64,000 nt of DNA from Rhizobiaceae bacterium CPCC 101076 (GTDB lineage Bacteria > Pseudomonadota > Alphaproteobacteria > Rhizobiales > Methylopilaceae): contig QDFX01000009.1 of the NCBI GenBank assembly GCA_003347645.1, positions 104,501 through 168,500 on the forward strand. The letters run 5' to 3'. The notes under the pieces were generated by a model, which ran no database searches, was not told the DNA's origin, and saw only the letters and a list, made by a program, of their open reading frames with translations. Each line of letters opens with the position of its first letter. Within the stretch, counting starts at the first letter, position 1. Positions 1 to 64,000 of the stretch are shown here, in pieces. Made by a program: the position numbers and the translations under genes.

Positions 1-917
1 ACCAGCGGCACGTGCTGGTGCAGGCTCGTAGGAACGATATCCAGAATCGGCTGGCTGCCGTCGGTCGCGGCACCCGCTGCCTGTTCCATCAGGAAGGCGA
101 TCGGGTTCGCTTCATAGATCAGCCGGAGCCTGCCTTGCCCGTAACCCTTCCGCATATCGGCCGGGTAGAGATAGACGCCGCCGCGAACCAGAATCCGATA
201 GGCTTCCGCCACCATCGAAGCGGTCCAGCGCGTGTTGAAATCCTTGGCGCGCGGGCCCGAGGTTCCCGCCTGACAGTCTTCGACATAGCTGCGGACCGCC
301 GCATCCCAGTGTCGGACATTGGAGCCGTTGATGGCGTATTCGGCGGTTTCGGCCGGAACGACGATTTGCTCCTGGATCAGCAGGAAGCGGCGCGAGGCGC
401 GGTCCAGGATGAATGCGTGCGTTCCCGCGCCGACCGTCAGCACCAGCGCGACTTGCGGCCCGTAGACCAGGAAGCCGGCGGCGAGCTGACGAGAGCCCGG
501 CTGCAGCAGGGCGTTCGGACCGTTGAACGGCAGGATCGAGAAAATGGTGCCGATCGACAGATTGGTGTCGATGTTGGACGAGCCATCCAGCGGATCGACC
601 GCGACCGCGAGCGGCGCCTCGGCATCGAGCGCGATAGCCTCGTCGGCCTCTTCCGAGCCGAGATAGGCGACAGGCGCATCCCTCAAGGCCTCGGTGATCA
701 GCACGTGGGCGATCGCGTCGAGTTCCTTCTGGCTGTCGCCGTCCTTGTGATAGCGGCGCACCGCCGCCAGTTCGCCTGCCAGTGCGCCCGCGGCGACGAG
801 CTCCGAGATCGCGATGCATGTCGTCGCGAGACTGACGACGGTCTGAGCCACCGCCTGTCGCAACGAGCCGCTTCCGGCCCACCCGGACAAGTGGTCCTCC
901 AAGGTCTGGTGTGTCAC
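1..917 (-). CDS. cbbF: class I fructose-1,6-bisphosphatase (start of gene; 3' end lies outside the window)
   Basis: Hydrolyses fructose-1,6-bisphosphate (and often sedoheptulose-1,7-bisphosphate in Calvin-cycle versions) in the cytoplasm. About 305 codons are present and the stop is off the left edge. The translated frame contains the metal-binding motif DPLDGSSNID near residue 115, LSIGTIFSI just after it, and the substrate-binding stretch RLRLIYEANPIAFLMEQA near residue 275, all typical of class I FBPase. The GTG start at 917 is chosen because an AGAGGA Shine-Dalgarno lies just upstream on the minus strand and the protein then begins like CbbF (VTHQTLEDHL). The divergent cbbR gene supports a cbb (autotrophy) role rather than a purely gluconeogenic one; this is inference because the rest of the operon is not visible. 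Confidence 0.93.
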   Translation of the reverse strand, partial: MTHQTLEDHLSGWAGSGSLRQAVAQTVVSLATTCIAISELVAAGALAGELAAVRRYHKDGDSQKELDAIAHVLITEALRDAPVAYLGSEEADEAIALDAEAPLAVAVDPLDGSSNIDTNLSIGTIFSILPFNGPNALLQPGSRQLAAGFLVYGPQVALVLTVGAGTHAFILDRASRRFLLIQEQIVVPAETAEYAINGSNVRHWDAAVRSYVEDCQAGTSGPRAKDFNTRWTASMVAEAYRILVRGGVYLYPADMRKGYGQGRLRLIYEANPIAFLMEQAAGAATDGSQPILDIVPTSLHQHVPL

Positions 918-1059
918 GGCGCTTCCTCTTGGTCCTGTCGGACCGTTGGCGTCCTGTTTCCGATAGTCTTCGAGCGGGAACCCGGAGCTGACGCCTTTTC
1001 TTGTGATCAGGCTGCCTGAGTTGGCTCAATAAGGAAATTCGAATATTCTTTCTGTTGAA

Positions 1060-1074
1060 TTCAGCTTTCCTGAA
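1060..1074. promoter_or_regulatory. LysR-type T-N11-A inverted repeat in the cbbF/cbbR divergent promoter
   Basis: The stretch TTCAG-N5-CTGAA is an exact 15-bp inverted repeat starting with T and ending with A, the form recognised by LysR-type regulators. It lies 14 bp before the cbbR start and within the 171-bp divergent spacer. An overlapping AT-rich palindrome GAATATTC sits at 1041-1048. CbbR binding is inferred from position, not shown. Confidence 0.5.
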
Positions 1075-1088
1075 AACGGCATGCGACC

Positions 1089-2060
1089 ATGCGCAATGTC
1101 ACACTCAAACAGCTTCGCGCCTTCGCGGCGGTGATCGATACCGGCTCGGTCAAGGGTGCCGCGCGAAGGCTCCATGTCACGCCTCCCGCGGTCACGATGC
1201 AGATCCAGTTGCTGGAGGAGCAACTGGGATTACCGCTGCTCGACAGGACCGGAGACCGGTTCGCTCCGAGCGATGCCGGTCACGAAATTCTGAATGCGAT
1301 TGCGCGCATCGAGCGTGCCCTGGCCGATTGCGGCGGGGCGCTCGACGCGATGAAGGGCCTGAGCGGCGGTCGGATTTCGGTCGGCATCGTCTCGACAGCG
1401 AAATATTTCGCGCCGACCGCCCTCGGTGCGTTTGTCCGCCTGCATCCAGGCCTGGACGTGGTGCTGGTCGTCGGCAATCGCGAGGAAATCATAACGGCGC
1501 TGCGCGGCGATGCGATCGACCTCGCAATCATGGGGCGACCGCCTCTGGACATGGAGATGGACAAGAGCCCGATCGGCGAGCACCCGCATGTCATGATCGC
1601 GCCGGTCGGCCATCCGCTGACGGGGCGTCGGCTACGCCCCGCGGAACTCGTCGGCTCCAACTTTCTCGTGCGGGAGCGCGGTTCGGGTACGCGCACGATC
1701 ATGGAGCGCTTCTTTCAGGAAGCCGGGGTCGAGCCCAAGATCGGGATGGAGATCGGCTCAAACGAGACAATCAAGCAGGCGGTCATGGCCGGTCTCGGCC
1801 TGTCCTTCATCTCGGCTCACACGGTGGCGATCGAGATCGCGGACGGCCGCCTTGCGTTGCTCGATGTCGAGGGGCTGCCCGTGATTAGGCAATGGTTCGT
1901 GGTGAAGCGCTCGGCCAAACGGCTACTTCCCCCAGCAGCGGCACTCAGCGAGTTTCTGGCTTCGCACGGCGCGGAGTTCCTGCCAACGGCATTACCGGGT
2001 TCCGTGGCCGGTCAAGGCGCACCGGCCGGCCGGAAGCGCAAGCGCGCGGGCTCGCCCTAG
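1089..2060 (+). CDS. cbbR: LysR-type transcriptional regulator CbbR
   Basis: Predicted activator of the Calvin-cycle operon that starts with the divergent fructose-bisphosphatase gene. The 323-residue protein has an N-terminal LysR winged helix (LKQLRAFAAVIDTGSVKGAA, residues about 6-25, followed by PPAVTMQIQLLEEQLG) and a C-terminal periplasmic-binding-like effector domain with VGIVSTAKYFAP near residue 98 and GRPP near residue 149, features I associate with CbbR. The last 25 residues are basic and low-complexity and look like a variable tail. CbbR proteins usually respond to intermediates such as RuBP or NADPH; nothing here identifies the ligand. The divergent arrangement is the classical one for cbbR. 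Confidence 0.88.
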   Translation: MRNVTLKQLRAFAAVIDTGSVKGAARRLHVTPPAVTMQIQLLEEQLGLPLLDRTGDRFAPSDAGHEILNAIARIERALADCGGALDAMKGLSGGRISVGIVSTAKYFAPTALGAFVRLHPGLDVVLVVGNREEIITALRGDAIDLAIMGRPPLDMEMDKSPIGEHPHVMIAPVGHPLTGRRLRPAELVGSNFLVRERGSGTRTIMERFFQEAGVEPKIGMEIGSNETIKQAVMAGLGLSFISAHTVAIEIADGRLALLDVEGLPVIRQWFVVKRSAKRLLPPAAALSEFLASHGAEFLPTALPGSVAGQGAPAGRKRKRAGSP

Positions 2061-2185
2061 AAAATCGAGTTGCGAGCGGTGCTGTGCGCGGCGGGTGCTT
2101 TAGCGGCAGCTGATCCTCCAGGTTGCTGTTGGCCGGCGTGCTGGATAGACTCCTGGTCTCGCCTTCGAGTTGATGTGAGGCCCTG

Positions 2186-3619
2186 ATGCCGCCGCTTGAG
2201 CCCTCAAAAGAGCGCCTCATGCCCGGTCACGGCCACGCCGGTATCGAGCAGGCGGTGAACGCCTTCAGCTTGCTGCGCGATTATTTCGAGGGAGCGATCA
2301 TCGTCGATGCGGAGTCCCGCATCACCTGGATGGATGCTCGTTATCGAGACCTGTTGAAGCTTGCGCCGGATTTCGACCCCATCGGCCTGCCAGTCGAAGA
2401 GGTGATCCCGCATTCGCTGATGCGGCGGGTGGTCGAGACGGGGAAGCCTATCCTGCTCGACATCATGCGCTTCGATGACCGCCAGTTTGTCGTTTGCCGC
2501 ATTCCATTGAAGGACGAGGCGGGCAAGATCGAGGGCGCCATCGGCTTCGTGTTCTACGACAATGTCGACTACCTCGAGCCCATTCTCGACAAGTTCGAGA
2601 ACCTGCAGAAGCAGCTCACCCGGGCGCAGGCGGCGCTGACGCGGGAGCGGCAGGCGAAATACTCACTATCGAGCTTCGTCGGGGTCAGCGACGCGGTCAA
2701 GGAACTGAAGTCGCAGGTCCGCCGATTCGCCTTGCGCGAGGGAGCGGTGTTGATCCTGGGGGAAACCGGCACCGGCAAAGAGTTGCTTGCTCATGCCATT
2801 CACCAGCAGTCCGACCGGGCCGACGGACCGTTCATCGCGGTAAATGTCGCGGCAGTACCGGAGCAGCTGCTCGAGGCTGAGTTTTTCGGGGTCGCGCCGG
2901 GGGCCTTCACGGGAGCGGACAGAAAGCCGCGCAAGGGCAAGTTCGAGCTTGCGCATGGCGGTACTCTCTTCCTGGACGAGATCGGGGATATGCCCCCGGG
3001 CATCCAGGCCAAGTTCCTGCGTGTGCTGCAGGACGGCGAGGTCGAGCCGCTGGGCTCCAACACGGTCCGCAAGGTGGATGTCCGCATCATAGCGGCGACA
3101 TCGCAGGATCTCGAGGCAAAGGTCGCCGACAGGAGCTTCCGCGCTGATCTCTATTATCGCATCGCGGTCCTTGCGATCCGAATTCCGCCGCTGCGCGAAC
3201 GGCGCGGCGACGTCGCTGCGTTGTGCGAGACCCTGTTGGAGCAGGTGATGCGCTCTTCCGGCCAGCGCGGCTGGGTATTGATGCCGGAGGCGATCCGGCT
3301 GCTCGAGGCGCACGACTGGCCGGGCAATGTTCGTGAACTGCGCAACGTGCTCGAACGCGCCGCGGCGCTGGCACCATCCGAGGTACTGGACGCGGCGGCG
3401 ATCCGCCGAGCCCTGCCGCAAGCGGCCCCTCGCTCCCCGTCGGTCCCGGCCCTATCCGGCGGCGGCGATCTCTCCGCCAAGCTCGCCGAAGCGGAGCGCC
3501 AGGCCATCATCGCCGCCCTGGATGCCTCCAATGGCGAGAAACTGGCGGCAGCCCGGCAACTCGGCGTGTCGCGCTCGCAGTTCTACGAGAAGCTTCGTCG
3601 TCACAACATTTCGTCCTGA
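2186..3619 (+). CDS. sigma-54-dependent activator with PAS sensor domain (bEBP)
   Basis: Enhancer-binding activator of sigma-54 RNA polymerase, 477 residues. A PAS-like sensor domain occupies about residues 30-150 (DYFEGAIIVDAESRITWMDA), a coiled linker follows, then the AAA+ domain with Walker A GETGTGKE (about 192), the sigma-54 contact loop GAFTGAD (about 241), Walker B LFLDEIGDM (about 264) and arginine-finger region, and finally a Fis-type helix-turn-helix (AAARQLGVSRSQFYEKL) at the C terminus. There is no receiver domain, so the PAS domain probably senses a small molecule or redox state directly. It sits 150 bp upstream of the transport and ketone-degradation operon, and a -24/-12 promoter lies in that gap, so this operon is the likely target. 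Start could also be the ATG at 2219. Confidence 0.92.
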   Translation: MPPLEPSKERLMPGHGHAGIEQAVNAFSLLRDYFEGAIIVDAESRITWMDARYRDLLKLAPDFDPIGLPVEEVIPHSLMRRVVETGKPILLDIMRFDDRQFVVCRIPLKDEAGKIEGAIGFVFYDNVDYLEPILDKFENLQKQLTRAQAALTRERQAKYSLSSFVGVSDAVKELKSQVRRFALREGAVLILGETGTGKELLAHAIHQQSDRADGPFIAVNVAAVPEQLLEAEFFGVAPGAFTGADRKPRKGKFELAHGGTLFLDEIGDMPPGIQAKFLRVLQDGEVEPLGSNTVRKVDVRIIAATSQDLEAKVADRSFRADLYYRIAVLAIRIPPLRERRGDVAALCETLLEQVMRSSGQRGWVLMPEAIRLLEAHDWPGNVRELRNVLERAAALAPSEVLDAAAIRRALPQAAPRSPSVPALSGGGDLSAKLAEAERQAIIAALDASNGEKLAAARQLGVSRSQFYEKLRRHNISS

Positions 3620-3620
3620 A

Positions 3621-3647
3621 TCCGGGACTTGTGTTCGGATTCCCGGA
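3621..3647. promoter_or_regulatory. inverted repeat TCCGGG...CCCGGA, possible activator-binding site
   Basis: TCCGGG (3621-3626) and CCCGGA (3642-3647) form an inverted repeat with a 15-bp spacer directly after the stop of the sigma-54 activator and about 55-80 bp upstream of the -24 element. The position suits an upstream activating sequence. There is no following T-run, which makes a rho-independent terminator less likely but does not exclude it. Confidence 0.4.
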
Positions 3648-3700
3648 CGGAAGCCTTTGGACTTTCGCGGGACTTCACCTGCAAACCGGTGTCTGCACGC

Positions 3701-3717
3701 TTGGCACAGAAGTTGTA
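3701..3717 (+). promoter_or_regulatory. sigma-54 (-24/-12) promoter of the ketone uptake/degradation operon
   Basis: The sequence TTGGCAC-AGAAG-TTGTA matches the sigma-54 consensus TGGCAC-N5-TTGC with one change (T for the last C) and exact spacing. It lies 53 bp before the chosen start of the 3-hydroxybutyrate dehydrogenase gene and directly downstream of a gene for a sigma-54 activator. Both observations together make this a strong call. Confidence 0.85.
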
Positions 3718-3769
3718 GCGTAGCCCTCAAACAAGGCCGGCAAGGCCTGAAAACAGGGTGGAGAAACGC

Positions 3770-4546
3770 GTGCAGAACGGCAGGCGGGTGGTGCTCGTCA
3801 CCGGCTCGACCAGCGGAATCGGGCTATCCATAGCGCAGAAGTTCGCGCGGCTCGGTTACGCGGTGGCGCTCAACAGCTTCGAGGCCGAGGCCGAGGTGGC
3901 TGATGCGCTGGTGTCCTTCGGCAATGCCGAGGTTCGCTATTTCAAGGCAGACCTGGCCGACCCCCGCGCGGCGTTCGATCTGGTCGGGCAGGTGATCGAA
4001 GCATTCGGACACCTCGACGTGCTGGTGAACAATGCCGGCATCCAGAAGGTCGCGGCAATCGAAGATTTCCCGCCCGACGACTGGGATCGCGTCCGCGCCA
4101 TCAGCCTCGATTCCGCCTTCCACACCATTCGCGCGGCGCTCCCAGGCATGGTCGAGCGCCGCTGGGGCCGGATCATCAACATCGCCTCGGCGCACGGCCT
4201 CCGCGCCTCGCCGTTCAAATCCGCCTATGTGGCCACCAAGCACGGCGTCGTCGGGCTCACCAAGACAGTGGCGCTCGAAGCGGCTGAGAAGGGCGTGACG
4301 GTCAATGCCATCTGTCCCGGCTACGTGTGGACGCCACTGGTGGCAAAGCAGGTCGCCGACCAGGCGCGTGTGCACCGGATGAGCGAGGACGATGTGATCC
4401 GCAACGTCATGCTCGCCCCGCAGCCCACGCGCCGGTTCGTCCAGCCCGAGGAGATCGCTGAGCTCGCCGCCTATCTCTGCGGCGACATGGCCAGGTCGAT
4501 CACCGGCTCGGCCATCTCGATCGATGGAGGCTGGACCGCAAAATGA
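3770..4546 (+). CDS. bdhA: D-3-hydroxybutyrate dehydrogenase (SDR family)
   Basis: NAD-dependent oxidation of D-3-hydroxybutyrate to acetoacetate in the cytoplasm. The 258-residue protein is a classical short-chain dehydrogenase: cofactor motif TGSTSGIG at residues 11-18, NNAG near 87, catalytic Ser in NIASAHG near 140 and YVATK near 154. Length and the late motif QPTRRFVQPEEIAELAAYL agree with 3-hydroxybutyrate dehydrogenases. GTG at 3770 is preferred over GTG at 3758 because GGTGGAG precedes it at a good distance and the family rarely has a longer N terminus. The stop overlaps the next ABC ATPase gene (ATGA), so translation is probably coupled. Other SDR specificities are possible, but the acetoacetyl-CoA synthetase and thiolase in the same operon support this reading. 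Confidence 0.88.
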   Translation: MQNGRRVVLVTGSTSGIGLSIAQKFARLGYAVALNSFEAEAEVADALVSFGNAEVRYFKADLADPRAAFDLVGQVIEAFGHLDVLVNNAGIQKVAAIEDFPPDDWDRVRAISLDSAFHTIRAALPGMVERRWGRIINIASAHGLRASPFKSAYVATKHGVVGLTKTVALEAAEKGVTVNAICPGYVWTPLVAKQVADQARVHRMSEDDVIRNVMLAPQPTRRFVQPEEIAELAAYLCGDMARSITGSAISIDGGWTAK

Positions 4547-5296
4547 GCGCGACGGGCGACTTCATCCTGAAGGCGGAGCGGCTGACCAAGCGCTTCGGCG
4601 GCTTCGCTGCGGTGAGCAATGTCGATCTGGCGGTCGAGCGCGGCACCATCCACGCGCTGATCGGACCGAACGGGGCAGGGAAGACCACTTGCTTCAACCT
4701 CCTGACGAAATTTCTTCAGCCCAGCGACGGAGCCATCTTCTTCAACGGCCGCGACATCACGCGCATGCCGCCGGCCGATATCGCGCGGCTCGGGCTGGTC
4801 AGATCGTTTCAGATCTCGGCGGTATTCCCGCGCCTCAGCGCGCTTGAAAACGTTCGCATCGCACTGCAGCGCCAGCGCGGCGACAGCTTCGATTTCTGGC
4901 GTTCCGAGAAAGCGCTCAACCGCTTCGACGGCAAGGCCATGGCCGGGCTCGATGAGGTGGGGCTCGCCGAGTTCGCCGCCACCCCGGCGGGCGAGCTCTC
5001 TTATGGCCGGAAACGCGCCCTAGAGATCGCCACCACGCTCGCGCTTGATCCTGAAATGCTGCTGCTCGATGAGCCGATGGCGGGCATGGCGCAGGAAGAC
5101 GTCTCGCGCATCTCGGCGCTGATCGCCCGGATTGCCGAGAATCGCACCATTCTGATGGTCGAACACAACCTCTCGGTGGTCGCCGATCTCTCCGACCGCA
5201 TCACCGTGCTGGCACGCGGGCAGGTGCTGGCGGAAGGGTCGTACGAAGTGGTGAGCCGGGACCCACGCGTGGTGGAAGCCTATATCGGCGTCGGCC

Positions 5297-5304
<8 letters not shown>
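4543..5304 (+). CDS. LivG-type branched-chain ABC transporter ATP-binding protein
   Basis: One of two cytoplasmic ATPases energising the importer encoded downstream. The 253-residue protein has Walker A GPNGAGKTT (about 45), a Q-loop region (LVRSFQISAVFPRLSALENV), signature LSYGRKRALEIA and Walker B LLLDEPMAGM (about 175), followed by the switch histidine in LMVEHN. The LSYG signature variant and the long insertion after the Q-loop are characteristic of LivG rather than LivF. It overlaps the dehydrogenase stop by four bases and the next ATPase start by eight. The substrate is inferred from operon partners to be a 4-carbon keto/hydroxy acid or related carboxylate rather than an amino acid. Confidence 0.92.
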
Positions 5305-6034
<730 letters not shown>

Positions 6035-6067
6035 CCGACAAAGAATAACAATGGAGGAGACCAGGTC

Positions 6068-7267
6068 ATGACATTCACCAGGAGATTGCTGCTCTCGGCA
6101 GCGCTCATCTTCGCGACGGGGCCGGCCTTCGCCGAGACCGCCGTCAAGATCGGCGTGCTCAACGACCGCTCGGGTATCTATACCGACCTTTCAGGTGAAG
6201 GCTCGGTCATCGCCGCCAGGATGGCGGTCGAGGATTTCGGCGCCGCAGCGAAGGGCATCAAAGTCGAGATCATCTCGGCGGACCATCAGAACAAGCCCGA
6301 CATCGCATCCAGCATCGCTCGCAAGTGGTACGATCAGGACGGCGTCGACCTGATCGTCGACGTGCCGACCTCCTCGGCGGCCTTCGCGGTGAGCGACATC
6401 ACCAGGGAAAAGAAGAAGGTCTTCATCAACTCGGGTGCCGGCTCGGCCGATCTCACCGGCGCCAAGTGCTCGCCCAACACCATCCACTGGACCTATGACA
6501 CCTGGGCGCTCGCCAAGGGCACCGGCGGCGCGATGGTCGCGGCCGGTAACAAGAAGTGGTTCTTCATCACCGCCGACTACGCCTTCGGCCACTCGCTCGA
6601 GAAGGACACCGCGGCGGTGGTCAAGGCTGCCGGCGGCGAGGTCGTGGGCAGCGTCAGGCACCCGTTCCCGGGCACCGACTTCTCGTCCTATCTGCTGCAG
6701 GCGCAATCGTCCGGCGCGCAGGTGATCGGGCTGGCGAACGCCGGCGGCGACACCGTCAACACCATCAAGCAGGCAGCCGAGTTCGGCATCACCCAGGCCG
6801 GCCAGTCGCTGGCGGGACTCCTTATATTCATCACCGACATCCACGCCCTCGGCCTGAAGACGGCGCAGGGCCTGGTGCTGACCGAGAGCTTCTACTGGGA
6901 TCTGAACGACGAGACACGTGCCTGGTCGGCCCGGTTCGCGGCCCAGCACGGCGGCAAGGAGCCCACTATGGTGCATGCCGGCGTCTATTCGGGCGTACTG
7001 CATTACCTCAAGTCGGTCGAGGCTACCGGTGGCAAGGACAGCGCCGCGGTCATCGCCTCGATGAAGTCGATGCCCACGTCCGACCCGCTGTTCGGCAAAG
7101 GCTCGGTGCGCGAGGACGGCCGCAAGATCCACGACATGTATCTGTTCAAGGTCAAGGCGCCGGCCGCCTCCAAAGGTCCGTGGGACTATTACGAGAAGCT
7201 CGCAACGATTCCGGCCGCCGAAGCCTTCCGACCGATCGCCGATGGCGGCTGCCCGCTGCTGAAATGA
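6068..7267 (+). CDS. ABC transporter periplasmic substrate-binding protein (Peripla_BP_6 type)
   Basis: Captures the substrate in the periplasm and delivers it to the LivH/M-type permease. The 399-residue protein has a signal peptide (MTFTRRLLLSAALIFATGPAFA) with likely cleavage after AFA, and then the amino-acid/amide-binding fold: IKIGVLND-like first strand (VKIGVLNDRSG), DHQNKPDIASSIARKW, and a second lobe beginning near GGEVVGSVRHPF. Such proteins in rhizobia bind amino acids, amides, aromatic acids or short carboxylates; sequence alone does not say which. A strong Shine-Dalgarno (GGAGGAG) precedes the ATG. Gene context suggests a ketone body or a precursor. Confidence 0.9.
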   Translation: MTFTRRLLLSAALIFATGPAFAETAVKIGVLNDRSGIYTDLSGEGSVIAARMAVEDFGAAAKGIKVEIISADHQNKPDIASSIARKWYDQDGVDLIVDVPTSSAAFAVSDITREKKKVFINSGAGSADLTGAKCSPNTIHWTYDTWALAKGTGGAMVAAGNKKWFFITADYAFGHSLEKDTAAVVKAAGGEVVGSVRHPFPGTDFSSYLLQAQSSGAQVIGLANAGGDTVNTIKQAAEFGITQAGQSLAGLLIFITDIHALGLKTAQGLVLTESFYWDLNDETRAWSARFAAQHGGKEPTMVHAGVYSGVLHYLKSVEATGGKDSAAVIASMKSMPTSDPLFGKGSVREDGRKIHDMYLFKVKAPAASKGPWDYYEKLATIPAAEAFRPIADGGCPLLK

Positions 7268-7274
7268 TCCTCTC

Positions 7275-7300
7275 GAGGAGCGTGCTCCGGCCCGCTCCTC
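7275..7300 (+). other. intercistronic hairpin after the binding-protein gene
   Basis: GAGGAGCG (7275-7282) can pair with CGCTCCTC (7293-7300) around a 10-base loop, just after the binding-protein stop. No T-run follows. Hairpins at this place are known to protect the upstream mRNA and so raise binding-protein yield over permeases; that role is inferred here. Confidence 0.45.
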
Positions 7301-7322
7301 GCTCCGCCCTAGAGGAAACGAC

Positions 7323-8210
7323 ATGTTCGAGCTGCTGGGAATTCCGCCGCAGGCGCTGTTCGGGCAATTGCTGCTAGGGCTGATCAACGGCTCGTTCTAT
7401 GCGCTGCTAAGCCTTGGCCTCGCCGTGATCTTCGGCCTGCTCAACATCATCAACTTCGCGCATGGCGCGCAGTACATGATGGGTGCCTTCCTCGCCTGGA
7501 TGCTGATGACCTATTTCGGCATCGGATACTGGTGGGCGCTGCTGCTCGTTCCCATCGCTGTCGGCGCCTCCGGTGTCGTGATCGAGCGGCTGATGATCTC
7601 GCGGCTCTACCACCTCGATCATCTCTACGGCCTGCTGCTCACCTTCGGGCTGGCGCTGATCATCCAGGGTCTGTTCCGCAACCAATATGGCGTGTCGGGC
7701 CTGCCCTACACCATTCCCGCCGAGCTCTCTGGCGGCACGAATCTAGGCTTCATGTTCCTCCCTAACTATCGCGGTTGGGTGGTGCTTGCCTCGCTCGTCG
7801 TCTGCCTCGGCACCTGGTTCACGATCGAGAAGACCAAACTCGGCGCGTATCTTCGCGCCGCGACCGAGAACCCCACGCTGGTCGGCGCTTTTGGCATCAA
7901 CGTGCCGCGCATGATTACGCTCACCTACGGCTTCGGCGTCGGGCTCGCGGCGCTGGCCGGCGTGCTCGCGGCGCCGATCTACTCCGTAAACCCCAACATG
8001 GGTGCCGACCTCATCATCGTCGTCTTCGCCGTGGTGGTGATTGGCGGCATGGGCTCTATCCTTGGCGCCATCGTCACCGGTTTCGGCCTCGGCATCATCG
8101 AAGGCCTGACACGGGTGTTCTATCCCGAGGGGTCGGCGGTGGTGATCTTCGTCATCATGGCCCTCGTTCTGCTGGTGAAGCCCGCTGGTCTGTTCGGGAG
8201 GACCGTATGA
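7323..8210 (+). CDS. LivH-type ABC transporter permease
   Basis: Inner-membrane permease, 295 residues, with about eight hydrophobic segments. Family features include QLLLGLINGSFYALLSLGLA at the N terminus, the FGLLNIINFAHG motif near residue 35 and the cytoplasmic coupling-loop motif in RAATENPTLVGAFGIN near residue 180, which contacts the ATPases. It ends by overlapping the LivM-type start (ATGA at 8207-8210). It would pair with the next gene product to form the translocation pore. Confidence 0.92.
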   Translation: MFELLGIPPQALFGQLLLGLINGSFYALLSLGLAVIFGLLNIINFAHGAQYMMGAFLAWMLMTYFGIGYWWALLLVPIAVGASGVVIERLMISRLYHLDHLYGLLLTFGLALIIQGLFRNQYGVSGLPYTIPAELSGGTNLGFMFLPNYRGWVVLASLVVCLGTWFTIEKTKLGAYLRAATENPTLVGAFGINVPRMITLTYGFGVGLAALAGVLAAPIYSVNPNMGADLIIVVFAVVVIGGMGSILGAIVTGFGLGIIEGLTRVFYPEGSAVVIFVIMALVLLVKPAGLFGRTV

Positions 8211-9190
8211 CCGTGGCCAATACCGAGACCCACCCGGTGACGCTCCCGGCCGACCTCCGCATCAGCACACCCAGGCATCATGTGGTGATTTTCGCGGGCC
8301 TTCTCGGCCTGCTGCTGGTCGCGCCGTTCGTGCTCTATCCCGTGTTCCTGATGAAGGTGCTGTGCTTTGCGCTCTTTGCATCGGCGCTGAATCTTCTCCT
8401 CGGCTATGGTGGTCTGCTGTCGTTCGGACACGCCGCCTTCTTCGGCTCGGCGAGCTATGTCGCCGCCCATGCCGCCAAGGTCTGGGGCCTGACGCCGGAA
8501 CTCGCCATCCTTCTCGGGACCGGCGCAGGCGCCGTGCTCGGGCTTGGCATCGGTGCGCTCGCCATCCGTCGGCAGGGCATCTACTTCGCCATGGTGACCC
8601 TGGCTTTCGCGCAAATGGTGTTCTTCTTCGCGCTGCAGGTGCCGTTCACGGGGGGCGAGGACGGTATCCAGGCGGTCCCTCGCGGAAAGCTGTTCGGGCT
8701 GGTCGACCTCAGCAACGACCTCACCCTCTATTTCGTCGTGCTGCTGATCGTGTTCGGCGGACTGCTGCTGATCTACCGCATCGTCCACTCGCCCTTCGGG
8801 CAGGTGCTGAAGGCGATCCGGGACAACGAGCCGCGCTCGGTTTCACTGGGTTACAAAGTCAATCGATACAAGCTCGCCGTCTTTGTGATGTCAGCAACCC
8901 TGGCGGGTCTCGCCGGAGCCACCAAGGCCATCGTGTTCCAGCTCGCGTCACTCACCGATGTCTACTGGACCATGTCTGGCGAAGTGGTGCTGATGACCCT
9001 GATCGGCGGCATGGGCACGATCTTCGGGCCGCTCGTCGGGGCCGCGGTGATCGTCACCATGCAGAACTACTTCGCTGGCTTCGGGGCTTGGGTGACCATC
9101 CTCCAGGGCATCGTGTTCGTAGTCACCGTGTTGCTGTTCCGCGAGGGCATCATCGGCGTAATCGCTCGCTGGACAAAGAAGGCGCTGTAA
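8207..9190 (+). CDS. LivM-type ABC transporter permease
   Basis: Second permease, 327 residues. The ATG at 8207 overlaps the LivH stop and is preferred over the much longer open frame that extends upstream inside livH, because the upstream part is not conserved protein. Seen features are [20 protein letters not shown] near residue 63 (LivM hallmark), multiple membrane segments and the EAA-like coupling loop [20 protein letters not shown] near residue 204. It completes a five-component LivFGHM plus binding-protein importer. Four bases separate its stop from the thiolase start. Confidence 0.92.
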
Positions 9191-9194
9191 AGAA

Positions 9195-10368
9195 ATGACC
9201 ACCAGTTCCACCGTCATCGTCGCCGCCCGGCGTACCCCGATCGGCTCGCTCAACGGCGTGCTCGCACCTCTCGCTGGCCACGAACTCGGCGCCGCCGCCA
9301 TTCGCGCCGCGGTGGCCGACGCCGGTGTGGCGCCCGATGAGATCGACGAGACCATTCTCGGCCAGGTCCTGACCGGGGGGCAGGGGATGAACCCGGCTCG
9401 ACAGGCCGCCCGCAGCGCGGGCCTCGCCGACGCAGCACCCGCCGCGGTGGTCAATCAGGTCTGCGGTTCAGGCCTCCGCGCGGTGGTCCTCGCACATCAG
9501 CAGATCGCCACCGGCAGCGCGTCCGTCGTGGTCGCTGGCGGGCAGGAGTCGATGACCAACGCCCCGCATGTCGCGGTGCTCCGACAAGGCAAGAAATTCG
9601 GCGACATCGCCTTCCGCGACACTCTCGCCAGCGACGGCCTCAATGATGTCTTCTACGGCTACCCGATGGGCAATACCGGGGAAAACGTCGCCCGGGCGCA
9701 CCAGATCACCCGCGACGCGCAGGACGCATTCGCGCTCGCTTCGCAGCAGAAGGCCTCGGCAGCCGCGCGCAGCGGCCGGTTCGCTCCCGAGATCGTCTCA
9801 GTGACGATCGATACCCGAAAGGGCGACGTCACCATTGATGCCGACGAGCACATCCGCCACGACGCAAGCCTCGAGGCGATGGGCAGGCTCAAGCCCGCCT
9901 TCGTCGAGGGCGGCACCGTCACCGCCGCGAATGCCTCCGGCATCAACGACGGCGCGGCGGCGCTGGTGCTGATGAGCGAGGCGGAGGCATCGCGCCGTGG
10001 TCTCGCCCCGCTTGCACGCATTGCGAGTTGGGCCCATGCGGGCGTCGATCCACAAGTGATGGGGCTCGGTCCCATCCCCGCGAGCCGCAAGGCGCTCGAG
10101 CGGGCAGGGTGGTCAGCCGCCGATGTCGATCTCTGGGAAATCAACGAAGCCTTTGCCGCGCAGAGCCTTGCGGTGATCTCCGAACTCGGCCTCGATCCCG
10201 CCCGCGTGAACGTCAATGGCGGCGCGATCGCGCTCGGTCACCCCATCGGCGCATCGGGCGCGCGGGTGCTGGTCACGCTGCTGCACGAACTAGGCAAGCG
10301 CAACGCCAAGCGAGGCGTGGCGACCCTCTGCATCGGCGGCGGCATGGGCATCGCGATGGCGGTCGAGC

Positions 10369-10376
<8 letters not shown>
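9195..10376 (+). CDS. acetyl-CoA C-acetyltransferase (thiolase)
   Basis: Cleaves acetoacetyl-CoA with CoA to two acetyl-CoA (or runs backwards for polyhydroxybutyrate synthesis). The 393-residue length is that of PhaA/AtoB enzymes. The acyl-accepting Cys is in [10 protein letters not shown] (about residue 90), the general-base His in [10 protein letters not shown] (about 350) and the second Cys in LCIGGGMG (about 380). The preceding neighbours supply transport and the following gene makes its substrate, so in this operon it most likely works in the degradative direction. Its stop overlaps the GTG start of the next gene by eight bases. Confidence 0.93.
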
Positions 10377-12306
<1,930 letters not shown>

Positions 12307-12399
12307 AGGTAAACCGCTGAACGAGCTCGTCGGTGCGGACGTCGTAGCGGTGCGGCCGGAATGAGGATGGAAACAGCGCCCTTCGTATTCGGCGGACCT

Positions 12400-14187
12400 T
12401 TACCTAACCGCCAACCCCGCCCCGCGCGCTCCGTCGACGATCAGCTCGGTCAGCTCGCCGTTGAAATGCTGAAGCTGGGCCAAATCCGAGCGGAGCCGTG
12501 TTTCATAGCCGGGGTAGACTTTCAGAAGGTCGCGGACGTTCGAGCGGGCGATTTCCGTACGGCCAAGCGAGGCATTGATCGCGGCCATCAGCGTCTGCGG
12601 CAAGGGCAGGCCGCTCGACGCGGCGGGTCCGATCAACTCCAGCGCCTTCTGATTGTCGCCGAGCCGGTATGAATCCAGCGCCAGGAAGAACTGCGTACCG
12701 GTGCGCGGGCGGGCGGTGAGGTCAATCGACTGGCGAATGCGCGCCATGCCTTCGTTGTACGAACCGCGCACATAGGCACGCGCGCCGCTCTGGTAGAGAA
12801 TCTCTGGATCGTTCGGATTGAGCTCGATCGCACGCTGGGCGGATTGGTCGGCAGCGCCGAAATCGCCGAGCCGGAATTGTGCCGAGAACAGCGCGAGATA
12901 AGCGAGGCTCGATCTCGGCGCGAGATGCACCGAGCGCTCCGCCGCATCCAGGGCCATCCGGTCGAAGGGGGGCATCCCCGTGCGATCGGCCAGCGCGGTG
13001 CTTTCGTGAACATAGGTCATCGCCAGCAATGCCCAGGCGTCCGAATATTGCGGTGAGAAGCCTATTGCCTGTTCAAGGCAGTGTCTGACCTGAGATCCGC
13101 GCTGCCGCTGCGGATCGGACAGCTGCGCCCGCGCCTGGAGCACGCATTCATAGCTGTCCCCCGATGGCGCAGTGGCCAGGGTGAACGTTGCCGCGCGGCC
13201 GGTCGCGATGGGTTCGGCTATTCTCGCAGCGACCTGGCCGGCGATATGATCTTCGATCGTCTCGGCCGCGTCTTCCGCCGATCCGCGGTCGATCACCTCT
13301 GACCAGATCGTCTCGCCGTTGCGGGCATCGGAGACGCTCCACCAGAACCGCATCGAAGATGCGCCCATGCGGACTGTAGAGTCGATTGCATAGACCCGGT
13401 TCGCGGGGTTCTGGAGGGTAAGCTTTTCGATGTCCATCCGGTCGTCGATCAGGACGAGCCGGATACCGGAGAAGCGTGAAATACTCGAGACCAGCGATTG
13501 AGTGAGGCCATGCGCGACCTGCGAGCCGCTCTCGTTCGGAGTGAGGCTGCGAACCTCCCGCAACGCGAAGATGGCCGGACCGGAATTGCGGCTTCGGTCG
13601 GTCCAGTTCGACGCCGCCAAGGCGAGGATGAACAGTCCCGCGAAAGCAGCGGCGCATGACGCCAGAAACCAGGGACGGGTCATGACGGGTGAACCGTCTG
13701 GAACAGGTGCTCCTGTCAGCGAGAGCCGCGAGGTCTGCTCCGGCTCGGTGACATGCTGCGGCTCGTCCTCCCTGCGGGAGAAGGTGGGTACGTAACCGCC
13801 CTTCGTCAGTTCGATGCGGATGCCCTCGGAAGCGCCGGGTCCCTCATAATAGGCGCTGAGCGCTGTCCGGATCCGGTTCGCCTCGATCCTGACGATCGGG
13901 TCCTGTCCGCCATCGAAGGCTTCGCCGCGGCCGAAGACGTCGACCGCGATCGTATAGGATTTGATACGCTCCGAACGGCCGGCGAGCGTCTCCTCGACGA
14001 CAAAGCGAAGAAAGCGGCGATTGCGTTCGGACAATCTGAGCCGGTCGTCGGCCAGCAGACGTTCGAGGACGTCATAAGCCTCTTCCGCTTCCACCGGACT
14101 TTGGCTGTCGGAGGAAACCAGGGCGAGCTTCGGTCGGCATTCTTCCGTTGCTTGTCGTTGCAGCCGCCGCATGAACCACCCTTTCAT
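12400..14187 (-). CDS. membrane-anchored TPR protein with adenylate-cyclase/CadC-like architecture, possible one-component regulator
   Basis: A 595-residue protein of a type frequent in rhizobia. Residues about 35-130 (RLSERNRRFLRFVVEETLAG, DVFGRG, DPIVRIEANRIR, KGGYVPTF) form a conserved cytoplasmic domain that in relatives precedes TPR or cyclase-like parts. A single membrane segment follows near residue 170 (FLASCAAAFAGLFILALAA). The middle resembles TolB-N/cyclase-associated domains (GLTQSLVSSISRFSGIRLVL) and the C-terminal third contains TPR units (ALLAMTYVHEST, SLAYLALFSAQFRLGDFGAA, NPNDPEILYQSGARAY). No catalytic cyclase residues are seen. It converges with aacS and lies upstream of the outer-membrane protein gene on the same strand. 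Function as a regulator is inference; a GTTAC-like motif lies before it. Confidence 0.7.
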   Translation of the reverse strand: MKGWFMRRLQRQATEECRPKLALVSSDSQSPVEAEEAYDVLERLLADDRLRLSERNRRFLRFVVEETLAGRSERIKSYTIAVDVFGRGEAFDGGQDPIVRIEANRIRTALSAYYEGPGASEGIRIELTKGGYVPTFSRREDEPQHVTEPEQTSRLSLTGAPVPDGSPVMTRPWFLASCAAAFAGLFILALAASNWTDRSRNSGPAIFALREVRSLTPNESGSQVAHGLTQSLVSSISRFSGIRLVLIDDRMDIEKLTLQNPANRVYAIDSTVRMGASSMRFWWSVSDARNGETIWSEVIDRGSAEDAAETIEDHIAGQVAARIAEPIATGRAATFTLATAPSGDSYECVLQARAQLSDPQRQRGSQVRHCLEQAIGFSPQYSDAWALLAMTYVHESTALADRTGMPPFDRMALDAAERSVHLAPRSSLAYLALFSAQFRLGDFGAADQSAQRAIELNPNDPEILYQSGARAYVRGSYNEGMARIRQSIDLTARPRTGTQFFLALDSYRLGDNQKALELIGPAASSGLPLPQTLMAAINASLGRTEIARSNVRDLLKVYPGYETRLRSDLAQLQHFNGELTELIVDGARGAGLAVR

Positions 14188-14504
14188 GCATCACTCAAGC
14201 AGTCCGGTAAGCACGTATCCTGGGTTTATCGGGTTGAAAGATTTGCCGGATCGTCATCGCAAAGTTGTCGGTTCGCCTTAATTGTGCGGACAATTCTTTC
14301 AACTTCGACGTGATCGAGCCTACCACCTTCAGGCGCGACGTAAAGTAACCGTAAGAGGCTAGCCCTCGGCCGCACCTGACTTCAGACTTCAACCGATCGC
14401 AAAAGAATCCTGTCGCGGGACGTCGGTGCACAACCCTCACCCACCGACAAAAGAGGCGAGGACGGGCATGCCGCCCTGTCCTCGCCTCCTACATTTGGAG
14501 TGGT
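14188..14504. other. 317-base intergenic region with terminator and promoter signals
   Basis: No credible gene; a short open frame at 14195-14440 on the minus strand has no family features and lacks a ribosome site. The stretch holds the terminator of the SphA-like gene at its right end and, at 14345-14355, CTTACGGTTAC on the minus strand. That differs by one base from the GTTACGGTTAC found at 15653. It is the presumed promoter region of the TPR protein gene. Confidence 0.5.
14453..14488 (-). terminator. rho-independent terminator of the SphA-like gene
   Basis: GAGGCGAGGAC (14453-14463) pairs perfectly with GTCCTCGCCTC (14478-14488); inner GGGC/GCCC can extend the stem. Read on the minus strand it is followed by TTTTG, 16 bases after the stop of the gene at 14505. 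Confidence 0.8.
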
Positions 14505-15443
14505 TCAGAATTTCCCGCTCATGTTGAAGTAGAAGGCGTCGCCCTTCAGCCGGTTCTCGACATGAACTTCCGGTGCCCAGCTGAAGCTGAAGTCCACCTC
14601 CGCATCGTCGATCTTGGCCTTGTATTTGAGCACCGGCCCGACGGCGACAGAGCGGCCTTTGAAGCCGCCGACCAGATCGGCGAAAGTGCTGTCATCGTCT
14701 TCGATCTGATAGAGCACACCCGTGAAAATGCCCGCCGAGAACCGTTCGGTCAGGCTTTTCGTGATGGCGACATCGAGATGGGCCATCGCGCCGCTGTAGT
14801 AATCGGTATCCGGATTGGTCGTGTTGAAATCGATGCCGAACTTGGCCGAATAGTCGATGCCGTGCGCCGCATCGATATGCGTGGCGGCGACATAAGGCGT
14901 GAAGGACCAATAGTTCATGCCGACGAAGGCAATCTTGTCGGGATCGTAATTTCCGGTCGGAGCGGTGACCGTCAGGCCGGCCGAAAAGAACGTATTGCCA
15001 GTGTCGTTGTGCCAACCGAAGAGAAGCGGTGTGATCTGGATGTCACCCAGTCCTCCCAGCACATCGGTGCGTTCGAAAGGACCAACGAACGCCGCAGTTT
15101 CCATCCGGCCGAACGGCAGGACCATTGAAACGGCATAGGTCCAGTTGCCGCCGAGTTCGAGCTTCGGCACGAAGACACCGCCAAGCGCCGTCGTCCAGAC
15201 CGTCGCGTCAACGCCCGCAGCGATGTTGTCGCCGATCGGAATATTGAAGTTGGCCGAACCGCTGTAGACGATGTTCGAGACGCCCCAGTAGGCGCCGGGG
15301 AAGGGCGGAACGATGCCGGCACCTGGCTGGGCATACAGGCCCGGCATGTATCGGCCGGCGGCGCCTTCGGTGGCTTCAGCCGGATGTGGCGCAACCGCTG
15401 CCAGAGCGGCCGTCAGCGTCAAGGCGGCATGTACGTTGCGCAT
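14505..15443 (-). CDS. SphA-family outer-membrane protein (phenol MetA-pathway type)
   Basis: Predicted outer-membrane beta-barrel, 312 residues, of the family called phenol degradation MetA or SphA, thought to help uptake of hydrophobic or aromatic compounds. It has a signal peptide (NVHAALTLTAALAAVAPHPAEA), then the recurring pattern of a lipid-facing barrel: PPFPGAYWGVSNIVY, VFVPKLELGGNWTYAVSM, GLGDIQITPLLFGWH, SAGLTVTAPTGNYD, and it ends in Phe (YFNMSGKF), the usual barrel C terminus. ATG at 15443 is preferred over 15455 because GGGGG lies five bases upstream. Its upstream region carries TGTTACGGTTACA, related to operators before the divergent sulfatase operon, so co-regulation is plausible. 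Confidence 0.82.
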   Translation of the reverse strand: MRNVHAALTLTAALAAVAPHPAEATEGAAGRYMPGLYAQPGAGIVPPFPGAYWGVSNIVYSGSANFNIPIGDNIAAGVDATVWTTALGGVFVPKLELGGNWTYAVSMVLPFGRMETAAFVGPFERTDVLGGLGDIQITPLLFGWHNDTGNTFFSAGLTVTAPTGNYDPDKIAFVGMNYWSFTPYVAATHIDAAHGIDYSAKFGIDFNTTNPDTDYYSGAMAHLDVAITKSLTERFSAGIFTGVLYQIEDDDSTFADLVGGFKGRSVAVGPVLKYKAKIDDAEVDFSFSWAPEVHVENRLKGDAFYFNMSGKF

Positions 15444-15651
15444 GATAACCCCCAAGCGTCCGTCCGCCGCCGCTGAAGCGCGCCGACGAATCCCCTTCGA
15501 AGACTGGAAACTTCCCGGACTGGTTTCAATCCGGGGTTCTACACGTCCCCAAGATGTTCGTGGTTGCAGCGGCTTCTGCTGCCGGGTGGATCAGACGCAC
15601 GACGCAACGACGAAGTATCATTTCACGCCTGATCGATGGGAGGATGAAGTC

Positions 15652-15664
15652 TGTTACGGTTACA
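15652..15664. promoter_or_regulatory. operator candidate TGTTACGGTTACA
   Basis: Two GTTAC half-sites in direct orientation separated by one base. Only one base departs from a perfect TGTTAC-N-GTAACA type palindrome on each side. It lies about 210 bases upstream of the SphA-like start and 93 bases from the second operator. Confidence 0.45.
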
Positions 15665-15744
15665 TTCTCCATGGTGTTCCACGTCGAGTGATTTCTTCAG
15701 ACGTCACTCGCAAGTATCAGAAGAATATGGGTTTTATTGCGGGC

Positions 15745-15757
15745 TGTTACCGTAACA
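15745..15757. promoter_or_regulatory. palindromic operator TGTTACCGTAACA
   Basis: Perfect 13-bp palindrome TGTTAC-C-GTAACA. The sequence GTTACCGTAACATAGCC recurs with one change (GTTACAGTAACATAGCC) before the exported HAD gene at 23224, and similarity continues for some 30 bases. This is a plausible dimeric-repressor site (TetR-like size), 144 bases before the start at 15901. Confidence 0.6.
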
Positions 15758-15900
15758 TAGCCTTCGAGTTCTGGTCATCACCATCGAAACGCGAAATGTT
15801 TGCCCGGCCCGTCATGACGAGCGGTGTCCCCGATGTTCTCGCGTCTTCCGCCCTCGGACTGCCTGCCGTCCTGCCTCTGCCCTGATCCGAGGTGGCGGGC

Positions 15901-16317
15901 ATGAGCGCGTTGTCGGACATGCTCAGCCTGTTCTGGCGGGAGATCGCGGACCGCCCCGACGGCCCTTTCGCTTTTCGCTTCTATCTCCAGCCCGTGATGT
16001 CCGCACTCCTCGCGTTTCGTGACGGCATCAAGGACGCAAAGGGTGGAACGCCCCCGTACTTCTGGACGATCCTGAACGATGCCGAGCGGCGCAGTGCGTC
16101 GTTGATGGAAGGCCTGAAGGCGACCGCCAGGGTCATCGGCCTCGGCTTCCTGATGGACTTCGCCTACCAGTATTTCGTGCTGGCGAAGTTCACGCCGCTG
16201 GAGACGATCGTCGTCGTCCTGCTTCTCTGCTTCGTGCCCTATCTGCTGTTGCGCGGGCCGTTCCGGCGGCTCGCCGGCTGGTGGCTTCGCCGTCAGCATC
16301 AAGAGCGCCGGTCATGA
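15901..16317 (+). CDS. small inner-membrane protein of unknown function
   Basis: A 138-residue protein, family not recognised. Two or three hydrophobic segments lie in the second half (ATARVIGLGFLMDFAYQYFVL and LETIVVVLLLCFVPYLLL), preceded by an amphipathic N-terminal half, and the C terminus is Arg/His-rich (RRLAGWWLRRQHQERRS). ATG at 15901 is preferred over GTG at 15892 because AGGTGG lies at proper distance upstream. It is the first gene of the operon that continues with a DUF202-like protein and sulfatase 1; its stop overlaps the next start (ATGA). It may act with DUF202 as a two-subunit membrane unit, which is inference from the coupling. Confidence 0.75.
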   Translation: MSALSDMLSLFWREIADRPDGPFAFRFYLQPVMSALLAFRDGIKDAKGGTPPYFWTILNDAERRSASLMEGLKATARVIGLGFLMDFAYQYFVLAKFTPLETIVVVLLLCFVPYLLLRGPFRRLAGWWLRRQHQERRS

Positions 16318-16784
16318 GCGACGAACACCTCTCCTTCGATCCGCCGCGAGGCAAGGACGACATTTCGGTCCTGCTGTCGTCGCGCCGCACCGGAATGTCG
16401 TTCCAGCGGACGCGGATGAGCGCCGACCGCACTTTGATGTCGGTGATCCGCACCTCGCTGTCGCTGATCAGCTTCGGCTTCACGATCTTCCAGTTCTTCC
16501 AGAAGATGCGGGATCAGGACGTGCTGACCACTGCCGCGCCTGCGCGCAACTTTGGCGTGGCGCTGGTTGCGCTCGGCATCGTCATGCTGGTCGGCGGCAT
16601 CGTCTACCACCTGCAATTCATGCTGGCCCTCCGCGTCGAGCGGAAGGACATGACGGAGCAGGGCTTGATCCGCGGCATCAGCCCGTTCCCCCCATCACTC
16701 ACTTTGTTCACCGCGGTCATCCTGCTGCTCATCGGCCTCGCAGCGATCGTCAGCATGGTGTTTCGCGTCGGCCCGTTCGGGTGA
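16314..16784 (+). CDS. DUF202-like (YidH-type) inner-membrane protein
   Basis: A 156-residue protein resembling DUF202/YidH. The conserved cytoplasmic stretch RTGMSFQRTRMSADRTLMSV precedes a first membrane helix (IRTSLSLISFGFTIFQFF), followed by two more (FGVALVALGIVMLVGGIVY and LTLFTAVILLLIGLAAIVSMVF). Molecular function of the family is unknown. The start at 16314 overlaps the previous stop, and only 30 bases separate its stop from sulfatase 1, so these three genes look like one transcription unit. Confidence 0.8.
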   Translation: MSDEHLSFDPPRGKDDISVLLSSRRTGMSFQRTRMSADRTLMSVIRTSLSLISFGFTIFQFFQKMRDQDVLTTAAPARNFGVALVALGIVMLVGGIVYHLQFMLALRVERKDMTEQGLIRGISPFPPSLTLFTAVILLLIGLAAIVSMVFRVGPFG

Positions 16785-16814
16785 GGATCCTCTCCACGTC
16801 ACAGGAGGTGCGTA

Positions 16815-18377
16815 ATGGCTAACGATGGAAAGAAGCCGAACATTCTCGTCATATTCGGAGATGACATCGGCATGTGGAATGTCGGTGTCTACGCGAACGG
16901 CATGATGGGCAATACGCCCAACATCGATCGTATCGGTCGAGAAGGTATCATCTTCACCGATCACTACGGCCAGGCAAGCTGCACGGCGGGCCGGGCAGCC
17001 TTCATTATGGGCCAGACGCCGGTGCGAACCGGCATGACCACAATCGGTATTCCGGGTTCGCCTCGGGGCATTCAGAAGGAGGATCCGACTTTAGCCGAAG
17101 TGCTGAAGACGCAAGGCTATGCGACCGGCCAATTCGGCAAAAACCACCTCGGCGATCGCAACGAGTTTCTGCCGACCGTGCACGGCTTCGACGAATGGTT
17201 CGGCAATCTCTATCACCTCAACGCGGAAGAAGAGCCGGAGGAACTCGACTATCCGGGTCAGAAGGATCCGGCATATTTGAAGAAGTACGGCCCTCGCGGC
17301 GTGCTGCATGCGTGGGCAACCGACAAGGACGACCCTGAGACCGATCCCGTGTTCGGCCGTGTGGGCAAGCAGAAGATCGAAAACACGGGCATGTTGACGC
17401 GCGAGCGGATGGAAACCTTCGACTCGGAGGTGCTCGGGCACACGCTGAACTGGCTCGACAAGGTCGGCGAGGAAGACAAGCCGTTCTTCTGCTGGTTCAA
17501 TTCGACCGCCATTCACATCTGGTCGCATCCACAGAAGAAATACGTGCAGATGGCCGTCGACGAGGGGCGCGCCGAAGAAGACGTCGTGCGGGCGAAGATG
17601 CTGGAGCACGACGAGCACGTCGGCGCGCTGCTGAACAAGCTCGAAGAGCTGGGTGTCGCCGACAACACGATCGTCGTCTACACGACCGACAACGGCAACG
17701 AACTCCTGATGTGGCCGGACGGCGGTTACGCCCCGTTCCGGGGCGAGAAGGGCACAACCTGGGAAGGCGGCCTGCGCGTTCCCTGCCTGGCCCGTTGGCC
17801 CGGCAAGATTCCGGCGCATTCGATCTCAAATGGCATCCAGAGCCACGAGGACCTGTTCGTCACGCTCGCGGCCGCCGCCGGCTTGCCCGGCCTCAAGGAT
17901 GATCTCCTGAACGGCCACCAGATGAACGGCACGAACTACAAGGTCCATCTCGACGGCTACAACAACCTCGAGCACTGGTCCGACACGTCGAAGAAGTCGG
18001 CCCGAAAGGCATTTTTCTATTACGACGAGACTGACCTAATGGCCGTTCGTGTCGGACCCTGGAAAATGCACATCGGTGTGAAGTCGGAGGGGAGCTGGTG
18101 GAATGACAAGCACTATCCGAGCGTGCCCTACGTCTTCAATCTGCTGATGGACCCGATGGAGAAGATCGATCCGGAATCCCATGAATGGGGATATGCCGGG
18201 CGGAAATTCTTCGCGCAGAAAATGTGGGCACCGACCGCCGCCCAATCGTTCATCCGCGAGCATCTCAAGAGCTTGATGGATTACCCGCCGCGGCAGGGCG
18301 CCGACACGCTCAGCCTGCACAAGGCGCTCGAAGGCGCGATGGCGAAGATGGAGGCGGCAAGGACCTCGAACAACTAG
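16815..18377 (+). CDS. arylsulfatase, Cys-type (sulfatase 1)
   Basis: Type I sulfatase, 520 residues, hydrolysing sulfate esters by a formylglycine residue. Seen: metal-binding Asp pair in LVIFGDDIGM (residues 16-17), FGly motif C56-T-A-G-R60 (CxAxR form, fully present), later metal ligands in YTTDNGNE (about 291) and the WEGGLRVPCLARWPGK segment (about 317). A strong AGGAGG site precedes the ATG. No signal peptide or membrane segment is evident, so the enzyme is predicted cytoplasmic, unlike most exported sulfatases. The formylglycine-generating enzyme needed to mature Cys56 is encoded at 22224 in the same locus. Substrate unknown. Closely related in layout to sulfatase 2 at 18931. Confidence 0.93.
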   Translation: MANDGKKPNILVIFGDDIGMWNVGVYANGMMGNTPNIDRIGREGIIFTDHYGQASCTAGRAAFIMGQTPVRTGMTTIGIPGSPRGIQKEDPTLAEVLKTQGYATGQFGKNHLGDRNEFLPTVHGFDEWFGNLYHLNAEEEPEELDYPGQKDPAYLKKYGPRGVLHAWATDKDDPETDPVFGRVGKQKIENTGMLTRERMETFDSEVLGHTLNWLDKVGEEDKPFFCWFNSTAIHIWSHPQKKYVQMAVDEGRAEEDVVRAKMLEHDEHVGALLNKLEELGVADNTIVVYTTDNGNELLMWPDGGYAPFRGEKGTTWEGGLRVPCLARWPGKIPAHSISNGIQSHEDLFVTLAAAAGLPGLKDDLLNGHQMNGTNYKVHLDGYNNLEHWSDTSKKSARKAFFYYDETDLMAVRVGPWKMHIGVKSEGSWWNDKHYPSVPYVFNLLMDPMEKIDPESHEWGYAGRKFFAQKMWAPTAAQSFIREHLKSLMDYPPRQGADTLSLHKALEGAMAKMEAARTSNN

Positions 18378-18389
18378 CCGCAGGAAACG

Positions 18390-18413
18390 GGGCGGCGACC
18401 GACGTCGCCGCCC
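18390..18413. terminator. stem-loop after sulfatase 1
   Basis: GGGCGGCGAC (18390-18399) pairs perfectly with GTCGCCGCCC (18404-18413) around CGAC, 13 bases after the stop. There is no T-run on the plus strand, so it may be a weak or factor-assisted terminator. It also lies between two convergent genes. Confidence 0.55.
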
Positions 18414-18443
18414 TCATCGCTCGCGAGGATGCAGATGTCGGTA

Positions 18444-18668
18444 TTAGAAGCGACCGAAAGAGCTCAGGGCCTTGAGCGCATACGCGATCGAGGCGAACGG
18501 CTTGCTGCACGCCTCGTGGTAATCGCCGCTGAGGCCCTGATGGCCGTTCGGGTCGTGGTCGAAGTGAATGTGCACGCTGCTCTGGTCCTGGGTGATCGGC
18601 GTCTTGCAGCTCAAGCACCAGGGTTCGTTCCCGCCGCTGCCGCTGGCGGGCATGGGATCAAAGGCCAA
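18444..18668 (-). CDS. small C2HC cysteine protein, copy A (family unknown)
   Basis: A 74-residue protein I cannot assign. It carries WC18LSC21, a central VHIHFDHDPNGHQGLSG and YH51EAC54SKPF, so CxxC plus HxxC could bind one zinc ion. The same protein (73 residues, most positions alike) is encoded at 20536. Start is the TTG at 18668: in both copies AGGAG lies eight bases upstream of TTGGCCTTTGA, and protein similarity begins there. It runs antisense to the flanking sulfatase genes and its upstream region doubles as the leader of sulfatase 2. Being duplicated with protein-level conservation is good evidence that it is real. Role in the sulfatase system is unknown. Confidence 0.78.
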   Translation of the reverse strand: MAFDPMPASGSGGNEPWCLSCKTPITQDQSSVHIHFDHDPNGHQGLSGDYHEACSKPFASIAYALKALSSFGRF

Positions 18669-18843
18669 AATTCCAACTCCTGCGCGATCGCCGCGCCTTT
18701 CATAAGTTGGCATGCCGTATCCGGCCGCCAAAGCCCAGATCGGATCTCCTCCGTGGGTTATCCAGAGGCCAGCGACGATCCGTCGTCATTTCTTCACAAA
18801 TGTGGATTCCGCCACACAGGCGACAGGGTCGATTCCGCACGGA
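18493..18843. repeat. 351-base duplicated segment, copy A
   Basis: Aligns without net gaps to 20582-20932 (offset 2089). It covers most of the small C2HC gene plus about 175 bases of non-coding DNA upstream of it. Non-coding blocks such as GTTATCCAGAGGC, CATTTCTTCA and GTGGATTCC are the same in both. It is part of a tandem duplication of about 2.1 kb with one sulfatase per unit. Confidence 0.85.
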
Positions 18844-18930
18844 ATCCCCGTTGCCGAAGTCGTGCACATTCAGCACCGGAACTCGGCGGATGCGGGAGCC
18901 CAACCACCTACGTCAAGGGAGAATGAGGAA

Positions 18931-20472
18931 ATGGCAGAAAAAGCAAAGCCGAATATCCTCGTCATCTGGGGCGACGATATCGGCATCTCGAACCTGAGTT
19001 GCTACTCGCACGGCATCATGGGCTACCAGACGCCCAACATCGATCGCCTCGCTCGGGAAGGCATGATGTTCACCGACAGCTACGGCGAACAATCCTGCAC
19101 CGCCGGGCGCTCATCGTTCATCACGGGACAAAGCTGCTACCGCACCGGGCTCTCCAAAGTCGGAATGCCGGGCGCGCCGGTGGGTATGTCGGAGAAGCTC
19201 GTCACGATCGCCGCGCTGCTCAAGGAGCAGGGCTACGCGACGGGGCAGTTCGGCAAGAACCATCTCGGCGATCTCAATCACATGCTGCCGACCAATCACG
19301 GCTTCGACGAGTTCTTCGGCAACCTCTACCATCTGAACGCGGAAGAAGAGCCGGAGATGGAGGACTATCCGTCGGAGAAGGACTTCCCGGACTTCCGGAA
19401 GAACTTCGGTCCCCGCGGCGTCATTCATTCCTGGGCGACCGACAAGGACGACGCCACCGTCATGCCGCGCTGGGGCAAGGTCGGCAAACAAAAGATCGAG
19501 GACACCGGCCCGCTCACCAAGAAGCGCATGGAAACCTGCGACGACGAGTTCATCGCGGCGGCGAAGGATTTCATCAAGCGCCAGAACGATGCAGGCAAAC
19601 CGTGGTTTGTTTGGGTCAACACTACTCATATGCACTTCATCACGCATACGAAGAATGAAAGTCGCGGTCAGGCGGGCCGTTGGCAGTCGAATTATCACGA
19701 CACGATGATTGATCACGACAAGAGTGTCGGGGAATTGCTCGACTTTATCGACGAACTCGGAATCTCCGACGATACGTTCGTCCAGTACTCCACGGACAAC
19801 GGTCCGCACCGCAATACTTGGCCGGATGGTGGCACGACGCCGTTCCGTAGCGAAAAGAATACCAACTGGGAAGGCGGGTTCCGGGTGCCATTGATCGTGC
19901 GCTGGCCAAACAAGATTCAGGCCGGCTCGATCAGCAACGAGATCGTGCAGCATCACGACTGGCTACCGACTTTCCTCACAATGGCGGGCGCGTCCGATGT
20001 CGTGGACAAGCTGAAGAGTGGCTACAAGGCCATCGGGCGTACCTACAAGAACCACATCGACGGCTACGATCTCCTGCCATACCTAACGGGGCAGGAGAAG
20101 AAGAGTCCGCGCAACTTCTTCTTCTACTTCAGCGATGACGGTGACGTTCTGGCGATCCGCATGGACAACTGGAAGATCGTATTCATGGAACAGCGTACGC
20201 CCGGCACGCTTGATGTCTGGCGCGACCCATTCGTGCGGCTCAGGGTGCCGAATATCTTCAACCTGCGCACAGACCCATTCGAGTTCGCAAAGATAACGTC
20301 GAATACTTACAACGACTGGATGGTCCACCACGTCTATCTGATCTACGCGGTTCAGGCGGTCGCGGCGAAATTTGCTGAAACCTTCCGGGAGTTTCCGGTC
20401 GTGCAGAAGCCGAACAGCTTCACCATCGACGATGCGATGGCGAAGATGTCGGAGTCGCCAGGCGGAGACTAG
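18931..20472 (+). CDS. arylsulfatase, Cys-type (sulfatase 2)
   Basis: Second type I sulfatase, 513 residues, paralogous to the enzyme at 16815. The same elements sit at the same positions: GDDIG (residues 14-18), C56-T-A-G-R60 with the FGly-forming Cys intact, STDNGPH (about 288) and WEGGFRVPLIVRWPNK. ATG at 18931 is chosen over earlier in-frame codons because GGGAGAATGAGGAA lies just before it and the length then matches the paralogue; an upstream extension would run through the duplicated control region. No signal peptide is seen. Divergence between the two enzymes is much larger in the middle and C-terminal parts, which suggests different substrates. A perfect terminator follows. Confidence 0.93.
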   Translation: MAEKAKPNILVIWGDDIGISNLSCYSHGIMGYQTPNIDRLAREGMMFTDSYGEQSCTAGRSSFITGQSCYRTGLSKVGMPGAPVGMSEKLVTIAALLKEQGYATGQFGKNHLGDLNHMLPTNHGFDEFFGNLYHLNAEEEPEMEDYPSEKDFPDFRKNFGPRGVIHSWATDKDDATVMPRWGKVGKQKIEDTGPLTKKRMETCDDEFIAAAKDFIKRQNDAGKPWFVWVNTTHMHFITHTKNESRGQAGRWQSNYHDTMIDHDKSVGELLDFIDELGISDDTFVQYSTDNGPHRNTWPDGGTTPFRSEKNTNWEGGFRVPLIVRWPNKIQAGSISNEIVQHHDWLPTFLTMAGASDVVDKLKSGYKAIGRTYKNHIDGYDLLPYLTGQEKKSPRNFFFYFSDDGDVLAIRMDNWKIVFMEQRTPGTLDVWRDPFVRLRVPNIFNLRTDPFEFAKITSNTYNDWMVHHVYLIYAVQAVAAKFAETFREFPVVQKPNSFTIDDAMAKMSESPGGD

Positions 20473-20482
20473 CAATTCGAAG

Positions 20483-20508
20483 GGCGGCGGAGCGATCCGC
20501 CGCCTTTT
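20483..20508 (+). terminator. rho-independent terminator after sulfatase 2
   Basis: GGCGGCGGA (20483-20491) pairs with TCCGCCGCC (20496-20504) around GCGA, followed by TTTT. It starts 11 bases after the sulfatase stop. Confidence 0.85.
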
Positions 20509-20535
20509 GCTTCCGCGAGGCTTGAGATGATCCGT

Positions 20536-20757
20536 TTAGAGCCGGCCGAACCAGTTGAGATTGACGACATGCGCAAGCGACGCGAACGGCTTGCTGCATC
20601 GCTCGTGATACGGCCCCGTCAGACCCTTGTGGCCATGCGGGTCGTTGTCGAAACGGATGTGAACGCTGCGCTGTTCCTTTGTGATCGGCGCATTACAGGC
20701 CGAGCACCAAGGTTCGTTCCCGCCGCTGCCGCTGGCGGGCATAGGGTCAAAGGCCAA
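20536..20757 (-). CDS. small C2HC cysteine protein, copy B (family unknown)
   Basis: A 73-residue paralogue of the protein at 18444, with WC18SAC21, VHIRFDNDPHGHKGLTG and YH51ERC54SKPF. The potential zinc ligands C18, C21, H51 and C54 are all kept, while the C-terminal 12 residues differ. Start is TTG at 20757 with AGGAG eight bases upstream. It lies antisense between sulfatase 2 and the first HAD gene and shares a divergent control region with that HAD gene. I know of similar short hypothetical proteins in rhizobia but no function. Confidence 0.78.
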   Translation of the reverse strand: MAFDPMPASGSGGNEPWCSACNAPITKEQRSVHIRFDNDPHGHKGLTGPYHERCSKPFASLAHVVNLNWFGRL

Positions 20758-20932
20758 AATCCTAACTCCTGCGCAATCGCCGCGCCCTTCTCACGCTGGC
20801 ATGCGGTTTTCCGTCTCAAAAGCCCAGTTCGGTTCTCCTTCGGGCGTTATCCAGAGGCTGGCGGCGATATGTCACCATTTCTTCATAGACGTGGATTCCA
20901 TCACACGACCGACAGGGCTGATTCCGTACGGA
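20582..20932. repeat. 351-base duplicated segment, copy B
   Basis: Counterpart of 18493-18843. In copy A the segment leads into sulfatase 2, here into the HAD gene at 20940, so different enzymes were placed behind related control DNA. The conserved non-coding part is the likely divergent promoter for the small C2HC gene and for the plus-strand gene. Confidence 0.85.
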
Positions 20933-20939
20933 GAGCGGT

Positions 20940-21854
20940 ATGAACCATCTCCCGTCTTGGAATGATGGGCCCTCGAAGGACGCCATCCTCGACTTCGTCG
21001 CGCGGGTTTCACATGGAGACAGCCCGGATTTCGTGCCGGTATCGGAACGCATCGCCTGTTTCGACAACGATGGCACGCTGTGGTGCGAATTTCCGATGCA
21101 GACGCAGGTCTTCTTCGCCTTCGCGCAGCTCGCGAACATCGTCGAGAAAAGCCCCGACCTGAAAGAGAAGCAGCCCTACAAGGCGTTTCTCGAACACGAT
21201 ACGGCGACGATCCATGCCCTCGGCAAGAAGGCCGTGTTCGAGTTCGCCTTCGCGACCCATGCGGGGATGACGGTCGACGAGTTCGCCGACATTGCACGCT
21301 CCTGGTTCGAGACCGCGCGCAATCCGAAGCTCGACCGGCTGTTCGTCAAATGCGTGTACCAGCCGCAGGTCGAGCTTCTGGCGCTGCTGCGGGAGAACGG
21401 CTTCAAGACCTTCATCGTGTCCGGCGGGGGGATCGATCTGATCCGTGCATTCGCCGAGCTCGCTTATGGCATTCCGCCCGAACAGGTGGTCGGCTCGAGC
21501 GTGAAGACAGCATTCGAGGCCGCCGGCAAGCTGGTCTCATTGAGGAAGCTTGCCGAGCTGCGGAGCTTCGACGACCGCGAGGAGAAGGTCGTCAATATCG
21601 GCCTGCATATCGGCCGCCGGCCGATCTTCGTATTCGGCAATTCGGATGGCGATCTCGCGATGATGCGATACGCGCTCGCCGGCCAGGGACCGCGCCTCGC
21701 AATGCTCGTCCATCACGACGATGCCGAGCGGGAGTTCGCCTATGATCGGGACTTCAAGCTCAGTCCGCTGACCGAGGCGCTGGACAATGCGGCCGCCTAT
21801 GGCATCCGCGTCGTCAGCATGGCTCGGGACCGGAAAGAGGTGTTCGTCGCATGA
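20940..21854 (+). CDS. HAD-superfamily hydrolase, cytoplasmic
   Basis: A 304-residue haloacid-dehalogenase-type phosphohydrolase. Motif I is FD42NDGT with nucleophile Asp42 and acid/base Asp44; motif II is probably the Ser in FIVSGGG (about 161), and motif IV lies in FGNSDGDLAMM (about 239). The N-terminal phrase PSWNDGPSKDAILDFV recurs as PSWNEGVTKQAILDFV in the exported HAD protein at 23308, so the two are paralogues. No signal peptide. GGAGAGCGG precedes the ATG. The following DUF1622 gene overlaps its stop. Proteins of this type resemble phosphoserine-phosphatase-like HADs; substrate not predictable. Confidence 0.85.
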   Translation: MNHLPSWNDGPSKDAILDFVARVSHGDSPDFVPVSERIACFDNDGTLWCEFPMQTQVFFAFAQLANIVEKSPDLKEKQPYKAFLEHDTATIHALGKKAVFEFAFATHAGMTVDEFADIARSWFETARNPKLDRLFVKCVYQPQVELLALLRENGFKTFIVSGGGIDLIRAFAELAYGIPPEQVVGSSVKTAFEAAGKLVSLRKLAELRSFDDREEKVVNIGLHIGRRPIFVFGNSDGDLAMMRYALAGQGPRLAMLVHHDDAEREFAYDRDFKLSPLTEALDNAAAYGIRVVSMARDRKEVFVA

Positions 21855-22240
21855 GCGAGCTTCTCGTCTCCCTTACCGAAGCATCGACGCTCGCGATCGA
21901 TCTCATCGCCCTCTGCGTCATCGTCTACGGCACGGTGGAAGCGGCCTGCATGGTCATCCTGCATGTCGTGACGGCCCGGGACGATGGTCTGGAGCGGCGC
22001 GCGATCTGGCTGCGCTATGCGCGCTGGCTCGTGGCCGGCCTGACCTTCCAGCTCGCCGCCGATATCCTCGAGACCTCGGTCGCTCCCGACTGGCAGACGG
22101 TCGGACGATTGGGCGCGATCGCGGTGATCCGGACATTCCTGAACTATTTTCTCGACCGCGATCTCGCCGAGATTCGCGAGCGTAATCGCGAGGGGCTGAC
22201 GCCACGCAAGGGAGAGGTTGCCGATGTCGATGCTGCTTGA
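21851..22240 (+). CDS. DUF1622 inner-membrane protein
   Basis: A 129-residue protein with three hydrophobic segments (TLAIDLIALCVIVYGTVEAA, RWLVAGLTFQLAADILE and VGRLGAIAVIRTFLNYFL) and the conserved R-x-x-LNYFLxRDL-like end typical of DUF1622. Function unknown. Its start overlaps the HAD stop (ATGA) and its end overlaps the sulfatase-activating enzyme gene, so the three are one operon. Confidence 0.85.
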   Translation: MSELLVSLTEASTLAIDLIALCVIVYGTVEAACMVILHVVTARDDGLERRAIWLRYARWLVAGLTFQLAADILETSVAPDWQTVGRLGAIAVIRTFLNYFLDRDLAEIRERNREGLTPRKGEVADVDAA

Positions 22241-23195
22241 GCCCGAAGTCGCGGCGCCGCCCGGCATGGCCCGCATTCCTGGCGGCCTATTCAACATGGG
22301 CTCGAACCATCACTACGCCGAGGAGAAGCCCGTCCATCGCGTGCGGGTCGATGCGTTCCTGATGGAGCGGACGCCGGTGACGAACGCCGAGTTCCGCGCC
22401 TTCGTCGAGGAGACCGGTCACATAACCTTCGCCGAGATAGCGCCCCGCGCCGAAGACTATCCCGGCGCGAAGCCGGAGATGCTGCGGCCGTCCTCGCTCG
22501 TCTTCATGCAGCCGTCGGGACCGGTGGATCTGCGCAACTGGTCCAACTGGTGGAACTTCATGGCCGGCGCGGACTGGCGCCATCCGTACGGGTCGGGAAG
22601 CTCGATCGACGGACTGGACGATCACCCGGTGGTCCACGTCGCCTATTCCGATGCAGAGGCCTACGCGAAGTGGGCCGGCAAGAGATTGCCGACCGAGGCG
22701 GAATGGGAATTCGCCGCGCGCGGCGGGCTGAAGGATGCCGACTACGCCTGGGGCGATACCTTCGCGCCGGACGGGCAGGCGATGGCCAATACCTGGCAGG
22801 GGCAGTTCCCGTGGCAGAACCTGGCCGAGGACGGCTATGAGCGGACCTCGCCCGTTGGCAGCTTTCCGGCGAACGGATATGGCCTTCACGACCTGATCGG
22901 CAATGTCTGGGAGTGGACATCGGACTGGTTCGTCGATCATCACCCCGCAGACGAGACGAAGACCTGTTGCGTGCCGCTCAATCCGCGCGGCCCGAGAGAA
23001 AATGAGAGCTACGATCGCTGCCAGCCGGAAATCCGGATTCCGCGCAAGGTCCTGAAGGGCGGATCGCATCTGTGCGCGCCCAATTATTGCCGGCGTTATC
23101 GCCCGGCGGCGCGACATCCGGAGCCGGTCGACACATCGACCTCTCACGTCGGGTTTCGTTGCGTGACCGACGCTCCCGCCGGGCAAGATAAGTGA
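22224..23195 (+). CDS. formylglycine-generating enzyme (sulfatase maturation, SUMF1/EgtB fold)
   Basis: Copper-dependent oxidase that converts the Cys of the sulfatase CxAxR motif into formylglycine. The 323-residue protein starts with the family pattern MARIPGGLFNMGSNHHYAEEKPVH, contains RLPTEAEWEFAARGG (about 155) and GNVWEWTSDWF (about 225), and has the copper-binding and catalytic pair Cys284 and Cys289 in LCAPNYCRRYRPAAR, equivalent to the human Cys336/Cys341. This is a true FGE rather than a related EgtB or nitric-oxide-type relative because both cysteines are present. ATG at 22224 follows GGAGAGG by six bases. No signal peptide, so it acts in the cytoplasm, where both sulfatases are also predicted to reside. 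Confidence 0.93.
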   Translation: MSMLLEPEVAAPPGMARIPGGLFNMGSNHHYAEEKPVHRVRVDAFLMERTPVTNAEFRAFVEETGHITFAEIAPRAEDYPGAKPEMLRPSSLVFMQPSGPVDLRNWSNWWNFMAGADWRHPYGSGSSIDGLDDHPVVHVAYSDAEAYAKWAGKRLPTEAEWEFAARGGLKDADYAWGDTFAPDGQAMANTWQGQFPWQNLAEDGYERTSPVGSFPANGYGLHDLIGNVWEWTSDWFVDHHPADETKTCCVPLNPRGPRENESYDRCQPEIRIPRKVLKGGSHLCAPNYCRRYRPAARHPEPVDTSTSHVGFRCVTDAPAGQDK

Positions 23196-23212
23196 TTGAG
23201 AAATCCGGCTTT

Positions 23213-23235
23213 CGTTACGTCTCGTTACAGTAACA
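23213..23235. promoter_or_regulatory. GTTAC operator cluster before the exported HAD operon
   Basis: CGTTAC (23213-23218) is followed by CGTTACAGTAACA (23223-23235), whose core GTTAC-A-GTAAC is a perfect palindrome. The downstream ATAGCC and further bases match the operator region at 15745. It lies 73 bases before the HAD start at 23308. Confidence 0.6.
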
Positions 23236-23307
23236 TAGCCCTCTGAAGCTGGCCGTCCTTCTCGAAAAGCGGAAAGCTCCGGACCGTTCCTTAACGGCGG
23301 TCCGATA

Positions 23308-24327
23308 ATGTCGTACGCGTTCAGAATACGGACGTTCCCCGGATTCCAGGCCCTGCTTGCGGCTGTCGTCTCGGCGATCGTGTCGCTCGGGGCATTCGGC
23401 GCGTATGCGCAGACCGACCCGCTGCCCTCATGGAACGAGGGCGTCACCAAACAGGCGATCCTGGATTTCGTCGTGGCGTCGTCGACGCAGAACAATCCCG
23501 GTTTCGTGCCGCCGGCCGAGCGCATCGCCGTGTTCGACATGGACGGGACCCTGATTCCCGAACGGCCTATGCCGGCGGCGATCGTCCCGATCCTCGCCGA
23601 CCTCAAGCAGGCGGTCGTGAAGAACCCGATCCTGCAGGAAAAACCCGCGATCTCAGCCCTGCTGAAGGGTGACCAGGCGGGTGTCCTCGCAGCCGGCCAG
23701 CAGGGCATCAATGACATCATCGCCGCCGTGGCGGACGGCAAGACGACCGAAGAGGTCGCCGCCAACGTCGCCACCCTCATGCACGGCGCCGTGCATCCGA
23801 AATTCGACGTGCCGTTCTCCAAGGCGGTCTACCAACCGATGATGGAGGTGCTGGCATTGCTGCGGGCGAATGGCTTCTCGACCTGGATCTGCAGTGGCAG
23901 CCCCGTCCTGTTCACCCGGCAGATGGCCGAGGAGATGTTCGGCATCCCGCCGCATCAGGTCATGGGCAGCAACCTCGAGACCAAATTCGTCGAGCGCAAC
24001 GGCCGGAGCGTCCTCGTCTTCGACTCCCTGATCGACCACTTGAACGATCGCAAAGGCAAGCCGGTCACGCTCAATCTCGTCCTTGGAACGCGGCCGGTCT
24101 TCGTCGCCGGCAATGAGGGCGGCCGCGGCGACATCGCAATGATGCGCTGGTCGAAGGACCGCGTCGGCCCGAGCTTCCAGCTCCTCATCGATCACGACGA
24201 TGCGGCGCGCGAATTCTCATACGAAGAGTCGGACAATTACTCGCTCGATGCGGCCGGCAAGTACGGCTTCCACGTCGTCAGCATCAGGGCCGACTGGAAG
24301 ACCGTCGTCGCGCCGGCAGGGAATTAA
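23308..24327 (+). CDS. HAD-superfamily hydrolase, exported
   Basis: A 339-residue paralogue of the HAD enzyme at 20940 with an N-terminal hydrophobic signal (FQALLAAVVSAIVSLGAFGAYA) ending at a plausible AYA cleavage site, so it is predicted periplasmic. Motif I FD77MDGT contains the nucleophile Asp77 and Asp79; the Ser of ICSGSPVLF (about 194) fits motif II. An acidic motif in GNEGGRGDIAMM replaces the usual GNSDGD, which is a noticeable change (Asp replaced in the first position). It heads a transcription unit behind the GTTAC operator. Likely a periplasmic phosphatase; substrate unknown. Confidence 0.83.
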   Translation: MSYAFRIRTFPGFQALLAAVVSAIVSLGAFGAYAQTDPLPSWNEGVTKQAILDFVVASSTQNNPGFVPPAERIAVFDMDGTLIPERPMPAAIVPILADLKQAVVKNPILQEKPAISALLKGDQAGVLAAGQQGINDIIAAVADGKTTEEVAANVATLMHGAVHPKFDVPFSKAVYQPMMEVLALLRANGFSTWICSGSPVLFTRQMAEEMFGIPPHQVMGSNLETKFVERNGRSVLVFDSLIDHLNDRKGKPVTLNLVLGTRPVFVAGNEGGRGDIAMMRWSKDRVGPSFQLLIDHDDAAREFSYEESDNYSLDAAGKYGFHVVSIRADWKTVVAPAGN

Positions 24328-24373
24328 GAGGCGGGAAAACGGACGAGGGGTGGGGACGTAGAAGGAGAGAACA

Positions 24374-24850
24374 ATGACAGGACGTCTTCCGACAACGGCG
24401 CGTACGTCGTTGCTGGCTGTGGTGCTGCTGGCAGGCTCCGCTTTCTGGTTGCCTGGCGCCGGAACTGCCGCCCCCCTCAACCAGGCCCCTCTTGTCGCTC
24501 CGATCGCCAGTCAGGCGACGCCGCTTTACACCGAGGTCCAGGCCCGAGGTCGTACGGTGCGCCGCACCACGGTTCGCGGCCCGCGTGGCGGCGTCGCGCG
24601 GCGTACTACGGTCGTTCGACCGGGTGTTCGGCCCGGTGTTCGGCCGGGTGTTAGACCCGGCTACCGTCCCGGACGCTGGGCTCGTCCCGGCCGGTATTAC
24701 TGGCGTCCAGGTGGAGCGGTCGCGGCGGGCGCCGCGCTCGGCTTCCTTGGAGCCGCGGCGGTGTCATGGGCCAACGCTCCGGCTCCCGGCATGTGCTGGT
24801 ACTACACCAGCCCGAGTCGCCGCAGTGGCTTCTGGGACTACTGCCCGTAG
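24374..24850 (+). CDS. secreted protein with VRPG repeats, unknown function
   Basis: A 158-residue protein with a signal peptide (SLLAVVLLAGSAFWLPGAGTAA). It continues with an Arg/Gly-rich basic part (RTVRRTTVRGPRGG), four VRPG units plus one YRPG unit, then a Gly/Ala hydrophobic stretch (GGAVAAGAALGFLGAAAVSW) and a C-terminal APGMCWYYTSPSRRSGFWDYCP with two cysteines. Similar proteins with CWYYTDPSRTQGFWDxC-like ends occur in rhizobia without known role. GGAGAG precedes the start. The glycine-rich hydrophobic segment could insert in or attach to membrane. Confidence 0.78.
   Translation: MTGRLPTTARTSLLAVVLLAGSAFWLPGAGTAAPLNQAPLVAPIASQATPLYTEVQARGRTVRRTTVRGPRGGVARRTTVVRPGVRPGVRPGVRPGYRPGRWARPGRYYWRPGGAVAAGAALGFLGAAAVSWANAPAPGMCWYYTSPSRRSGFWDYCP
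24614..24673 (+). repeat. five 12-base tandem units coding VRPG/YRPG
   Basis: Five consecutive 12-base units in the reading frame (24614, 24626, 24638, 24650, 24662). Synonymous differences between units indicate an old expansion. The number of units could vary between strains. Confidence 0.8.
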
Positions 24851-24859
24851 AGACTGGTC

Positions 24860-24891
24860 CACCTGCACCGCCTTCATGGGTGGTGCAGGTG
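24860..24891. terminator. stem-loop after the VRPG-repeat gene
   Basis: CACCTGCACC (24860-24869) pairs perfectly with GGTGCAGGTG (24882-24891). No T-run follows. It separates the secreted-protein gene from the DUF1254 gene 164 bases later. Confidence 0.55.
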
Positions 24892-25054
24892 CACGCCTGC
24901 AACGAAGGTACAGGCCGCGGGCCGAAATACTCGACGGAACGTGGACGTTTCCGGAGGCGACGCCAACGAACTGATTGTCTTCGCCGACCGAGGCCTGTTC
25001 GGCGCTTTTGGAAGACCGGACATCGCTTCAGACACAACTCGGGAGATCGGAGTC

Positions 25055-26443
25055 ATGGAAAAGTCTGCTGTCGCATCGCTTGCTATCCCGGCCGCGGAAC
25101 TGGCTGCTTCGGCCTTCGCCCAATCGCCTTCGGTCGACGAAGCGCGAGGCATCGCCCAAGAGGCATATATCTACCTCTATCCGCTGATCTCGATGGACGT
25201 GACGCGGAAGCAACTCGTCAATGCTGATCCGGCCACCTCGCCGATCGGCGGGCCACCGAACACGTTCAAGAACGTCCAGGCATTTCCCTCGGCCGATATG
25301 CGCGTGGTCGTGCGACCGAACTTCGACACGCTCTATTCGAGCAGCTGGCTGGACCTGACCAGGGGCCCGGTCGTCGTCTCGGCCCCCGATACCGGCGGTC
25401 GCTACTACATGTTGCCGATGCTGGACATGTGGACCGACGTGTTCGCCGTGCCGGGCAAGCGGACGACCGGAACTGACGCCGCCAATTTCGCCGTCGTGCC
25501 TCCCGGCTGGTCCGGCACGCTTCCCGCCGATCTGCAGAGGATCGACGCCTCGACTCCGTATGTCTGGGTAATCGGACGTACGCAGACCAACGGGGTGCAG
25601 GACTATGCCGCCGTCCACAAGATCCAGGATGGTTACAGGATTACCTCGTTGGAAGACTGGGGGAAGTCTCCGACTCCCGTCAAATACACGATCGATACGA
25701 CTGCCGACCTCAAGACCCCGCCGCTGGATCAGGTCAACGACATGTCGGCCGCCGACTATTTCAAGTACGGCGCCGAGCTGATGAAAATGCACCCGCCGCA
25801 TGGAAGCGACTGGTCGACCATCGCTCGCCTGAAACGGATCGGCATCGAACCCGGCAAAAGCTTCGACTCGTCGAAGGCCGACGCAGCAGCGCTGGCCGGC
25901 GGCGCTTCGGACGGCCTGAAGCTGATGAAGGAGAAGGTCCCGACGATAGCCCGCGTGACCAATGGCTGGCAGATGAACACCGACACGATGGGTGTCTACG
26001 GGAATTACTATCTCAAGCGCGCGATCATCGCGATGGCCGGCCTTGGCGCAAATCAGGTCGAGGATGCAATCTACCCGCTGAACATCGCTGACGCGGACGG
26101 CGACAAGGTCACCGGCGACAAAAAATACGTCCTGCATTTCGCCAAGGACGACATACCGCCCGTCGACGCCTTCTGGTCGTTGACTATGTACGACGCACAG
26201 GGCTTCCAGGTGGCAAACCCGATTAACCGGTTCGCGATCGGCGATCGCGATGCGCTGAAATTCAACGCGGACGGTTCGCTCGACCTCTACATCCAGAACG
26301 AAAATCCCGGTCCCGACAAAGAGGCGAACTGGCTTCCGGCTCCGGCGAGCGGCGAGCTTGGCCTGACGCTTCGTCTCTATGCGCCGAAAGCGCCGGTCGC
26401 AAACGGCCGCTGGAATCCGCCGGCAATCAAGAAGGTCAAATGA
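25055..26443 (+). CDS. DUF1254/DUF1214 domain protein, probably exported
   Basis: A 462-residue protein with both domains usually found together. DUF1254 covers about residues 35-160 (AQEAYIYLYPLISMDVTRKQ, RPNFDTLYSSSWLDLTRGP, YYMLPMLDMWTDVFAVPG) and DUF1214 about 340-450 (FAKDDIPPVDAFWSLTMYD, NRFAIGDRD, ENPGPDKEANWLPAP). The N terminus (SAVASLAIPAAELAASAFAQ) looks like a signal peptide. ATG at 25055 follows GGGAGATCGG. No enzymatic function is established for the family that I can name. It sits in the unit that leads into the DUF3302-HlyD pair and often accompanies such loci. Confidence 0.88.
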   Translation: MEKSAVASLAIPAAELAASAFAQSPSVDEARGIAQEAYIYLYPLISMDVTRKQLVNADPATSPIGGPPNTFKNVQAFPSADMRVVVRPNFDTLYSSSWLDLTRGPVVVSAPDTGGRYYMLPMLDMWTDVFAVPGKRTTGTDAANFAVVPPGWSGTLPADLQRIDASTPYVWVIGRTQTNGVQDYAAVHKIQDGYRITSLEDWGKSPTPVKYTIDTTADLKTPPLDQVNDMSAADYFKYGAELMKMHPPHGSDWSTIARLKRIGIEPGKSFDSSKADAAALAGGASDGLKLMKEKVPTIARVTNGWQMNTDTMGVYGNYYLKRAIIAMAGLGANQVEDAIYPLNIADADGDKVTGDKKYVLHFAKDDIPPVDAFWSLTMYDAQGFQVANPINRFAIGDRDALKFNADGSLDLYIQNENPGPDKEANWLPAPASGELGLTLRLYAPKAPVANGRWNPPAIKKVK

Positions 26444-26455
26444 CGGGAGGATCGT

Positions 26456-26806
26456 ATGGAAGCCGGGTTCGACTGGCTTTGGTGGCTTTGCCTGGTCATC
26501 GTCATCGGCCTCTTCATCGCGATGGTTTATGTCATCTACTGGCTCGGCAGGCTGCCGGGCGAGACCGCGCACAAACGCGGTCATCCGCAGGCTTCGGCGA
26601 TCACCGTCTGCGGCTGGCTCGGTCTGTTGTTTCCGCCGCTCTGGCCGATCGCGCTGGTCTGGGCGTGGACCACGCCACGCGACCGGCCGCTGCAGCCACC
26701 GCCGGACCTCAATGATCTGGAAGCGACGCTTCGGCGGACGGCGCTCCGCATTGCCGATATCGAGCGTGCGCTCGGCATACCGGCCGGAAAGGCGGGTGCG
26801 AGATGA
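26456..26806 (+). CDS. DUF3302 (YiaW/YibI-like) inner-membrane protein
   Basis: A 116-residue protein with two membrane segments (LWWLCLVIVIGLFIAMVYVIY and CGWLGLLFPPLWPIALVWAW) separated by the DUF3302 signature HKRGHPQASAITVCGWLGLL, and a C-terminal coiled-coil-like tail. In E. coli the related YibI is encoded with the HlyD-type YibH, the same pairing as here. GGGAGG precedes the ATG. The stop overlaps the start of the next small gene (ATGA). Confidence 0.88.
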   Translation: MEAGFDWLWWLCLVIVIGLFIAMVYVIYWLGRLPGETAHKRGHPQASAITVCGWLGLLFPPLWPIALVWAWTTPRDRPLQPPPDLNDLEATLRRTALRIADIERALGIPAGKAGAR

Positions 26807-26973
26807 TCCCGGCTCTGCTGTCCTCCGTTGTGATCATGTTCCTCTATTGGCGTGAGAGCCGGCCGAAGCCCGGCGTGCCGGTGCCCGGATCGGCCGAGGA
26901 TCTCGAGGACGAACTTGTCGATCTCAATGCCCGGCTGGATGCGATCCAGCGGCACCTCACGCAAAAGGGGTGA
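26803..26973 (+). CDS. 56-residue membrane-anchored small protein
   Basis: Short gene between the DUF3302 and HlyD genes. It starts by four-base overlap with the DUF3302 stop. The product has a hydrophobic N terminus (IPALLSSVVIMFLYW), a Pro-rich linker (RPKPGVPVPG) and a charged helical C terminus (EDLEDELVDLNARLDAIQRH) that resembles the C-terminal tail of the DUF3302 protein (LNDLEATLRRTALRIADIE). Translational coupling and sensible composition support it as real. I recognise no family. Confidence 0.7.
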   Translation: MIPALLSSVVIMFLYWRESRPKPGVPVPGSAEDLEDELVDLNARLDAIQRHLTQKG

Positions 26974-26979
26974 TGCGCG

Positions 26980-28119
26980 ATGCAATGGCCGATCTTCATT
27001 GCCTATACCGCGATCGTCTGGCTGATCTTCGTGAAGCTCCGGCTGCTCCGGCTGACCTTCGCTTGGGCGATGCTGTTCGCGGCGGCCGGGCCGCTCATTT
27101 TCTTCTTCGTTCTGATGGCGATGAATTTCTACCATCCCGGAACGTCAGACGTTCAGGTGCTGCATAGGGTCGTGCAGATCGCGCCCCGCATATCCAAGCC
27201 TGGTCGAGTGTCCGTGGTCGTGGTCGAGGCGAACGCGCCGTTGAAGAAGGGCGACCTGCTGTTCCGCGTCGATCCCAAGCCGTTCCAGTTCGAGGTCAGC
27301 AGGCTCGAGGCCGCGCTCGCGGCATCCGAGCAGAGCGTGCCTGAACTGCAGAGCGCGCTCAATGCGGCCAAAGCTTCGCGGGCGCGGGCACAGGCGCAGC
27401 TCGAACTCGCGCAGATGACCTACGAGCGCCAGTCGGACCTGCTCCGGCAGAAGGTCGTGGCGCAGGCGACGGTCGACAACGCCCAGCGCGATCTCGACGC
27501 TGCCCGCCAGTCCGAAGCTGCGGCGGCCGCCGGAGAGGAGGGCGCGCGGCTGCAGCTTGAATCGACGATAGGCGGCGTCAACACCTCCGTCGCGCAGGTT
27601 CGCCAGCAACTTGCCTCGGCACAGGACGATCTTGCCGAGACCGTGGTCAAAGCGCCTTGCGACGGCTTCGTCTCGAACGTGAACATCCTACCCGGCCAGA
27701 TCGTCAGCGGCGCAGCGGCGGTGATGCCGTTCGTCTGCGATCAGGAGCCGGACGAGCGTGGCAAGGTCATCGCGACATTCGCGCAATCGGCCTTTCTCGG
27801 CGTCCATGCGGGCGACGAGGCCGAGGTGATCTTCAGCATGTATCCGGGACAGGTATTTCCGGCGAAGGTGCTCTATGCGGTCGACATCACGAGCGGCGGC
27901 CAGATCGGCGTCGGAGGGGTGATCCCGACAATCACCGGCCAGACCGCCCCGCCACGCTTCGCGGCGGTTCTGAGGCTGGACGACCCGAACATCCGAATAC
28001 CGGCCGGAGCCCATGGCTCGGGTGCGGTCTATACCGACCGGGTGCCGTTCGCCGCGATGTTCCGCAAAGGCTTGGTTCGGACCGATACGATCGTCAATTA
28101 TCTGGCCTGGGGAACGTGA
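26980..28119 (+). CDS. HlyD-family membrane fusion protein (YibH-like)
   Basis: Periplasmic adaptor, 379 residues, anchored by two N-terminal membrane segments (FIAYTAIVWLIFVKLRLL and WAMLFAAAGPLIFFFVLMAM). A first half-lipoyl (VVQIAPRISKPGRVSVVVVE), a long coiled-coil hairpin (about residues 100-200) and a second half-lipoyl (VVKAPCDGFVSNVNILPGQ) follow, then the beta-barrel part. No cognate ABC or RND pump gene is adjacent, as is usual for YibH-type adaptors. GGGGTG lies upstream of the ATG. It ends the cluster; the next gene converges. Confidence 0.9.
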   Translation: MQWPIFIAYTAIVWLIFVKLRLLRLTFAWAMLFAAAGPLIFFFVLMAMNFYHPGTSDVQVLHRVVQIAPRISKPGRVSVVVVEANAPLKKGDLLFRVDPKPFQFEVSRLEAALAASEQSVPELQSALNAAKASRARAQAQLELAQMTYERQSDLLRQKVVAQATVDNAQRDLDAARQSEAAAAAGEEGARLQLESTIGGVNTSVAQVRQQLASAQDDLAETVVKAPCDGFVSNVNILPGQIVSGAAAVMPFVCDQEPDERGKVIATFAQSAFLGVHAGDEAEVIFSMYPGQVFPAKVLYAVDITSGGQIGVGGVIPTITGQTAPPRFAAVLRLDDPNIRIPAGAHGSGAVYTDRVPFAAMFRKGLVRTDTIVNYLAWGT

Positions 28120-28144
28120 GGAGCGGACCGGCGGCGGCTTCGGC

Positions 28145-28945
28145 TCATTGCGCTGGGACGGGGTCGCCTTCGAGTACGTCGTCCAGCGCTGCCAGGGATG
28201 GAATCGCGATTTCTTCCGGCGGCTTCCCGGGCGCGGCCGCCTGGCCGAATTGAACGACCGCGACCCTTCCGTCCGTGACGTAGCGGTCACCTTCCGCATT
28301 GCGGCTCTCGGTTCCCGCGGGTTCGACGGTCAGGCGATAAACGGCCGACGCCAATCCCAGCTTGATGAAGTCCTTCACCAGGCCGTCGCGTTCGAGATCG
28401 ACGTTCGGCGCTATGCGGTGCGTAACCGCTCCGGTGTAGTGGCTGAAGCCGACGCCCTCGTCGAAACTTGCCGAACCCAACCAGATCGCACGCTCTTCGC
28501 CGGCCGTCTGGTAGACGTTCCAGAAGCGCACATGATGCCGGCTGTCGGCGCTGATGCCCGACGCTTTCTCGAAGGCCAGGTCTTCGCGCCGGTTGTCGTA
28601 GAAGAGATTGCTGACCGGAGCGTCCGGGTCGGCACGATTGAGCAGGACGCTCTCGACGATCCCTATGCTCGACCGCAGCGTAATGGCATTCGCCGGGCTC
28701 CATCCGACATCGTGAAGATTGCGGATGACGTCCGCCTTCGTCCCGATGAGGCCGATATTGATCGGATCGCCGGGGATTCCGTCCGCATTGCGAGTGATGA
28801 ACGGCAGCTCGGCCAGGGCATGACGACGCTCGTAGCGCGCCCACAGATCCGGGAGGATCAGATAGGCGAGCAGACCGTAGCCGATCGCAAGGATCAGCAG
28901 CGTTCGGGTCTTGTGATGCCGAGCCTGTAAAAGCCGGAACGTCAC
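28145..28945 (-). CDS. LssY-C domain protein, membrane-anchored
   Basis: A 266-residue protein with one N-terminal membrane segment (TLLILAIGYGLLAYLILPDLW) and then the LssY C-terminal domain: DPINIGLIGTKADVIRNLHD, RSSIGIVESVLLNRADPDAPVS split by short variable parts, LAFEKASG and SRHHVRFWNV. Domain function is unknown; in Legionella it is fused to a PAP2-type membrane part in a type I secretion locus. GTG at 28945 follows GGGGGC. It converges with the HlyD gene, 25 bases between the stops. Confidence 0.8.
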   Translation of the reverse strand: MTFRLLQARHHKTRTLLILAIGYGLLAYLILPDLWARYERRHALAELPFITRNADGIPGDPINIGLIGTKADVIRNLHDVGWSPANAITLRSSIGIVESVLLNRADPDAPVSNLFYDNRREDLAFEKASGISADSRHHVRFWNVYQTAGEERAIWLGSASFDEGVGFSHYTGAVTHRIAPNVDLERDGLVKDFIKLGLASAVYRLTVEPAGTESRNAEGDRYVTDGRVAVVQFGQAAAPGKPPEEIAIPSLAALDDVLEGDPVPAQ

Positions 28946-28998
28946 CTTCGGCCCCCTGTCGGCGCCGCACGCCGCAGGAGATCTCGTGGTGCCTGGGC

Positions 28999-29199
28999 TC
29001 AGTCCGCCGAAACCATCATCTGTCTGACGGCGCGCCAGCGCCAGAGCTCTTCAAGATTCCGGTAGTAGGAGCTTTCGTCGGAGGTCTTGGCGCCCTCCGC
29101 CAGTTCGGCGAAATGCCGAGCCTGAAGATTGCAGTACTGAGCTTCCTGGATGTGGGTGGCCGCGCCGTCAGCGACAAATGCTGAGCTTTCTGTCTGCAT
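28999..29199 (-). CDS. small hypothetical protein
   Basis: A 66-residue protein, probably soluble and helical, with aromatic-rich centre (EAQYCNLQARHFAELAEGA, SYYRNLEELWRWRAVRQM). No family recognised. The ribosome site is weak (GGGATGA). It resembles short rhizobial proteins with A-x-x-C-x-x-x-A-x-x-F-A-x-L-A helices, but this is a loose likeness. Confidence 0.5.
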   Translation of the reverse strand: MQTESSAFVADGAATHIQEAQYCNLQARHFAELAEGAKTSDESSYYRNLEELWRWRAVRQMMVSAD

Positions 29200-29291
29200 G
29201 TCGGTTCATCCCGCTTGAGAGCCGCATGGTTACTGAAGCATGAAACGCGCCGATATAGGGCACGGAGTGGAAGGACAGGTTGTCGCGGGGG

Positions 29292-30113
29292 TCAGTCCGG
29301 TTCTCCGTTACCGGACAGGATCTGGGCCGTTCCCCGGATCGCGGTTCTGAACGCCTCGTCGAAATTGACGCCCTTGATACCCCAGTGATAGGGCGTGCCG
29401 TTGGTCGACAGCCGCCAGTCGGCAATCCATCCAGCGAGCTCGTCGCTGAAGATCAAACTGCCCGCGAGTGCGATGTCGCCACCGGCCGTTTTCGCGGTGG
29501 CGCCCAGCGCATCGAGCTTGGGATCAAGCAGCGAATTGAAGTCGAGCGAGGATTTCCGCAGCAGGCCGTCGCTCGGGAACCCGATCGGGATGCCGTAGCG
29601 CCTTGCCGCCAGGCCGAACGATTTCCGCTGCAGATCGCCGTAATCGTTCTTGTCCGAAAGCACATAGATCGTGTCGGCGATCTTCACCGCGAGGAAGATG
29701 ATGATCCTCGGGCGCGATGCGCTCCAGGGCTGGCGCCCGAGCGCTTCCAGGGCGCCATCGATCCTGGTCTTGTCGTAGTCGATGGTGATCTCGAACGGGC
29801 GGTCTCGCGTGCCTTGCTCGTCGTGCTTCGGGATATCGGCCATCAGGTCGCGGTAGGAATAGAAGCTCGCCGCTTGTGCGCTATACAGCTGATCAACTCG
29901 TGGGTCGGAGACGAGCCGGGCGTCTCCCGAGACCTTCACCAGAACATCGCGAAAGCCCTGAAGAAGCGCCGGATTTCTGGTTTCCTCCCGCTGGCCCGTC
30001 ACGTTCGCCCAGGCGCGGTAGAGATCGGCCACGGTTTCGTCGGCGTGGCCCGGTAGCGTCGAAAGCAGGAGCGCGGCTGCGAAAGCCGCCGTCCGGATGA
30101 TTGTGCCGGTCAT
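29292..30113 (-). CDS. DUF2066 domain protein, exported
   Basis: A 273-residue protein with a signal peptide (TIIRTAAFAAALLLSTLPGHA) and the DUF2066 region near residues 45-130 (NPALLQGFRDVLVKVSGDARL, YSYRDLMADIPKHDEQG, FEITIDYDKTRID). Likely periplasmic; function unknown. ATG at 30113 is chosen because GGAGG lies seven bases upstream and the signal peptide then begins properly; earlier in-frame starts at 30137 and 30161 lack this. Confidence 0.82.
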   Translation of the reverse strand: MTGTIIRTAAFAAALLLSTLPGHADETVADLYRAWANVTGQREETRNPALLQGFRDVLVKVSGDARLVSDPRVDQLYSAQAASFYSYRDLMADIPKHDEQGTRDRPFEITIDYDKTRIDGALEALGRQPWSASRPRIIIFLAVKIADTIYVLSDKNDYGDLQRKSFGLAARRYGIPIGFPSDGLLRKSSLDFNSLLDPKLDALGATAKTAGGDIALAGSLIFSDELAGWIADWRLSTNGTPYHWGIKGVNFDEAFRTAIRGTAQILSGNGEPD

Positions 30114-30435
30114 GGTCACGCCTCCGTCGGTGAGCATGATCCGAGCCGCGTGGACCGGCAATCCTCGATAGGATGGCCTCGAAACGGACGGGCCGCCACC
30201 TCAGCCACAAGGCGACGGCCCTCGAGCGCGGCTCCGGCTTGCAGGCGGGACGACGGCTCATCGGAAGAAGAGGGCCAGCGTCTCGAACGGGCAATACGTC
30301 ATTCGACCCTCCATCCATCGATGGAAGCTGCACAAAAGCATTCTCGCCGGACCGAATCGGCGGTTGCGGCTGCCGATCTCTCGTCCCATCTCATGATAAG
30401 ACCGCACTCGGCGGATGCGCCGCCCGGATCCGCAA
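30114..30435. other. 322-base divergent spacer between DUF2066 and selO
   Basis: No convincing gene, hairpin terminator or recognisable operator was seen. It must hold the promoters for both divergent genes. The short palindrome ATCCATCGATGGA at 30310-30322 is the only symmetrical element noticed. Confidence 0.45.
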
Positions 30436-31908
30436 ATGACCGTTCATTTTCCATTCGACAATTCCTATTCGCGCCTGCCCGATCGCTTCTTCGTGCGCCA
30501 GATCCCGGCGGTCGTCGCCGCTCCGAAGCTGATCCGGCTCAACCGCGACCTTGCCGTCGAACTCGGCCTCGATCCCGAGCAGCTTTCGACTCCCGAAGGC
30601 ATCGATATTCTAGCCGGCCGGACGATACCTGACGGCGCGGAGCCGATCGCGACCGTGTATGCCGGACATCAGTTCGGAAATTTCGTCCCGCAGCTCGGAG
30701 ACGGACGGGCGATCCTGCTGGGCGAGGTTGTCGGCCAAGACGGGATACGGCGCGATATCCAGCTCAAGGGCTCTGGCCGCACGCCTTTCTCGCGCATGGG
30801 CGACGGACGTTCCGCGCTCGGACCGGTGCTGCGCGAATATGTGGTCAGCGAAGCGATGGCGGCTCTGGGCGTCAGGACGACGCGGTCCCTCGCGGCCGTG
30901 TCGACCGGCGAGACGGTGGTTCGCGAGATCCCGCTGCCCGGTGCCGTCCTGACACGGGTCGCCTCCAGCCATATCCGTGTCGGTACATTCCAATTTTTTG
31001 CGGCCCGGGGCGATTTCGACGCGGTGCGGCTCCTCGCCGATCATGTCATCGCCCGCCATTATCCCGAAGCCGCGGGGGCGGAACGACCGTATCAGGCGCT
31101 GCTGGAAGCGGTGGTGCGCGCGCAGGCCGATCTCGTCGCGCAGTGGATGCTGATCGGTTTCATCCACGGCGTGATGAACACCGACAACATGTCGATCGCC
31201 GGCGAGACGATCGATTACGGTCCATGCGCTTTCATGGACGAGTACAATCCACAGACCGTCCTCAGCTCGATCGATGCCTATGGCCGCTATGCCTACGGCA
31301 ACCAGCCGAGCATGGCGCACTGGAATCTGGTGCGGCTGGCCGAAACCTTGCTGCCGCTGATGTCGTCCGAGCCCGAGGTCGCGGTCAAACAGGCGGAAGA
31401 AGCGCTCGCGGTATTTGAGACGGTTTTTTCAGACGCTCTGTTCGCCGGACTGTCCCGCAAGCTCGGTCTGTTCGAGGCGCGCGACAACGACAGGGAACTC
31501 GCGCGCGACCTCCTCAACCTGATGAACGACAACGGCGCCGACTTCACATTGGCATTCCGGGCACTGGCGGATGCAGCCGAGGAGAACGAGGCTCCGCTGC
31601 GCAGCCGTTTCGTCGTCCCGGCGGCACTCGATCCATGGCTGCAAAGGTGGCGGCTCCGGCTCGGCGAGGAGAAGCAGTCCGACGCCGAACGGTCGGCCGC
31701 GATGCGGACGGTGAATCCGATGTACATACCGCGCAATCACCGCATCGAGGCGGTGATCCGGGCCGCGATCGACCACGATGACTTCGGGCCGTTCCATGAA
31801 CTCCTGGCCGTGCTTTCGCGTCCCTACGACGATCAGCCGGCATTCGCGCATTACGCGGAGCCGCCCACATCCGAGGAGCGGGTGCTGCAGACCTTCTGCG
31901 GGACCTAG
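30436..31908 (+). CDS. selO: protein adenylyltransferase SelO (YdiU)
   Basis: Pseudokinase-fold enzyme that transfers AMP from ATP to Ser, Thr or Tyr of target proteins, linked to redox homeostasis. The 490-residue protein shows FDNSYSRLPDRFFVRQIP at the start, YAGHQFGNFVPQLGDGRAIL, LKGSGRTPFSRMGDGRSALG and HGVMNTDNMSIAGETIDYGP, all SelO hallmarks including the active-site NTDN and DYGP acids. A Cys close to the C terminus (TFCGT) corresponds to the position of selenocysteine in eukaryotic SelO. ATG at 30436 is preferred because homologues start with MTxHFxFDN; ATG at 30415 is also possible, and neither has a strong ribosome site. Confidence 0.94.
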   Translation: MTVHFPFDNSYSRLPDRFFVRQIPAVVAAPKLIRLNRDLAVELGLDPEQLSTPEGIDILAGRTIPDGAEPIATVYAGHQFGNFVPQLGDGRAILLGEVVGQDGIRRDIQLKGSGRTPFSRMGDGRSALGPVLREYVVSEAMAALGVRTTRSLAAVSTGETVVREIPLPGAVLTRVASSHIRVGTFQFFAARGDFDAVRLLADHVIARHYPEAAGAERPYQALLEAVVRAQADLVAQWMLIGFIHGVMNTDNMSIAGETIDYGPCAFMDEYNPQTVLSSIDAYGRYAYGNQPSMAHWNLVRLAETLLPLMSSEPEVAVKQAEEALAVFETVFSDALFAGLSRKLGLFEARDNDRELARDLLNLMNDNGADFTLAFRALADAAEENEAPLRSRFVVPAALDPWLQRWRLRLGEEKQSDAERSAAMRTVNPMYIPRNHRIEAVIRAAIDHDDFGPFHELLAVLSRPYDDQPAFAHYAEPPTSEERVLQTFCGT

Positions 31909-32882
31909 CGCGTTCCCGGAATGACGATGTCGTCTGCCGGCAACGGTTCGCCTTTCGAATGGCGAACGATGTTCGCAAACCAGTAGTCGACGCCCGGCTC
32001 GATCGTATCGCTCGCATTCGCCGCGTTGTGAGGCGTGAAGACGACATTATCGAGCTTGAGCAGCGGATTGTCTGCGGGCGTCGGTTCTTTCTCGAAGACG
32101 TCGAGACCGGCCCCGCCGATGACTCCGTTGGTCAGGGCCCAAAGAAGGTCGGTCTCGTTGACGATGCCGCCACGCGCCGTGTTGATCAGCAATGCGGTCG
32201 ACTTCATCGCCTCGAGTTCAGGGCGGGCAATGAGATTGCGCGTTTCCGGGGTCAGCGGACAGTGGAGCGAGACGATGTCGGAGCGCTCCAGAATCTCATC
32301 GACCGAGGCGTAGGTGATGCCAAGGGCGAGCTCCTCCGCATCCGGCAGCCGGGTGCGCTTGCTATAGAGAACCTCGCAATCGAAGCCCTTTACCCGTTTG
32401 GCGACGAGCGCGGCGATCGTGCCGTAGCCGATGAGCCCCACCGTCTTCTCCGTCAGCAGGGAGATCTCGGGCCACAGCGCCTGCTTGATCCAGCGGCCGT
32501 CCCTGAGCGCGCTGTCGGCCTTCGGGATGCGGCGAAGGGCGGCGAGCATCAGGCCGACTGCGTGGTCGGCGACCGTCGCGGCATTGCTGCCGGGAATGCG
32601 GAGGACGGCGATGCCGAGCTCGCGGCAGGTCTCCAGCGGCACACCGTCGACACCGACGCCCCAGCGGTGCAGGAGCTTGAGCCTGGCCGCGGCCTGGATA
32701 ACTTCGGACGGAACGGCGAGGCCGAACGCAACGGCGTAATCGGCATCAGCGATGTGGTTCTTGAGGACGCCTGGATCGGTCGAGGGAACGAACGAGAACG
32801 CGAAGCCTGCAGGAACGCGGGCGCTGATCCGCGCGGCGATGTCAGCCGCGAGCGGCTGCAGGAACAGGATTTTCTGGGTCAC
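31905..32882 (-). CDS. D-2-hydroxyacid dehydrogenase (phosphoglycerate dehydrogenase-like)
   Basis: NAD(P)-dependent dehydrogenase of 2-hydroxyacids, about 325 residues. The Rossmann segment TVGLIGYGTIAALVAKRVKG has GxGxxA/G, the catalytic Arg is in LINTARGGIVNE, the Glu in DVFEKEPTP and the His in VFTPHNA. Specificity between glyoxylate, hydroxypyruvate and others cannot be read. The true N terminus is uncertain: GTG at 32882 gives VTQKILFLQPL, the usual beta-strand start, but its ribosome site is weak; the frame stays open further upstream with low-similarity sequence. It converges with selO, overlapping four bases at the stops. Confidence 0.85.
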   Translation of the reverse strand: MTQKILFLQPLAADIAARISARVPAGFAFSFVPSTDPGVLKNHIADADYAVAFGLAVPSEVIQAAARLKLLHRWGVGVDGVPLETCRELGIAVLRIPGSNAATVADHAVGLMLAALRRIPKADSALRDGRWIKQALWPEISLLTEKTVGLIGYGTIAALVAKRVKGFDCEVLYSKRTRLPDAEELALGITYASVDEILERSDIVSLHCPLTPETRNLIARPELEAMKSTALLINTARGGIVNETDLLWALTNGVIGGAGLDVFEKEPTPADNPLLKLDNVVFTPHNAANASDTIEPGVDYWFANIVRHSKGEPLPADDIVIPGTR

Positions 32883-32889
32883 GATTGGA

Positions 32890-33219
32890 TCATTCGGGAA
32901 GCGGATCTGGAGAGCTGCGATCGATATGACCGAGATCGCGCCACGGAGCCAGGCGGTCGCGGACGCGCTGCTTGAGCGTCTTGGCATCGGGGAAGCCGCC
33001 GTCGACCTTTCGATCCCAGATCACCTCCTCGTCATAGGCGATCTGGAACATGCCGCCGGTCCGGGGAACGAGCGAAACCTCGCCGAGATCGGGGCCGAAG
33101 GTCGACAGGAGCTCCTGCGCCATCCAGGCGGCGCGGAGCAGCCATTGGCACTGATAGCAGTAATAGATCGTGATTTTGGGCGGTGCGGCAGGATGTTGCG
33201 GGATGGGGGTGTCAGTCAT
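32890..33219 (-). CDS. SelT/SelW/SelH-family (Rdx) thioredoxin-fold protein
   Basis: A 109-residue protein with the redox motif CYQC (YYCYQCQWLLRAAWMAQELL) directly after the first strand, and the later family stretch TGGMFQIAYDEEVIWDRKVDG. This is the bacterial Cys version of the selenoprotein W/T group. ATG at 33219 is chosen with GGAAGA upstream; a longer frame up to 33291 is unlikely. It is eight bases from the dehydrogenase gene and probably cotranscribed; near SelO, which is also a redox-linked selenoprotein homologue. Target unknown. Confidence 0.85.
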   Translation of the reverse strand: MTDTPIPQHPAAPPKITIYYCYQCQWLLRAAWMAQELLSTFGPDLGEVSLVPRTGGMFQIAYDEEVIWDRKVDGGFPDAKTLKQRVRDRLAPWRDLGHIDRSSPDPLPE

Positions 33220-33339
33220 CAAATTCGGTCTTCCATCTTGACCACTTCGGCCGGCTCTCATACCTCGACCGCCGGGCGCTTCTTGCGCCAACCATTCCTA
33301 CTGGCCGGATCGGGCCGTAACAAACGATTGGGAACAACG

Positions 33340-33681
33340 ATGAGCGCAGCAGTGAAGGCGAAGTACGCCGGCGACAAGGCACCCGTGGTCCAGTTTCTCA
33401 AGACGCTGGACGGACTGATCCACGAAGGCAAGTTTCGTGAGGCGGCGGAGAGCTTCAAGAAGTTCGAAGAAGACAATCGTGATTCCGATTTCATGGTCGA
33501 GGAAGCTATTCCTTTCCGGGTCCAGAATTACCTGTCGCATACGATTGGCGCGACCGCGTTCGTGAAGTATACGCTGCGTCATTCGACCTGGGCGGTGGAA
33601 TTGACCCGCGCTTTCCACGATCCGGAGAAATTCGATACGTTCGTCAAGAACGCCGCGGCCGAGGTCAAGAAGCTCGCCTGA
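33340..33681 (+). CDS. conserved-looking hypothetical protein, 113 residues
   Basis: Soluble, mostly helical protein (VVQFLKTLDGLIHEGKFREA, FKKFEEDNRDSDFMVEEAIP, HTIGATAFVKYTLRHSTWAV). No signal peptide, membrane segment or known motif. ATG at 33340 follows GGGAAC. A clear terminator at 33731 closes the gene. The family was not recognised. Confidence 0.7.
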   Translation: MSAAVKAKYAGDKAPVVQFLKTLDGLIHEGKFREAAESFKKFEEDNRDSDFMVEEAIPFRVQNYLSHTIGATAFVKYTLRHSTWAVELTRAFHDPEKFDTFVKNAAAEVKKLA

Positions 33682-33730
33682 TGTGAACCGGCATGTGCAC
33701 GGATGTGCACTGTCGGGCATGTTGAGAACC

Positions 33731-33756
33731 AAAAGGGCCGCGTGAGCGGCCCTTTT
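33731..33756. terminator. bidirectional rho-independent terminator
   Basis: AAAAGGGCCGC (33731-33741) pairs perfectly with GCGGCCCTTTT (33746-33756) around GTGA. A-run on one side and T-run on the other (followed by CGTTTTTG) serve both the gene ending at 33681 and the convergent MBL gene ending at 33765. Confidence 0.92.
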
Positions 33757-33764
33757 CGTTTTTG

Positions 33765-34703
33765 TCAGATCGACTGGCTCCAGGGCTCGGCGACATAGCC
33801 GTAGGCGCCGCCGATCCGGACGATCCTGCCGACGCCCGGGAATGGCAGATGCGCGCCGGTGATCGCGAGCTTGTCTGTCGCGGCTTGGTCGAGCACCTTC
33901 TTGCGCGTCTCGACCGCCATCGCCGGATCGACGTCGTACGCGATCGAGCGCGAGGGTTCGGGAATCTGCAGCGCCGCATTGTGCGCGATGTCGCCCCAGA
34001 TCAGGAGCTGCGCGCCGCCGGAGGCGATGCGGAACATCGTATGGCCGGGCGTATGGCCGGGCGCCGGCTCGGCGGTGACGCCGGAAACGACCTCGCCGGT
34101 GCGGAAGGTCTGGATCCGGCCCGCGCCCCTGTAGGGCTTCAGCTTGGTCTCGATCAGCTTGAACTGGCCTTTCATCCCCTCCGGCGCCTTGGCGAGGTTC
34201 TCGGCGCTCGACCAGAAGGCGAGCTCGGCCTCGGCGACGCGGACGACCGCGTTCGGGAAGACGGCCTGACCGCCCGCGGTGAGGCCCGAGCAATGGTCGC
34301 CGTGGAGATGGGTCAAGACGACGATGTCGACCTGGTCGAGCGCATAGCCGGCGGCGAGCAGGTTGGACGACAGCTTGCCGAGCGAGTCCGTCAGCCCCGA
34401 GCCACCTGAATCGATCAGGATCAGCCGGTCGCCGGTATTGATCAGCCAGCCATTGACCGAGGTCTTCACGGTGTCGGCGCCGAGCACCGACTGTGCCGAC
34501 GGATCGCCGGTGAAGAGCTTGGTGCCGAGCGGGATGAAGCCGTCGGCGAGAATTGTGACTTCGGAAGAGCCGACCGTCAGCCGGTAATAGCCGGGCGCCT
34601 GGACGCCGAGCTTCGGAGCCCTGGCGAGGGCAGGGAGCGAAAAGGTCGATGCCAGCGCGCCGCCAAGCGCGCCGAAAGTGAGGGAACGCCGGGTGATGAG
34701 CAT
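33765..34703 (-). CDS. MBL-fold metallohydrolase with Tat signal
   Basis: A 312-residue metallo-beta-lactamase-fold hydrolase. The N terminus carries a twin-arginine signal (ITRRSLTFGALGGALASTFS), so the folded protein is exported. The zinc motif is LTHLHGDHCSG (about residue 129), further ligands are His in PAPGHTPGHTMF (about 216) and Asp in IWGDIAH (about 235). Family members include quorum-quenching lactonases and general hydrolases; substrate not evident. ATG at 34703 places the RR motif at residues 5-6; longer frames would bury the signal. Confidence 0.88.
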   Translation of the reverse strand: MLITRRSLTFGALGGALASTFSLPALARAPKLGVQAPGYYRLTVGSSEVTILADGFIPLGTKLFTGDPSAQSVLGADTVKTSVNGWLINTGDRLILIDSGGSGLTDSLGKLSSNLLAAGYALDQVDIVVLTHLHGDHCSGLTAGGQAVFPNAVVRVAEAELAFWSSAENLAKAPEGMKGQFKLIETKLKPYRGAGRIQTFRTGEVVSGVTAEPAPGHTPGHTMFRIASGGAQLLIWGDIAHNAALQIPEPSRSIAYDVDPAMAVETRKKVLDQAATDKLAITGAHLPFPGVGRIVRIGGAYGYVAEPWSQSI

Positions 34704-34792
34704 GCTTGATCTCGCCGCATCGTGGATAGGCGGGGTTCTACATCGGCTCAGGGTCAGGTGTAAGCAAGACAAGGTTGCGGATTTTTGACCGC

Positions 34793-35161
34793 TCAATCCA
34801 CGAGAGACGCCGCGAAGGCGCTCGCGACCCGTGCGGCGAGGTCGGCCAGCACGCGTTCCGGCTCGGCCAGGATGACGGCGACCGGATAGCGCGCGACCTC
34901 GAAGCCCAGGCGCTCGAAATAGGCGCGGCGGTCGCGGTCCTGCAGCCGGTCGACATGGGTCGGGGCGATCTCGATGATCAGCATCGGATCATGGCTGAGG
35001 AATTCGGCGGTGAACGGTCCGATCGGCACCTGACGGCGGAATTCCAGTCCGTCCATGCTTTCCTCGGAGAGCAGGGCCCAGAGTTTGCGCTCGGCGTCGG
35101 TCGGCTCCCGGCGCGCCATGCGGGCGCCGAACAGCGAGACGGGGCGGTTCACATCGACCAT
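34793..35161 (-). CDS. DUF559 (very-short-patch-like endonuclease fold) protein
   Basis: A 122-residue protein with DUF559 layout: RREPTDAERKLWALL at the N terminus, FRRQVPIGPFTAEFLSHDPM, LIIEIAPTHVDRLQDRDRRA and LGFEVARY. In active members the sequences are usually VDF and IEIDG-QH; here these read AEF and IEIAPTH, so the first acid is Glu instead of Asp and the second loop is altered. It may be inactive or use other ligands. Role unknown; such genes are scattered singly in alphaproteobacteria. Confidence 0.8.
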   Translation of the reverse strand: MVDVNRPVSLFGARMARREPTDAERKLWALLSEESMDGLEFRRQVPIGPFTAEFLSHDPMLIIEIAPTHVDRLQDRDRRAYFERLGFEVARYPVAVILAEPERVLADLAARVASAFAASLVD

Positions 35162-35213
35162 CTGGCCTCCGATGAGGCCCGGTCCGGCGATGAGCCGGAC
35201 CGGGCGCTCGGTG

Positions 35214-35498
35214 TTATTCTACCACTTCGATCACGCGGCGCGTAGACGGCTCCACGATGACGCGCTTGTTGTTGACCACGGCGTAGCTGTAGCTGCGCGC
35301 GCTCGGGATCGTGTGGAACTCGACGGTCGGCGGCAGGACGCTGCCGACGGCGATCGCGCCGTCATATTCGACCGAGGAGGCACGGCCTTCCTGGACCACA
35401 TAGGAGCGGACCTCTGGCGTCACCTCGATGAGGGCCTGGGCCGCGGCGGTACCGGCGCTGACCGCGATGAGCGCGGCGCCGAGAATGAGCGTCTTCAT
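35214..35498 (-). CDS. DUF1236 secreted protein
   Basis: A 94-residue periplasmic protein. It has a signal peptide (MKTLILGAALIAVSAGTAAA) and one DUF1236 unit (VRSYVV, IAVGSVLPPTVEFHTIP, YSYAVVNNKRVIVEPSTRRV), which resembles a small beta fold common in rhizobia. GGGAGAG precedes the ATG at 35498. Function unknown. Confidence 0.88.
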   Translation of the reverse strand: MKTLILGAALIAVSAGTAAAQALIEVTPEVRSYVVQEGRASSVEYDGAIAVGSVLPPTVEFHTIPSARSYSYAVVNNKRVIVEPSTRRVIEVVE

Positions 35499-35593
35499 GT
35501 CGTCTCTCCCTGAGCTAATGCCCTGCCAAGCAACGGGCGAGACCGACGAGGGTTCCCGTTTCGCGTTTTGGGGGAGGGATCGCTGACAAGCGA

Positions 35594-35881
35594 TCAGTGC
35601 GTGTGCGAGGCCTGCGGATGCGGCGCCGGCGCGGCCAGCGCAACAGGGGAGGCGAGGGCGCCCGCATCGGCTTCCGGACAGCCGTCCTGCACGTTCTTCC
35701 ACGACGAGTTGTTGAGGATCATGTCGCAGCGGGCGAGCTTGTTGCCGTCCGGATAGGCGAGGCAGGCCGTCTGGCCCTGCTCGAAGACGCGGCCGTCGGC
35801 GCGGCACTGGCAGTCGGCGTAGGCCGGGCCATGGAAAGCCGTCAGCAAGACGGCAGCCGAGTAAAGGGGCACCGCGCGCAT
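35594..35881 (-). CDS. small secreted cysteine-containing protein
   Basis: A 95-residue protein with signal peptide (PLYSAAVLLTAFHGPAYA), five cysteines in the mature part (DCQCRADGRVFEQGQTACL, RCDMIL, DGCPEADAG) and an Ala/Pro/His-rich tail (APAPHPQASHTH). The motif GRVFEQGQTACLxxPxGxxLARCxMxLNNSSW is seen in short rhizobial exported proteins. It lies in a run of short envelope genes on the minus strand. Function unknown. Confidence 0.75.
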   Translation of the reverse strand: MRAVPLYSAAVLLTAFHGPAYADCQCRADGRVFEQGQTACLAYPDGNKLARCDMILNNSSWKNVQDGCPEADAGALASPVALAAPAPHPQASHTH

Positions 35882-35920
35882 GGGTGGATATTAGCACGCC
35901 TGCCCGGGTGTGAAGAGAGG

Positions 35921-36142
35921 TCACACGGTTGCCGAAAGGGCGGCCATGATGACCTTGGATGAGGCGATGGCGCGCTCGATCAGGACGATCTGGTCCTCGG
36001 TGCGGTCCTGCAGCTGGGTGGTGTTCTTGCGCCGCTGGAAAACCCGAAGTTTTCCTGCCTTGAGCTGCGACAGCTCCTGTAGAAGAGCATCGTTCATCTT
36101 TGCGTATTCCGCGAACTGCGCTTTCAGGCTGCGCGCGTCCAT
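35921..36142 (-). CDS. small coiled-coil hypothetical protein
   Basis: A 73-residue, highly charged helical protein (FAEYAKMNDALLQELSQLKA, VFQRRKNTTQLQDRTEDQIV). No signal peptide or family seen. The upstream region to 36234 is unusually AT-rich for this window and probably holds its promoter and that of the divergent gene. Confidence 0.6.
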   Translation of the reverse strand: MDARSLKAQFAEYAKMNDALLQELSQLKAGKLRVFQRRKNTTQLQDRTEDQIVLIERAIASSKVIMAALSATV

Positions 36143-36375
36143 TGTCCCCGATGCTCTCTATTCATTGTTTTTCAGTCTGGACGTTTGCAACGGGTCGATT
36201 AACGAGCGCTTAAACAGGTAAAAATACCGGAGATTTGATTGATCACAAGTCCTTGATCGTCATGAGTACTTATGAGCTCGTGTCTGTTCGGCCTGTTATT
36301 TCGACAGTTGTTTCAGCTGGTTGCAGATTTTGGCGCGCCATCGACTTCGCCGTGAGGCGTCCTACATCCGGCTCC

Positions 36376-36645
36376 ATGGACGAGGATCTTTCAGAACTCT
36401 CGCGCGAGGCGCTGATCGCCGAGGTCCGGCGTCTGCGCGCCGGCATCCGCGAGCACCGCGATTCCACCATGCACGCGCTGTGCTGGCATCACCCGCAACT
36501 CTGGGGCCTGTTGCCGGAGCCGATCCCGCGCGACCTCGCGGTGCCGGACTGGCCGCAATTCCTCAGGGGCTGCGTGAAATACCGGGAATCCCTGGAGCGC
36601 GAACTGCCCGACGCGCCGCGCGTGGCGAGGGAGTATGGGGGGTAG
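36376..36645 (+). CDS. small hypothetical protein (helical, 89 residues)
   Basis: Protein beginning MDEDLSELSREALIAEVRRL, followed by RAGIREHRDSTMHALCWHHP and LWGLLPEPIPRDLAVPDWPQ. Homologous short proteins with the LxxEVxxLRxxIRxHRDxxxHxLCWHHP pattern are common in Bradyrhizobiaceae, without known role. The ATG at 36376 is preferred to a frame extending to 36235 because the extra 47 residues are AT-rich promoter-like DNA. A palindromic repeat begins three bases after the stop. Confidence 0.7.
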   Translation: MDEDLSELSREALIAEVRRLRAGIREHRDSTMHALCWHHPQLWGLLPEPIPRDLAVPDWPQFLRGCVKYRESLERELPDAPRVAREYGG

Positions 36646-36648
36646 ATA

Positions 36649-36805
36649 CCCTCTCCCGGACGAGGGAGAAGGTCGACTCGCACTGCCAGATGCGAGCGGA
36701 TTGAGGGGAGGTCAGGAGTGGGCAGCCTTACCGCGCCTTCGGCGCTCCCCCTCACCCCGCTCATGCCTTCGGCATGAGTCGCCCTCTCCCTCGTCGGGGA
36801 GAGGG
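36649..36805. repeat. palindromic intergenic repeat, copy 1
   Basis: Begins CCCTCTCCCGGACGAGGGAG and ends with CCCTCTCCC and GGGGAGAGGG, with the shared internal GAAGGTCGACTCGCA and GAGGGG/CCCCTC arms. It fills the space between two convergent genes and can fold into nested hairpins that may end transcription from both sides. Confidence 0.8.
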
Positions 36806-36811
36806 AAAAAA

Positions 36812-37078
36812 TCAATACGGCAGATACGGCGCGACGTTCGAGTAGTAATACCCGCCCCGCCTATCCTCGACGACCGTGCGTTCCTGGCTCTCCCAGCGCG
36901 GCTGGCCCTCGATGACCGTGACTTTCCGGTTGTTCGGGCCGACCACCTCGTACTGGTTGCCGGGCGAGCCATAGGTGCGGTTCGGGTCCATGTAATAGGA
37001 GCGGACCTCGTAGGACTGCGCATGGGCCGGCGCGGCGGCGAGCGCGATCAGCGCGGCTCCCAGCAATGCACGTGTCAT
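36812..37078 (-). CDS. small secreted hypothetical protein
   Basis: An 88-residue protein with signal peptide (TRALLGAALIALAAAPAHA) and a Tyr-rich mature part (QSYEVRSYYMDPNRTYGSPG, QYEVVGPNNRKVTVIEG, RGGYYYSNVAPYLPY). Probably periplasmic or surface-exposed. Start ATG at 37078 follows AAGGCCGCC, a moderate ribosome site. Family not recognised. Confidence 0.75.
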   Translation of the reverse strand: MTRALLGAALIALAAAPAHAQSYEVRSYYMDPNRTYGSPGNQYEVVGPNNRKVTVIEGQPRWESQERTVVEDRRGGYYYSNVAPYLPY

Positions 37079-37174
37079 GGCGGCCTTCCTTGTTTCAGGT
37101 TTTAAGAGATTTTGGCGCGCTTTCGGCCTTTCGCAAGCGAAGCCTCGGATCATGGTGAAGGGCGGCGGTCGCGC

Positions 37175-37600
37175 TCAGGCCGGCGGCGCCGGCACCAGGC
37201 CGTGGCGCAGCATGGTCTCCTTCAGCTTCGCCGTGTCCGGCGCGCCGTCCGAGAGCAGCGCCGCCATTTCGCGGAAATAGCCGGGGCCGAGCACTCCGGG
37301 CGTCAGCACGGAGAGGCAGCTCGCCAGTCCCTGCGTCTCGTTGCGGAAGGCATGGACGACGCCGCGCTTGATGAACAGGCTCTCGCCGGGGCGCAGCTGC
37401 ACGGTCTTGCCGTCGACCACGAAGGTCATCACGCCCTTGAGGCCATAGACGGTCTCGTCCCAGCTCTCGTGATGATGCGGCACCGGCATGCGGGCATTCG
37501 GCTCGACCGTCATCTCGAACATGTCGAGCCCGCCTTCGGTGTCTTCCTTGTCGTGCAGGAAGCGCAGTTCCAGACCCTTGAAGCGAATGACTTCCGGCAT
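37175..37600 (-). CDS. cupin-domain protein
   Basis: A 141-residue single-domain cupin. Motif 1 is PVPHHHESWDETVYGLKG (residues about 39-56) with the metal-binding His cluster and Glu, motif 2 is LRPGESLFIKRGVVHAFRN (about 69-87) with the last metal His. Could be a small isomerase, dioxygenase or sensor; nothing narrows it. ATG at 37600 follows GGGGGAAATCGTC. Repeats lie on both outer sides of this and the preceding minus-strand gene. Confidence 0.85.
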   Translation of the reverse strand: MPEVIRFKGLELRFLHDKEDTEGGLDMFEMTVEPNARMPVPHHHESWDETVYGLKGVMTFVVDGKTVQLRPGESLFIKRGVVHAFRNETQGLASCLSVLTPGVLGPGYFREMAALLSDGAPDTAKLKETMLRHGLVPAPPA

Positions 37601-37626
37601 GACGATTTCCCCCGTGCGGCCGCTAC

Positions 37627-37794
37627 TTTCTCCCCAACGAGGGAGAAGGTCGACTCGCATTCGCAGAATGCGAGCGGGTTGAGGGGGACATCGCGGCGAG
37701 GCTGTGCCGTGCTTCGGAACGCCTTCGGCGTCCCCCCTCACTCGGCTCGGCCGGTCCCCGGCCGAGTCCGCTCTCTCCCTCGTTGGGGAGAGAG
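37627..37794. repeat. palindromic intergenic repeat, copy 2
   Basis: Starts TTTCTCCCCAACGAGGGAGA and ends CTCTCTCCC...GGGGAGAGAG. The stretch CGAGGGAGAAGGTCGACTCG is common to copy 1, followed by a variable centre and CTTCGGCG-CCCCCTCA. It lies upstream of the DUF1127 gene and upstream of the cupin gene. Confidence 0.8.
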
Positions 37795-37933
37795 ACCCAC
37801 CATCACACCAATAACGCGACCGCATACATTGGTTTCGGGTCCGCAAACCAAGTGGCGATAGGACTGGAGGCTCAGGCCGGTATCTTCCGCCGACCGCGAT
37901 GGGTGGGGCCGCGTCCCAGAACGGGAGAGTGTT

Positions 37934-38242
37934 ATGCGTCCTGCCTACCAGAACCCGACTGCCCGAACCGTCACGACCGCCCGGCGCGAAGCCGCGCCGC
38001 CCGTGCGCCGCTTCCATGTCGTCGCGTCCAGCGTGGAGCTGCAATCGCCCGCCGCCCGCAATGCCGGGCCCAGCCTGAAGGCGCTATGGCAGGGCTTCCT
38101 CGCCGCCTGGGAACGCCGCCGCGCGGTGCGCGAACTCCACACCTGGTCCGACCGCGAACTCAAGGACATCGGCATCGCCCATCGTTCGCAGATCGAGAAT
38201 CTCGTCGGCGGAGAGCGGAACCGGCCCCAGCGGCTGGGCTAG
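37934..38242 (+). CDS. DUF1127 domain protein
   Basis: A 102-residue protein whose C-terminal 45 residues form the DUF1127 motif (WERRRAVRELHTWSDRELKD, IGIAHRSQIENLV), an Arg-rich helical segment found in many rhizobial small proteins. Members have been tied to phosphate and carbon metabolism and RNA turnover in Agrobacterium; that is family knowledge, not shown here. The 55-residue N-terminal extension is long for the family and rich in Arg/Pro/Val. GGGAGAG precedes the ATG. Its stop codon overlaps that of the convergent gene within the bases CTAG. Confidence 0.85.
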   Translation: MRPAYQNPTARTVTTARREAAPPVRRFHVVASSVELQSPAARNAGPSLKALWQGFLAAWERRRAVRELHTWSDRELKDIGIAHRSQIENLVGGERNRPQRLG

Positions 38243-38493
38243 CTCGCCCTCTTGCTCACCGCGGTGGACTGGAAGATCAGCACCACCTTTCGCGAGCGGC
38301 AGCGCGGGCAGACCATGCGGAGCGGCAGTTCCGACAGCGGGAAGGGGCCGCCCCGCGTCCAGATCAGTGTGTCGAGATCAAGCTCTTCCGAGTAATGGCA
38401 TTCGCGCCGCGAGCCGCGCTCGGGTTTGCCCGCCGCGCAGCGCGCGGTGATTCGCCAGCCTGCGGTCCGTGCCTCGCTGAGTGTCTCTATCAT
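38239..38493 (-). CDS. small cysteine (zinc-ribbon-like) protein under a LexA box
   Basis: An 84-residue protein with C19, C32 and a knuckle C62-P-R-C65 (LRMVCPRCRSRKVVLIF), which could form one zinc ribbon. The ATG lies directly next to a GTTC-N7-GTTC LexA box and no Shine-Dalgarno fits, so translation may start on a leaderless transcript. Predicted to be induced by DNA damage. Similar short rhizobial proteins with RCRSRxVxxxF ends exist, function unknown. Confidence 0.75.
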   Translation of the reverse strand: MIETLSEARTAGWRITARCAAGKPERGSRRECHYSEELDLDTLIWTRGGPFPLSELPLRMVCPRCRSRKVVLIFQSTAVSKRAS

Positions 38494-38495
38494 GA

Positions 38496-38510
38496 GAACA
38501 AAATGAGAAC
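38496..38510 (-). promoter_or_regulatory. LexA (SOS) box GTTC-N7-GTTC
   Basis: On the minus strand GTTC-TCATTTT-GTTC, an exact match to the alphaproteobacterial LexA operator. A TTGACT -35 element lies about 25 bases upstream on the same strand (38526-38531), so the box covers the -10 region and transcription start of the gene beginning at 38493. Confidence 0.8.
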
Positions 38511-38596
38511 ATATGCGAGGGAGTCAAGGGATTAGCGCAAAGCGGAGTTTAAGCGTGCTAGCGCCCGTTCCACTCTGCGGCCGGCGGCGAAGGCGC

Positions 38597-38821
38597 TCAG
38601 CCGCACCTCGGATAGTCGATGCGCTCGAAGGTCTGGAAGCCGATCCCGTGGCGGTGGGCGCAGCTGAACTCGCTGGCCAGCGCGCTGATGCGGCTCGCCT
38701 GCTGCGCCGGCGAGCCGTCGACGTTCTCGTCCAGCCATTCGTCGGGCACGGTCAGCTTCATGCCCGGCTTCAAAAGCATCAGAATCCGCGTCAGTTCCTG
38801 GCAGTCCAAGGGTGCCTCCAT
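38597..38821 (-). CDS. small hypothetical protein
   Basis: A 74-residue protein (LDCQELTRILMLLKPGMKLT, VPDEWLDENVDGSPAQQASR, CAHRHGIGFQTFERIDYPRC) with three Cys and two His in the second half and beginning. ATG at 38821 is preceded by GGAGGCACCCTTGG-like purine-rich sequence at imperfect distance. Similar short proteins seem to be common in Bradyrhizobiaceae; function unknown. It is the last GC-rich gene before the AT-richer insert. Confidence 0.6.
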   Translation of the reverse strand: MEAPLDCQELTRILMLLKPGMKLTVPDEWLDENVDGSPAQQASRISALASEFSCAHRHGIGFQTFERIDYPRCG

Positions 38822-38907
38822 GTGGTGCGGGGAGGGCTATAGCATTGAGGGGCGGGGAGTCTATCGCCGACTACCCTAGGCGGAAGAAACGAGCGAAGAG
38901 AGGATTT

Positions 38908-39186
38908 CTACAGGGTCGCGATCACCGATAGCTTACTGGGATTCGGGTTGTACCCTGGACGGGGAATAGAGAAATTCTCTTCCGTGAGCTCCAGATCGCC
39001 CATGCGATTTAGATGGAAGTCCCTCCAACCTTCGCCGCTGCCCCCAGTTAGTTGCCACGCACAAAGCGTCAACACTCCCGATTTGGAGCGACCGAGGGTG
39101 TGAGGCTCAGCAACTCTCCGAGAGCCATCGTATGCAAATGACACGAGTCTTCTTTCGTCGATGGCTATTGATAGGATCGCCTCCAT
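38908..39186 (-). CDS. small WYL-like domain protein, divergent to the OLD nuclease
   Basis: A 92-residue protein that looks like a lone WYL domain: AIDERRLVSFAYDGSRRVAE, PHTLGRSKSGVLTLCAWQLT, GWRDFHLNRMGDLEL. WYL domains bind nucleic acids or nucleotides and often control defence genes (CapW/BrxR), but those also have a winged helix, which is absent here. ATG at 39186 has GGAG seven bases upstream. It is transcribed away from the OLD gene across a 62-base spacer and shares its lower GC, so the two probably moved together. Regulation of the nuclease by this protein is inference. Confidence 0.65.
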   Translation of the reverse strand: MEAILSIAIDERRLVSFAYDGSRRVAEPHTLGRSKSGVLTLCAWQLTGGSGEGWRDFHLNRMGDLELTEENFSIPRPGYNPNPSKLSVIATL

Positions 39187-39248
39187 TGAAAGCTCCTTTG
39201 AGTTGCGCTCTCGTATAGCTGGCAACCGAAAATCAGATTCGGGGCGGC

Positions 39249-41153
39249 ATGCAAATCGGGGCGGTTACTATCGAGAATTTCCGTTCTATCCAGAACCTGC
39301 GCTTGGAATTAATGAGCCACAGTGTTGTTCTCGGATCAAACAACGCTGGTAAATCGACCGTATTAAAAGCCATTGATTTGTTCTTCGAGTCAGCGCCGAG
39401 GCTAACTATAGCAGACCATTATTTTAGCAATTCCAACTTGTCGATCGTTATTACGATAGAGTTCCGCAGATTTACACCAGCGGAAAGAGACGAGTTTGCA
39501 GGTGCAGTAATCAATGACGTGATGACGGTGTCTAGAGAGTTGTCGGCTACAGACCGTGATAGCGGCCTATACTCAGTCACGGCCCTAGTGAATCCGGCTT
39601 TTGATGAGTTTCGCAACGAGTCAAACGGTACCCGTAAGAGGGGCATATATGGCCGGATTCGAGAAGATTTTGGTCTCCCCTCACACCAGACCGCCGACGA
39701 TATGACGGCGGCTTTAATCGATTGGGAGCGCAATAATCCGGGGACCTTAGAGCCCAGAAGAATGAGAGGTTTCTTCGGCGCAACGAACGTTGCTAACGGC
39801 AAACTGAAAAAGCGAACGCTCGTGCGACTGATACCTGCCGTGAGGGAAACAGCTTCGGAGTTTCAGGACCCAAAAAGAAGCCCCGTTCTTGGATTGCTTT
39901 CTGACATAGCAAATCAAGTGTTCCAGAACCGTCGAGAGCTTGCGGAATTTGTAGATCGTGCTCGTGAGGAGGCGAGAGTATTAACTGATCCAGAAGGTAT
40001 TCCTCAGCTTCAAAATATAAGTGATGATCTAACGCGTTCAATTCATCGATTTTACAGTGATACCTCGTTGGAGGCGGAGTGGATCGCTGCGGAGCCTTTG
40101 CAGATTGTATTTCCAACACCGAAAGTCGTTATCTCCCACAGAGGAGCCAGAGTTAGCGTCGAGTATGTAGGTCACGGTCTTCAGCGAGCCGTTCTGTTTG
40201 CGATTGTGCAGTTTCTAGCAGAGCGCCAGAGTTCATCGACGGAACGGAGTAGCGAGCAGTATTCGGAGCCGCTTAGTGACATCATTTTAATGATAGAAGA
40301 GCCTGAAATATATCAGCATCCACTAAAGCAAAAGCAAATTTACGACGCCTTTAAAGAGATATGCTCTTCGTTCGATCCTGGCACAGGTATTCGTATACAA
40401 ATTATATATACAACCCATTCCGAAAAGCTTATTAGCATGGGAGAATTCGACTCCATTCGAATAATACGGAAGGATGTCGCCGGAGAGTCTTACCTAACCC
40501 GATGCACATCGCTGTCGCTGCAAGAATGTAGCCGACTAATGGCAACGGCAGCGAATAAGCCAAATCCGATGCCTCCGACGACATTGGCGGCTAAACTACA
40601 CATCTTCACTCGCGATGTGTCAGAAGGATTTTTTGCGGAGAAAGTAGTGTTGGTCGAGGGCGGTACAGACAAAGCAATTCTTGAGGGCGCTTATAAGTCT
40701 ATGGATAGGAATCCAGCCGCAGAAGGTATTTCGATTATCGCCATGTCTGGAAAAACAACTATCGATAAGCCGTTCCTGATATTTTCTCAACTGGGCATTC
40801 CTACTTATGCGGTTTTTGACAATGATGCCAACAAGTCGGGAAGGAAGCAGCACCGAGATAGTAACGTGTTGCTTCAAAGACTGGGTGGCGTCCAGGAGCC
40901 AGAGGATTTTCCCGAAGGAGTCTTCGACAGGTTTGCCGTTATCCCGGGTGACCTAGAGCGCTACCTCTCGACGGTCCTCGGAAATGCCCATGACGAACTT
41001 ATGGGTGGCGTTTGCGAGGAGTTTGAGCTGGGCTACGATGATCTGAGAAAGACGCCGCAGGCGGTGTCTGCGCTTCTGGTGTCGGCGACAGCGCGAAATT
41101 TTCACTTCCAGCACCTTACCGACATCATCGAAGCGGTCGATCGCTTGAACTAA
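39249..41153 (+). CDS. OLD-family ATP-dependent nuclease (ABC-type ATPase + TOPRIM)
   Basis: A 634-residue protein with an SMC/ABC-type ATPase and a C-terminal TOPRIM nuclease. Walker A is GSNNAGKST (residues 29-37), a signature-like VGHGLQRAVLFA lies near 305, Walker B IILMIEEPE near 343, the H-loop TTHSE near 388. TOPRIM motifs are VVLVEGGTDKAILEG (near 466) and FDNDAN (near 523). OLD proteins cleave or exclude phage DNA and include P2 Old and GajA of Gabija. No UvrD-like partner (GajB) or reverse transcriptase follows, so a class 1 stand-alone type is likely. GC is clearly lower than in neighbours (for example 21 of 60 in 40381-40440 against 39 of 60 in 41581-41640), a sign of transfer. 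Confidence 0.88.
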   Translation: MQIGAVTIENFRSIQNLRLELMSHSVVLGSNNAGKSTVLKAIDLFFESAPRLTIADHYFSNSNLSIVITIEFRRFTPAERDEFAGAVINDVMTVSRELSATDRDSGLYSVTALVNPAFDEFRNESNGTRKRGIYGRIREDFGLPSHQTADDMTAALIDWERNNPGTLEPRRMRGFFGATNVANGKLKKRTLVRLIPAVRETASEFQDPKRSPVLGLLSDIANQVFQNRRELAEFVDRAREEARVLTDPEGIPQLQNISDDLTRSIHRFYSDTSLEAEWIAAEPLQIVFPTPKVVISHRGARVSVEYVGHGLQRAVLFAIVQFLAERQSSSTERSSEQYSEPLSDIILMIEEPEIYQHPLKQKQIYDAFKEICSSFDPGTGIRIQIIYTTHSEKLISMGEFDSIRIIRKDVAGESYLTRCTSLSLQECSRLMATAANKPNPMPPTTLAAKLHIFTRDVSEGFFAEKVVLVEGGTDKAILEGAYKSMDRNPAAEGISIIAMSGKTTIDKPFLIFSQLGIPTYAVFDNDANKSGRKQHRDSNVLLQRLGGVQEPEDFPEGVFDRFAVIPGDLERYLSTVLGNAHDELMGGVCEEFELGYDDLRKTPQAVSALLVSATARNFHFQHLTDIIEAVDRLN

Positions 41154-41521
41154 TAGTCCCACCTTAAAATCCCTCCAAATCCCGCTTGTGTTCCAAAACT
41201 GTTTCGCGTAGGTTCTGCCGCGCAATAGGACAGTCTTGCTGTCCATTTGTTTCCAGGCGCAAGCGCGTTACCCTGTCGGACTCGGTGAACGGGACCGGGC
41301 GGGGTTTTGCCGCCTGGTTTTTGCCGGGCCCGTGCGTAAGGCACTGCCATTGCGGGGTTGGCGAGACGTTTGCATTGCAGGGTCGGCCCTTAAGGGCCGC
41401 TTGGCGGGCAGGCGAGGGGTTGGGGATTGCCGCGGCCGAACGGGCTTGCCCGTGACGGACCCGGGTCCTGGGATATTTTTACGCCCGTGGGTGTTTCACC
41501 CATGGAGCGGGAGGACAGGCG
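41154..41521. other. 368-base leader region upstream of gltB
   Basis: No gene found. The left part up to about 41260 has the lower GC of the insert, the rest is GC-rich. A loose repeat (CACTGCCATTGCGGGGTTGGC and GTTTGCATTGCAGGGTCGGC) lies at 41341-41391, and GGCCCTTAAGGGCC (41385-41398) is a perfect palindrome. These may be part of the gltBD promoter or of a leader RNA. GGGAGGA precedes the gltB start. Confidence 0.5.
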
Positions 41522-44500
41522 ATGGTGAAGAAGCTTCTGGACGAGAGCACGCTGCCGTGGGGGCCGTTGGCCGCCGCCGCGCGCGACCCCGGAATGCCGC
41601 AGCGCGAAGGCCTCTACGATCCGAAGAACGAGCACGATTCGTGCGGCGTCGGCTTCATCGCGCATATGAAGAACGTGCCCTCGCACGACATCGTCGAGAA
41701 GGGCCTGGCGATTCTCGCCAATCTCGAGCATCGCGGCGCGGTGGGCGCCGACGAGCGCGCCGGCGACGGCGTGGGCGTTCTGGTCCAGATTCCGCACAAG
41801 TTCCTGAAGGCGCGCTGCGCCGAGCTCGGCTTCGACCTGCCCGAGCCGCAGCAATATGCCGTCGGCCATGTGTTCATGCCGCGCGACGCCGAAGGCCAGC
41901 GAATCATCCGTGAAACATTCGCCCGCGTCTTCGTCGAGGAGGGCCTGAGCGTCCTTGGCTGGCGCGACGTGCCGACCGACAACTCGACCCTCGGCTATTC
42001 GGTGCTGCCGACCGAGCCGCACCACGCGCAGGTCTTCATCGGCCGTCCGGAAGGCTTCGCCACCGACGACGACTACGAGCGGCGGCTCTATGTCGCCCGC
42101 AAGCGCGTCTCGAACACGATCTTCGGCGAAAACGACCCGCGCACGAAGGGCTATTACATCCCGTCGCTGTCGTGCCGGACGCTCGTCTACAAGGGCATGT
42201 TCCTGTCGGACCAGATCGGCGTCTATTACCCCGACCTCCGGCACCCGGAGTTCGAGTCGGCGCTGGCGCTCGTCCATCAGCGGTTCTCGACCAACACCTT
42301 CCCGAGCTGGCAGCTGTCGCACCCCTACCGGATGGTCGCGCACAACGGCGAAATCAACACGCTGCGCGGCAACGTCAACTGGATGGCGGCGCGTCAGGCG
42401 TCGGTCTCCTCGCCGCTGTTCGGCGAGGACATCGAGAAGCTGTGGCCGATCTCCTACGAGGGGCAGTCGGACACCGCCTGCTTCGACAACGCGCTCGAAT
42501 TCCTGGTCCAGGGCGGCTACTCGCTCGCGCATGCCGCGATGATGCTGATCCCGGAAGCCTGGGCCGGCGACCCCCTGATGGAGGAGCAGCGCCGCAACTT
42601 CTACGAATATCACGCGGCGCTGATGGAGCCGTGGGACGGCCCGGCGGCGATGGCGTTCACCGACGGCCGCCAGATCGGCGCGACGCTCGACCGTAACGGC
42701 CTGCGCCCGGCGCGCTATTTCGTGACCACCGACGACATCGTCGTGATGGCCTCCGAAATGGGCACGCTGACGGTGCCGGAAGAGAAGATCGTCACCAAGT
42801 GGCGCCTGCAGCCCGGCAAGATGCTGCTGATCGACCTGCACGAAGGCCGCATCATCTCCGACGACGAGGTGAAGGCGCAGCTTGCCGCCGCGCATCCCTA
42901 CAAGGACTGGCTGGCGAAGACGCAGATCCAGCTGGAGAGCCTCGACAAGGTGTCGTCGGCGCCGGACTGGCAGAGCGACGTGCCGCTGCTCGATCGCCAG
43001 CAGGCGTTCGGCTACACCCAGGAAGACCTGTCGCTGCTGATGGCGCCGATGGCCGTGACGGGCCAGGAAGCGGTCGGCTCGATGGGCACCGACACGCCGA
43101 TCTCGCCGCTCTCGCTGAAGCCGAAGCCGCTCTACACCTATTTCAAGCAGCTGTTCGCGCAGGTCACCAACCCACCGATCGACCCGATCCGCGAGGAACT
43201 GGTGATGTCGCTGGTGTCCTTCATCGGACCTCGGCCGAACATCCTCGACCATGAGGGAACGGCGGAGAAGAAGCGCCTCGAAGTCCACCAGCCGATCCTG
43301 ACCAATGCGGATCTGGAGAAGATCCGCCACATCGAGGACCAGGAGCCGGACTTCTCGGCCGTGACGCTCGACATCTGCTGGCCCGCCTCCGAGGGCGCCG
43401 CCGGGATGGAGAAGGCGGTCGAGGCGCTGTGCCGCGAGGCAGAAAAGGCCGTCGACGAGGGCCGCAACATCATCATCCTGTCGGACCGCAAGGTCTCGAA
43501 GGACTGCATCGCGATCCCGGCGCTGCTCGCGACCGCGGCCGTTCACCATTACCTGATCCGCAAGGGTCTCCGGACCTCGGTCGGCCTCGTCGTCGAGACC
43601 GGCGAAGCGCGCGAAGTGCACCACTTCGCCTGCCTCGCAGGCTATGGCGCGGAAGCGATCAACCCGTATCTCGCCTTCGAGACCATGCTGGAGATGCACC
43701 GCGCGGGCGAATATCCGCCGGAGGTCTCCGAGTACGAGGCGGTGTCACGCTTCATCAAGTCGATCGGCAAGGGCCTGCTCAAGGTCGCGTCGAAGATGGG
43801 CATCTCGACCTACCAGTCCTATTGCGGCGCGCAGATCTTCGACGCGGTCGGCCTGCAGTCCGACTTCGTGGAGAAGTATTTCCGCGGCACCTCGGCCCCG
43901 ATCGGCGGCATCGGCATCAACGAGGTCGCCGAGGAGACGGTGAAGCGCCACGAACAGGCGTTCGGCCCGATCCAGATCTATCGCCACGCGCTCGATGTCG
44001 GCGGCGAATATGCATTGCGCATGCGCGGCGAGGACCATGCCTGGACCGCGGACACGGTGCGCGACCTGCAGCATGCCGTGCGTGGCAACAGCGAGGAGCG
44101 CTACCGGGCGTTCGCCAGGCAGATCAACGAATGCGTCGATCGTCCGCTGACGATCCGCTCGCTGTTCGACTTCAAGACCGCCGAGAGCGACGGCCGCGCG
44201 CCGGTTCCGCTGGAGGAGGTCGAGGACGCGGCATCGATCGTGCGGCGCTTCGCGACCGGTGCGATGTCCTACGGCTCGATCAGCCGCGAGGCGCACACCA
44301 CGCTCGCGATCGCCATGAACCGGATCGGCGGCAAGTCGAACACCGGCGAGGGCGGCGAGGAAAGTGATCGCTTCAAGCCGCTGCCGAACGGCGACACGAT
44401 GCGCTCGGCGATCAAGCAGGTGGCCTCGGGACGCTTCGGCGTGACGGCGGAATACCTCGTCAACGCCGACATGATCCAGATCAAGATGGCGCAGGGCGCG

Positions 44501-46219
44501 AAGCCCGGTGAAGGCGGCCAGCTGCCCGGCCACAAGGTCGACGCGGTGATCGCCAAGGTCCGGCATTCGACGCAGGGCGTCGGCCTGATCTCGCCGCCGC
44601 CGCACCACGACATCTATTCGATCGAGGACCTGGCGCAGCTCATCTACGACCTGAAGAACGTCAACCCGCAGGCTGACGTCTCGGTGAAGCTCGTCTCCGA
44701 GGTCGGCGTCGGCACGGTCGCGGCGGGCGTCGCCAAGGCGCGCGCCGACCATGTGACGATCTCAGGCTTCGAGGGCGGCACCGGCGCGAGCCCGCTGACC
44801 TCGATCAAGCATGCCGGTTCTCCGTGGGAGATCGGCCTCGCCGAGACGCACCAGACTTTGGTGAAGAACCAGCTTCGCGGCCGCATCGCGGTGCAGGTCG
44901 ACGGTGGTCTGCGCACCGGACGCGACGTCGTGATCGGCGCCATGCTCGGCGCCGACGAATTCGGCTTCGCGACCGCGCCGCTGATCGCGGCCGGCTGCAT
45001 CATGATGCGCAAGTGCCATCTCAACACCTGCCCGGTCGGCGTCGCGACGCAGGACCCGGTGCTGAGGAAGCGCTTCGTCGGCCAGCCCGAGCACGTGATC
45101 AACTACTTCTTCTTCGTCGCCGAGGAAGTGCGGGAGATCATGGCCTCGCTCGGCTACCGGAACTTCGACGAGATGATCGGCCAGATGCAGATGCTGGACC
45201 GCACCCGCGTCATCGAGCACTGGAAGGCGCAAGGCCTCGACTTCTCGCGCATGTTCCAGAAGCCGGTCGCGGAAGAGGGCATCTCGATCCGCCACACCGA
45301 GCTGCAGAACCATCACCTCGAAACGGTGCTGGATCGCGGCCTGATTGCCGACGCGCAGCCCGCGCTGGTGAACGGCGAAAAGGTGCTGATCGAGACCTCG
45401 ATCCGCAGCCTGAACCGCTCGGCGGGAGCGATGCTCTCCGGGGAGGTGGCAAAGCGCTACGGCCACAAGGGCCTGCCGGACGACACGATCCTCGTGAAGA
45501 TGACGGGCACCGCCGGCCAGGCCTACGGCGCGTGGCTCGCGCAGGGCGTCTCGTTCGAGCTCGAAGGCGAAGCCAACGACTATGTCGGCAAGGGCCTCGC
45601 GGGCGGCCGCATCGTCGTCAAGCCGCCGGCGAATTCGGGCATCGTTCCGGAGCAGTCGATCATCGTCGGCAACACGGTGCTCTACGGCGCGATCGCGGGC
45701 GAAGTGTATTTCCGCGGCGTCGCCGGCGAGCGCTTCGCCGTCCGCAACTCCGGCGCCATCGCGGTCGTCGAGGGCACCGGCGACCATGGCTGCGAATACA
45801 TGACCGGCGGCGTGGTCGTCGTTCTCGGCAAGACGGGCCGCAACTTCGCGGCCGGCATGTCGGGCGGCGTGGCTTACGTCTGGGACGAGGACGGCACGTT
45901 CAAGGACCGCTGCAACATGTCCATGGTCGAGCTCGAGCCGGTCGCCGAGGAAGAAGAGCTGATGCAGCGCGTGCATCACCAGGGCGGCGATCTCCTGTTC
46001 AAGGGGCGTGTCGAGCTGATGAGCAACATGACGGCATTCGACGCCGAGCGGCTGATCCAACTCATCGTCAATCACGAGCGCTATACGGGCTCGGCCCGGG
46101 CACGTGCGATTCTCGACGACTGGGCGAACGCCCGCTCGAAGTTCGTGAAGGTGATGCCGGTCGAATATCGCCGCGCGCTTGCCGAAATGGCCAAGCGCGA
46201 ACTGGTCGCGGCGGAGTGA
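41522..46219 (+). CDS. gltB: glutamate synthase (NADPH) large subunit
   Basis: Transfers the amide nitrogen of glutamine to 2-oxoglutarate, giving two glutamate. The 1565-residue protein has a 40-residue propeptide before the nucleophile Cys41 ([12 protein letters not shown]) of the class II amidotransferase domain, a central domain, the FMN-binding synthase domain ([27 protein letters not shown] near 1085, [13 protein letters not shown]) and the 3Fe-4S cysteines in [13 protein letters not shown] (near 1165), then the C-terminal beta-helix with Gly-rich repeats ([15 protein letters not shown]). Length is standard for GltB. The stop overlaps the GST gene by four bases. Confidence 0.97.
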
Positions 46220-46815
46220 AGGTTTACGGCGACACGAAATCGGGCAATTGCCTGAAGGTCCTCTACACGGCGGATTTTCTTGGCCTGACCTACGAATTCG
46301 TGCCCGTCGACATCACCAAGGGGGAAAGCCGGACGCCGGCCTTCCTCGCAAGGAGTGCAATGGGGCAGGTGCCTCTCGTCGAGTTCGACGACGGGCGCTG
46401 TCTTGCCCAGTCGAATGCGATCATCCGGTATCTGGCGCGCGGCAGCCGCCTGATCCCGGACGATCCGTTCCTCGGGGCGAAGGTCGACGAGTTGCTGTTC
46501 TGGGAGCAGTACAGCCACGAACCATACGTGGCGACGTGCCGGTTCCAGATGGTCTATCTCGGCAAGCCGAGCAGCGAACGCGAGCCGATCCGGGTCGAGA
46601 AGGGCGAGAAGGCGCTCGACTTCATGGAAACGAGGCTCGCCGGTCGTCAGTGGTTCATCGGCGACGAGCTATCGCTCGCCGATATCGCCCTCGTTGCCTA
46701 TACGAGGGTTGCCCATGAGGGCGGTTTCGATCTCGCGTCCCGTCCGGGCGTGAGAAAGTGGATTGGACGCTGCGAAGAGGCCCTGGGCCTTAAGGCAGAA
46801 GTGGAAAGCGTTTGA
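46216..46815 (+). CDS. glutathione S-transferase family protein
   Basis: A 199-residue two-domain GST. The N-terminal thioredoxin fold has [20 protein letters not shown] with the Ser/Cys near residue 8-11, [12 protein letters not shown] with the cis-Pro and [12 protein letters not shown] with the Glu-binding QSN. The C-terminal helical domain shows [20 protein letters not shown], the N-capping box motif. The GTG start overlaps the gltB stop (GTGA) and gltD starts 10 bases after its stop, so it is inside the glutamate synthase operon. Substrate unknown; possibly linked to glutathione/glutamate metabolism or simply a passenger. Confidence 0.9.
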
Positions 46816-46825
46816 GGACTGGGAC

Positions 46826-48247
46826 ATGGGCAAGGTAACGGGCTTCCTGGAGATCGAACGCCAGGACCGGAAATATGCTCCGGCGGCCGACCGCGTGCGG
46901 AACTACAAGGAATTCGTCATTCCGCTCGGCGACGAGGGGACGAAGACCCAGGCCGCGCGCTGCATGGATTGCGGCATTCCGTACTGCCACAACGGCTGCC
47001 CGGTGAATAACCAGATCCCGGACTGGAACGACCTCGTCTATCACGGCGACTGGGAAGAGGCCGCGCGCAACCTCCATTCGACCAACAATTTCCCGGAATT
47101 CACCGGCCGCATATGCCCGGCGCCCTGCCAGGAAAGCTGCACGCTGAACCTCATCGACCAGCCGGTGACGATCAAAACAATCGAGCAGGCGATCGCCGAC
47201 AAGGCGTGGGCGAACGGCTGGGTCGACATCGTCTCGCTGCGTCCGAAGACCGGCAAGACAATTGCCGTCATCGGCTCCGGTCCGGCGGGCCTCGCGGCCG
47301 CGCAGCAGCTCGCGCGCGCCGGCCATGAGGTCCACGTCTACGAGAAGAATGCGCGCGCCGGCGGCCTGCTGCGCTATGGCATCCCCGACTTCAAGCTGGA
47401 GAAGGACGTCGTCGAGCGCCGCGTGAAGCAGCTCGAGGCCGAGGGCGTGACGTTCCATTACGGCGTCAATGTCGGCAAGGACGTGTCGGCGAAGCAGCTC
47501 GCCTCCGAGCATGACGCCGTCGTGCTGTCCGGCGGCTCCGAGAAGCCGCGCGACCTGCCTGTGCCGGGCCGCGAACTCGCGGGCATCCACTATGCGATGG
47601 ATTTCCTGACCCAGAACAACCGCCGCGTCTCCGGCGAGAACACCGATGTCCAGGATCCGATCCTCGCGACCGGCAAGCATGTCGTCGTGATCGGTGGCGG
47701 CGATACCGGTTCGGACTGCATCGGCACCTCGATGCGCCACGGCGCGCTTTCGGTGACGCAGCTCGAAATCCTGCCGATGCCGCCGGTGCATCCGAACAAG
47801 CTGATGACCTGGCCGGACTGGCCGTTGCGTCTGCGCACCTCATCGTCGCACGAAGAGGGGGCCGAGCGTGACTTCGCGGTGCTGACCCAGAAGTTCTCGG
47901 GCGAGAACGGCCGGGTCGAGAAGCTCCATTGCGTGAAGGTCGATGCCCGGTTCCAGCCGATCCCCGGCACGGAGTTCGAGATCAATGCAGACCTCGTGTT
48001 CCTGGCGATGGGCTTCGTCCATCCGGTGCACGAAGGCATGATCGAGGAACTCGGCGTCTCGACCGATGCGCGCGGCAACGTCATAGCCTCGACGCTGAAC
48101 TACGAGACCTCCGTGCCGAACATCTTCGCCGCCGGCGACATGCGCCGCGGCCAGTCGCTGGTCGTCTGGGCAATCCGCGAGGGCCGTCAGGCCGCGCATG
48201 CGGTCGATGCCTTCCTGATGGGGTCGAGCGTCCTGCCTCGGGTCTGA
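46826..48247 (+). CDS. gltD: glutamate synthase (NADPH) small subunit
   Basis: Supplies electrons from NADPH via FAD and 4Fe-4S clusters to GltB. The 473-residue protein has N-terminal Fe-S cysteines ([20 protein letters not shown] and [13 protein letters not shown]), an FAD motif [19 protein letters not shown] near 148 and an NADPH motif [20 protein letters not shown] near 290, ending with [23 protein letters not shown] at 46826 follows GAGGA. A longer frame upstream overlaps the GST gene and is not conserved. Confidence 0.96.
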
Positions 48248-48254
48248 GGATCCT

Positions 48255-48387
48255 CCCTCTCCTGCGAAGCGGGAGAGGGTCGAGTCGCGTCACGCGACCG
48301 GGGTGAGGGCAAGCACGATGCTCATTGCTGCAATCATGCCCTCACCCGCTCGCTCCGCGAGTCGACCTCTCCCGTGAACGGGAGAGG
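48255..48387. repeat. palindromic intergenic repeat, copy 3
   Basis: Outer arms CCCTCTCC...GGGAGAGGG and CCTCTCCCG...CGGGAGAGG, inner GGGTGAGGGCA / TGCCCTCACCC inverted pair, and GCGTCACGCGACC. It lies between convergent gltD and the SGNH-protein gene and may act as a two-way terminator. Confidence 0.85.
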
Positions 48388-48413
48388 TAAGGCCGCTGGC
48401 CTGCCCGGTCGCA

Positions 48414-49718
48414 CTAGTTCGCGACCGGTGTCACCGTCGCCTCTGGAGCAGTCGCGTCGGTCCAGCTGAAATCGTCGCCGCGTCCGGGCTTCGGCGGCAC
48501 GACCTCGCCGTCCCTCATCGCCTTCTGCGCCATCTCGACATCCGGCAGGCTTTGGGCCGGAGCGGCGGGCGCGGGCGGAACAAGGATCGCGCCCGGCGTG
48601 CGAGGCGCTTCCCCGAGCAGGAGGATGCGGCTCGATCCGGGGGTGAGGGGCGCGGAGATTTCCTTGGCGATCTCCGCGTCGGTGTTGGCATCGTCCTTGG
48701 TCGTCAGATAGCCGCGCAGTTCGAGTTCCACATAGTGGGCGAGCTTTGCCGAGCCGGCCCTTGTGAAGTGGACGCCGTCGGCCATGCGCAGGCGCACCGT
48801 GCGGCCTTCGAGGTTCGGACCCTGGGTCATGAACTGCTCGTCGTCGTCGACGAAGCCTTCCCAGACATCGATGAAGATGCCGCCGAGCGATTGCAGGCGC
48901 TGCTGCACGAGCTCGTTGGCGAAGGCGTAGTCGGTCGAGGTCTTCTGGTCGGCGACCGGAGGCAGGGCGACCCAGAGGAGCGGGATGTTGCGCTGGCGGA
49001 AGGACAGGATGACGTCGTCGACCTTGGCGGCGTAGAGGTCCATCCACGATGCGCCCCCGGATGTGGGGGCGTCGGCCGGCGCGTCGGCATTAGGCTTCTT
49101 CGGCGGGTCGTCGTACGGGCCCATCATGATGACGGCGGCCGTGACCGGCTTCTCGCGCAGGAAGATCTCGTCGATGACGTCGCGCCAGGGCTTGTCGGTC
49201 TCCTTCAGGAAACCGATGCCGGGGCGGATTTCGCGGACGAGGCCGACCTCCGGCCGCTCGCTGAGCGCCTCGACGAGGCCGTTGGCCAGGTTTTCCGCGA
49301 GCGAGTCGCCGATGACCGCGACGAATGTGGTCTGCTGGACGGCGGGCTTCTTCGGCGCCGCCGGGCGCGGCGCGGCGGGGGCGCTGTCGGCGTTGTATTG
49401 CTGCTGGGGGACCTGCTGCTGGCCGCCGGACGGCCAGCGCGGCGCGGGCAGGCCGAGGCGCGGAAACAGGCGTTGGAAGAAGCCGACACGCGGACGCGCC
49501 TCCTGCTGCTGCGGCACATACTGGCGGCTCGGATTGACGTATTGCCGCTCCGACGGCGGGATATAGCCCGGCGGATAGGTCCTCTGACGCGGGGGCCTCT
49601 GGGGCTGATAGCGCGGCGGAGCCTCGTAGCGCGGCTCAAAGAATTGGGCATGGGCCGGCGCGCCAGCGTAGAGCGCGGCGAAAACCAGACCTGCGAGAAA
49701 GAGCCGCAACGAACGCAT
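48414..49718 (-). CDS. SGNH/DUF459-family exported protein
   Basis: A 434-residue exported protein. Signal peptide RLFLAGLVFAALYAGAPAHA, then a Pro/Arg/Gln-rich linker of about 130 residues (PPRYQPQRPPRQRTYPPG), then an SGNH-hydrolase-like domain with block I VAVIGDSLAENLANGLVEAL (Ser nucleophile, about 137), GIGFLKETDKPW, and block V candidate DGVHFTRAGSAKLAHYVELE (Asp and His). The family is annotated as DUF459; it may act on cell-envelope acyl or glycan esters. Last part is low-complexity, ending TVTPVAN. Confidence 0.85.
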   Translation of the reverse strand: MRSLRLFLAGLVFAALYAGAPAHAQFFEPRYEAPPRYQPQRPPRQRTYPPGYIPPSERQYVNPSRQYVPQQQEARPRVGFFQRLFPRLGLPAPRWPSGGQQQVPQQQYNADSAPAAPRPAAPKKPAVQQTTFVAVIGDSLAENLANGLVEALSERPEVGLVREIRPGIGFLKETDKPWRDVIDEIFLREKPVTAAVIMMGPYDDPPKKPNADAPADAPTSGGASWMDLYAAKVDDVILSFRQRNIPLLWVALPPVADQKTSTDYAFANELVQQRLQSLGGIFIDVWEGFVDDDEQFMTQGPNLEGRTVRLRMADGVHFTRAGSAKLAHYVELELRGYLTTKDDANTDAEIAKEISAPLTPGSSRILLLGEAPRTPGAILVPPAPAAPAQSLPDVEMAQKAMRDGEVVPPKPGRGDDFSWTDATAPEATVTPVAN

Positions 49719-49777
49719 CAGACACCCGGTGAAGGCCCAAAGCCTTCCGTGTTCAGCCCCGTGTCCTGATTAAAGCT

Positions 49778-50992
49778 TCAGTTCGGCGCGCGCAAACGCT
49801 CAAGCACCGACGGCGTGGCGTTTCCATCGGCATACATGCCGATGCGGGACTGGAACCGGCGGATCGCGTCGCGCGTCTGGGCGCCGAACTGGCCGTCGAC
49901 CTTGCCGACCGGATAACCGCGCTGGACGAGGAGACGCTGGATCTCCTCGCGCTCGGGCTGGGTCAGGAGCTGGTCCGCCGGCCATGGCGCGACGAACGGG
50001 CCGGCGCCGCGGATGCGGTCGGCGAGATGGCCCACGACGAGCGCGTAATTGTCTGAATTGTTGTAGCGCTTGATGACCCGGAAGTTCGGCAGGACGAGGA
50101 AGGCTGGGCCGGTCGGGCCGCCGGGCAGGAGCAGGCGTCCCTGGTCGGTCGGGCGTGGAAAATCCTGGTCGCCCGCGCGGCGCACGCCCATCGCCTTCCA
50201 CTGCGACAGCGGCGCGGCGCCCATGGATTTGCCGTGCTGGACGTTGAAGTTCGGCGGCAGGATGACCTCGTAGCCCCAGGTCTCACCGGGACGCCAGCCG
50301 GACTTCTTGAGATAATTCGCGGTCGAAGCCAGCGCGTCCGGGATCGTGGTCCAGATGTCGCGGCGGCCGTCGCCCGTGATGTCGACGGCGAAGGCCTTGA
50401 AACTCGACGGCATGAACTGGGTATGGCCCATCGCGCCGGCCCAGGAGCCGACCATGTGCTTGGGATCGGTATGCCCCTGCGCGAGGATGTCGAGCGCGGC
50501 CAACAGCTCCTTGCGGAAGTATTCGGCGCGATAGCCGTTATAGGCGAGGGTCGCCATGGCGCGGATGGCGTTATGGCCGCCGAGGAAGCCGCCGTAATTG
50601 GTCTCGTTGCCCCAGACCGAGAGGACGACGAAGCGGTCGACGCCGTAGGTCTGCTCGATGATTCGGAGCGCCTGATCCCATTCCTGCGCCTTCAGCCGGC
50701 CCTTCTCGATGCGCAGATCGGAGGCGCGCTTCATGATGTATTGCGCGCTGGTCGACTTGAATTCCGGCTGCTTGCGCGTCGCCTCCATGACCGTCGGGTC
50801 CGGGGTCATGCCGGAGAAAGCGGAGACAAAGATCTGGCGCGGGATGCCGCGCGCCTGCGCGTCGAGCCAGAGCCGGTCGACGAAGGCGGGGAAATTGGCC
50901 GCCGCGGCCGTAGGTAGCAGCGTTGCTGCGATCAATAGTCCGCCGGCGAGAAGGCCGGAGCGGGAGACAGCGAACCTGGCTTTGGTCGTCAT
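49778..50992 (-). CDS. lytic murein transglycosylase, MltB/GH103 type, with peptidoglycan-binding domain
   Basis: Cleaves peptidoglycan between MurNAc and GlcNAc giving anhydromuropeptides in the periplasm. The 404-residue protein has a signal peptide (GLLAGGLLIAATLLPTAAAA), the GH103 catalytic domain with the catalytic Glu in SVWGNETNYGGFLGG (about residue 131), GAMGHTQFMPSSF and DITGDGRRDIW, and a C-terminal PG_binding_1 domain (EIQRLLVQRGYPVGKVDGQF, TRDAIRRFQSRIG). ATG at 50992 is the best match to the signal peptide; the frame extends to 51028. Confidence 0.93.
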   Translation of the reverse strand: MTTKARFAVSRSGLLAGGLLIAATLLPTAAAANFPAFVDRLWLDAQARGIPRQIFVSAFSGMTPDPTVMEATRKQPEFKSTSAQYIMKRASDLRIEKGRLKAQEWDQALRIIEQTYGVDRFVVLSVWGNETNYGGFLGGHNAIRAMATLAYNGYRAEYFRKELLAALDILAQGHTDPKHMVGSWAGAMGHTQFMPSSFKAFAVDITGDGRRDIWTTIPDALASTANYLKKSGWRPGETWGYEVILPPNFNVQHGKSMGAAPLSQWKAMGVRRAGDQDFPRPTDQGRLLLPGGPTGPAFLVLPNFRVIKRYNNSDNYALVVGHLADRIRGAGPFVAPWPADQLLTQPEREEIQRLLVQRGYPVGKVDGQFGAQTRDAIRRFQSRIGMYADGNATPSVLERLRAPN

Positions 50993-51176
50993 GGTCTTAC
51001 CCGATTTGCAGGGAGACTTTAGCCTCAAGACGGCCTGAACACAGTTAGTATCCGGTAAACGACACCGTTAGTCATGTGTTTGAACCATGTTTGTCGTTCC
51101 CTGCTTCCGGTTTTTGGAAAACTTTGGCTAGATGCCGAATGGGGCTGTCTTTTTTCCTCCCACAGCGAGTGTCCTC

Positions 51177-52043
51177 ATGAAGCGTATCCGCAAAGCCGTC
51201 TTCCCGGTCGCCGGTCTCGGCACGCGATTCCTGCCGGCCACCAAGGCGGTTCCGAAGGAGATGCTGACAGTGGTCGATCGCCCTGTGATCCAGCATGTCG
51301 TGGACGAGGCGAAGGCTGCGGGAATCGAGCATTTCATCTTCGTGACCGGTCGCGGCAAGGCGGTGATCGAGGATCACTTCGACATCGGCTTCGAACTGGA
51401 AACCACGCTGGAGCGCCGGAACAAGAGCAAGGAACTGGCGGCGCTGAGGGCCGATTTGCCGGCGGCAGGCGAGACGAGCTTCACCCGCCAGCAGTCGCCG
51501 CTCGGCCTCGGCCATGCGGTCTGGTGCGCCCGCGACATCGTCGGCGACGAGCCGTTCGCGCTGGTTCTCCCCGACATGCTCCACCACGGCCCGAGCTGCC
51601 TGAAAGGCATGATCGACGTCTACAATCAGGCCGGCGGCAACGTGATCGCCGTCAACGAAGTGCCGAAAGAGCAGGTGTCGTCCTACGGCATCGTCGGCGT
51701 CGGAGAGAGCCGGGGCTCGGGCTTCAGGATCACCAGCATGGTCGAGAAGCCCAAGGTGGAGGATGCGCCGTCGAACTATTCGATCTCGGGCCGCTACATC
51801 CTGCAGCCGGAGATCTTCGATATCCTGGCCAAGCAGGAGCCGGGAGCGGGCAACGAGATCCAGCTGACCGATTCGATGCTGACACTGGCGAAGGCGCAGG
51901 ACTTCTTCGGCTATCGCTTCGACGGCAAGATCTACGACACTGGTTCGAAGATCGGCTTCCTCGCCGCGAACATCGCCTACGCGCTGGATCGCGAGGATCT
52001 CGGGCCGCAGCTCAAGGCGGAGATCAAGACGCTGTTAGGATAA
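51177..52043 (+). CDS. galU: UTP--glucose-1-phosphate uridylyltransferase
   Basis: Makes UDP-glucose for exopolysaccharide, LPS and glucans. The 288-residue length is standard. Nucleotide-binding [18 protein letters not shown] starts at residue 13, then [26 protein letters not shown] and [12 protein letters not shown]; the final part has [20 protein letters not shown] at 51177 is chosen by homologue length; the ribosome site is weak. Neighbouring genes concern the envelope. Confidence 0.96.
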
Positions 52044-52050
52044 CTGATGG

Positions 52051-52152
52051 CCCTCTCCCGAGGGGAGAGGTGGAGGGTACGCCCTCTCGACAGATATTAC
52101 CCCTCTCCCGGTCGCGGTTTCCGCCGCGACTCGACCTCTCCCTCAGGAGAGG
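52051..52152. repeat. palindromic intergenic repeat, copy 4
   Basis: CCCTCTCCCGAGGGGAGAGG is a near-perfect hairpin, followed by CCCCTCTCCCGG, a GTCGCGG-TTT-CCGCCGCGAC hairpin and CTCTCCCTCAGGAGAGG. It fills the gap between convergent galU and the beta-barrel gene. Confidence 0.85.
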
Positions 52153-52155
52153 CGG

Positions 52156-53580
52156 CTAGCGCCGGAAGCGCAGGCCCATCTCGATCAGATCCGATGTGTA
52201 ATCCTCGCCGGGCACCGAGCTTTCGAGCTTGAGGTGCGCGACGCGGGCACGAAGTGCCACCGAGCGCGTGAACCGGTATTCGACCCCGAGATCGGCCGAA
52301 TATTGGTCTTCGACGAAGTCCGCGCCCTCATAGTCGACACGGTCGTAGGCGAGCTGCCCCGTCAGGATCAGATTGCGTCGCAGCGCGTGCTCGACCTTGA
52401 TGGAGGTCGAGCGGTTGACCGCGCCGGAAGCTCCGGGAAGCGTCGTCTCGTCGATGCTGGACGCGCCTGTCAGGGTCATGGTCGTGAGCACGGACGGGCG
52501 CCAGATCAGCGAGCCCTCGGCGATGAGGCCATCGATCGTTTCGAGCTTTGATGAATCCGGGTCGCGACGCCCATAGCCCGCTTTGCCCTCGATTGCGATG
52601 AGCGCGCTCGGTTCGAAACGCGCGCCGAGCAGGGCTTCCACGCCGGTCGAATCACGCTTCTCCTGCAGGAAGTCGTCATCCGCCTCGTAGAGATGGCGAT
52701 TGCCCGCCACTTCGACGAAAGGTTCGAGAGCCGGGCTCAGCTCGTAGCCGATGCGCTCGCGCAGTTCGTAGGCGGTGTAGTTGCGGGGCGAGTTGTCGAG
52801 CGTGTCGCCGTTGTTGAGCTTCGAGTCGGCATAGAAGTAACGGTCGGCCGAGAGGGTCGAGCCGATCGACAGGCGGTTCGGCTTGTAGGTCGCACCGACG
52901 CTGATGCCCGATGTGTAGACCTCCGTCCGGCCGACGACGCTCTCCGGTACTTCCGGATCACCGGGCCGGTCGCTGCCGATCGTGCCCCGGATCGCGAGAT
53001 CGATCTTGAGGTCACTTCGAGCATCGAGGCGAAGCGCCATGTCGCCTGCGAAATCCGGCGTGTCGAGGTCGTGGATGTCCTGGTAGGCGATGTAGGCGCC
53101 ACGGATCTTCGCCGTGAATTGATGGCGCGCCCAGTCGGAGGCGACGTCGAGGTCCGCTTCGGCGCGGGTGAAGGTCGAGCCCTTGCCGCCGGCTTCCGCG
53201 CGCGGATTGCTCTCATAACCGCCGGAGGTCTCGAAGCTCGGCTTCAGGATGAAACTGCCAGCGCGAACGCCTAGGGGAGCATAGGGATCGTCCTCCTCGA
53301 TCCGCCTCTTGCGGCGCGGCTCAACGATCTCCGCCGGGCTAGGCGGCATGGCGTCTTCGAGCGGCGGCTCGGCGAAGCTCGTGTCGGGGGCGCTCTCGAA
53401 AGCCGGGAAGCCGAGGTCGTCGGACGATGTCGGCGGCGTCTCGGCCAGGGTTCCCCGTAGCTCCTGCGCGACGGCCGGATGGGCGAACGCCGCCAAGGCG
53501 AGGGCGCAGAGAATCGACCGGCCAGGCGGCAGGGCTCCGCCCAGACGGGTGCGAAGCGGAGCCTTTCGCCGTCCCAACAT
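52156..53580 (-). CDS. outer-membrane beta-barrel protein (BBP2-type)
   Basis: A 474-residue exported protein. Signal segment SILCALALAAFAHPAVA near residue 22-38 after a basic N terminus, then an acidic Pro-rich region (DAMPPSPAEIVEPRRKRRIE), then a barrel domain from about residue 105 (GSFILKPSFETSGGYESNPR) with alternating aromatic strands (RLSIGSTLSADRYFYADSKL, DQYSADLGVEYRFTRSVALR) to the end (LIEMGLRFRR). Similar proteins are annotated outer membrane beta-barrel protein and are sometimes near polysaccharide genes such as galU. Function not known. Confidence 0.82.
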   Translation of the reverse strand: MLGRRKAPLRTRLGGALPPGRSILCALALAAFAHPAVAQELRGTLAETPPTSSDDLGFPAFESAPDTSFAEPPLEDAMPPSPAEIVEPRRKRRIEEDDPYAPLGVRAGSFILKPSFETSGGYESNPRAEAGGKGSTFTRAEADLDVASDWARHQFTAKIRGAYIAYQDIHDLDTPDFAGDMALRLDARSDLKIDLAIRGTIGSDRPGDPEVPESVVGRTEVYTSGISVGATYKPNRLSIGSTLSADRYFYADSKLNNGDTLDNSPRNYTAYELRERIGYELSPALEPFVEVAGNRHLYEADDDFLQEKRDSTGVEALLGARFEPSALIAIEGKAGYGRRDPDSSKLETIDGLIAEGSLIWRPSVLTTMTLTGASSIDETTLPGASGAVNRSTSIKVEHALRRNLILTGQLAYDRVDYEGADFVEDQYSADLGVEYRFTRSVALRARVAHLKLESSVPGEDYTSDLIEMGLRFRR

Positions 53581-53688
53581 GGTTAAGAACCATTGAACAG
53601 GAAGGGTTAACGCGCGGTTGCGGAGGGCGCGCTTGCTGCCGTCCCGGCACGGGGCTAGAAACGCGTCTTGTCGCAGGAGGACGCGTTT

Positions 53689-54687
53689 TTGTCCCTGAAG
53701 CCCGTCAGTACCGAAGCGCGGGAAGAGCCGGCGCTCGTTTCAGCCCGCAACACTCTCGAGACCGAAGCCGGCGGGCTTGCGCTCCTTGCCCGCGCCCTCG
53801 ATGGCGAACTGGGTACGGCATTCCTCCGGGCGGTCGACAAACTGCAATCGGCCGAAGGTCGCGTGATCGTCACCGGAATGGGCAAGAGCGGCCATGTCGG
53901 GCGGAAGCTGGCGGCGACCTTCGCCTCGACCGGCACGCCCGCGAGCTTCGTGCACGCGGCCGAAGCCAGCCATGGCGATCTCGGCATGATCACGAAGCGA
54001 GATGTCGTGATCGCGCTGTCCTGGTCGGGCGAGACCCTCGAACTGCGTGATATGCTGCACCACACGCAGCGCTACGATATTCCGCTGATCGCGATCACCG
54101 CCAATCCGGAAAGCGCGCTCGGCTCGAACGCCGACATCGTGCTCTGCCTGCCGAAGGCGCCGGAAGCGTGCCCGCATGGCCTGGCGCCGACGACCTCGAC
54201 GACGATGCAGCTTGCACTCGGCGATGCGCTGGCGATCGCGCTGCTGGAAGTTCGACGCTTCACCGCGGAGGGTTTCCGAGGGTTTCATCCCGGCGGCAAG
54301 CTTGGGGCCGGCCTTATCCATGTCGAGGATCTGATGCATGGCGGCGATGAGATGCCGCTCGTTGGCACGGGTACTCTGATGTCCGAGGCGATCTCGGCGA
54401 TCAGCGCGAAAGGCTTCGGCTGCGTCGGCGTGGTCGACGCGGATGGACGTCTCGTCGGCATCGTGACCGACGGCGATCTGCGCCGCCACATCTCGCCGGT
54501 CCTGCCCAGCCTTCCGATCGACGATGTGATGACCCGCTCGCCGAAAACCGTCGCGAAGGGAGAGATCGCGAGCTCCGCGATCGAACTGATGAACTCCGGT
54601 AAGTTCACGGCGGTTTTCGTCGTCGAGAACGGCCGTCCGGTGGGGCTGCTTCATCTGCACGATCTGCTGCGGGCAGGGGTCGCCTGA
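53689..54687 (+). CDS. kdsD: KpsF/GutQ-family arabinose-5-phosphate isomerase (KdsD type)
   Basis: Converts ribulose-5-phosphate to arabinose-5-phosphate, the first step to KDO for LPS. The 332-residue protein has an SIS domain (VTGMGKSGHVGRKLAATFAS, EASHGDLGMI, VIALSWSGETLELRDML, ATTSTTMQLALGDALAIAL-like GLAPTTSTTMQLALGDAL) and two C-terminal CBS domains (about residues 210-330; MSEAISAISAKGFGCVGVVD, MTRSPKTVAKGEIASSAIEL). TTG at 53689 is taken as start because a perfect AGGAGG lies eight bases upstream; TTG at 53668 would overlap that site. Confidence 0.92.
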   Translation: MSLKPVSTEAREEPALVSARNTLETEAGGLALLARALDGELGTAFLRAVDKLQSAEGRVIVTGMGKSGHVGRKLAATFASTGTPASFVHAAEASHGDLGMITKRDVVIALSWSGETLELRDMLHHTQRYDIPLIAITANPESALGSNADIVLCLPKAPEACPHGLAPTTSTTMQLALGDALAIALLEVRRFTAEGFRGFHPGGKLGAGLIHVEDLMHGGDEMPLVGTGTLMSEAISAISAKGFGCVGVVDADGRLVGIVTDGDLRRHISPVLPSLPIDDVMTRSPKTVAKGEIASSAIELMNSGKFTAVFVVENGRPVGLLHLHDLLRAGVA

Positions 54688-54753
54688 AGGTCTTCAGTTC
54701 CGCACAAGCTTTCTGAGCGATATCAAGTTTGTGAGCCAAAAACCGTCCCAGGT

Positions 54754-54768
54754 TTAACGTCGGGTTAG
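54754..54768 (+). promoter_or_regulatory. CtrA-like site TTAA-N7-TTAG upstream of the stator genes
   Basis: TTAA-CGTCGGG-TTAG matches the CtrA consensus TTAA-N7-TTAA except for the last base. It lies 55 bases before the MotA-like start. CtrA governs motility and envelope genes in alphaproteobacteria; a chance match is possible for a motif this short. Confidence 0.4.
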
Positions 54769-54822
54769 AACAAGCCTGCATAAACTCCAGTGTTCCCGCG
54801 TGGGTTACTGGGGTTTGCGTAG

Positions 54823-55593
54823 ATGGATCTTGCATCGCTAATCGGCTTTGGTCTTGCGATGGCCGTGGTCGGCGGTCTGATGGTACTGGGCGGCGACCCG
54901 TCGATCTTCCTCGACTCGCATTCGGTGATCATCGTGTTCGGCGGCGCGCTGGCCGCCACAATGATCCGTTTCCCCCTCCATGCGACCCTGCACGGCTTTC
55001 CGGTCGGTCTGAAATACGCGTTCACGATGCGGAAGGTCTCCGCACGGGATCTGATCGTCGAGATCGGCCAACTTGCCGACACGGTTCGCAAAAACGGCCC
55101 GTTGGCGCTCGAGAACGTGCAGGTATCGGACCCCTTTCTGGGAAAGGGCGTCCGCTACATCGCCGACGGCTATGACGGCGACTTCATCCGCGAAAGCCTC
55201 GAACTGGAGCGCGACCTCCTGCTCGGCCGCCTCAGCGAAGGCGAGAAGATCTTCCGCTCGATCGGCGATTGCGCCCCGGCCTTCGGTATGGTCGGCACGC
55301 TCATCGGCATGGTGCAGATGTTCGCCAACATGCAGGACCCCTCGACCCTGGGTCCCTACATGGCCATCGCGCTGACCGCGACCCTCTACGGCGCGCTGAT
55401 GCAGAACTTCGTCGGCATTCCGATCGCCGACAAGCTGCACCTGAAATTCGCCGAGGAGGACCTCAACCTCACGCTCATCATCGACGGCATCATGCAGATC
55501 CGCGACGCAAAGAGCCCGGCGCTCGTGCGCGAGATGCTGCTGGCCTACCTGCCCGAGAAGCACCGGGCAGAGATGCTAGAGGATGCGGCCTGA
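54823..55593 (+). CDS. MotA/PomA-like stator subunit
   Basis: Proton- or sodium-channel subunit of a flagellar or related rotary stator, 256 residues. Four membrane helices: SLIGFGLAMAVVGGLMVLGG, SHSVIIVFGGALAATMIRF, APAFGMVGTLIGMVQMF and YMAIALTATLYGALMQNFVG, with a cytoplasmic loop between 2 and 3 containing RYIADGYDGDFIRESLELER. The short form without the extended loop resembles PomA rather than enteric MotA. The MotB-like gene follows after three bases. No other flagellar gene is in the window. Confidence 0.9.
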   Translation: MDLASLIGFGLAMAVVGGLMVLGGDPSIFLDSHSVIIVFGGALAATMIRFPLHATLHGFPVGLKYAFTMRKVSARDLIVEIGQLADTVRKNGPLALENVQVSDPFLGKGVRYIADGYDGDFIRESLELERDLLLGRLSEGEKIFRSIGDCAPAFGMVGTLIGMVQMFANMQDPSTLGPYMAIALTATLYGALMQNFVGIPIADKLHLKFAEEDLNLTLIIDGIMQIRDAKSPALVREMLLAYLPEKHRAEMLEDAA

Positions 55594-55596
55594 TCC

Positions 55597-56427
55597 ATGG
55601 CACGTAAAAGGAAAGGCGATGCCCACGCTGGCGGTCACGGCTGGTACGTAACCTTCGCCGACCTGATGGCGCTCTTGATGGCGTTCTTCGTCGTCGTCGC
55701 CGCGGCCTCGTCCGCCGACAAGGCCAAGATGGCCGCGATGGTCGGTTCGATGCGCGAGGCGTTCGGCGTTCAGACCAGGCAGCCGGAACAGGCCGGCATC
55801 ATTGAGATCGACGGTTCGCCTGTCCGCGGCAAGCCGAAGAATGTCGCACACGTGGATCCCGAGGATACGACACAGAGGCCGGGACCGATCGAGCAGCAAC
55901 TCGATACCGGCCCCATGAACGCCGGACATAACTCGAAATACCAGATGGCGGCGACGACACTCCGTCAGGCGCTGCAGCAGATGCCTGAAATCTCGGAGAT
56001 ATCGCAGAACATAGTGATCGAGGAATTGCCGGAAGGCGTGGCGATGCAGATCGTCGACCAGGATGGCCGATCGATGTTCGCTGAAGGATCGGCGGAGCCG
56101 AACGAACGTACGAGGGAGGCGCTGGTTGCGCTTGCCCCGGTGCTGCGCTCGCTGCCGGAACGCATCGCCATCATCGGTCACACCTCGCAATCACAGACAG
56201 CCGCGACGCCTGACTACGGACCATGGGAAATCTCGGCCGACCGCGCCAATTCCGTGCGCCGCGTGCTGCGAGAGAGCGGCGTGCCGGCCGACCGTTTCCA
56301 CTCCGTCGTCGGCCGTGCCGATACCGAGCCGCTCTATCCGGACAATCCGTTCCTGGCCGCCAACCGGCGCGTGACGATCCTGCTAATGTCGGAAGCGCCG
56401 CCGGTGCCGACGAACGTGCAGCCGTAA
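55597..56427 (+). CDS. MotB/PomB-like stator subunit with OmpA domain
   Basis: Peptidoglycan-anchoring partner of the preceding subunit, 276 residues. The single membrane helix has the key ion-binding Asp (WYVTFADLMALLMAFFVVV, about residue 25). A plug/linker region of about 100 residues follows, then the OmpA-like domain (about 150-265) with FAEGSAEPNERTREAL, IAIIGHTSQSQTA, SADRANSVRRVLRESG and NRRVTILLM, i.e. peptidoglycan-binding elements. The start with basic residues (ARKRKGDAH) is typical of cytosolic N termini. Confidence 0.9.
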   Translation: MARKRKGDAHAGGHGWYVTFADLMALLMAFFVVVAAASSADKAKMAAMVGSMREAFGVQTRQPEQAGIIEIDGSPVRGKPKNVAHVDPEDTTQRPGPIEQQLDTGPMNAGHNSKYQMAATTLRQALQQMPEISEISQNIVIEELPEGVAMQIVDQDGRSMFAEGSAEPNERTREALVALAPVLRSLPERIAIIGHTSQSQTAATPDYGPWEISADRANSVRRVLRESGVPADRFHSVVGRADTEPLYPDNPFLAANRRVTILLMSEAPPVPTNVQP

Positions 56428-56462
56428 AATAGTCTCCCGGAGCGCATCGCGATATCCGGAAT

Positions 56463-56912
56463 CTACGCCACCGGCGCGACGATCAAAACCGCGCCGTCCG
56501 TTCCCTCGACACGGATGCGCGTTCCGGCGGCGAGATCGGGGCCGCTGATCCTCCAGACCGTATCGTCGATCTTGACCCGCCCGCGGCCGCTGACGATGGG
56601 CTCCTCGAGCGTGAACTGGCGGCCGACATAGAGTTCGCTCCGGCGATGCAATACGGGCTCGGACGATGCCGGCCCGTGACCGCGCGAGAAGCGCCACCAG
56701 CCGACCACGGCGATGATCGATAGCGCGGCGAAGGCGAGGATCTGACCCTGCCAACCCCAGTCGACGACGAGCATGAGCAGGCCGGTCGCGATGGCCGCCA
56801 CGCCTAGCCAGAGCATGAACGTGCCCGGAGCGACGATCTCGATGCCGAGGAAGAGGAGGCCGAGGACGAACCAGGTCCAGACGCCGAGACTTTCGAGCCA
56901 GCCCAGGATCAT
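56463..56912 (-). CDS. NfeD-family membrane protein
   Basis: A 149-residue protein with three membrane segments (TWFVLGLLFLGIEIVAPGTF, LWLGVAAIATGLLMLVVDWG and ILAFAALSIIAVVGWW) and a C-terminal OB-fold domain (LYVGRQFTLEEPIVSGRGRV, GTRIRVEGTDGAVLIV). NfeD proteins are encoded with SPFH proteins; here the SPFH gene ends one base upstream of it on the same strand. Together they are thought to organise membrane microdomains. Confidence 0.9.
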   Translation of the reverse strand: MILGWLESLGVWTWFVLGLLFLGIEIVAPGTFMLWLGVAAIATGLLMLVVDWGWQGQILAFAALSIIAVVGWWRFSRGHGPASSEPVLHRRSELYVGRQFTLEEPIVSGRGRVKIDDTVWRISGPDLAAGTRIRVEGTDGAVLIVAPVA

Positions 56913-56913
56913 G

Positions 56914-57903
56914 TCAGGCGTCCGGCGTCTGAATGGTCGGGGGCACTGAGCCGCGGCGTGCCGCAGGGGCCGAGCGAGGTGTCTCCTGCGCGTCGCCGAT
57001 GGCGGATTTGGCGATCTCGGCGATGCCGGCCAGCGAGCCGATGATCGCGGTCGCCTCGACCGGCAGGATCAACGTTTTCTGATTGGGCGAGGAGGCGAAC
57101 TTGCTCAGCGCGGCGACATATTTGTCGGCGATGAAATAGTTCAGCGCCGCTAGATTGCCGCTGGCCACCGCCTCCGAGACGACGCTCGTTGCCCGTGCCT
57201 CGGCCTCGGCCGCGCGCTCGCGGCCCTCGGCATCGCGGAACGCTGCTTCCCTGCGGCCCTCGGCTTCAAGGATCTGCGCCTGCTTCTTGCCTTCGGCGCG
57301 CAGGATCTCGGACTGGCGCTGGCCTTCCGATTCCAGGATCGAGGCGCGCTTCTCGCGCTCGGCCTTCATCTGCCGGCCCATCGCGGCGACGAGGTCGACC
57401 GGCGGGCGGATGTCGCGGATCTCGATACGGGTGACCTTGACGCCCCAGGGCGAGGCCGCGGCGTCGACCACCTTGAGAAGGCGTTCGTTGATCTCGTCGC
57501 GCTGCGACAGAAGATGGTCGAGGTCCATCGAACCCATGACCGAGCGGATATTGGTCATGGTCAGGTTGAGGATCGCCGATTGCAGATCGGTCACCTCGTA
57601 GCTTGCGCGAGCGGCGTCGACGACCTGATAGAAATTGACGCCGTCGACCTGCACCGTGGCGTTGTCGCGGGTGATGACCTCCTGGCTCGGGATGTCGAGC
57701 ACCTGCTCCATCATGTTCACCTTGCGGCCGACGCGGTCGATGAAGGGGATGATGAGGGTCAGGCCCGGCGTCAGTGAGCGGGTGTATTTCTGGAAGCGCT
57801 CGACAGTGTAGTTGTAGCCCTGCGGCACGGTCTTCACGCCGGCGGCGACGACAAGGACCACGAGTGCCAGCAGAACGATGGCGAAGACGTCGAATCCGAA
57901 CAT
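56914..57903 (-). CDS. SPFH/stomatin-like protein (QmcA type)
   Basis: A 329-residue membrane-associated scaffold. N-terminal membrane helix VFAIVLLALVVLVVAAGVKT, SPFH/band-7 domain from about residue 30 to 190 (VPQGYNYTVERFQKYTRSLT, RVGRKVNMMEQVLDIPSQE, TKDLRSAI-like TDLQSAILNLTMTNIRSVMG) and a long Glu/Ala-rich coiled coil (ESEGQRQSEILRAEGKKQAQ) that forms oligomers. The last 40 residues are Pro/Ala-rich. Operon with NfeD as usual. Confidence 0.93.
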   Translation of the reverse strand: MFGFDVFAIVLLALVVLVVAAGVKTVPQGYNYTVERFQKYTRSLTPGLTLIIPFIDRVGRKVNMMEQVLDIPSQEVITRDNATVQVDGVNFYQVVDAARASYEVTDLQSAILNLTMTNIRSVMGSMDLDHLLSQRDEINERLLKVVDAAASPWGVKVTRIEIRDIRPPVDLVAAMGRQMKAEREKRASILESEGQRQSEILRAEGKKQAQILEAEGRREAAFRDAEGRERAAEAEARATSVVSEAVASGNLAALNYFIADKYVAALSKFASSPNQKTLILPVEATAIIGSLAGIAEIAKSAIGDAQETPRSAPAARRGSVPPTIQTPDA

Positions 57904-58097
57904 GGTGCAGGGGCCCTTTTGGTTGCGGCGACTGTGATGTGTCGGATCGAAAGTCTCAAGAGCATGACGAAAGGTTCAAATCGGCCGCTCAGGGTGGTTG
58001 ATTTCGGGGCGCGATTGGCATAGTAAGCCGCCTCCGCCGATGCTTCGACATCAGTAACGACCGCTCACGCGGCAAAGATTTTTGCAGGCCTGAACCG

Positions 58098-58223
58098 ATG
58101 AAGATCCGCAACTCCCTCAAGTCGCTGCGCGACCGCCATCGGGACAACCGCATCGTCCGCCGGAAGGGCCGCGTCTACATCATCAACAAGACGCAGAAGC
58201 GCTTCAAGGCTCGCCAGGGCTGA
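58098..58223 (+). CDS. rpmJ: 50S ribosomal protein L36
   Basis: A 41-residue protein ([40 protein letters not shown]) of the larger subunit. It is the type without the zinc-binding cysteines, with the extra residues RHRDN, which is the usual form in alphaproteobacteria. Upstream is a short AT-richer promoter region; no adjacent ribosomal operon. Confidence 0.95.
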
Positions 58224-58299
58224 TTGCCCGGCGTGCTGTCCACCGGACGCGCGCCTTTATCCTTTGACGTGAGACGCCACGCGCCCTAGCCTCTAGGGC

Positions 58300-58926
58300 A
58301 TGAGCGCAGCAACACGGTCTCTTCTTCTCTCCGTTTTCCTCCTCATGCCGGCGGCCGCTTCCGCACAGGACGCGCCGAAGGACCAGACGCCCGCGCCTCA
58401 AGAGACGCCGTTCGTCGCCGACGGCAACTCGCAGCAGAATCGCGAGGCGCGTCTCGATCGCCTGTTCGACAGCCTCTCGGGTGCGAAGGATGCGGATGAG
58501 GCAAAGCGCTTCGAGAACACGATAGAGGTGCTGTGGGCGCAGTCCGGCAGCGACACGGCCGATCTTTTCGCCGCCCGCGCCGTCGACATGCTGACGGAGG
58601 CGCAGGACCAGGACGGCGCGCTGCGCATGCTGAACGCGGCGCTGGAAGCGAAGCCCGATTATGCCGAGGGCTGGAACAAGCGGGCGACCCTGTTCTTCAT
58701 GAAAGGCGACTACGCGCATGCGATGCGCGATATCCGCGAGACGCTGCGCTATGAGCCGCGCCATTACGGCGCCTGGGCCGGGCTCGGCCGCATCCTCGAC
58801 CAGACCGGCGACAGCAAGAAGGCGCTCGACGCCTATCGCCGCGCGATCGCGATCAACCCGTATATGGACGGGTTGAAGGACGAAGTGTCCCGCCTGACCA
58901 CGAAAGTCCGCGGCGAGGAGCTCTGA
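58300..58926 (+). CDS. exported TPR protein
   Basis: A 208-residue protein with signal peptide (SLLLSVFLLMPAAASA) and three tetratricopeptide repeats in the second half (ALRMLNAALEAKPDYAEGWN, KRATLFFMKGDYAHAMRDIR, GRILDQTGDSKKALDAYRRA, INPYM). Probably a periplasmic protein-interaction scaffold. The start is 74 bases after rpmJ. Confidence 0.88.
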   Translation: MSAATRSLLLSVFLLMPAAASAQDAPKDQTPAPQETPFVADGNSQQNREARLDRLFDSLSGAKDADEAKRFENTIEVLWAQSGSDTADLFAARAVDMLTEAQDQDGALRMLNAALEAKPDYAEGWNKRATLFFMKGDYAHAMRDIRETLRYEPRHYGAWAGLGRILDQTGDSKKALDAYRRAIAINPYMDGLKDEVSRLTTKVRGEEL

Positions 58927-58938
58927 TTTTCTCTTGAG

Positions 58939-59466
58939 TTAGCGGGTGGTGCCGGTGGTCGGCACGCTGCGGTCGGCCATCGCGGCGTCGGGCCTGGCCT
59001 GGACCTGGGTCTGCTCGTTGGTCGAGCCTTCGGTGAGCTGAACGGTCCAGCTGCGCTGCTCGCCGGTATCGATCTCGAAGAAGCCGGTGCGGCTGTAGCC
59101 GCGCGTCAGGCAGTTATCGATGCCCTTGATCGTGAATTCCTTGTCCTTGGTGCACATGAAGGCACCGCCGCCCCATTCGCCGCCATGGTCGTAATCGAGG
59201 GCGTAGACGTAATAATAGCGGGCGACGAGGGGGCCCTTGAGCAGCGTCTCGCAGCTCGATCCGCCGACATTCCACCAGCCTTCGGTGATCCAGGTTTCAC
59301 CGTCCTTGTAGCCGATGGCTACGCCGACGCGACTGGACGTGGCATTGCATAAGCGGAAATCGACCGCCCAGGCCGCGCTTGCACACGCAGTACTCAGTGC
59401 CAGCACGCTGAGTGTGAGGAACGAACGTCTTCCCCCAACCCGGCGCTTCGGAGCGGGGACCCTCAT
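58939..59466 (-). CDS. DUF1036 exported protein
   Basis: A 175-residue protein with a basic N terminus and signal segment (FLTLSVLALSTACASAAWA) followed by DUF1036: FRLCNATSSRVGVAIGYKDG, WITEGWWNVGGSSCETLLKG, YYYVYALDYDHGGEWGG, FMCTKDKEF. Cysteines are likely disulfide-linked in the periplasm. The frame also allows ATG at 59514, but neither start has a good ribosome site. Tail is Gln/Ala-rich. Function unknown. Confidence 0.88.
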   Translation of the reverse strand: MRVPAPKRRVGGRRSFLTLSVLALSTACASAAWAVDFRLCNATSSRVGVAIGYKDGETWITEGWWNVGGSSCETLLKGPLVARYYYVYALDYDHGGEWGGGAFMCTKDKEFTIKGIDNCLTRGYSRTGFFEIDTGEQRSWTVQLTEGSTNEQTQVQARPDAAMADRSVPTTGTTR

Positions 59467-59586
59467 CCCATTACAGCTCGCGTCAGCCTTACGGTGGCAA
59501 TTCTCATTCCCCATCCCCCTTACGCTGTCAACGTTCCCATCGGTGACAAGGCGATAGAGCGCGCCAAAAAGGGCGGCATCGCGGCA

Positions 59587-60504
59587 CTATGGTCGTTCTT
59601 CAAGTGATTCGCCCTGCGGTCGCGCAATCCAGATCCCCAACAGAATGACTGCTCCGCCAATCGCCTGGATGATCGAGATCGGTTCGGAGAGGATGATCCA
59701 GCCAAACAGAGCGGCGGCGATCGCCTCGAGGAAGATGACGAGCGACGAGAAGGTCGCCGGCAGATGTCCGAGCGAAAAGGCAAGAAGGCCTTGGCCAGCC
59801 GCGTGGCTGACGAGCGCGAGCGCGAAAAGCATCGCAAGGCTCGCCGCCGAGTCCGGGAAGAAGTTCTGCTCGCGGATCAGCGCGACCACACCGAGGATCA
59901 GGGCGGTGATGATCGTCGAGGCGAACGTGATGCGGGCCGCGCCATGCGTCTTGCGGGCGGCGCCGACGGCCAGGAAATAGCAGCCGAAGAAGACCGCGGT
60001 GATGAGGCCGTAAAGGTCGCCGGAGAGGCGTTCCGGATCGACCTGCATGCTCTCGCCCACCAGGAGCCCGCCGCCGATCATCGCCAGCCCGAGGCCGACG
60101 ACGACGGAGCGGCCGATATGCTCGCTCTTCATCAGCCAGGTGCCGAACAGCACCCAGAACGGCGCGGTGGTGGCGAAGAAGGTGGCATTGGCGACCGTCG
60201 TGTTGAGGATCGCGAGGTGCCAGAAGAACAGATCGCACGCGAAGAAGATGCCCGCGAGAACGATCGGCAGGCTGAACAGCTTTCCGTTCGATCCGGCCGG
60301 TGCCGTGCGGGCCTCGTAGCGGTCCCAGGCCCAGAGAACGGGGAGGGCGAGCGCGACGCGCCAGAAGGCGCTGGTGGTCGGGCCGACATCGACGAGGCGG
60401 ACGAAGATCGGCGAGGCGCCCATGGCCACGGCGCCGGCAACGAGCGCGATAAAGGCGCCGATATGCGTGCCCGAGCTTTCGTCGGTCCCGGTGGATGCGG
60501 TCAT
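59587..60504 (-). CDS. DMT-superfamily (EamA) transporter
   Basis: Ten-helix inner-membrane exporter, 305 residues, with two EamA halves: first half GAFIALVAGAVAMGASPIFV, TSAFWRVALALPVLWAW, NATFFATTAPFWVLFGTWLM; second half LYGLITAVFFGCYFLAVGAA, ASTIITALILGVVALI, LIFLEAIAAALFGWIILSEP. Typical of metabolite or amino-acid exporters; substrate unknown. Divergent from the N-formylglutamate amidohydrolase gene (56 bases). Confidence 0.92.
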   Translation of the reverse strand: MTASTGTDESSGTHIGAFIALVAGAVAMGASPIFVRLVDVGPTTSAFWRVALALPVLWAWDRYEARTAPAGSNGKLFSLPIVLAGIFFACDLFFWHLAILNTTVANATFFATTAPFWVLFGTWLMKSEHIGRSVVVGLGLAMIGGGLLVGESMQVDPERLSGDLYGLITAVFFGCYFLAVGAARKTHGAARITFASTIITALILGVVALIREQNFFPDSAASLAMLFALALVSHAAGQGLLAFSLGHLPATFSSLVIFLEAIAAALFGWIILSEPISIIQAIGGAVILLGIWIARPQGESLEERP

Positions 60505-60560
60505 TCGACTGTGCGGCTTTCTATGGCAGGGCGCGGGTTAGGTTACTATGCTCGGGTTTC

Positions 60561-61406
60561 ATGCTTCACACTCCCGCGACCGAACCCTACCGCGCACCGT
60601 TCGATGTGCTGCCCGGCAGACCGGGCAACCGGCTTCTCATTCTCTGCGACCACGCGACGAATGCGTTGCCGCCAGCCTATGGCACGCTCGGCCTAGCGGA
60701 TTCCGAGTTCCGCCGCCACATTGCATATGACATAGGCGCCCGTTGGGTGACGCACGCGCTTTCCGAAAAGCTCGGTGCGCCGGCCATCCTGTCGGGCTTT
60801 TCGCGATTGCTGATCGACCCCAATCGCGGTCCGGACGATCCTACCCTGGTGATGCGGTTGTCCGACGGCGCGGTGATACCCGGCAATGGTCGGATCGACG
60901 AGGCCGAGGTCGTGGAGCGGACGCGGCTATACCACGAGCCCTACCACGCCGAGATCAAGCGGCAGATCGATGCCATGCTAGGGGCCGGCGATGTGCCGGT
61001 GATCCTTTCAGTGCACAGTTTCACGCCCAATTGGAAGACGGTCGCCCGGCGCTGGCACGCGGCCTTGCTCTGGGACAAGGACCCGCGGTTCGCACGACTG
61101 CTGATCGATGCGCTCGAGGCCGACGGCGATCTCGTGGTCGGCGACAACGAACCCTATGACGGCGCGCTGGAGCGCGACACCCTCTACACCCACGGAACCG
61201 TGCGCGGGCTGCCGCATGCGTTGATCGAGATCAGGCAGGACCTTATCTCGGAGGAGACGCAGGCGATCGCCTGGGCGGAGCGTCTGGCGCGGATCATCCC
61301 GCCGATGCTGGACGGCCCTGCGCTGTCGCAGATCGAATATTGGGGCTCACGGGCTCACGATGGACGCCGGGCGCCGCCCGTGCCGGCCGACAAGGAACAG
61401 AGATGA
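60561..61406 (+). CDS. N-formylglutamate amidohydrolase family protein
   Basis: A 281-residue zinc-dependent hydrolase of the HutG/FGase family, related to carboxypeptidase-like fold proteins. Seen: LLILCDHATNALP (Asp/His metal site, about residue 34), SRLLIDPNRGPDD, VILSVHSFTPNWK (about 150) and ALIEIRQDLI with the catalytic Glu (about 223). ATG at 60561 is chosen from homologue length. The next gene overlaps by four bases. Could act on N-formylglutamate or another N-acyl amino acid. Confidence 0.9.
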   Translation: MLHTPATEPYRAPFDVLPGRPGNRLLILCDHATNALPPAYGTLGLADSEFRRHIAYDIGARWVTHALSEKLGAPAILSGFSRLLIDPNRGPDDPTLVMRLSDGAVIPGNGRIDEAEVVERTRLYHEPYHAEIKRQIDAMLGAGDVPVILSVHSFTPNWKTVARRWHAALLWDKDPRFARLLIDALEADGDLVVGDNEPYDGALERDTLYTHGTVRGLPHALIEIRQDLISEETQAIAWAERLARIIPPMLDGPALSQIEYWGSRAHDGRRAPPVPADKEQR

Positions 61407-61705
61407 GCGATATCGACCAGAAGACGATGACTGAACTCGAAGCGGCGGCGTTCCGCCGGCTCGTCCGGCATCTGCGCGAGCGCGCCGACGTGCAGAACAT
61501 CGACATGATGAACCTCGCCGGGTTCTGCCGGAACTGCCTGTCGAACTGGATGAAGGACGCCGCCGACGAAAAGGGCGTGCCGCTGACCAAGGACGAGAGC
61601 CGCGAGCTCGTCTACGGCATGACCTACGACGAGTGGAAGACGAAAAATCAGGCAGAGGCGACGCCGGACCAGCAGAAGGCGTTCGCGGAGCGCCAGGGCC
61701 ACTGA
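61403..61705 (+). CDS. DUF1244 protein
   Basis: A 100-residue conserved protein with RRLVRHLRERADVQNIDMMN, LAGFCRNCLSNWM and ELVYGMTYDEWK, the DUF1244 signature. Its single conserved CxxC (Cys-Arg-Asn-Cys) could hold metal or be redox-active. Start overlaps the amidohydrolase stop (ATGA). Conserved through proteobacteria, function unknown. Confidence 0.93.
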   Translation: MSDIDQKTMTELEAAAFRRLVRHLRERADVQNIDMMNLAGFCRNCLSNWMKDAADEKGVPLTKDESRELVYGMTYDEWKTKNQAEATPDQQKAFAERQGH

Positions 61706-61830
61706 CCACCAATTAAGAGGGCGAACCCCCGCTTTCCACAGGGCTGGGTGCGGGCGTTCAGCTTTTCTTGACCCTGCCAGCCGGGTGGCCCAAACGAGGG
61801 CTCCTCTTTTGTACCCAGTAGGTATCCAGC

Positions 61831-62097
61831 ATGAGCATGGCCATGACCGAACCCTCCCCGACGGATGTCGCGAAGGACCAGCTTCTCTCGATCATCGAGC
61901 GCATCGAGCGTCTCGAAGAGGAGAAGAAGGGCATTTCCGACGACATCAAGGAGGTCTACGCCGAGGCCAAGGGCAATGGCTTCGACACCAAGGTGCTGCG
62001 CAAGGTCATCTCGATCCGCAAGCAGGATTCCGCCGAGCGGCAGGAGCAGGACGCGATCCTGGAGCTTTACCTCAGCGCGCTTGGAATGCCGACCTGA
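61831..62097 (+). CDS. gapR: GapR (DUF2312) nucleoid-associated protein
   Basis: An 88-residue helical protein. GapR tracks overtwisted DNA ahead of replication forks and transcription and stimulates topoisomerases in Caulobacter. The family signature is complete: [49 protein letters not shown] and the C-terminal [15 protein letters not shown]-type promoter element lies in the 125-base spacer before it. Confidence 0.94.
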
Positions 62098-62116
62098 CGC
62101 AGCGCGCCGGTTTGGA

Positions 62117-62878
62117 TCAGGCGGATGTTCCGCCGTCGATCTTCAGGTTTGCTCCAGTGACGTAGGAGGCTTCGGGGCTTGCGAGATAAGCGACAAGCCC
62201 CGCGACCTCATCATCGACGCCGTATCGCTTCAGCGCGATCATCTCCCGCATCCTGTCCCCGGTGGAGTCTTGCGGCTGGACCTGCCGCCGGGCCTGACGC
62301 AGGAGTTCGGTGTCGATGCGCCCGGGCTGGACATTGTTGATGGTGATGCCGCGCGGCCCGAGGTCGCGGGCGAGACCGCGTGTCAGGCTGGCGACCGCGC
62401 CCTTGGTCATCGCATAGACGCTCGCTCCGCTGGTGGGCATGAAGTCGCTGCTGATACTGCCGATATTGATGATCCTGCCCCCTTGGCCCATGTGCCGCAG
62501 GGCCTCCTGCGTGGCGACGAACAATCCCCGGATGTTCACCGCGATCATCTGATCGAGGTCCTTGAGCGCGTAGTCCTCGATCTTGCCGAGATAGGAGATG
62601 CCGGCATTGTTCACGAGGATGTCGATAGCGCCGAACTCCTCGACGGTCTTCGACACGGCTGCTTTCACATCGTTGACGTCCGCGCTGTCCGCCTGGATCG
62701 AGATCGCTCGACCGCCGTCGGCCTCGATCGTCCGGACCACGACATCCGCGGCCTGCTTTGAATCGGCATAGGTGAAGGCGACCGCCGCGCCTTCATGGCC
62801 GAACCGCCTGGAGATCGCTGCCCCTATCCCGCGAGACCCCCCGGTGACCAGGGCCACCTTGCCAACCAAACCTGCCAT
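62117..62878 (-). CDS. SDR-family oxidoreductase
   Basis: A 253-residue classical short-chain dehydrogenase. TGGSRGIG near residue 12, NNAGI near 91, catalytic Ser in NIGSISSDF (about 141), YAMTK (about 156-160) and C-terminal YVTGANLKIDGG. Arg in GSRGIG-x-A and absence of an acidic residue after beta-2 (TYADSKQAA) are compatible with NADP(H). ATG at 62878 follows GGAGACGG; 62914 is also possible. Substrate unknown; FabG-like or sugar/steroid-type dehydrogenase. Confidence 0.88.
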   Translation of the reverse strand: MAGLVGKVALVTGGSRGIGAAISRRFGHEGAAVAFTYADSKQAADVVVRTIEADGGRAISIQADSADVNDVKAAVSKTVEEFGAIDILVNNAGISYLGKIEDYALKDLDQMIAVNIRGLFVATQEALRHMGQGGRIINIGSISSDFMPTSGASVYAMTKGAVASLTRGLARDLGPRGITINNVQPGRIDTELLRQARRQVQPQDSTGDRMREMIALKRYGVDDEVAGLVAYLASPEASYVTGANLKIDGGTSA

Positions 62879-62998
62879 CGTCCGTCTCCGCGCATTACCG
62901 GATGCGTTGGACATGGAGCGACGATGGCGATGGGGGATGTGCGTTTACGCTTGGCAGACATGAGAAAACCGATGGGTCGGAGCGCCGGCGCAGGGCTT

Positions 62999-63604
62999 CT
63001 AGACGATCAGGCGCTTGCGGATGGCCTGCGCCACCGCATGGACCCGGCTGGTCGAGCCAAGCTTGCGGGCGGCGGAAGCGATGTGGTGCTCAGCCGTCCG
63101 CTCGGAGATGCTGAGGATCTGTCCGATCTCCCAATTGGTTTTTCCACGGCTGCACCAGTAGAGGCACTCGCGTTCGCGCTTGGCCAGCGCCGGAGGATGG
63201 CTCGCCGCGTGATTTGAATCGAGCTCGGCGGGATCTGTGATGCCCACGATCGCGATCCCACCCGTGAAGCTGCCGACCTTGATGTCGCAATAACCTCGCG
63301 AGATGATCCCCGCCGGCGGGCCCACCGATCTCAGCACGCGGTAATGGGCGAGAAGCTCGCCGCCCGTCTTGATCGTCTGCTCGATCCTGCTCTCCAGCTC
63401 CGGGCGATCCTCGGCGTGGACGCGGCTCAGGAATTCACCCGACGGTATCCCTTCGAGTGCCCGGTCCGGCTCGATCGAGAACACGCTCGCCACCATGGGG
63501 GAGACGGTGACCAGATCGAGGCAGATGCTCCAGTCCCACGTCCCGAGGAAACGGGAGCCGGCCGCGATATAGGGTTGCAGGATGTCTGCCGTACTCTCTG
63601 TCAT
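62999..63604 (-). CDS. PAS-LuxR transcriptional regulator
   Basis: A 201-residue regulator with an N-terminal PAS fold (GTWDWSICLDLVTVSPMVAS, FLSRVHAEDRPELESRIEQT, RVLRSVGPPAGIISRGYCDI) and a C-terminal LuxR helix-turn-helix (LAKRERECLYWCSRGKTNWE, IGQILSISERTAEHHIASAA). No receiver domain. ATG at 63604 follows GGGGGA. It lies 121 bases upstream of the SDR gene on the same strand, so it may control it. Confidence 0.88.
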   Translation of the reverse strand: MTESTADILQPYIAAGSRFLGTWDWSICLDLVTVSPMVASVFSIEPDRALEGIPSGEFLSRVHAEDRPELESRIEQTIKTGGELLAHYRVLRSVGPPAGIISRGYCDIKVGSFTGGIAIVGITDPAELDSNHAASHPPALAKRERECLYWCSRGKTNWEIGQILSISERTAEHHIASAARKLGSTSRVHAVAQAIRKRLIV

Positions 63605-63846
63605 CGGCTCCCCCGCCGTCACGCCAATGTGAAGGCCTAGGGAACAGGGTTGTGCCCCGCAACTCGGGCAATCCCCGAACATCGGTTGTCATTTGGTCCT
63701 GCTAGGATGTCCGTTTTCCTGCAAATATCTGTATTTCTTATGTTTATCCCGTCGCCGATAGCCCCTTGTTGCAAGGCCGTGACATTAGCTCGCGGATCGG
63801 AGTTTCCACAGCGGCGATCGGCCTGAAGTCGAGGCCTCGAAAGGGC

Positions 63847-64000
63847 CTACGGGTGAGCGCGCGGGAAACCGTGGCGTTCCGAGAGCGCGATCAGGATCGC
63901 GTCCTTGTCGGCGATCAGGGCGCGTCCCTCGAACGAGCCGGTCTGATGAGGCGGCTTCTCTCCCTCCGCCAGCATCAATAACGGAAGGGATTGATTGCCC
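63847..64000 (-). CDS. DUF3088-like protein, C-terminal part (gene continues beyond the window)
   Basis: The last 50 codons are visible, ending at TAG 63847-63849. The encoded end NQSLPLLMLAEGEKPPHQTG, SFEGRALIADKDAILIALSE, RHGFPRAHP resembles the C terminus of DUF3088 proteins (thioredoxin-like fold). Start and full length cannot be seen. About 240 bases lie between this stop and the start of the PAS-LuxR gene; they contain no gene. Confidence 0.72.
   Translation of the reverse strand, partial: GNQSLPLLMLAEGEKPPHQTGSFEGRALIADKDAILIALSERHGFPRAHP

Follow-up and report, generated by a model that had tools for sequence, protein, structure and literature searches.

What a low-GC pair of genes, one encoding an OLD-family nuclease and the other a lone WYL-domain protein, is doing immediately upstream of the glutamate synthase gene gltB, and whether the two belong together, is the question raised by the window, by which we mean the whole stretch of 64,000 nucleotides analyzed here. 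The reading that we favor, and to which we assign a probability of roughly 0.5, is that OLD and the lone WYL protein make up a small, acquired defense-type cassette in which WYL would serve as a protein-level sensing or licensing subunit, both the slot beside OLD and the genomic site being exchangeable.

The low-GC insert holding the two genes spans window positions 38908-41153 [Table 1]. GC content ranged from 0.45 to 0.55 between about 38750 and 41250, compared to 0.61-0.69 (about 0.65) over most of the flanks, in agreement with the earlier note, which had described an acquired module of two genes lower in GC than both flanks and facing apart over 62 bases; both ORFs were found where it had placed them. 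OLD and WYL genes were both missing from the three congeners, and OLD yielded remote matches only, in two of the 14 other genomes of the family. The presence of OLD was patchy (3/18 family genomes), with a high score solely in the window. Since OLD was absent from all three congeners and represented by just these remote matches in the rest of the family, the locus is, judging from its distribution, an acquired one rather than the vertically conserved locus that the earlier note had allowed for. Comparison with related strains, proposed as a way of finding an empty site, confirmed the absence of the genes from the congeners but did not return a clean empty site because all congeners hold other cargo there. 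As had also been reported, no integrase or recombinase was seen at the locus and no convincing att-type repeats flanked the cassette; scans of the cassette revealed neither a tRNA nor an Rfam match. The best flanking repeat, considered as an att site, measured 12 bp (92%) and was judged to be due to chance. The short intergenic region is the only intergenic room available for the promoters and control sites of both genes, which would otherwise lie inside genes, and a promoter scan found no match to the sigma-70 consensus in it.

Table 1 Features of the OLD-WYL insert and its surroundings (window positions)
Feature	Position	Strand	Basis or remark
74-aa gene, left flank	38597..38821	-	homologues in G002, G003
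Lone WYL-domain protein, 92 aa	38908..39186	-	ATG at 39186; Pfam WYL
Divergent intergenic region between WYL and OLD starts	39187..39248	.	62 bp
OLD-family ABC ATPase + TOPRIM nuclease, 634 aa	39249..41153	+	Pfam, PADLOC, motifs
Conserved gltB upstream block, right hotspot boundary	41165..41326	+	congener homology
Palindrome GGACAG-N5-CTGTCC	41228..41244	.	conserved upstream of gltB; outside insert
gltB-type glutamate synthase large subunit	41522..46219	+	vertically inherited right flank

By its sequence, the identity of the OLD protein is unambiguous and its catalytic motifs are intact. It matched the Pfam family AAA_15 (5e-38), the OLD-like TOPRIM family PF20469 (6e-19) and the PADLOC Old model (8e-57), and many PADLOC GajA models matched it as well. 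The ATPase motifs comprise Walker A (residues 29-37), the signature GHGLQRA (308-314), Walker B EEPE (350-353) and H390, of which G29..K35-S36, GHGLQRA, EEPE and H390 were invariant across the OLD alignments, as were the TOPRIM residues E470, D474, D524 and D526; E570 was also listed among the latter. A predicted model (pLDDT 82) most closely resembled the structures of TsOLD (6p74, the best PDB match) and GajA. Ten matches to the OLD profile were found among viral contigs. The OLDs nearest to that of the window (42-47% identity; L104-L111 and G208) have neither a WYL nor a KTSC neighbor, suggesting that an OLD of this type can work without a small partner.

The WYL ORF appears to be a real gene since it is preceded by a ribosome site (AAAGGAG, 39199-39193, ending 6 nt before the ATG) and has full-length homologues of 38-52% identity in many genomes. 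Its match to Pfam PF13280 was a narrow pass (E-value 8.6e-5; 22.9 bits with the cutoff at 21.8), and a scan of genome contigs with the window WYL sequence alone returned no match. As the earlier note had it, the protein carries no winged helix, and neither Pfam nor the predicted model revealed any other DNA-binding domain. The AlphaFold2 model (pLDDT 93.8, pTM 0.85) consists of one helix followed by six strands and is confidently predicted to be an Sm-like barrel. PDB searches by sequence, with the single WYL or a WYL profile, were too weak, and it was the fold search that gave matches: the best Foldseek hits in the PDB were the C-domain of DriD bound to ssDNA, BrxR and PafBC, all with a probability of 1.00 and weak E-values (0.003), followed by Sm/Hfq proteins. 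Lone WYL proteins of 92-100 residues turned out to be a widespread family in bacteria and archaea of which the window protein is a typical member. Its earlier description as a divergent minimal WYL protein thus does not stand, nor does the notion of an odd truncated repressor, repression not being the favored role of a protein that has no DNA-binding domain.

Many lone WYL genes occur without OLD, and they also adjoin IS1595 transposases, SbcCD-like genes and housekeeping genes. Four of them (L184, L185, L187 and L188) lie near IS1595-type transposase ORFs, that of L184 being confirmed by Pfam, and it is because of this proximity that lone WYL genes may be suspected of traveling as passengers. 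Further lone WYL genes lie near resolvases. Nearly identical lone WYL genes reside on two haloarchaeal plasmids (L061 and L063), one of them adjoining a resolvase and near an integrase. Pairs resembling SbcD/SbcC (a metallophosphatase and a Rad50-like ATPase) recur beside lone WYLs and OLDs alike (L062, L073, L115, L154, L156, L157 and L192). The WYLs nearest to that of the window (G057, G113 and L185) have no OLD nearby, relatives' flanks having been covered over at most 5 kb and sometimes ending with the contig; on this ground, the pair in the window was probably put together recently.

The co-occurrence of small WYL genes with OLD genes, which the earlier note had proposed as a check, was found to recur. 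WYL and OLD were searched for separately in 347 genomes of the order, two of which contained both genes, as neighbors in either case: divergent and 37 bp apart in G144, and separated by a DUF2130 gene in G183. WYL lies downstream of OLD in a genome of the class sample, G440. These three immediate neighborhoods, which come from genomes sampled without regard to the pair, compare with about 5e-4 expected from gene frequencies, an expectation that ignores clustering in defense islands. Of nine plasmid records encoding a lone WYL, two place it next to an OLD, namely one from Rhodococcus qingshengii and the Deinococcus plasmid pDrdII, where the AAA protein next to WYL carries an OLD TOPRIM domain. 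When 80 relatives of OLD were selected on no other basis than OLD sequence, with a search profile that included the OLD of G440, ten had an adjacent lone WYL gene (five divergent, one of these truncated [L130], three co-directional upstream and two downstream), and most had none. At least seven changes of the WYL label were required on a tree comprising 90 OLDs. As gauged from these frequencies, the adjacency of OLD and WYL is far above chance.

The arrangement of these loci bears on the possibility that the lone WYL is a transcriptional regulator acting on OLD at a divergent promoter region, in the way that CapW and BrxR act on their defense genes. WYL repressors of defense operons are well established (PMC9122601), and the gaps of several divergent loci are very short (62 bp in the window and about 30-40 bp elsewhere). 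The modeled 92-residue protein, however, is a helix and a barrel with no winged helix or other domain for binding DNA, whereas BrxR has additional wHTH and dimerization domains, and the co-directional loci, with WYL upstream or downstream of OLD, indicate that a divergent operator is not needed. Because of the missing domain and the varying arrangements, we consider repression unlikely.

The commonest small neighbor in the set of 90 OLD loci, as revealed by clustering of neighbors, was not WYL but a KTSC-domain protein (Pfam PF13619) of about 62-87 residues, exemplified by the gene at L116:4786-4992. It was present at 25 of the 90 loci and beside 24 of the 80 sequence-picked relatives, mostly 4-12 bp upstream of OLD on the same strand, such that a tiny WYL or KTSC gene adjoins OLD in 34/80 relatives. 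The two were never found together (25 KTSC and 14 WYL among 90 loci; Fisher p 0.007, a value uncorrected for ancestry and coming with too few independent pairs on the tree). Near relatives of OLD differ in partner, with KTSC in L183 and WYL in L120, and again KTSC in L127 and WYL in L152; L150, a member of the window OLD's own clade, has KTSC. Since neighboring lineages differ in this manner and the nearest OLDs of the window have neither gene, we read the accessory slot beside OLD as optional and exchangeable between WYL and KTSC.

The site itself is variable within the genus. On its right, gltB is 84-86% identical in congeners and 65-75% across the order, and homology to the congeners resumes about 41165, 12 bp past the OLD stop, in an upstream block that is 78% identical over 166 nt to G003 and also found in G001 and G002. 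The palindrome within this block precedes gltB in the majority of the family and in parts of the order, with invariant arms and a variable spacer. The idea that the conserved block past OLD serves as an attachment site was rejected; because the palindrome is also present upstream of gltB in relatives devoid of cargo, it is to be viewed as gltB control DNA, probably an operator or a hairpin. On the left, the 74-aa gene has a homologue about 6.4 kb upstream of gltB on the same contig in G002 and on another contig in G003. It shares with the genes at 35.2-37.2 kb, which we take to be of the DUF1236 type, the property of having relatives upstream of gltB in congeners. Each of the four genus members carries low-GC defense-type cargo of its own, which in every case stops at the conserved gltB upstream block, and the cargo of the congeners has a GC content of 0.49-0.55: a trypsin-like protease, a 174-aa protein and a ThsB-like TIR protein in G001, a GajB-like UvrD helicase without GajA in G002, and a PDC-M41A/B pair in G003. 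The interval between hsp20 and gltB measures about 0.7-2.4 kb in sister genera, compared to about 11 kb in G001, 14 kb in G002 and 58 kb in the genome of the window. By this comparison, the site upstream of gltB is a genus-level hotspot for defense-type cassettes, and recombination between shared flanks would most simply account for the exchange, no integrase having been seen.

The records in which cassettes were located at this place are L204, L202 and L205, beside window 38850-41520. Apparent VapBC genes occupy the same place in two records from sister genera (L014 and L015). An 83-nt direct repeat, 83% identical (L204:10390-10472 and 11452-11534), flanks the trypsin-like gene in the G001 cargo, and DUF559 (REase-like) genes lie nearby both in the window (34793-35161) and in G002 (L202:6918-7367).

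Such a hotspot is what would be expected if OLD and WYL were unrelated passengers that meet often in defense islands and mobile elements, and the mobility and promiscuity of lone WYLs, with transposase and resolvase genes near some of them, point the same way, as does the fact that the closest relatives of each window gene lack the other. A hotspot nevertheless leaves the choice of WYL over other small genes unexplained, and immediate adjacency was seen in at least seven inferred changes and in three different arrangements, with hosts ranging from Xanthomonadaceae to Rhodococcus and Deinococcus, with KTSC as the alternative in the same slot, mostly within a few base pairs of OLD; we therefore give this explanation little credence. 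We find it quite improbable that WYL inhibits OLD in the manner of an antitoxin and is removed only upon infection: the expression of OLD proteins can be toxic, as noted for YbjD and P2 Old (PMC13261556), and a tiny gene beside a toxic nuclease recalls a toxin-antitoxin layout, but WYL was gained and lost in the inferred ancestry of OLD, and an obligate antitoxin is not needed in a subfamily of which many close members persist with no such partner. That OLD works in DNA repair or housekeeping rather than as a defense effector is likewise hard to credit, for even if the archaeal class 5 OLD Cran1 is a cell-cycle protein (PMC12796447) and repair-type SbcCD-like genes adjoin several OLD relatives, the window OLD is patchily distributed, low in GC and located at a site that it shares with TIR, GajB-like and PDC-M41 cargo.

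Returning to the sensing or licensing reading, control of the nuclease by the small protein is probable because the same pairing, or KTSC in the place of WYL, recurs in unrelated bacteria. The effector of the cassette would be the OLD ATPase-TOPRIM nuclease, with the lone WYL barrel acting on it at the protein level. The ligand bound in the WYL pocket would derive from the infection and probably be ssDNA, an RNA fragment or an oligonucleotide; ligand-bound WYL would shift the OLD ATPase dimer into another state, and the TOPRIM nuclease might then cut DNA or tRNA and abort the infection. In other lineages, the KTSC-domain protein would fill the slot of WYL. The location of the cassette, with the DUF1236 gene region on one side and the gltB control block on the other, would be a site of exchange within the genus, at which one small defense cassette may take the place of another, most simply by homologous recombination in shared flanks. 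We infer the WYL-OLD interaction, the ligand, the target, the anti-phage outcome and the mode of cargo exchange. WYL domains are known to bind ssDNA, ssRNA and other charged ligands and can act directly on enzymes (PMC9122601, PMC4012209): the WYL domain of PIF1 couples ATPase activity to unwinding (PMC9122601) and Cas13d, in the description given there, is stimulated by WYL1 (PMC9122601). A KTSC protein partners a HerA ATPase and a nuclease (PMC9503650), and P2 Old has been reported to cleave host tRNA upon RecBC inhibition (PMC13261556). More tentatively, and with somewhat less confidence than even odds, a large branch of OLDs could represent an undescribed two-component class in which an interchangeable, tiny nucleic-acid-binding protein, WYL or KTSC, acts as sensor of infection or as specificity subunit and decides when the nuclease fires and what it targets.

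Standalone defense by class 1 OLDs, their regulation and the number of OLD classes are open questions of the field (PMC10568477). Swappable WYL and KTSC partners of supposedly standalone OLDs would, if confirmed, offer a direct handle on the trigger and suggest a role for two families of small proteins that lack one, and the gltB site would be a place to look for more small defense cassettes in these genomes. OLD classes 1-5 have been described without a WYL- or KTSC-type partner (PMC10568477, PMC12796447), and no description of an OLD-WYL or OLD-KTSC pairing was found in the literature searched, subscription papers lying outside that search. In PADLOC 2.0, WYL proteins were matched by generic WYL models and one AbiEii model only, with no OLD-WYL system and no system for KTSC proteins. 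The suggestion that OLD and a lone WYL form an undescribed pair thus holds in that the pair recurs and was found neither in PADLOC 2.0 nor in the OLD papers, but not in the sense of an exclusive partnership, KTSC often standing in for WYL.

Among known systems, the window OLD resembles the class 1 proteins (P2 Old, the Thermus scotoductus OLD 6P74 and YbjD/OldB) in being a single-chain ABC ATPase and TOPRIM nuclease and in lacking an adjacent UvrD helicase, reverse transcriptase or split TOPRIM, its neighboring ORFs being WYL, small ORFs and gltB. Class 1, however, is defined as standalone (PMC10568477, PMC12796447), whereas the OLD described here has a recurrent adjacent WYL. With GajA (class 2) it shares the enzyme fold and motifs, but the locus is not a Gabija system, no GajB UvrD-like helicase being encoded between 38240 and gltB. 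PARIS (AriA/AriB, class 4), whose AriB cleaves host tRNA after the sensing of Ocr (PMC12839542), and retron Eco8 (class 3) likewise rely on an OLD-type ATPase regulating a TOPRIM nuclease; unlike in those systems, ATPase and TOPRIM are fused here, with no reverse transcriptase or Rfam match. The WYL Sm-like barrel is the same as in BrxR, CapW, PafBC and DriD, regulators linked to defense or DNA damage, from which the window protein differs by its small size and by having neither winged helix nor C-terminal extension. WYL1 of Cas13d would be a parallel in being a separate WYL protein that, as described in PMC9122601, modulates a nuclease instead of a promoter; its nuclease and target are different. 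OLD-WYL is, on these comparisons, a variant of OLD systems and possibly a new class.
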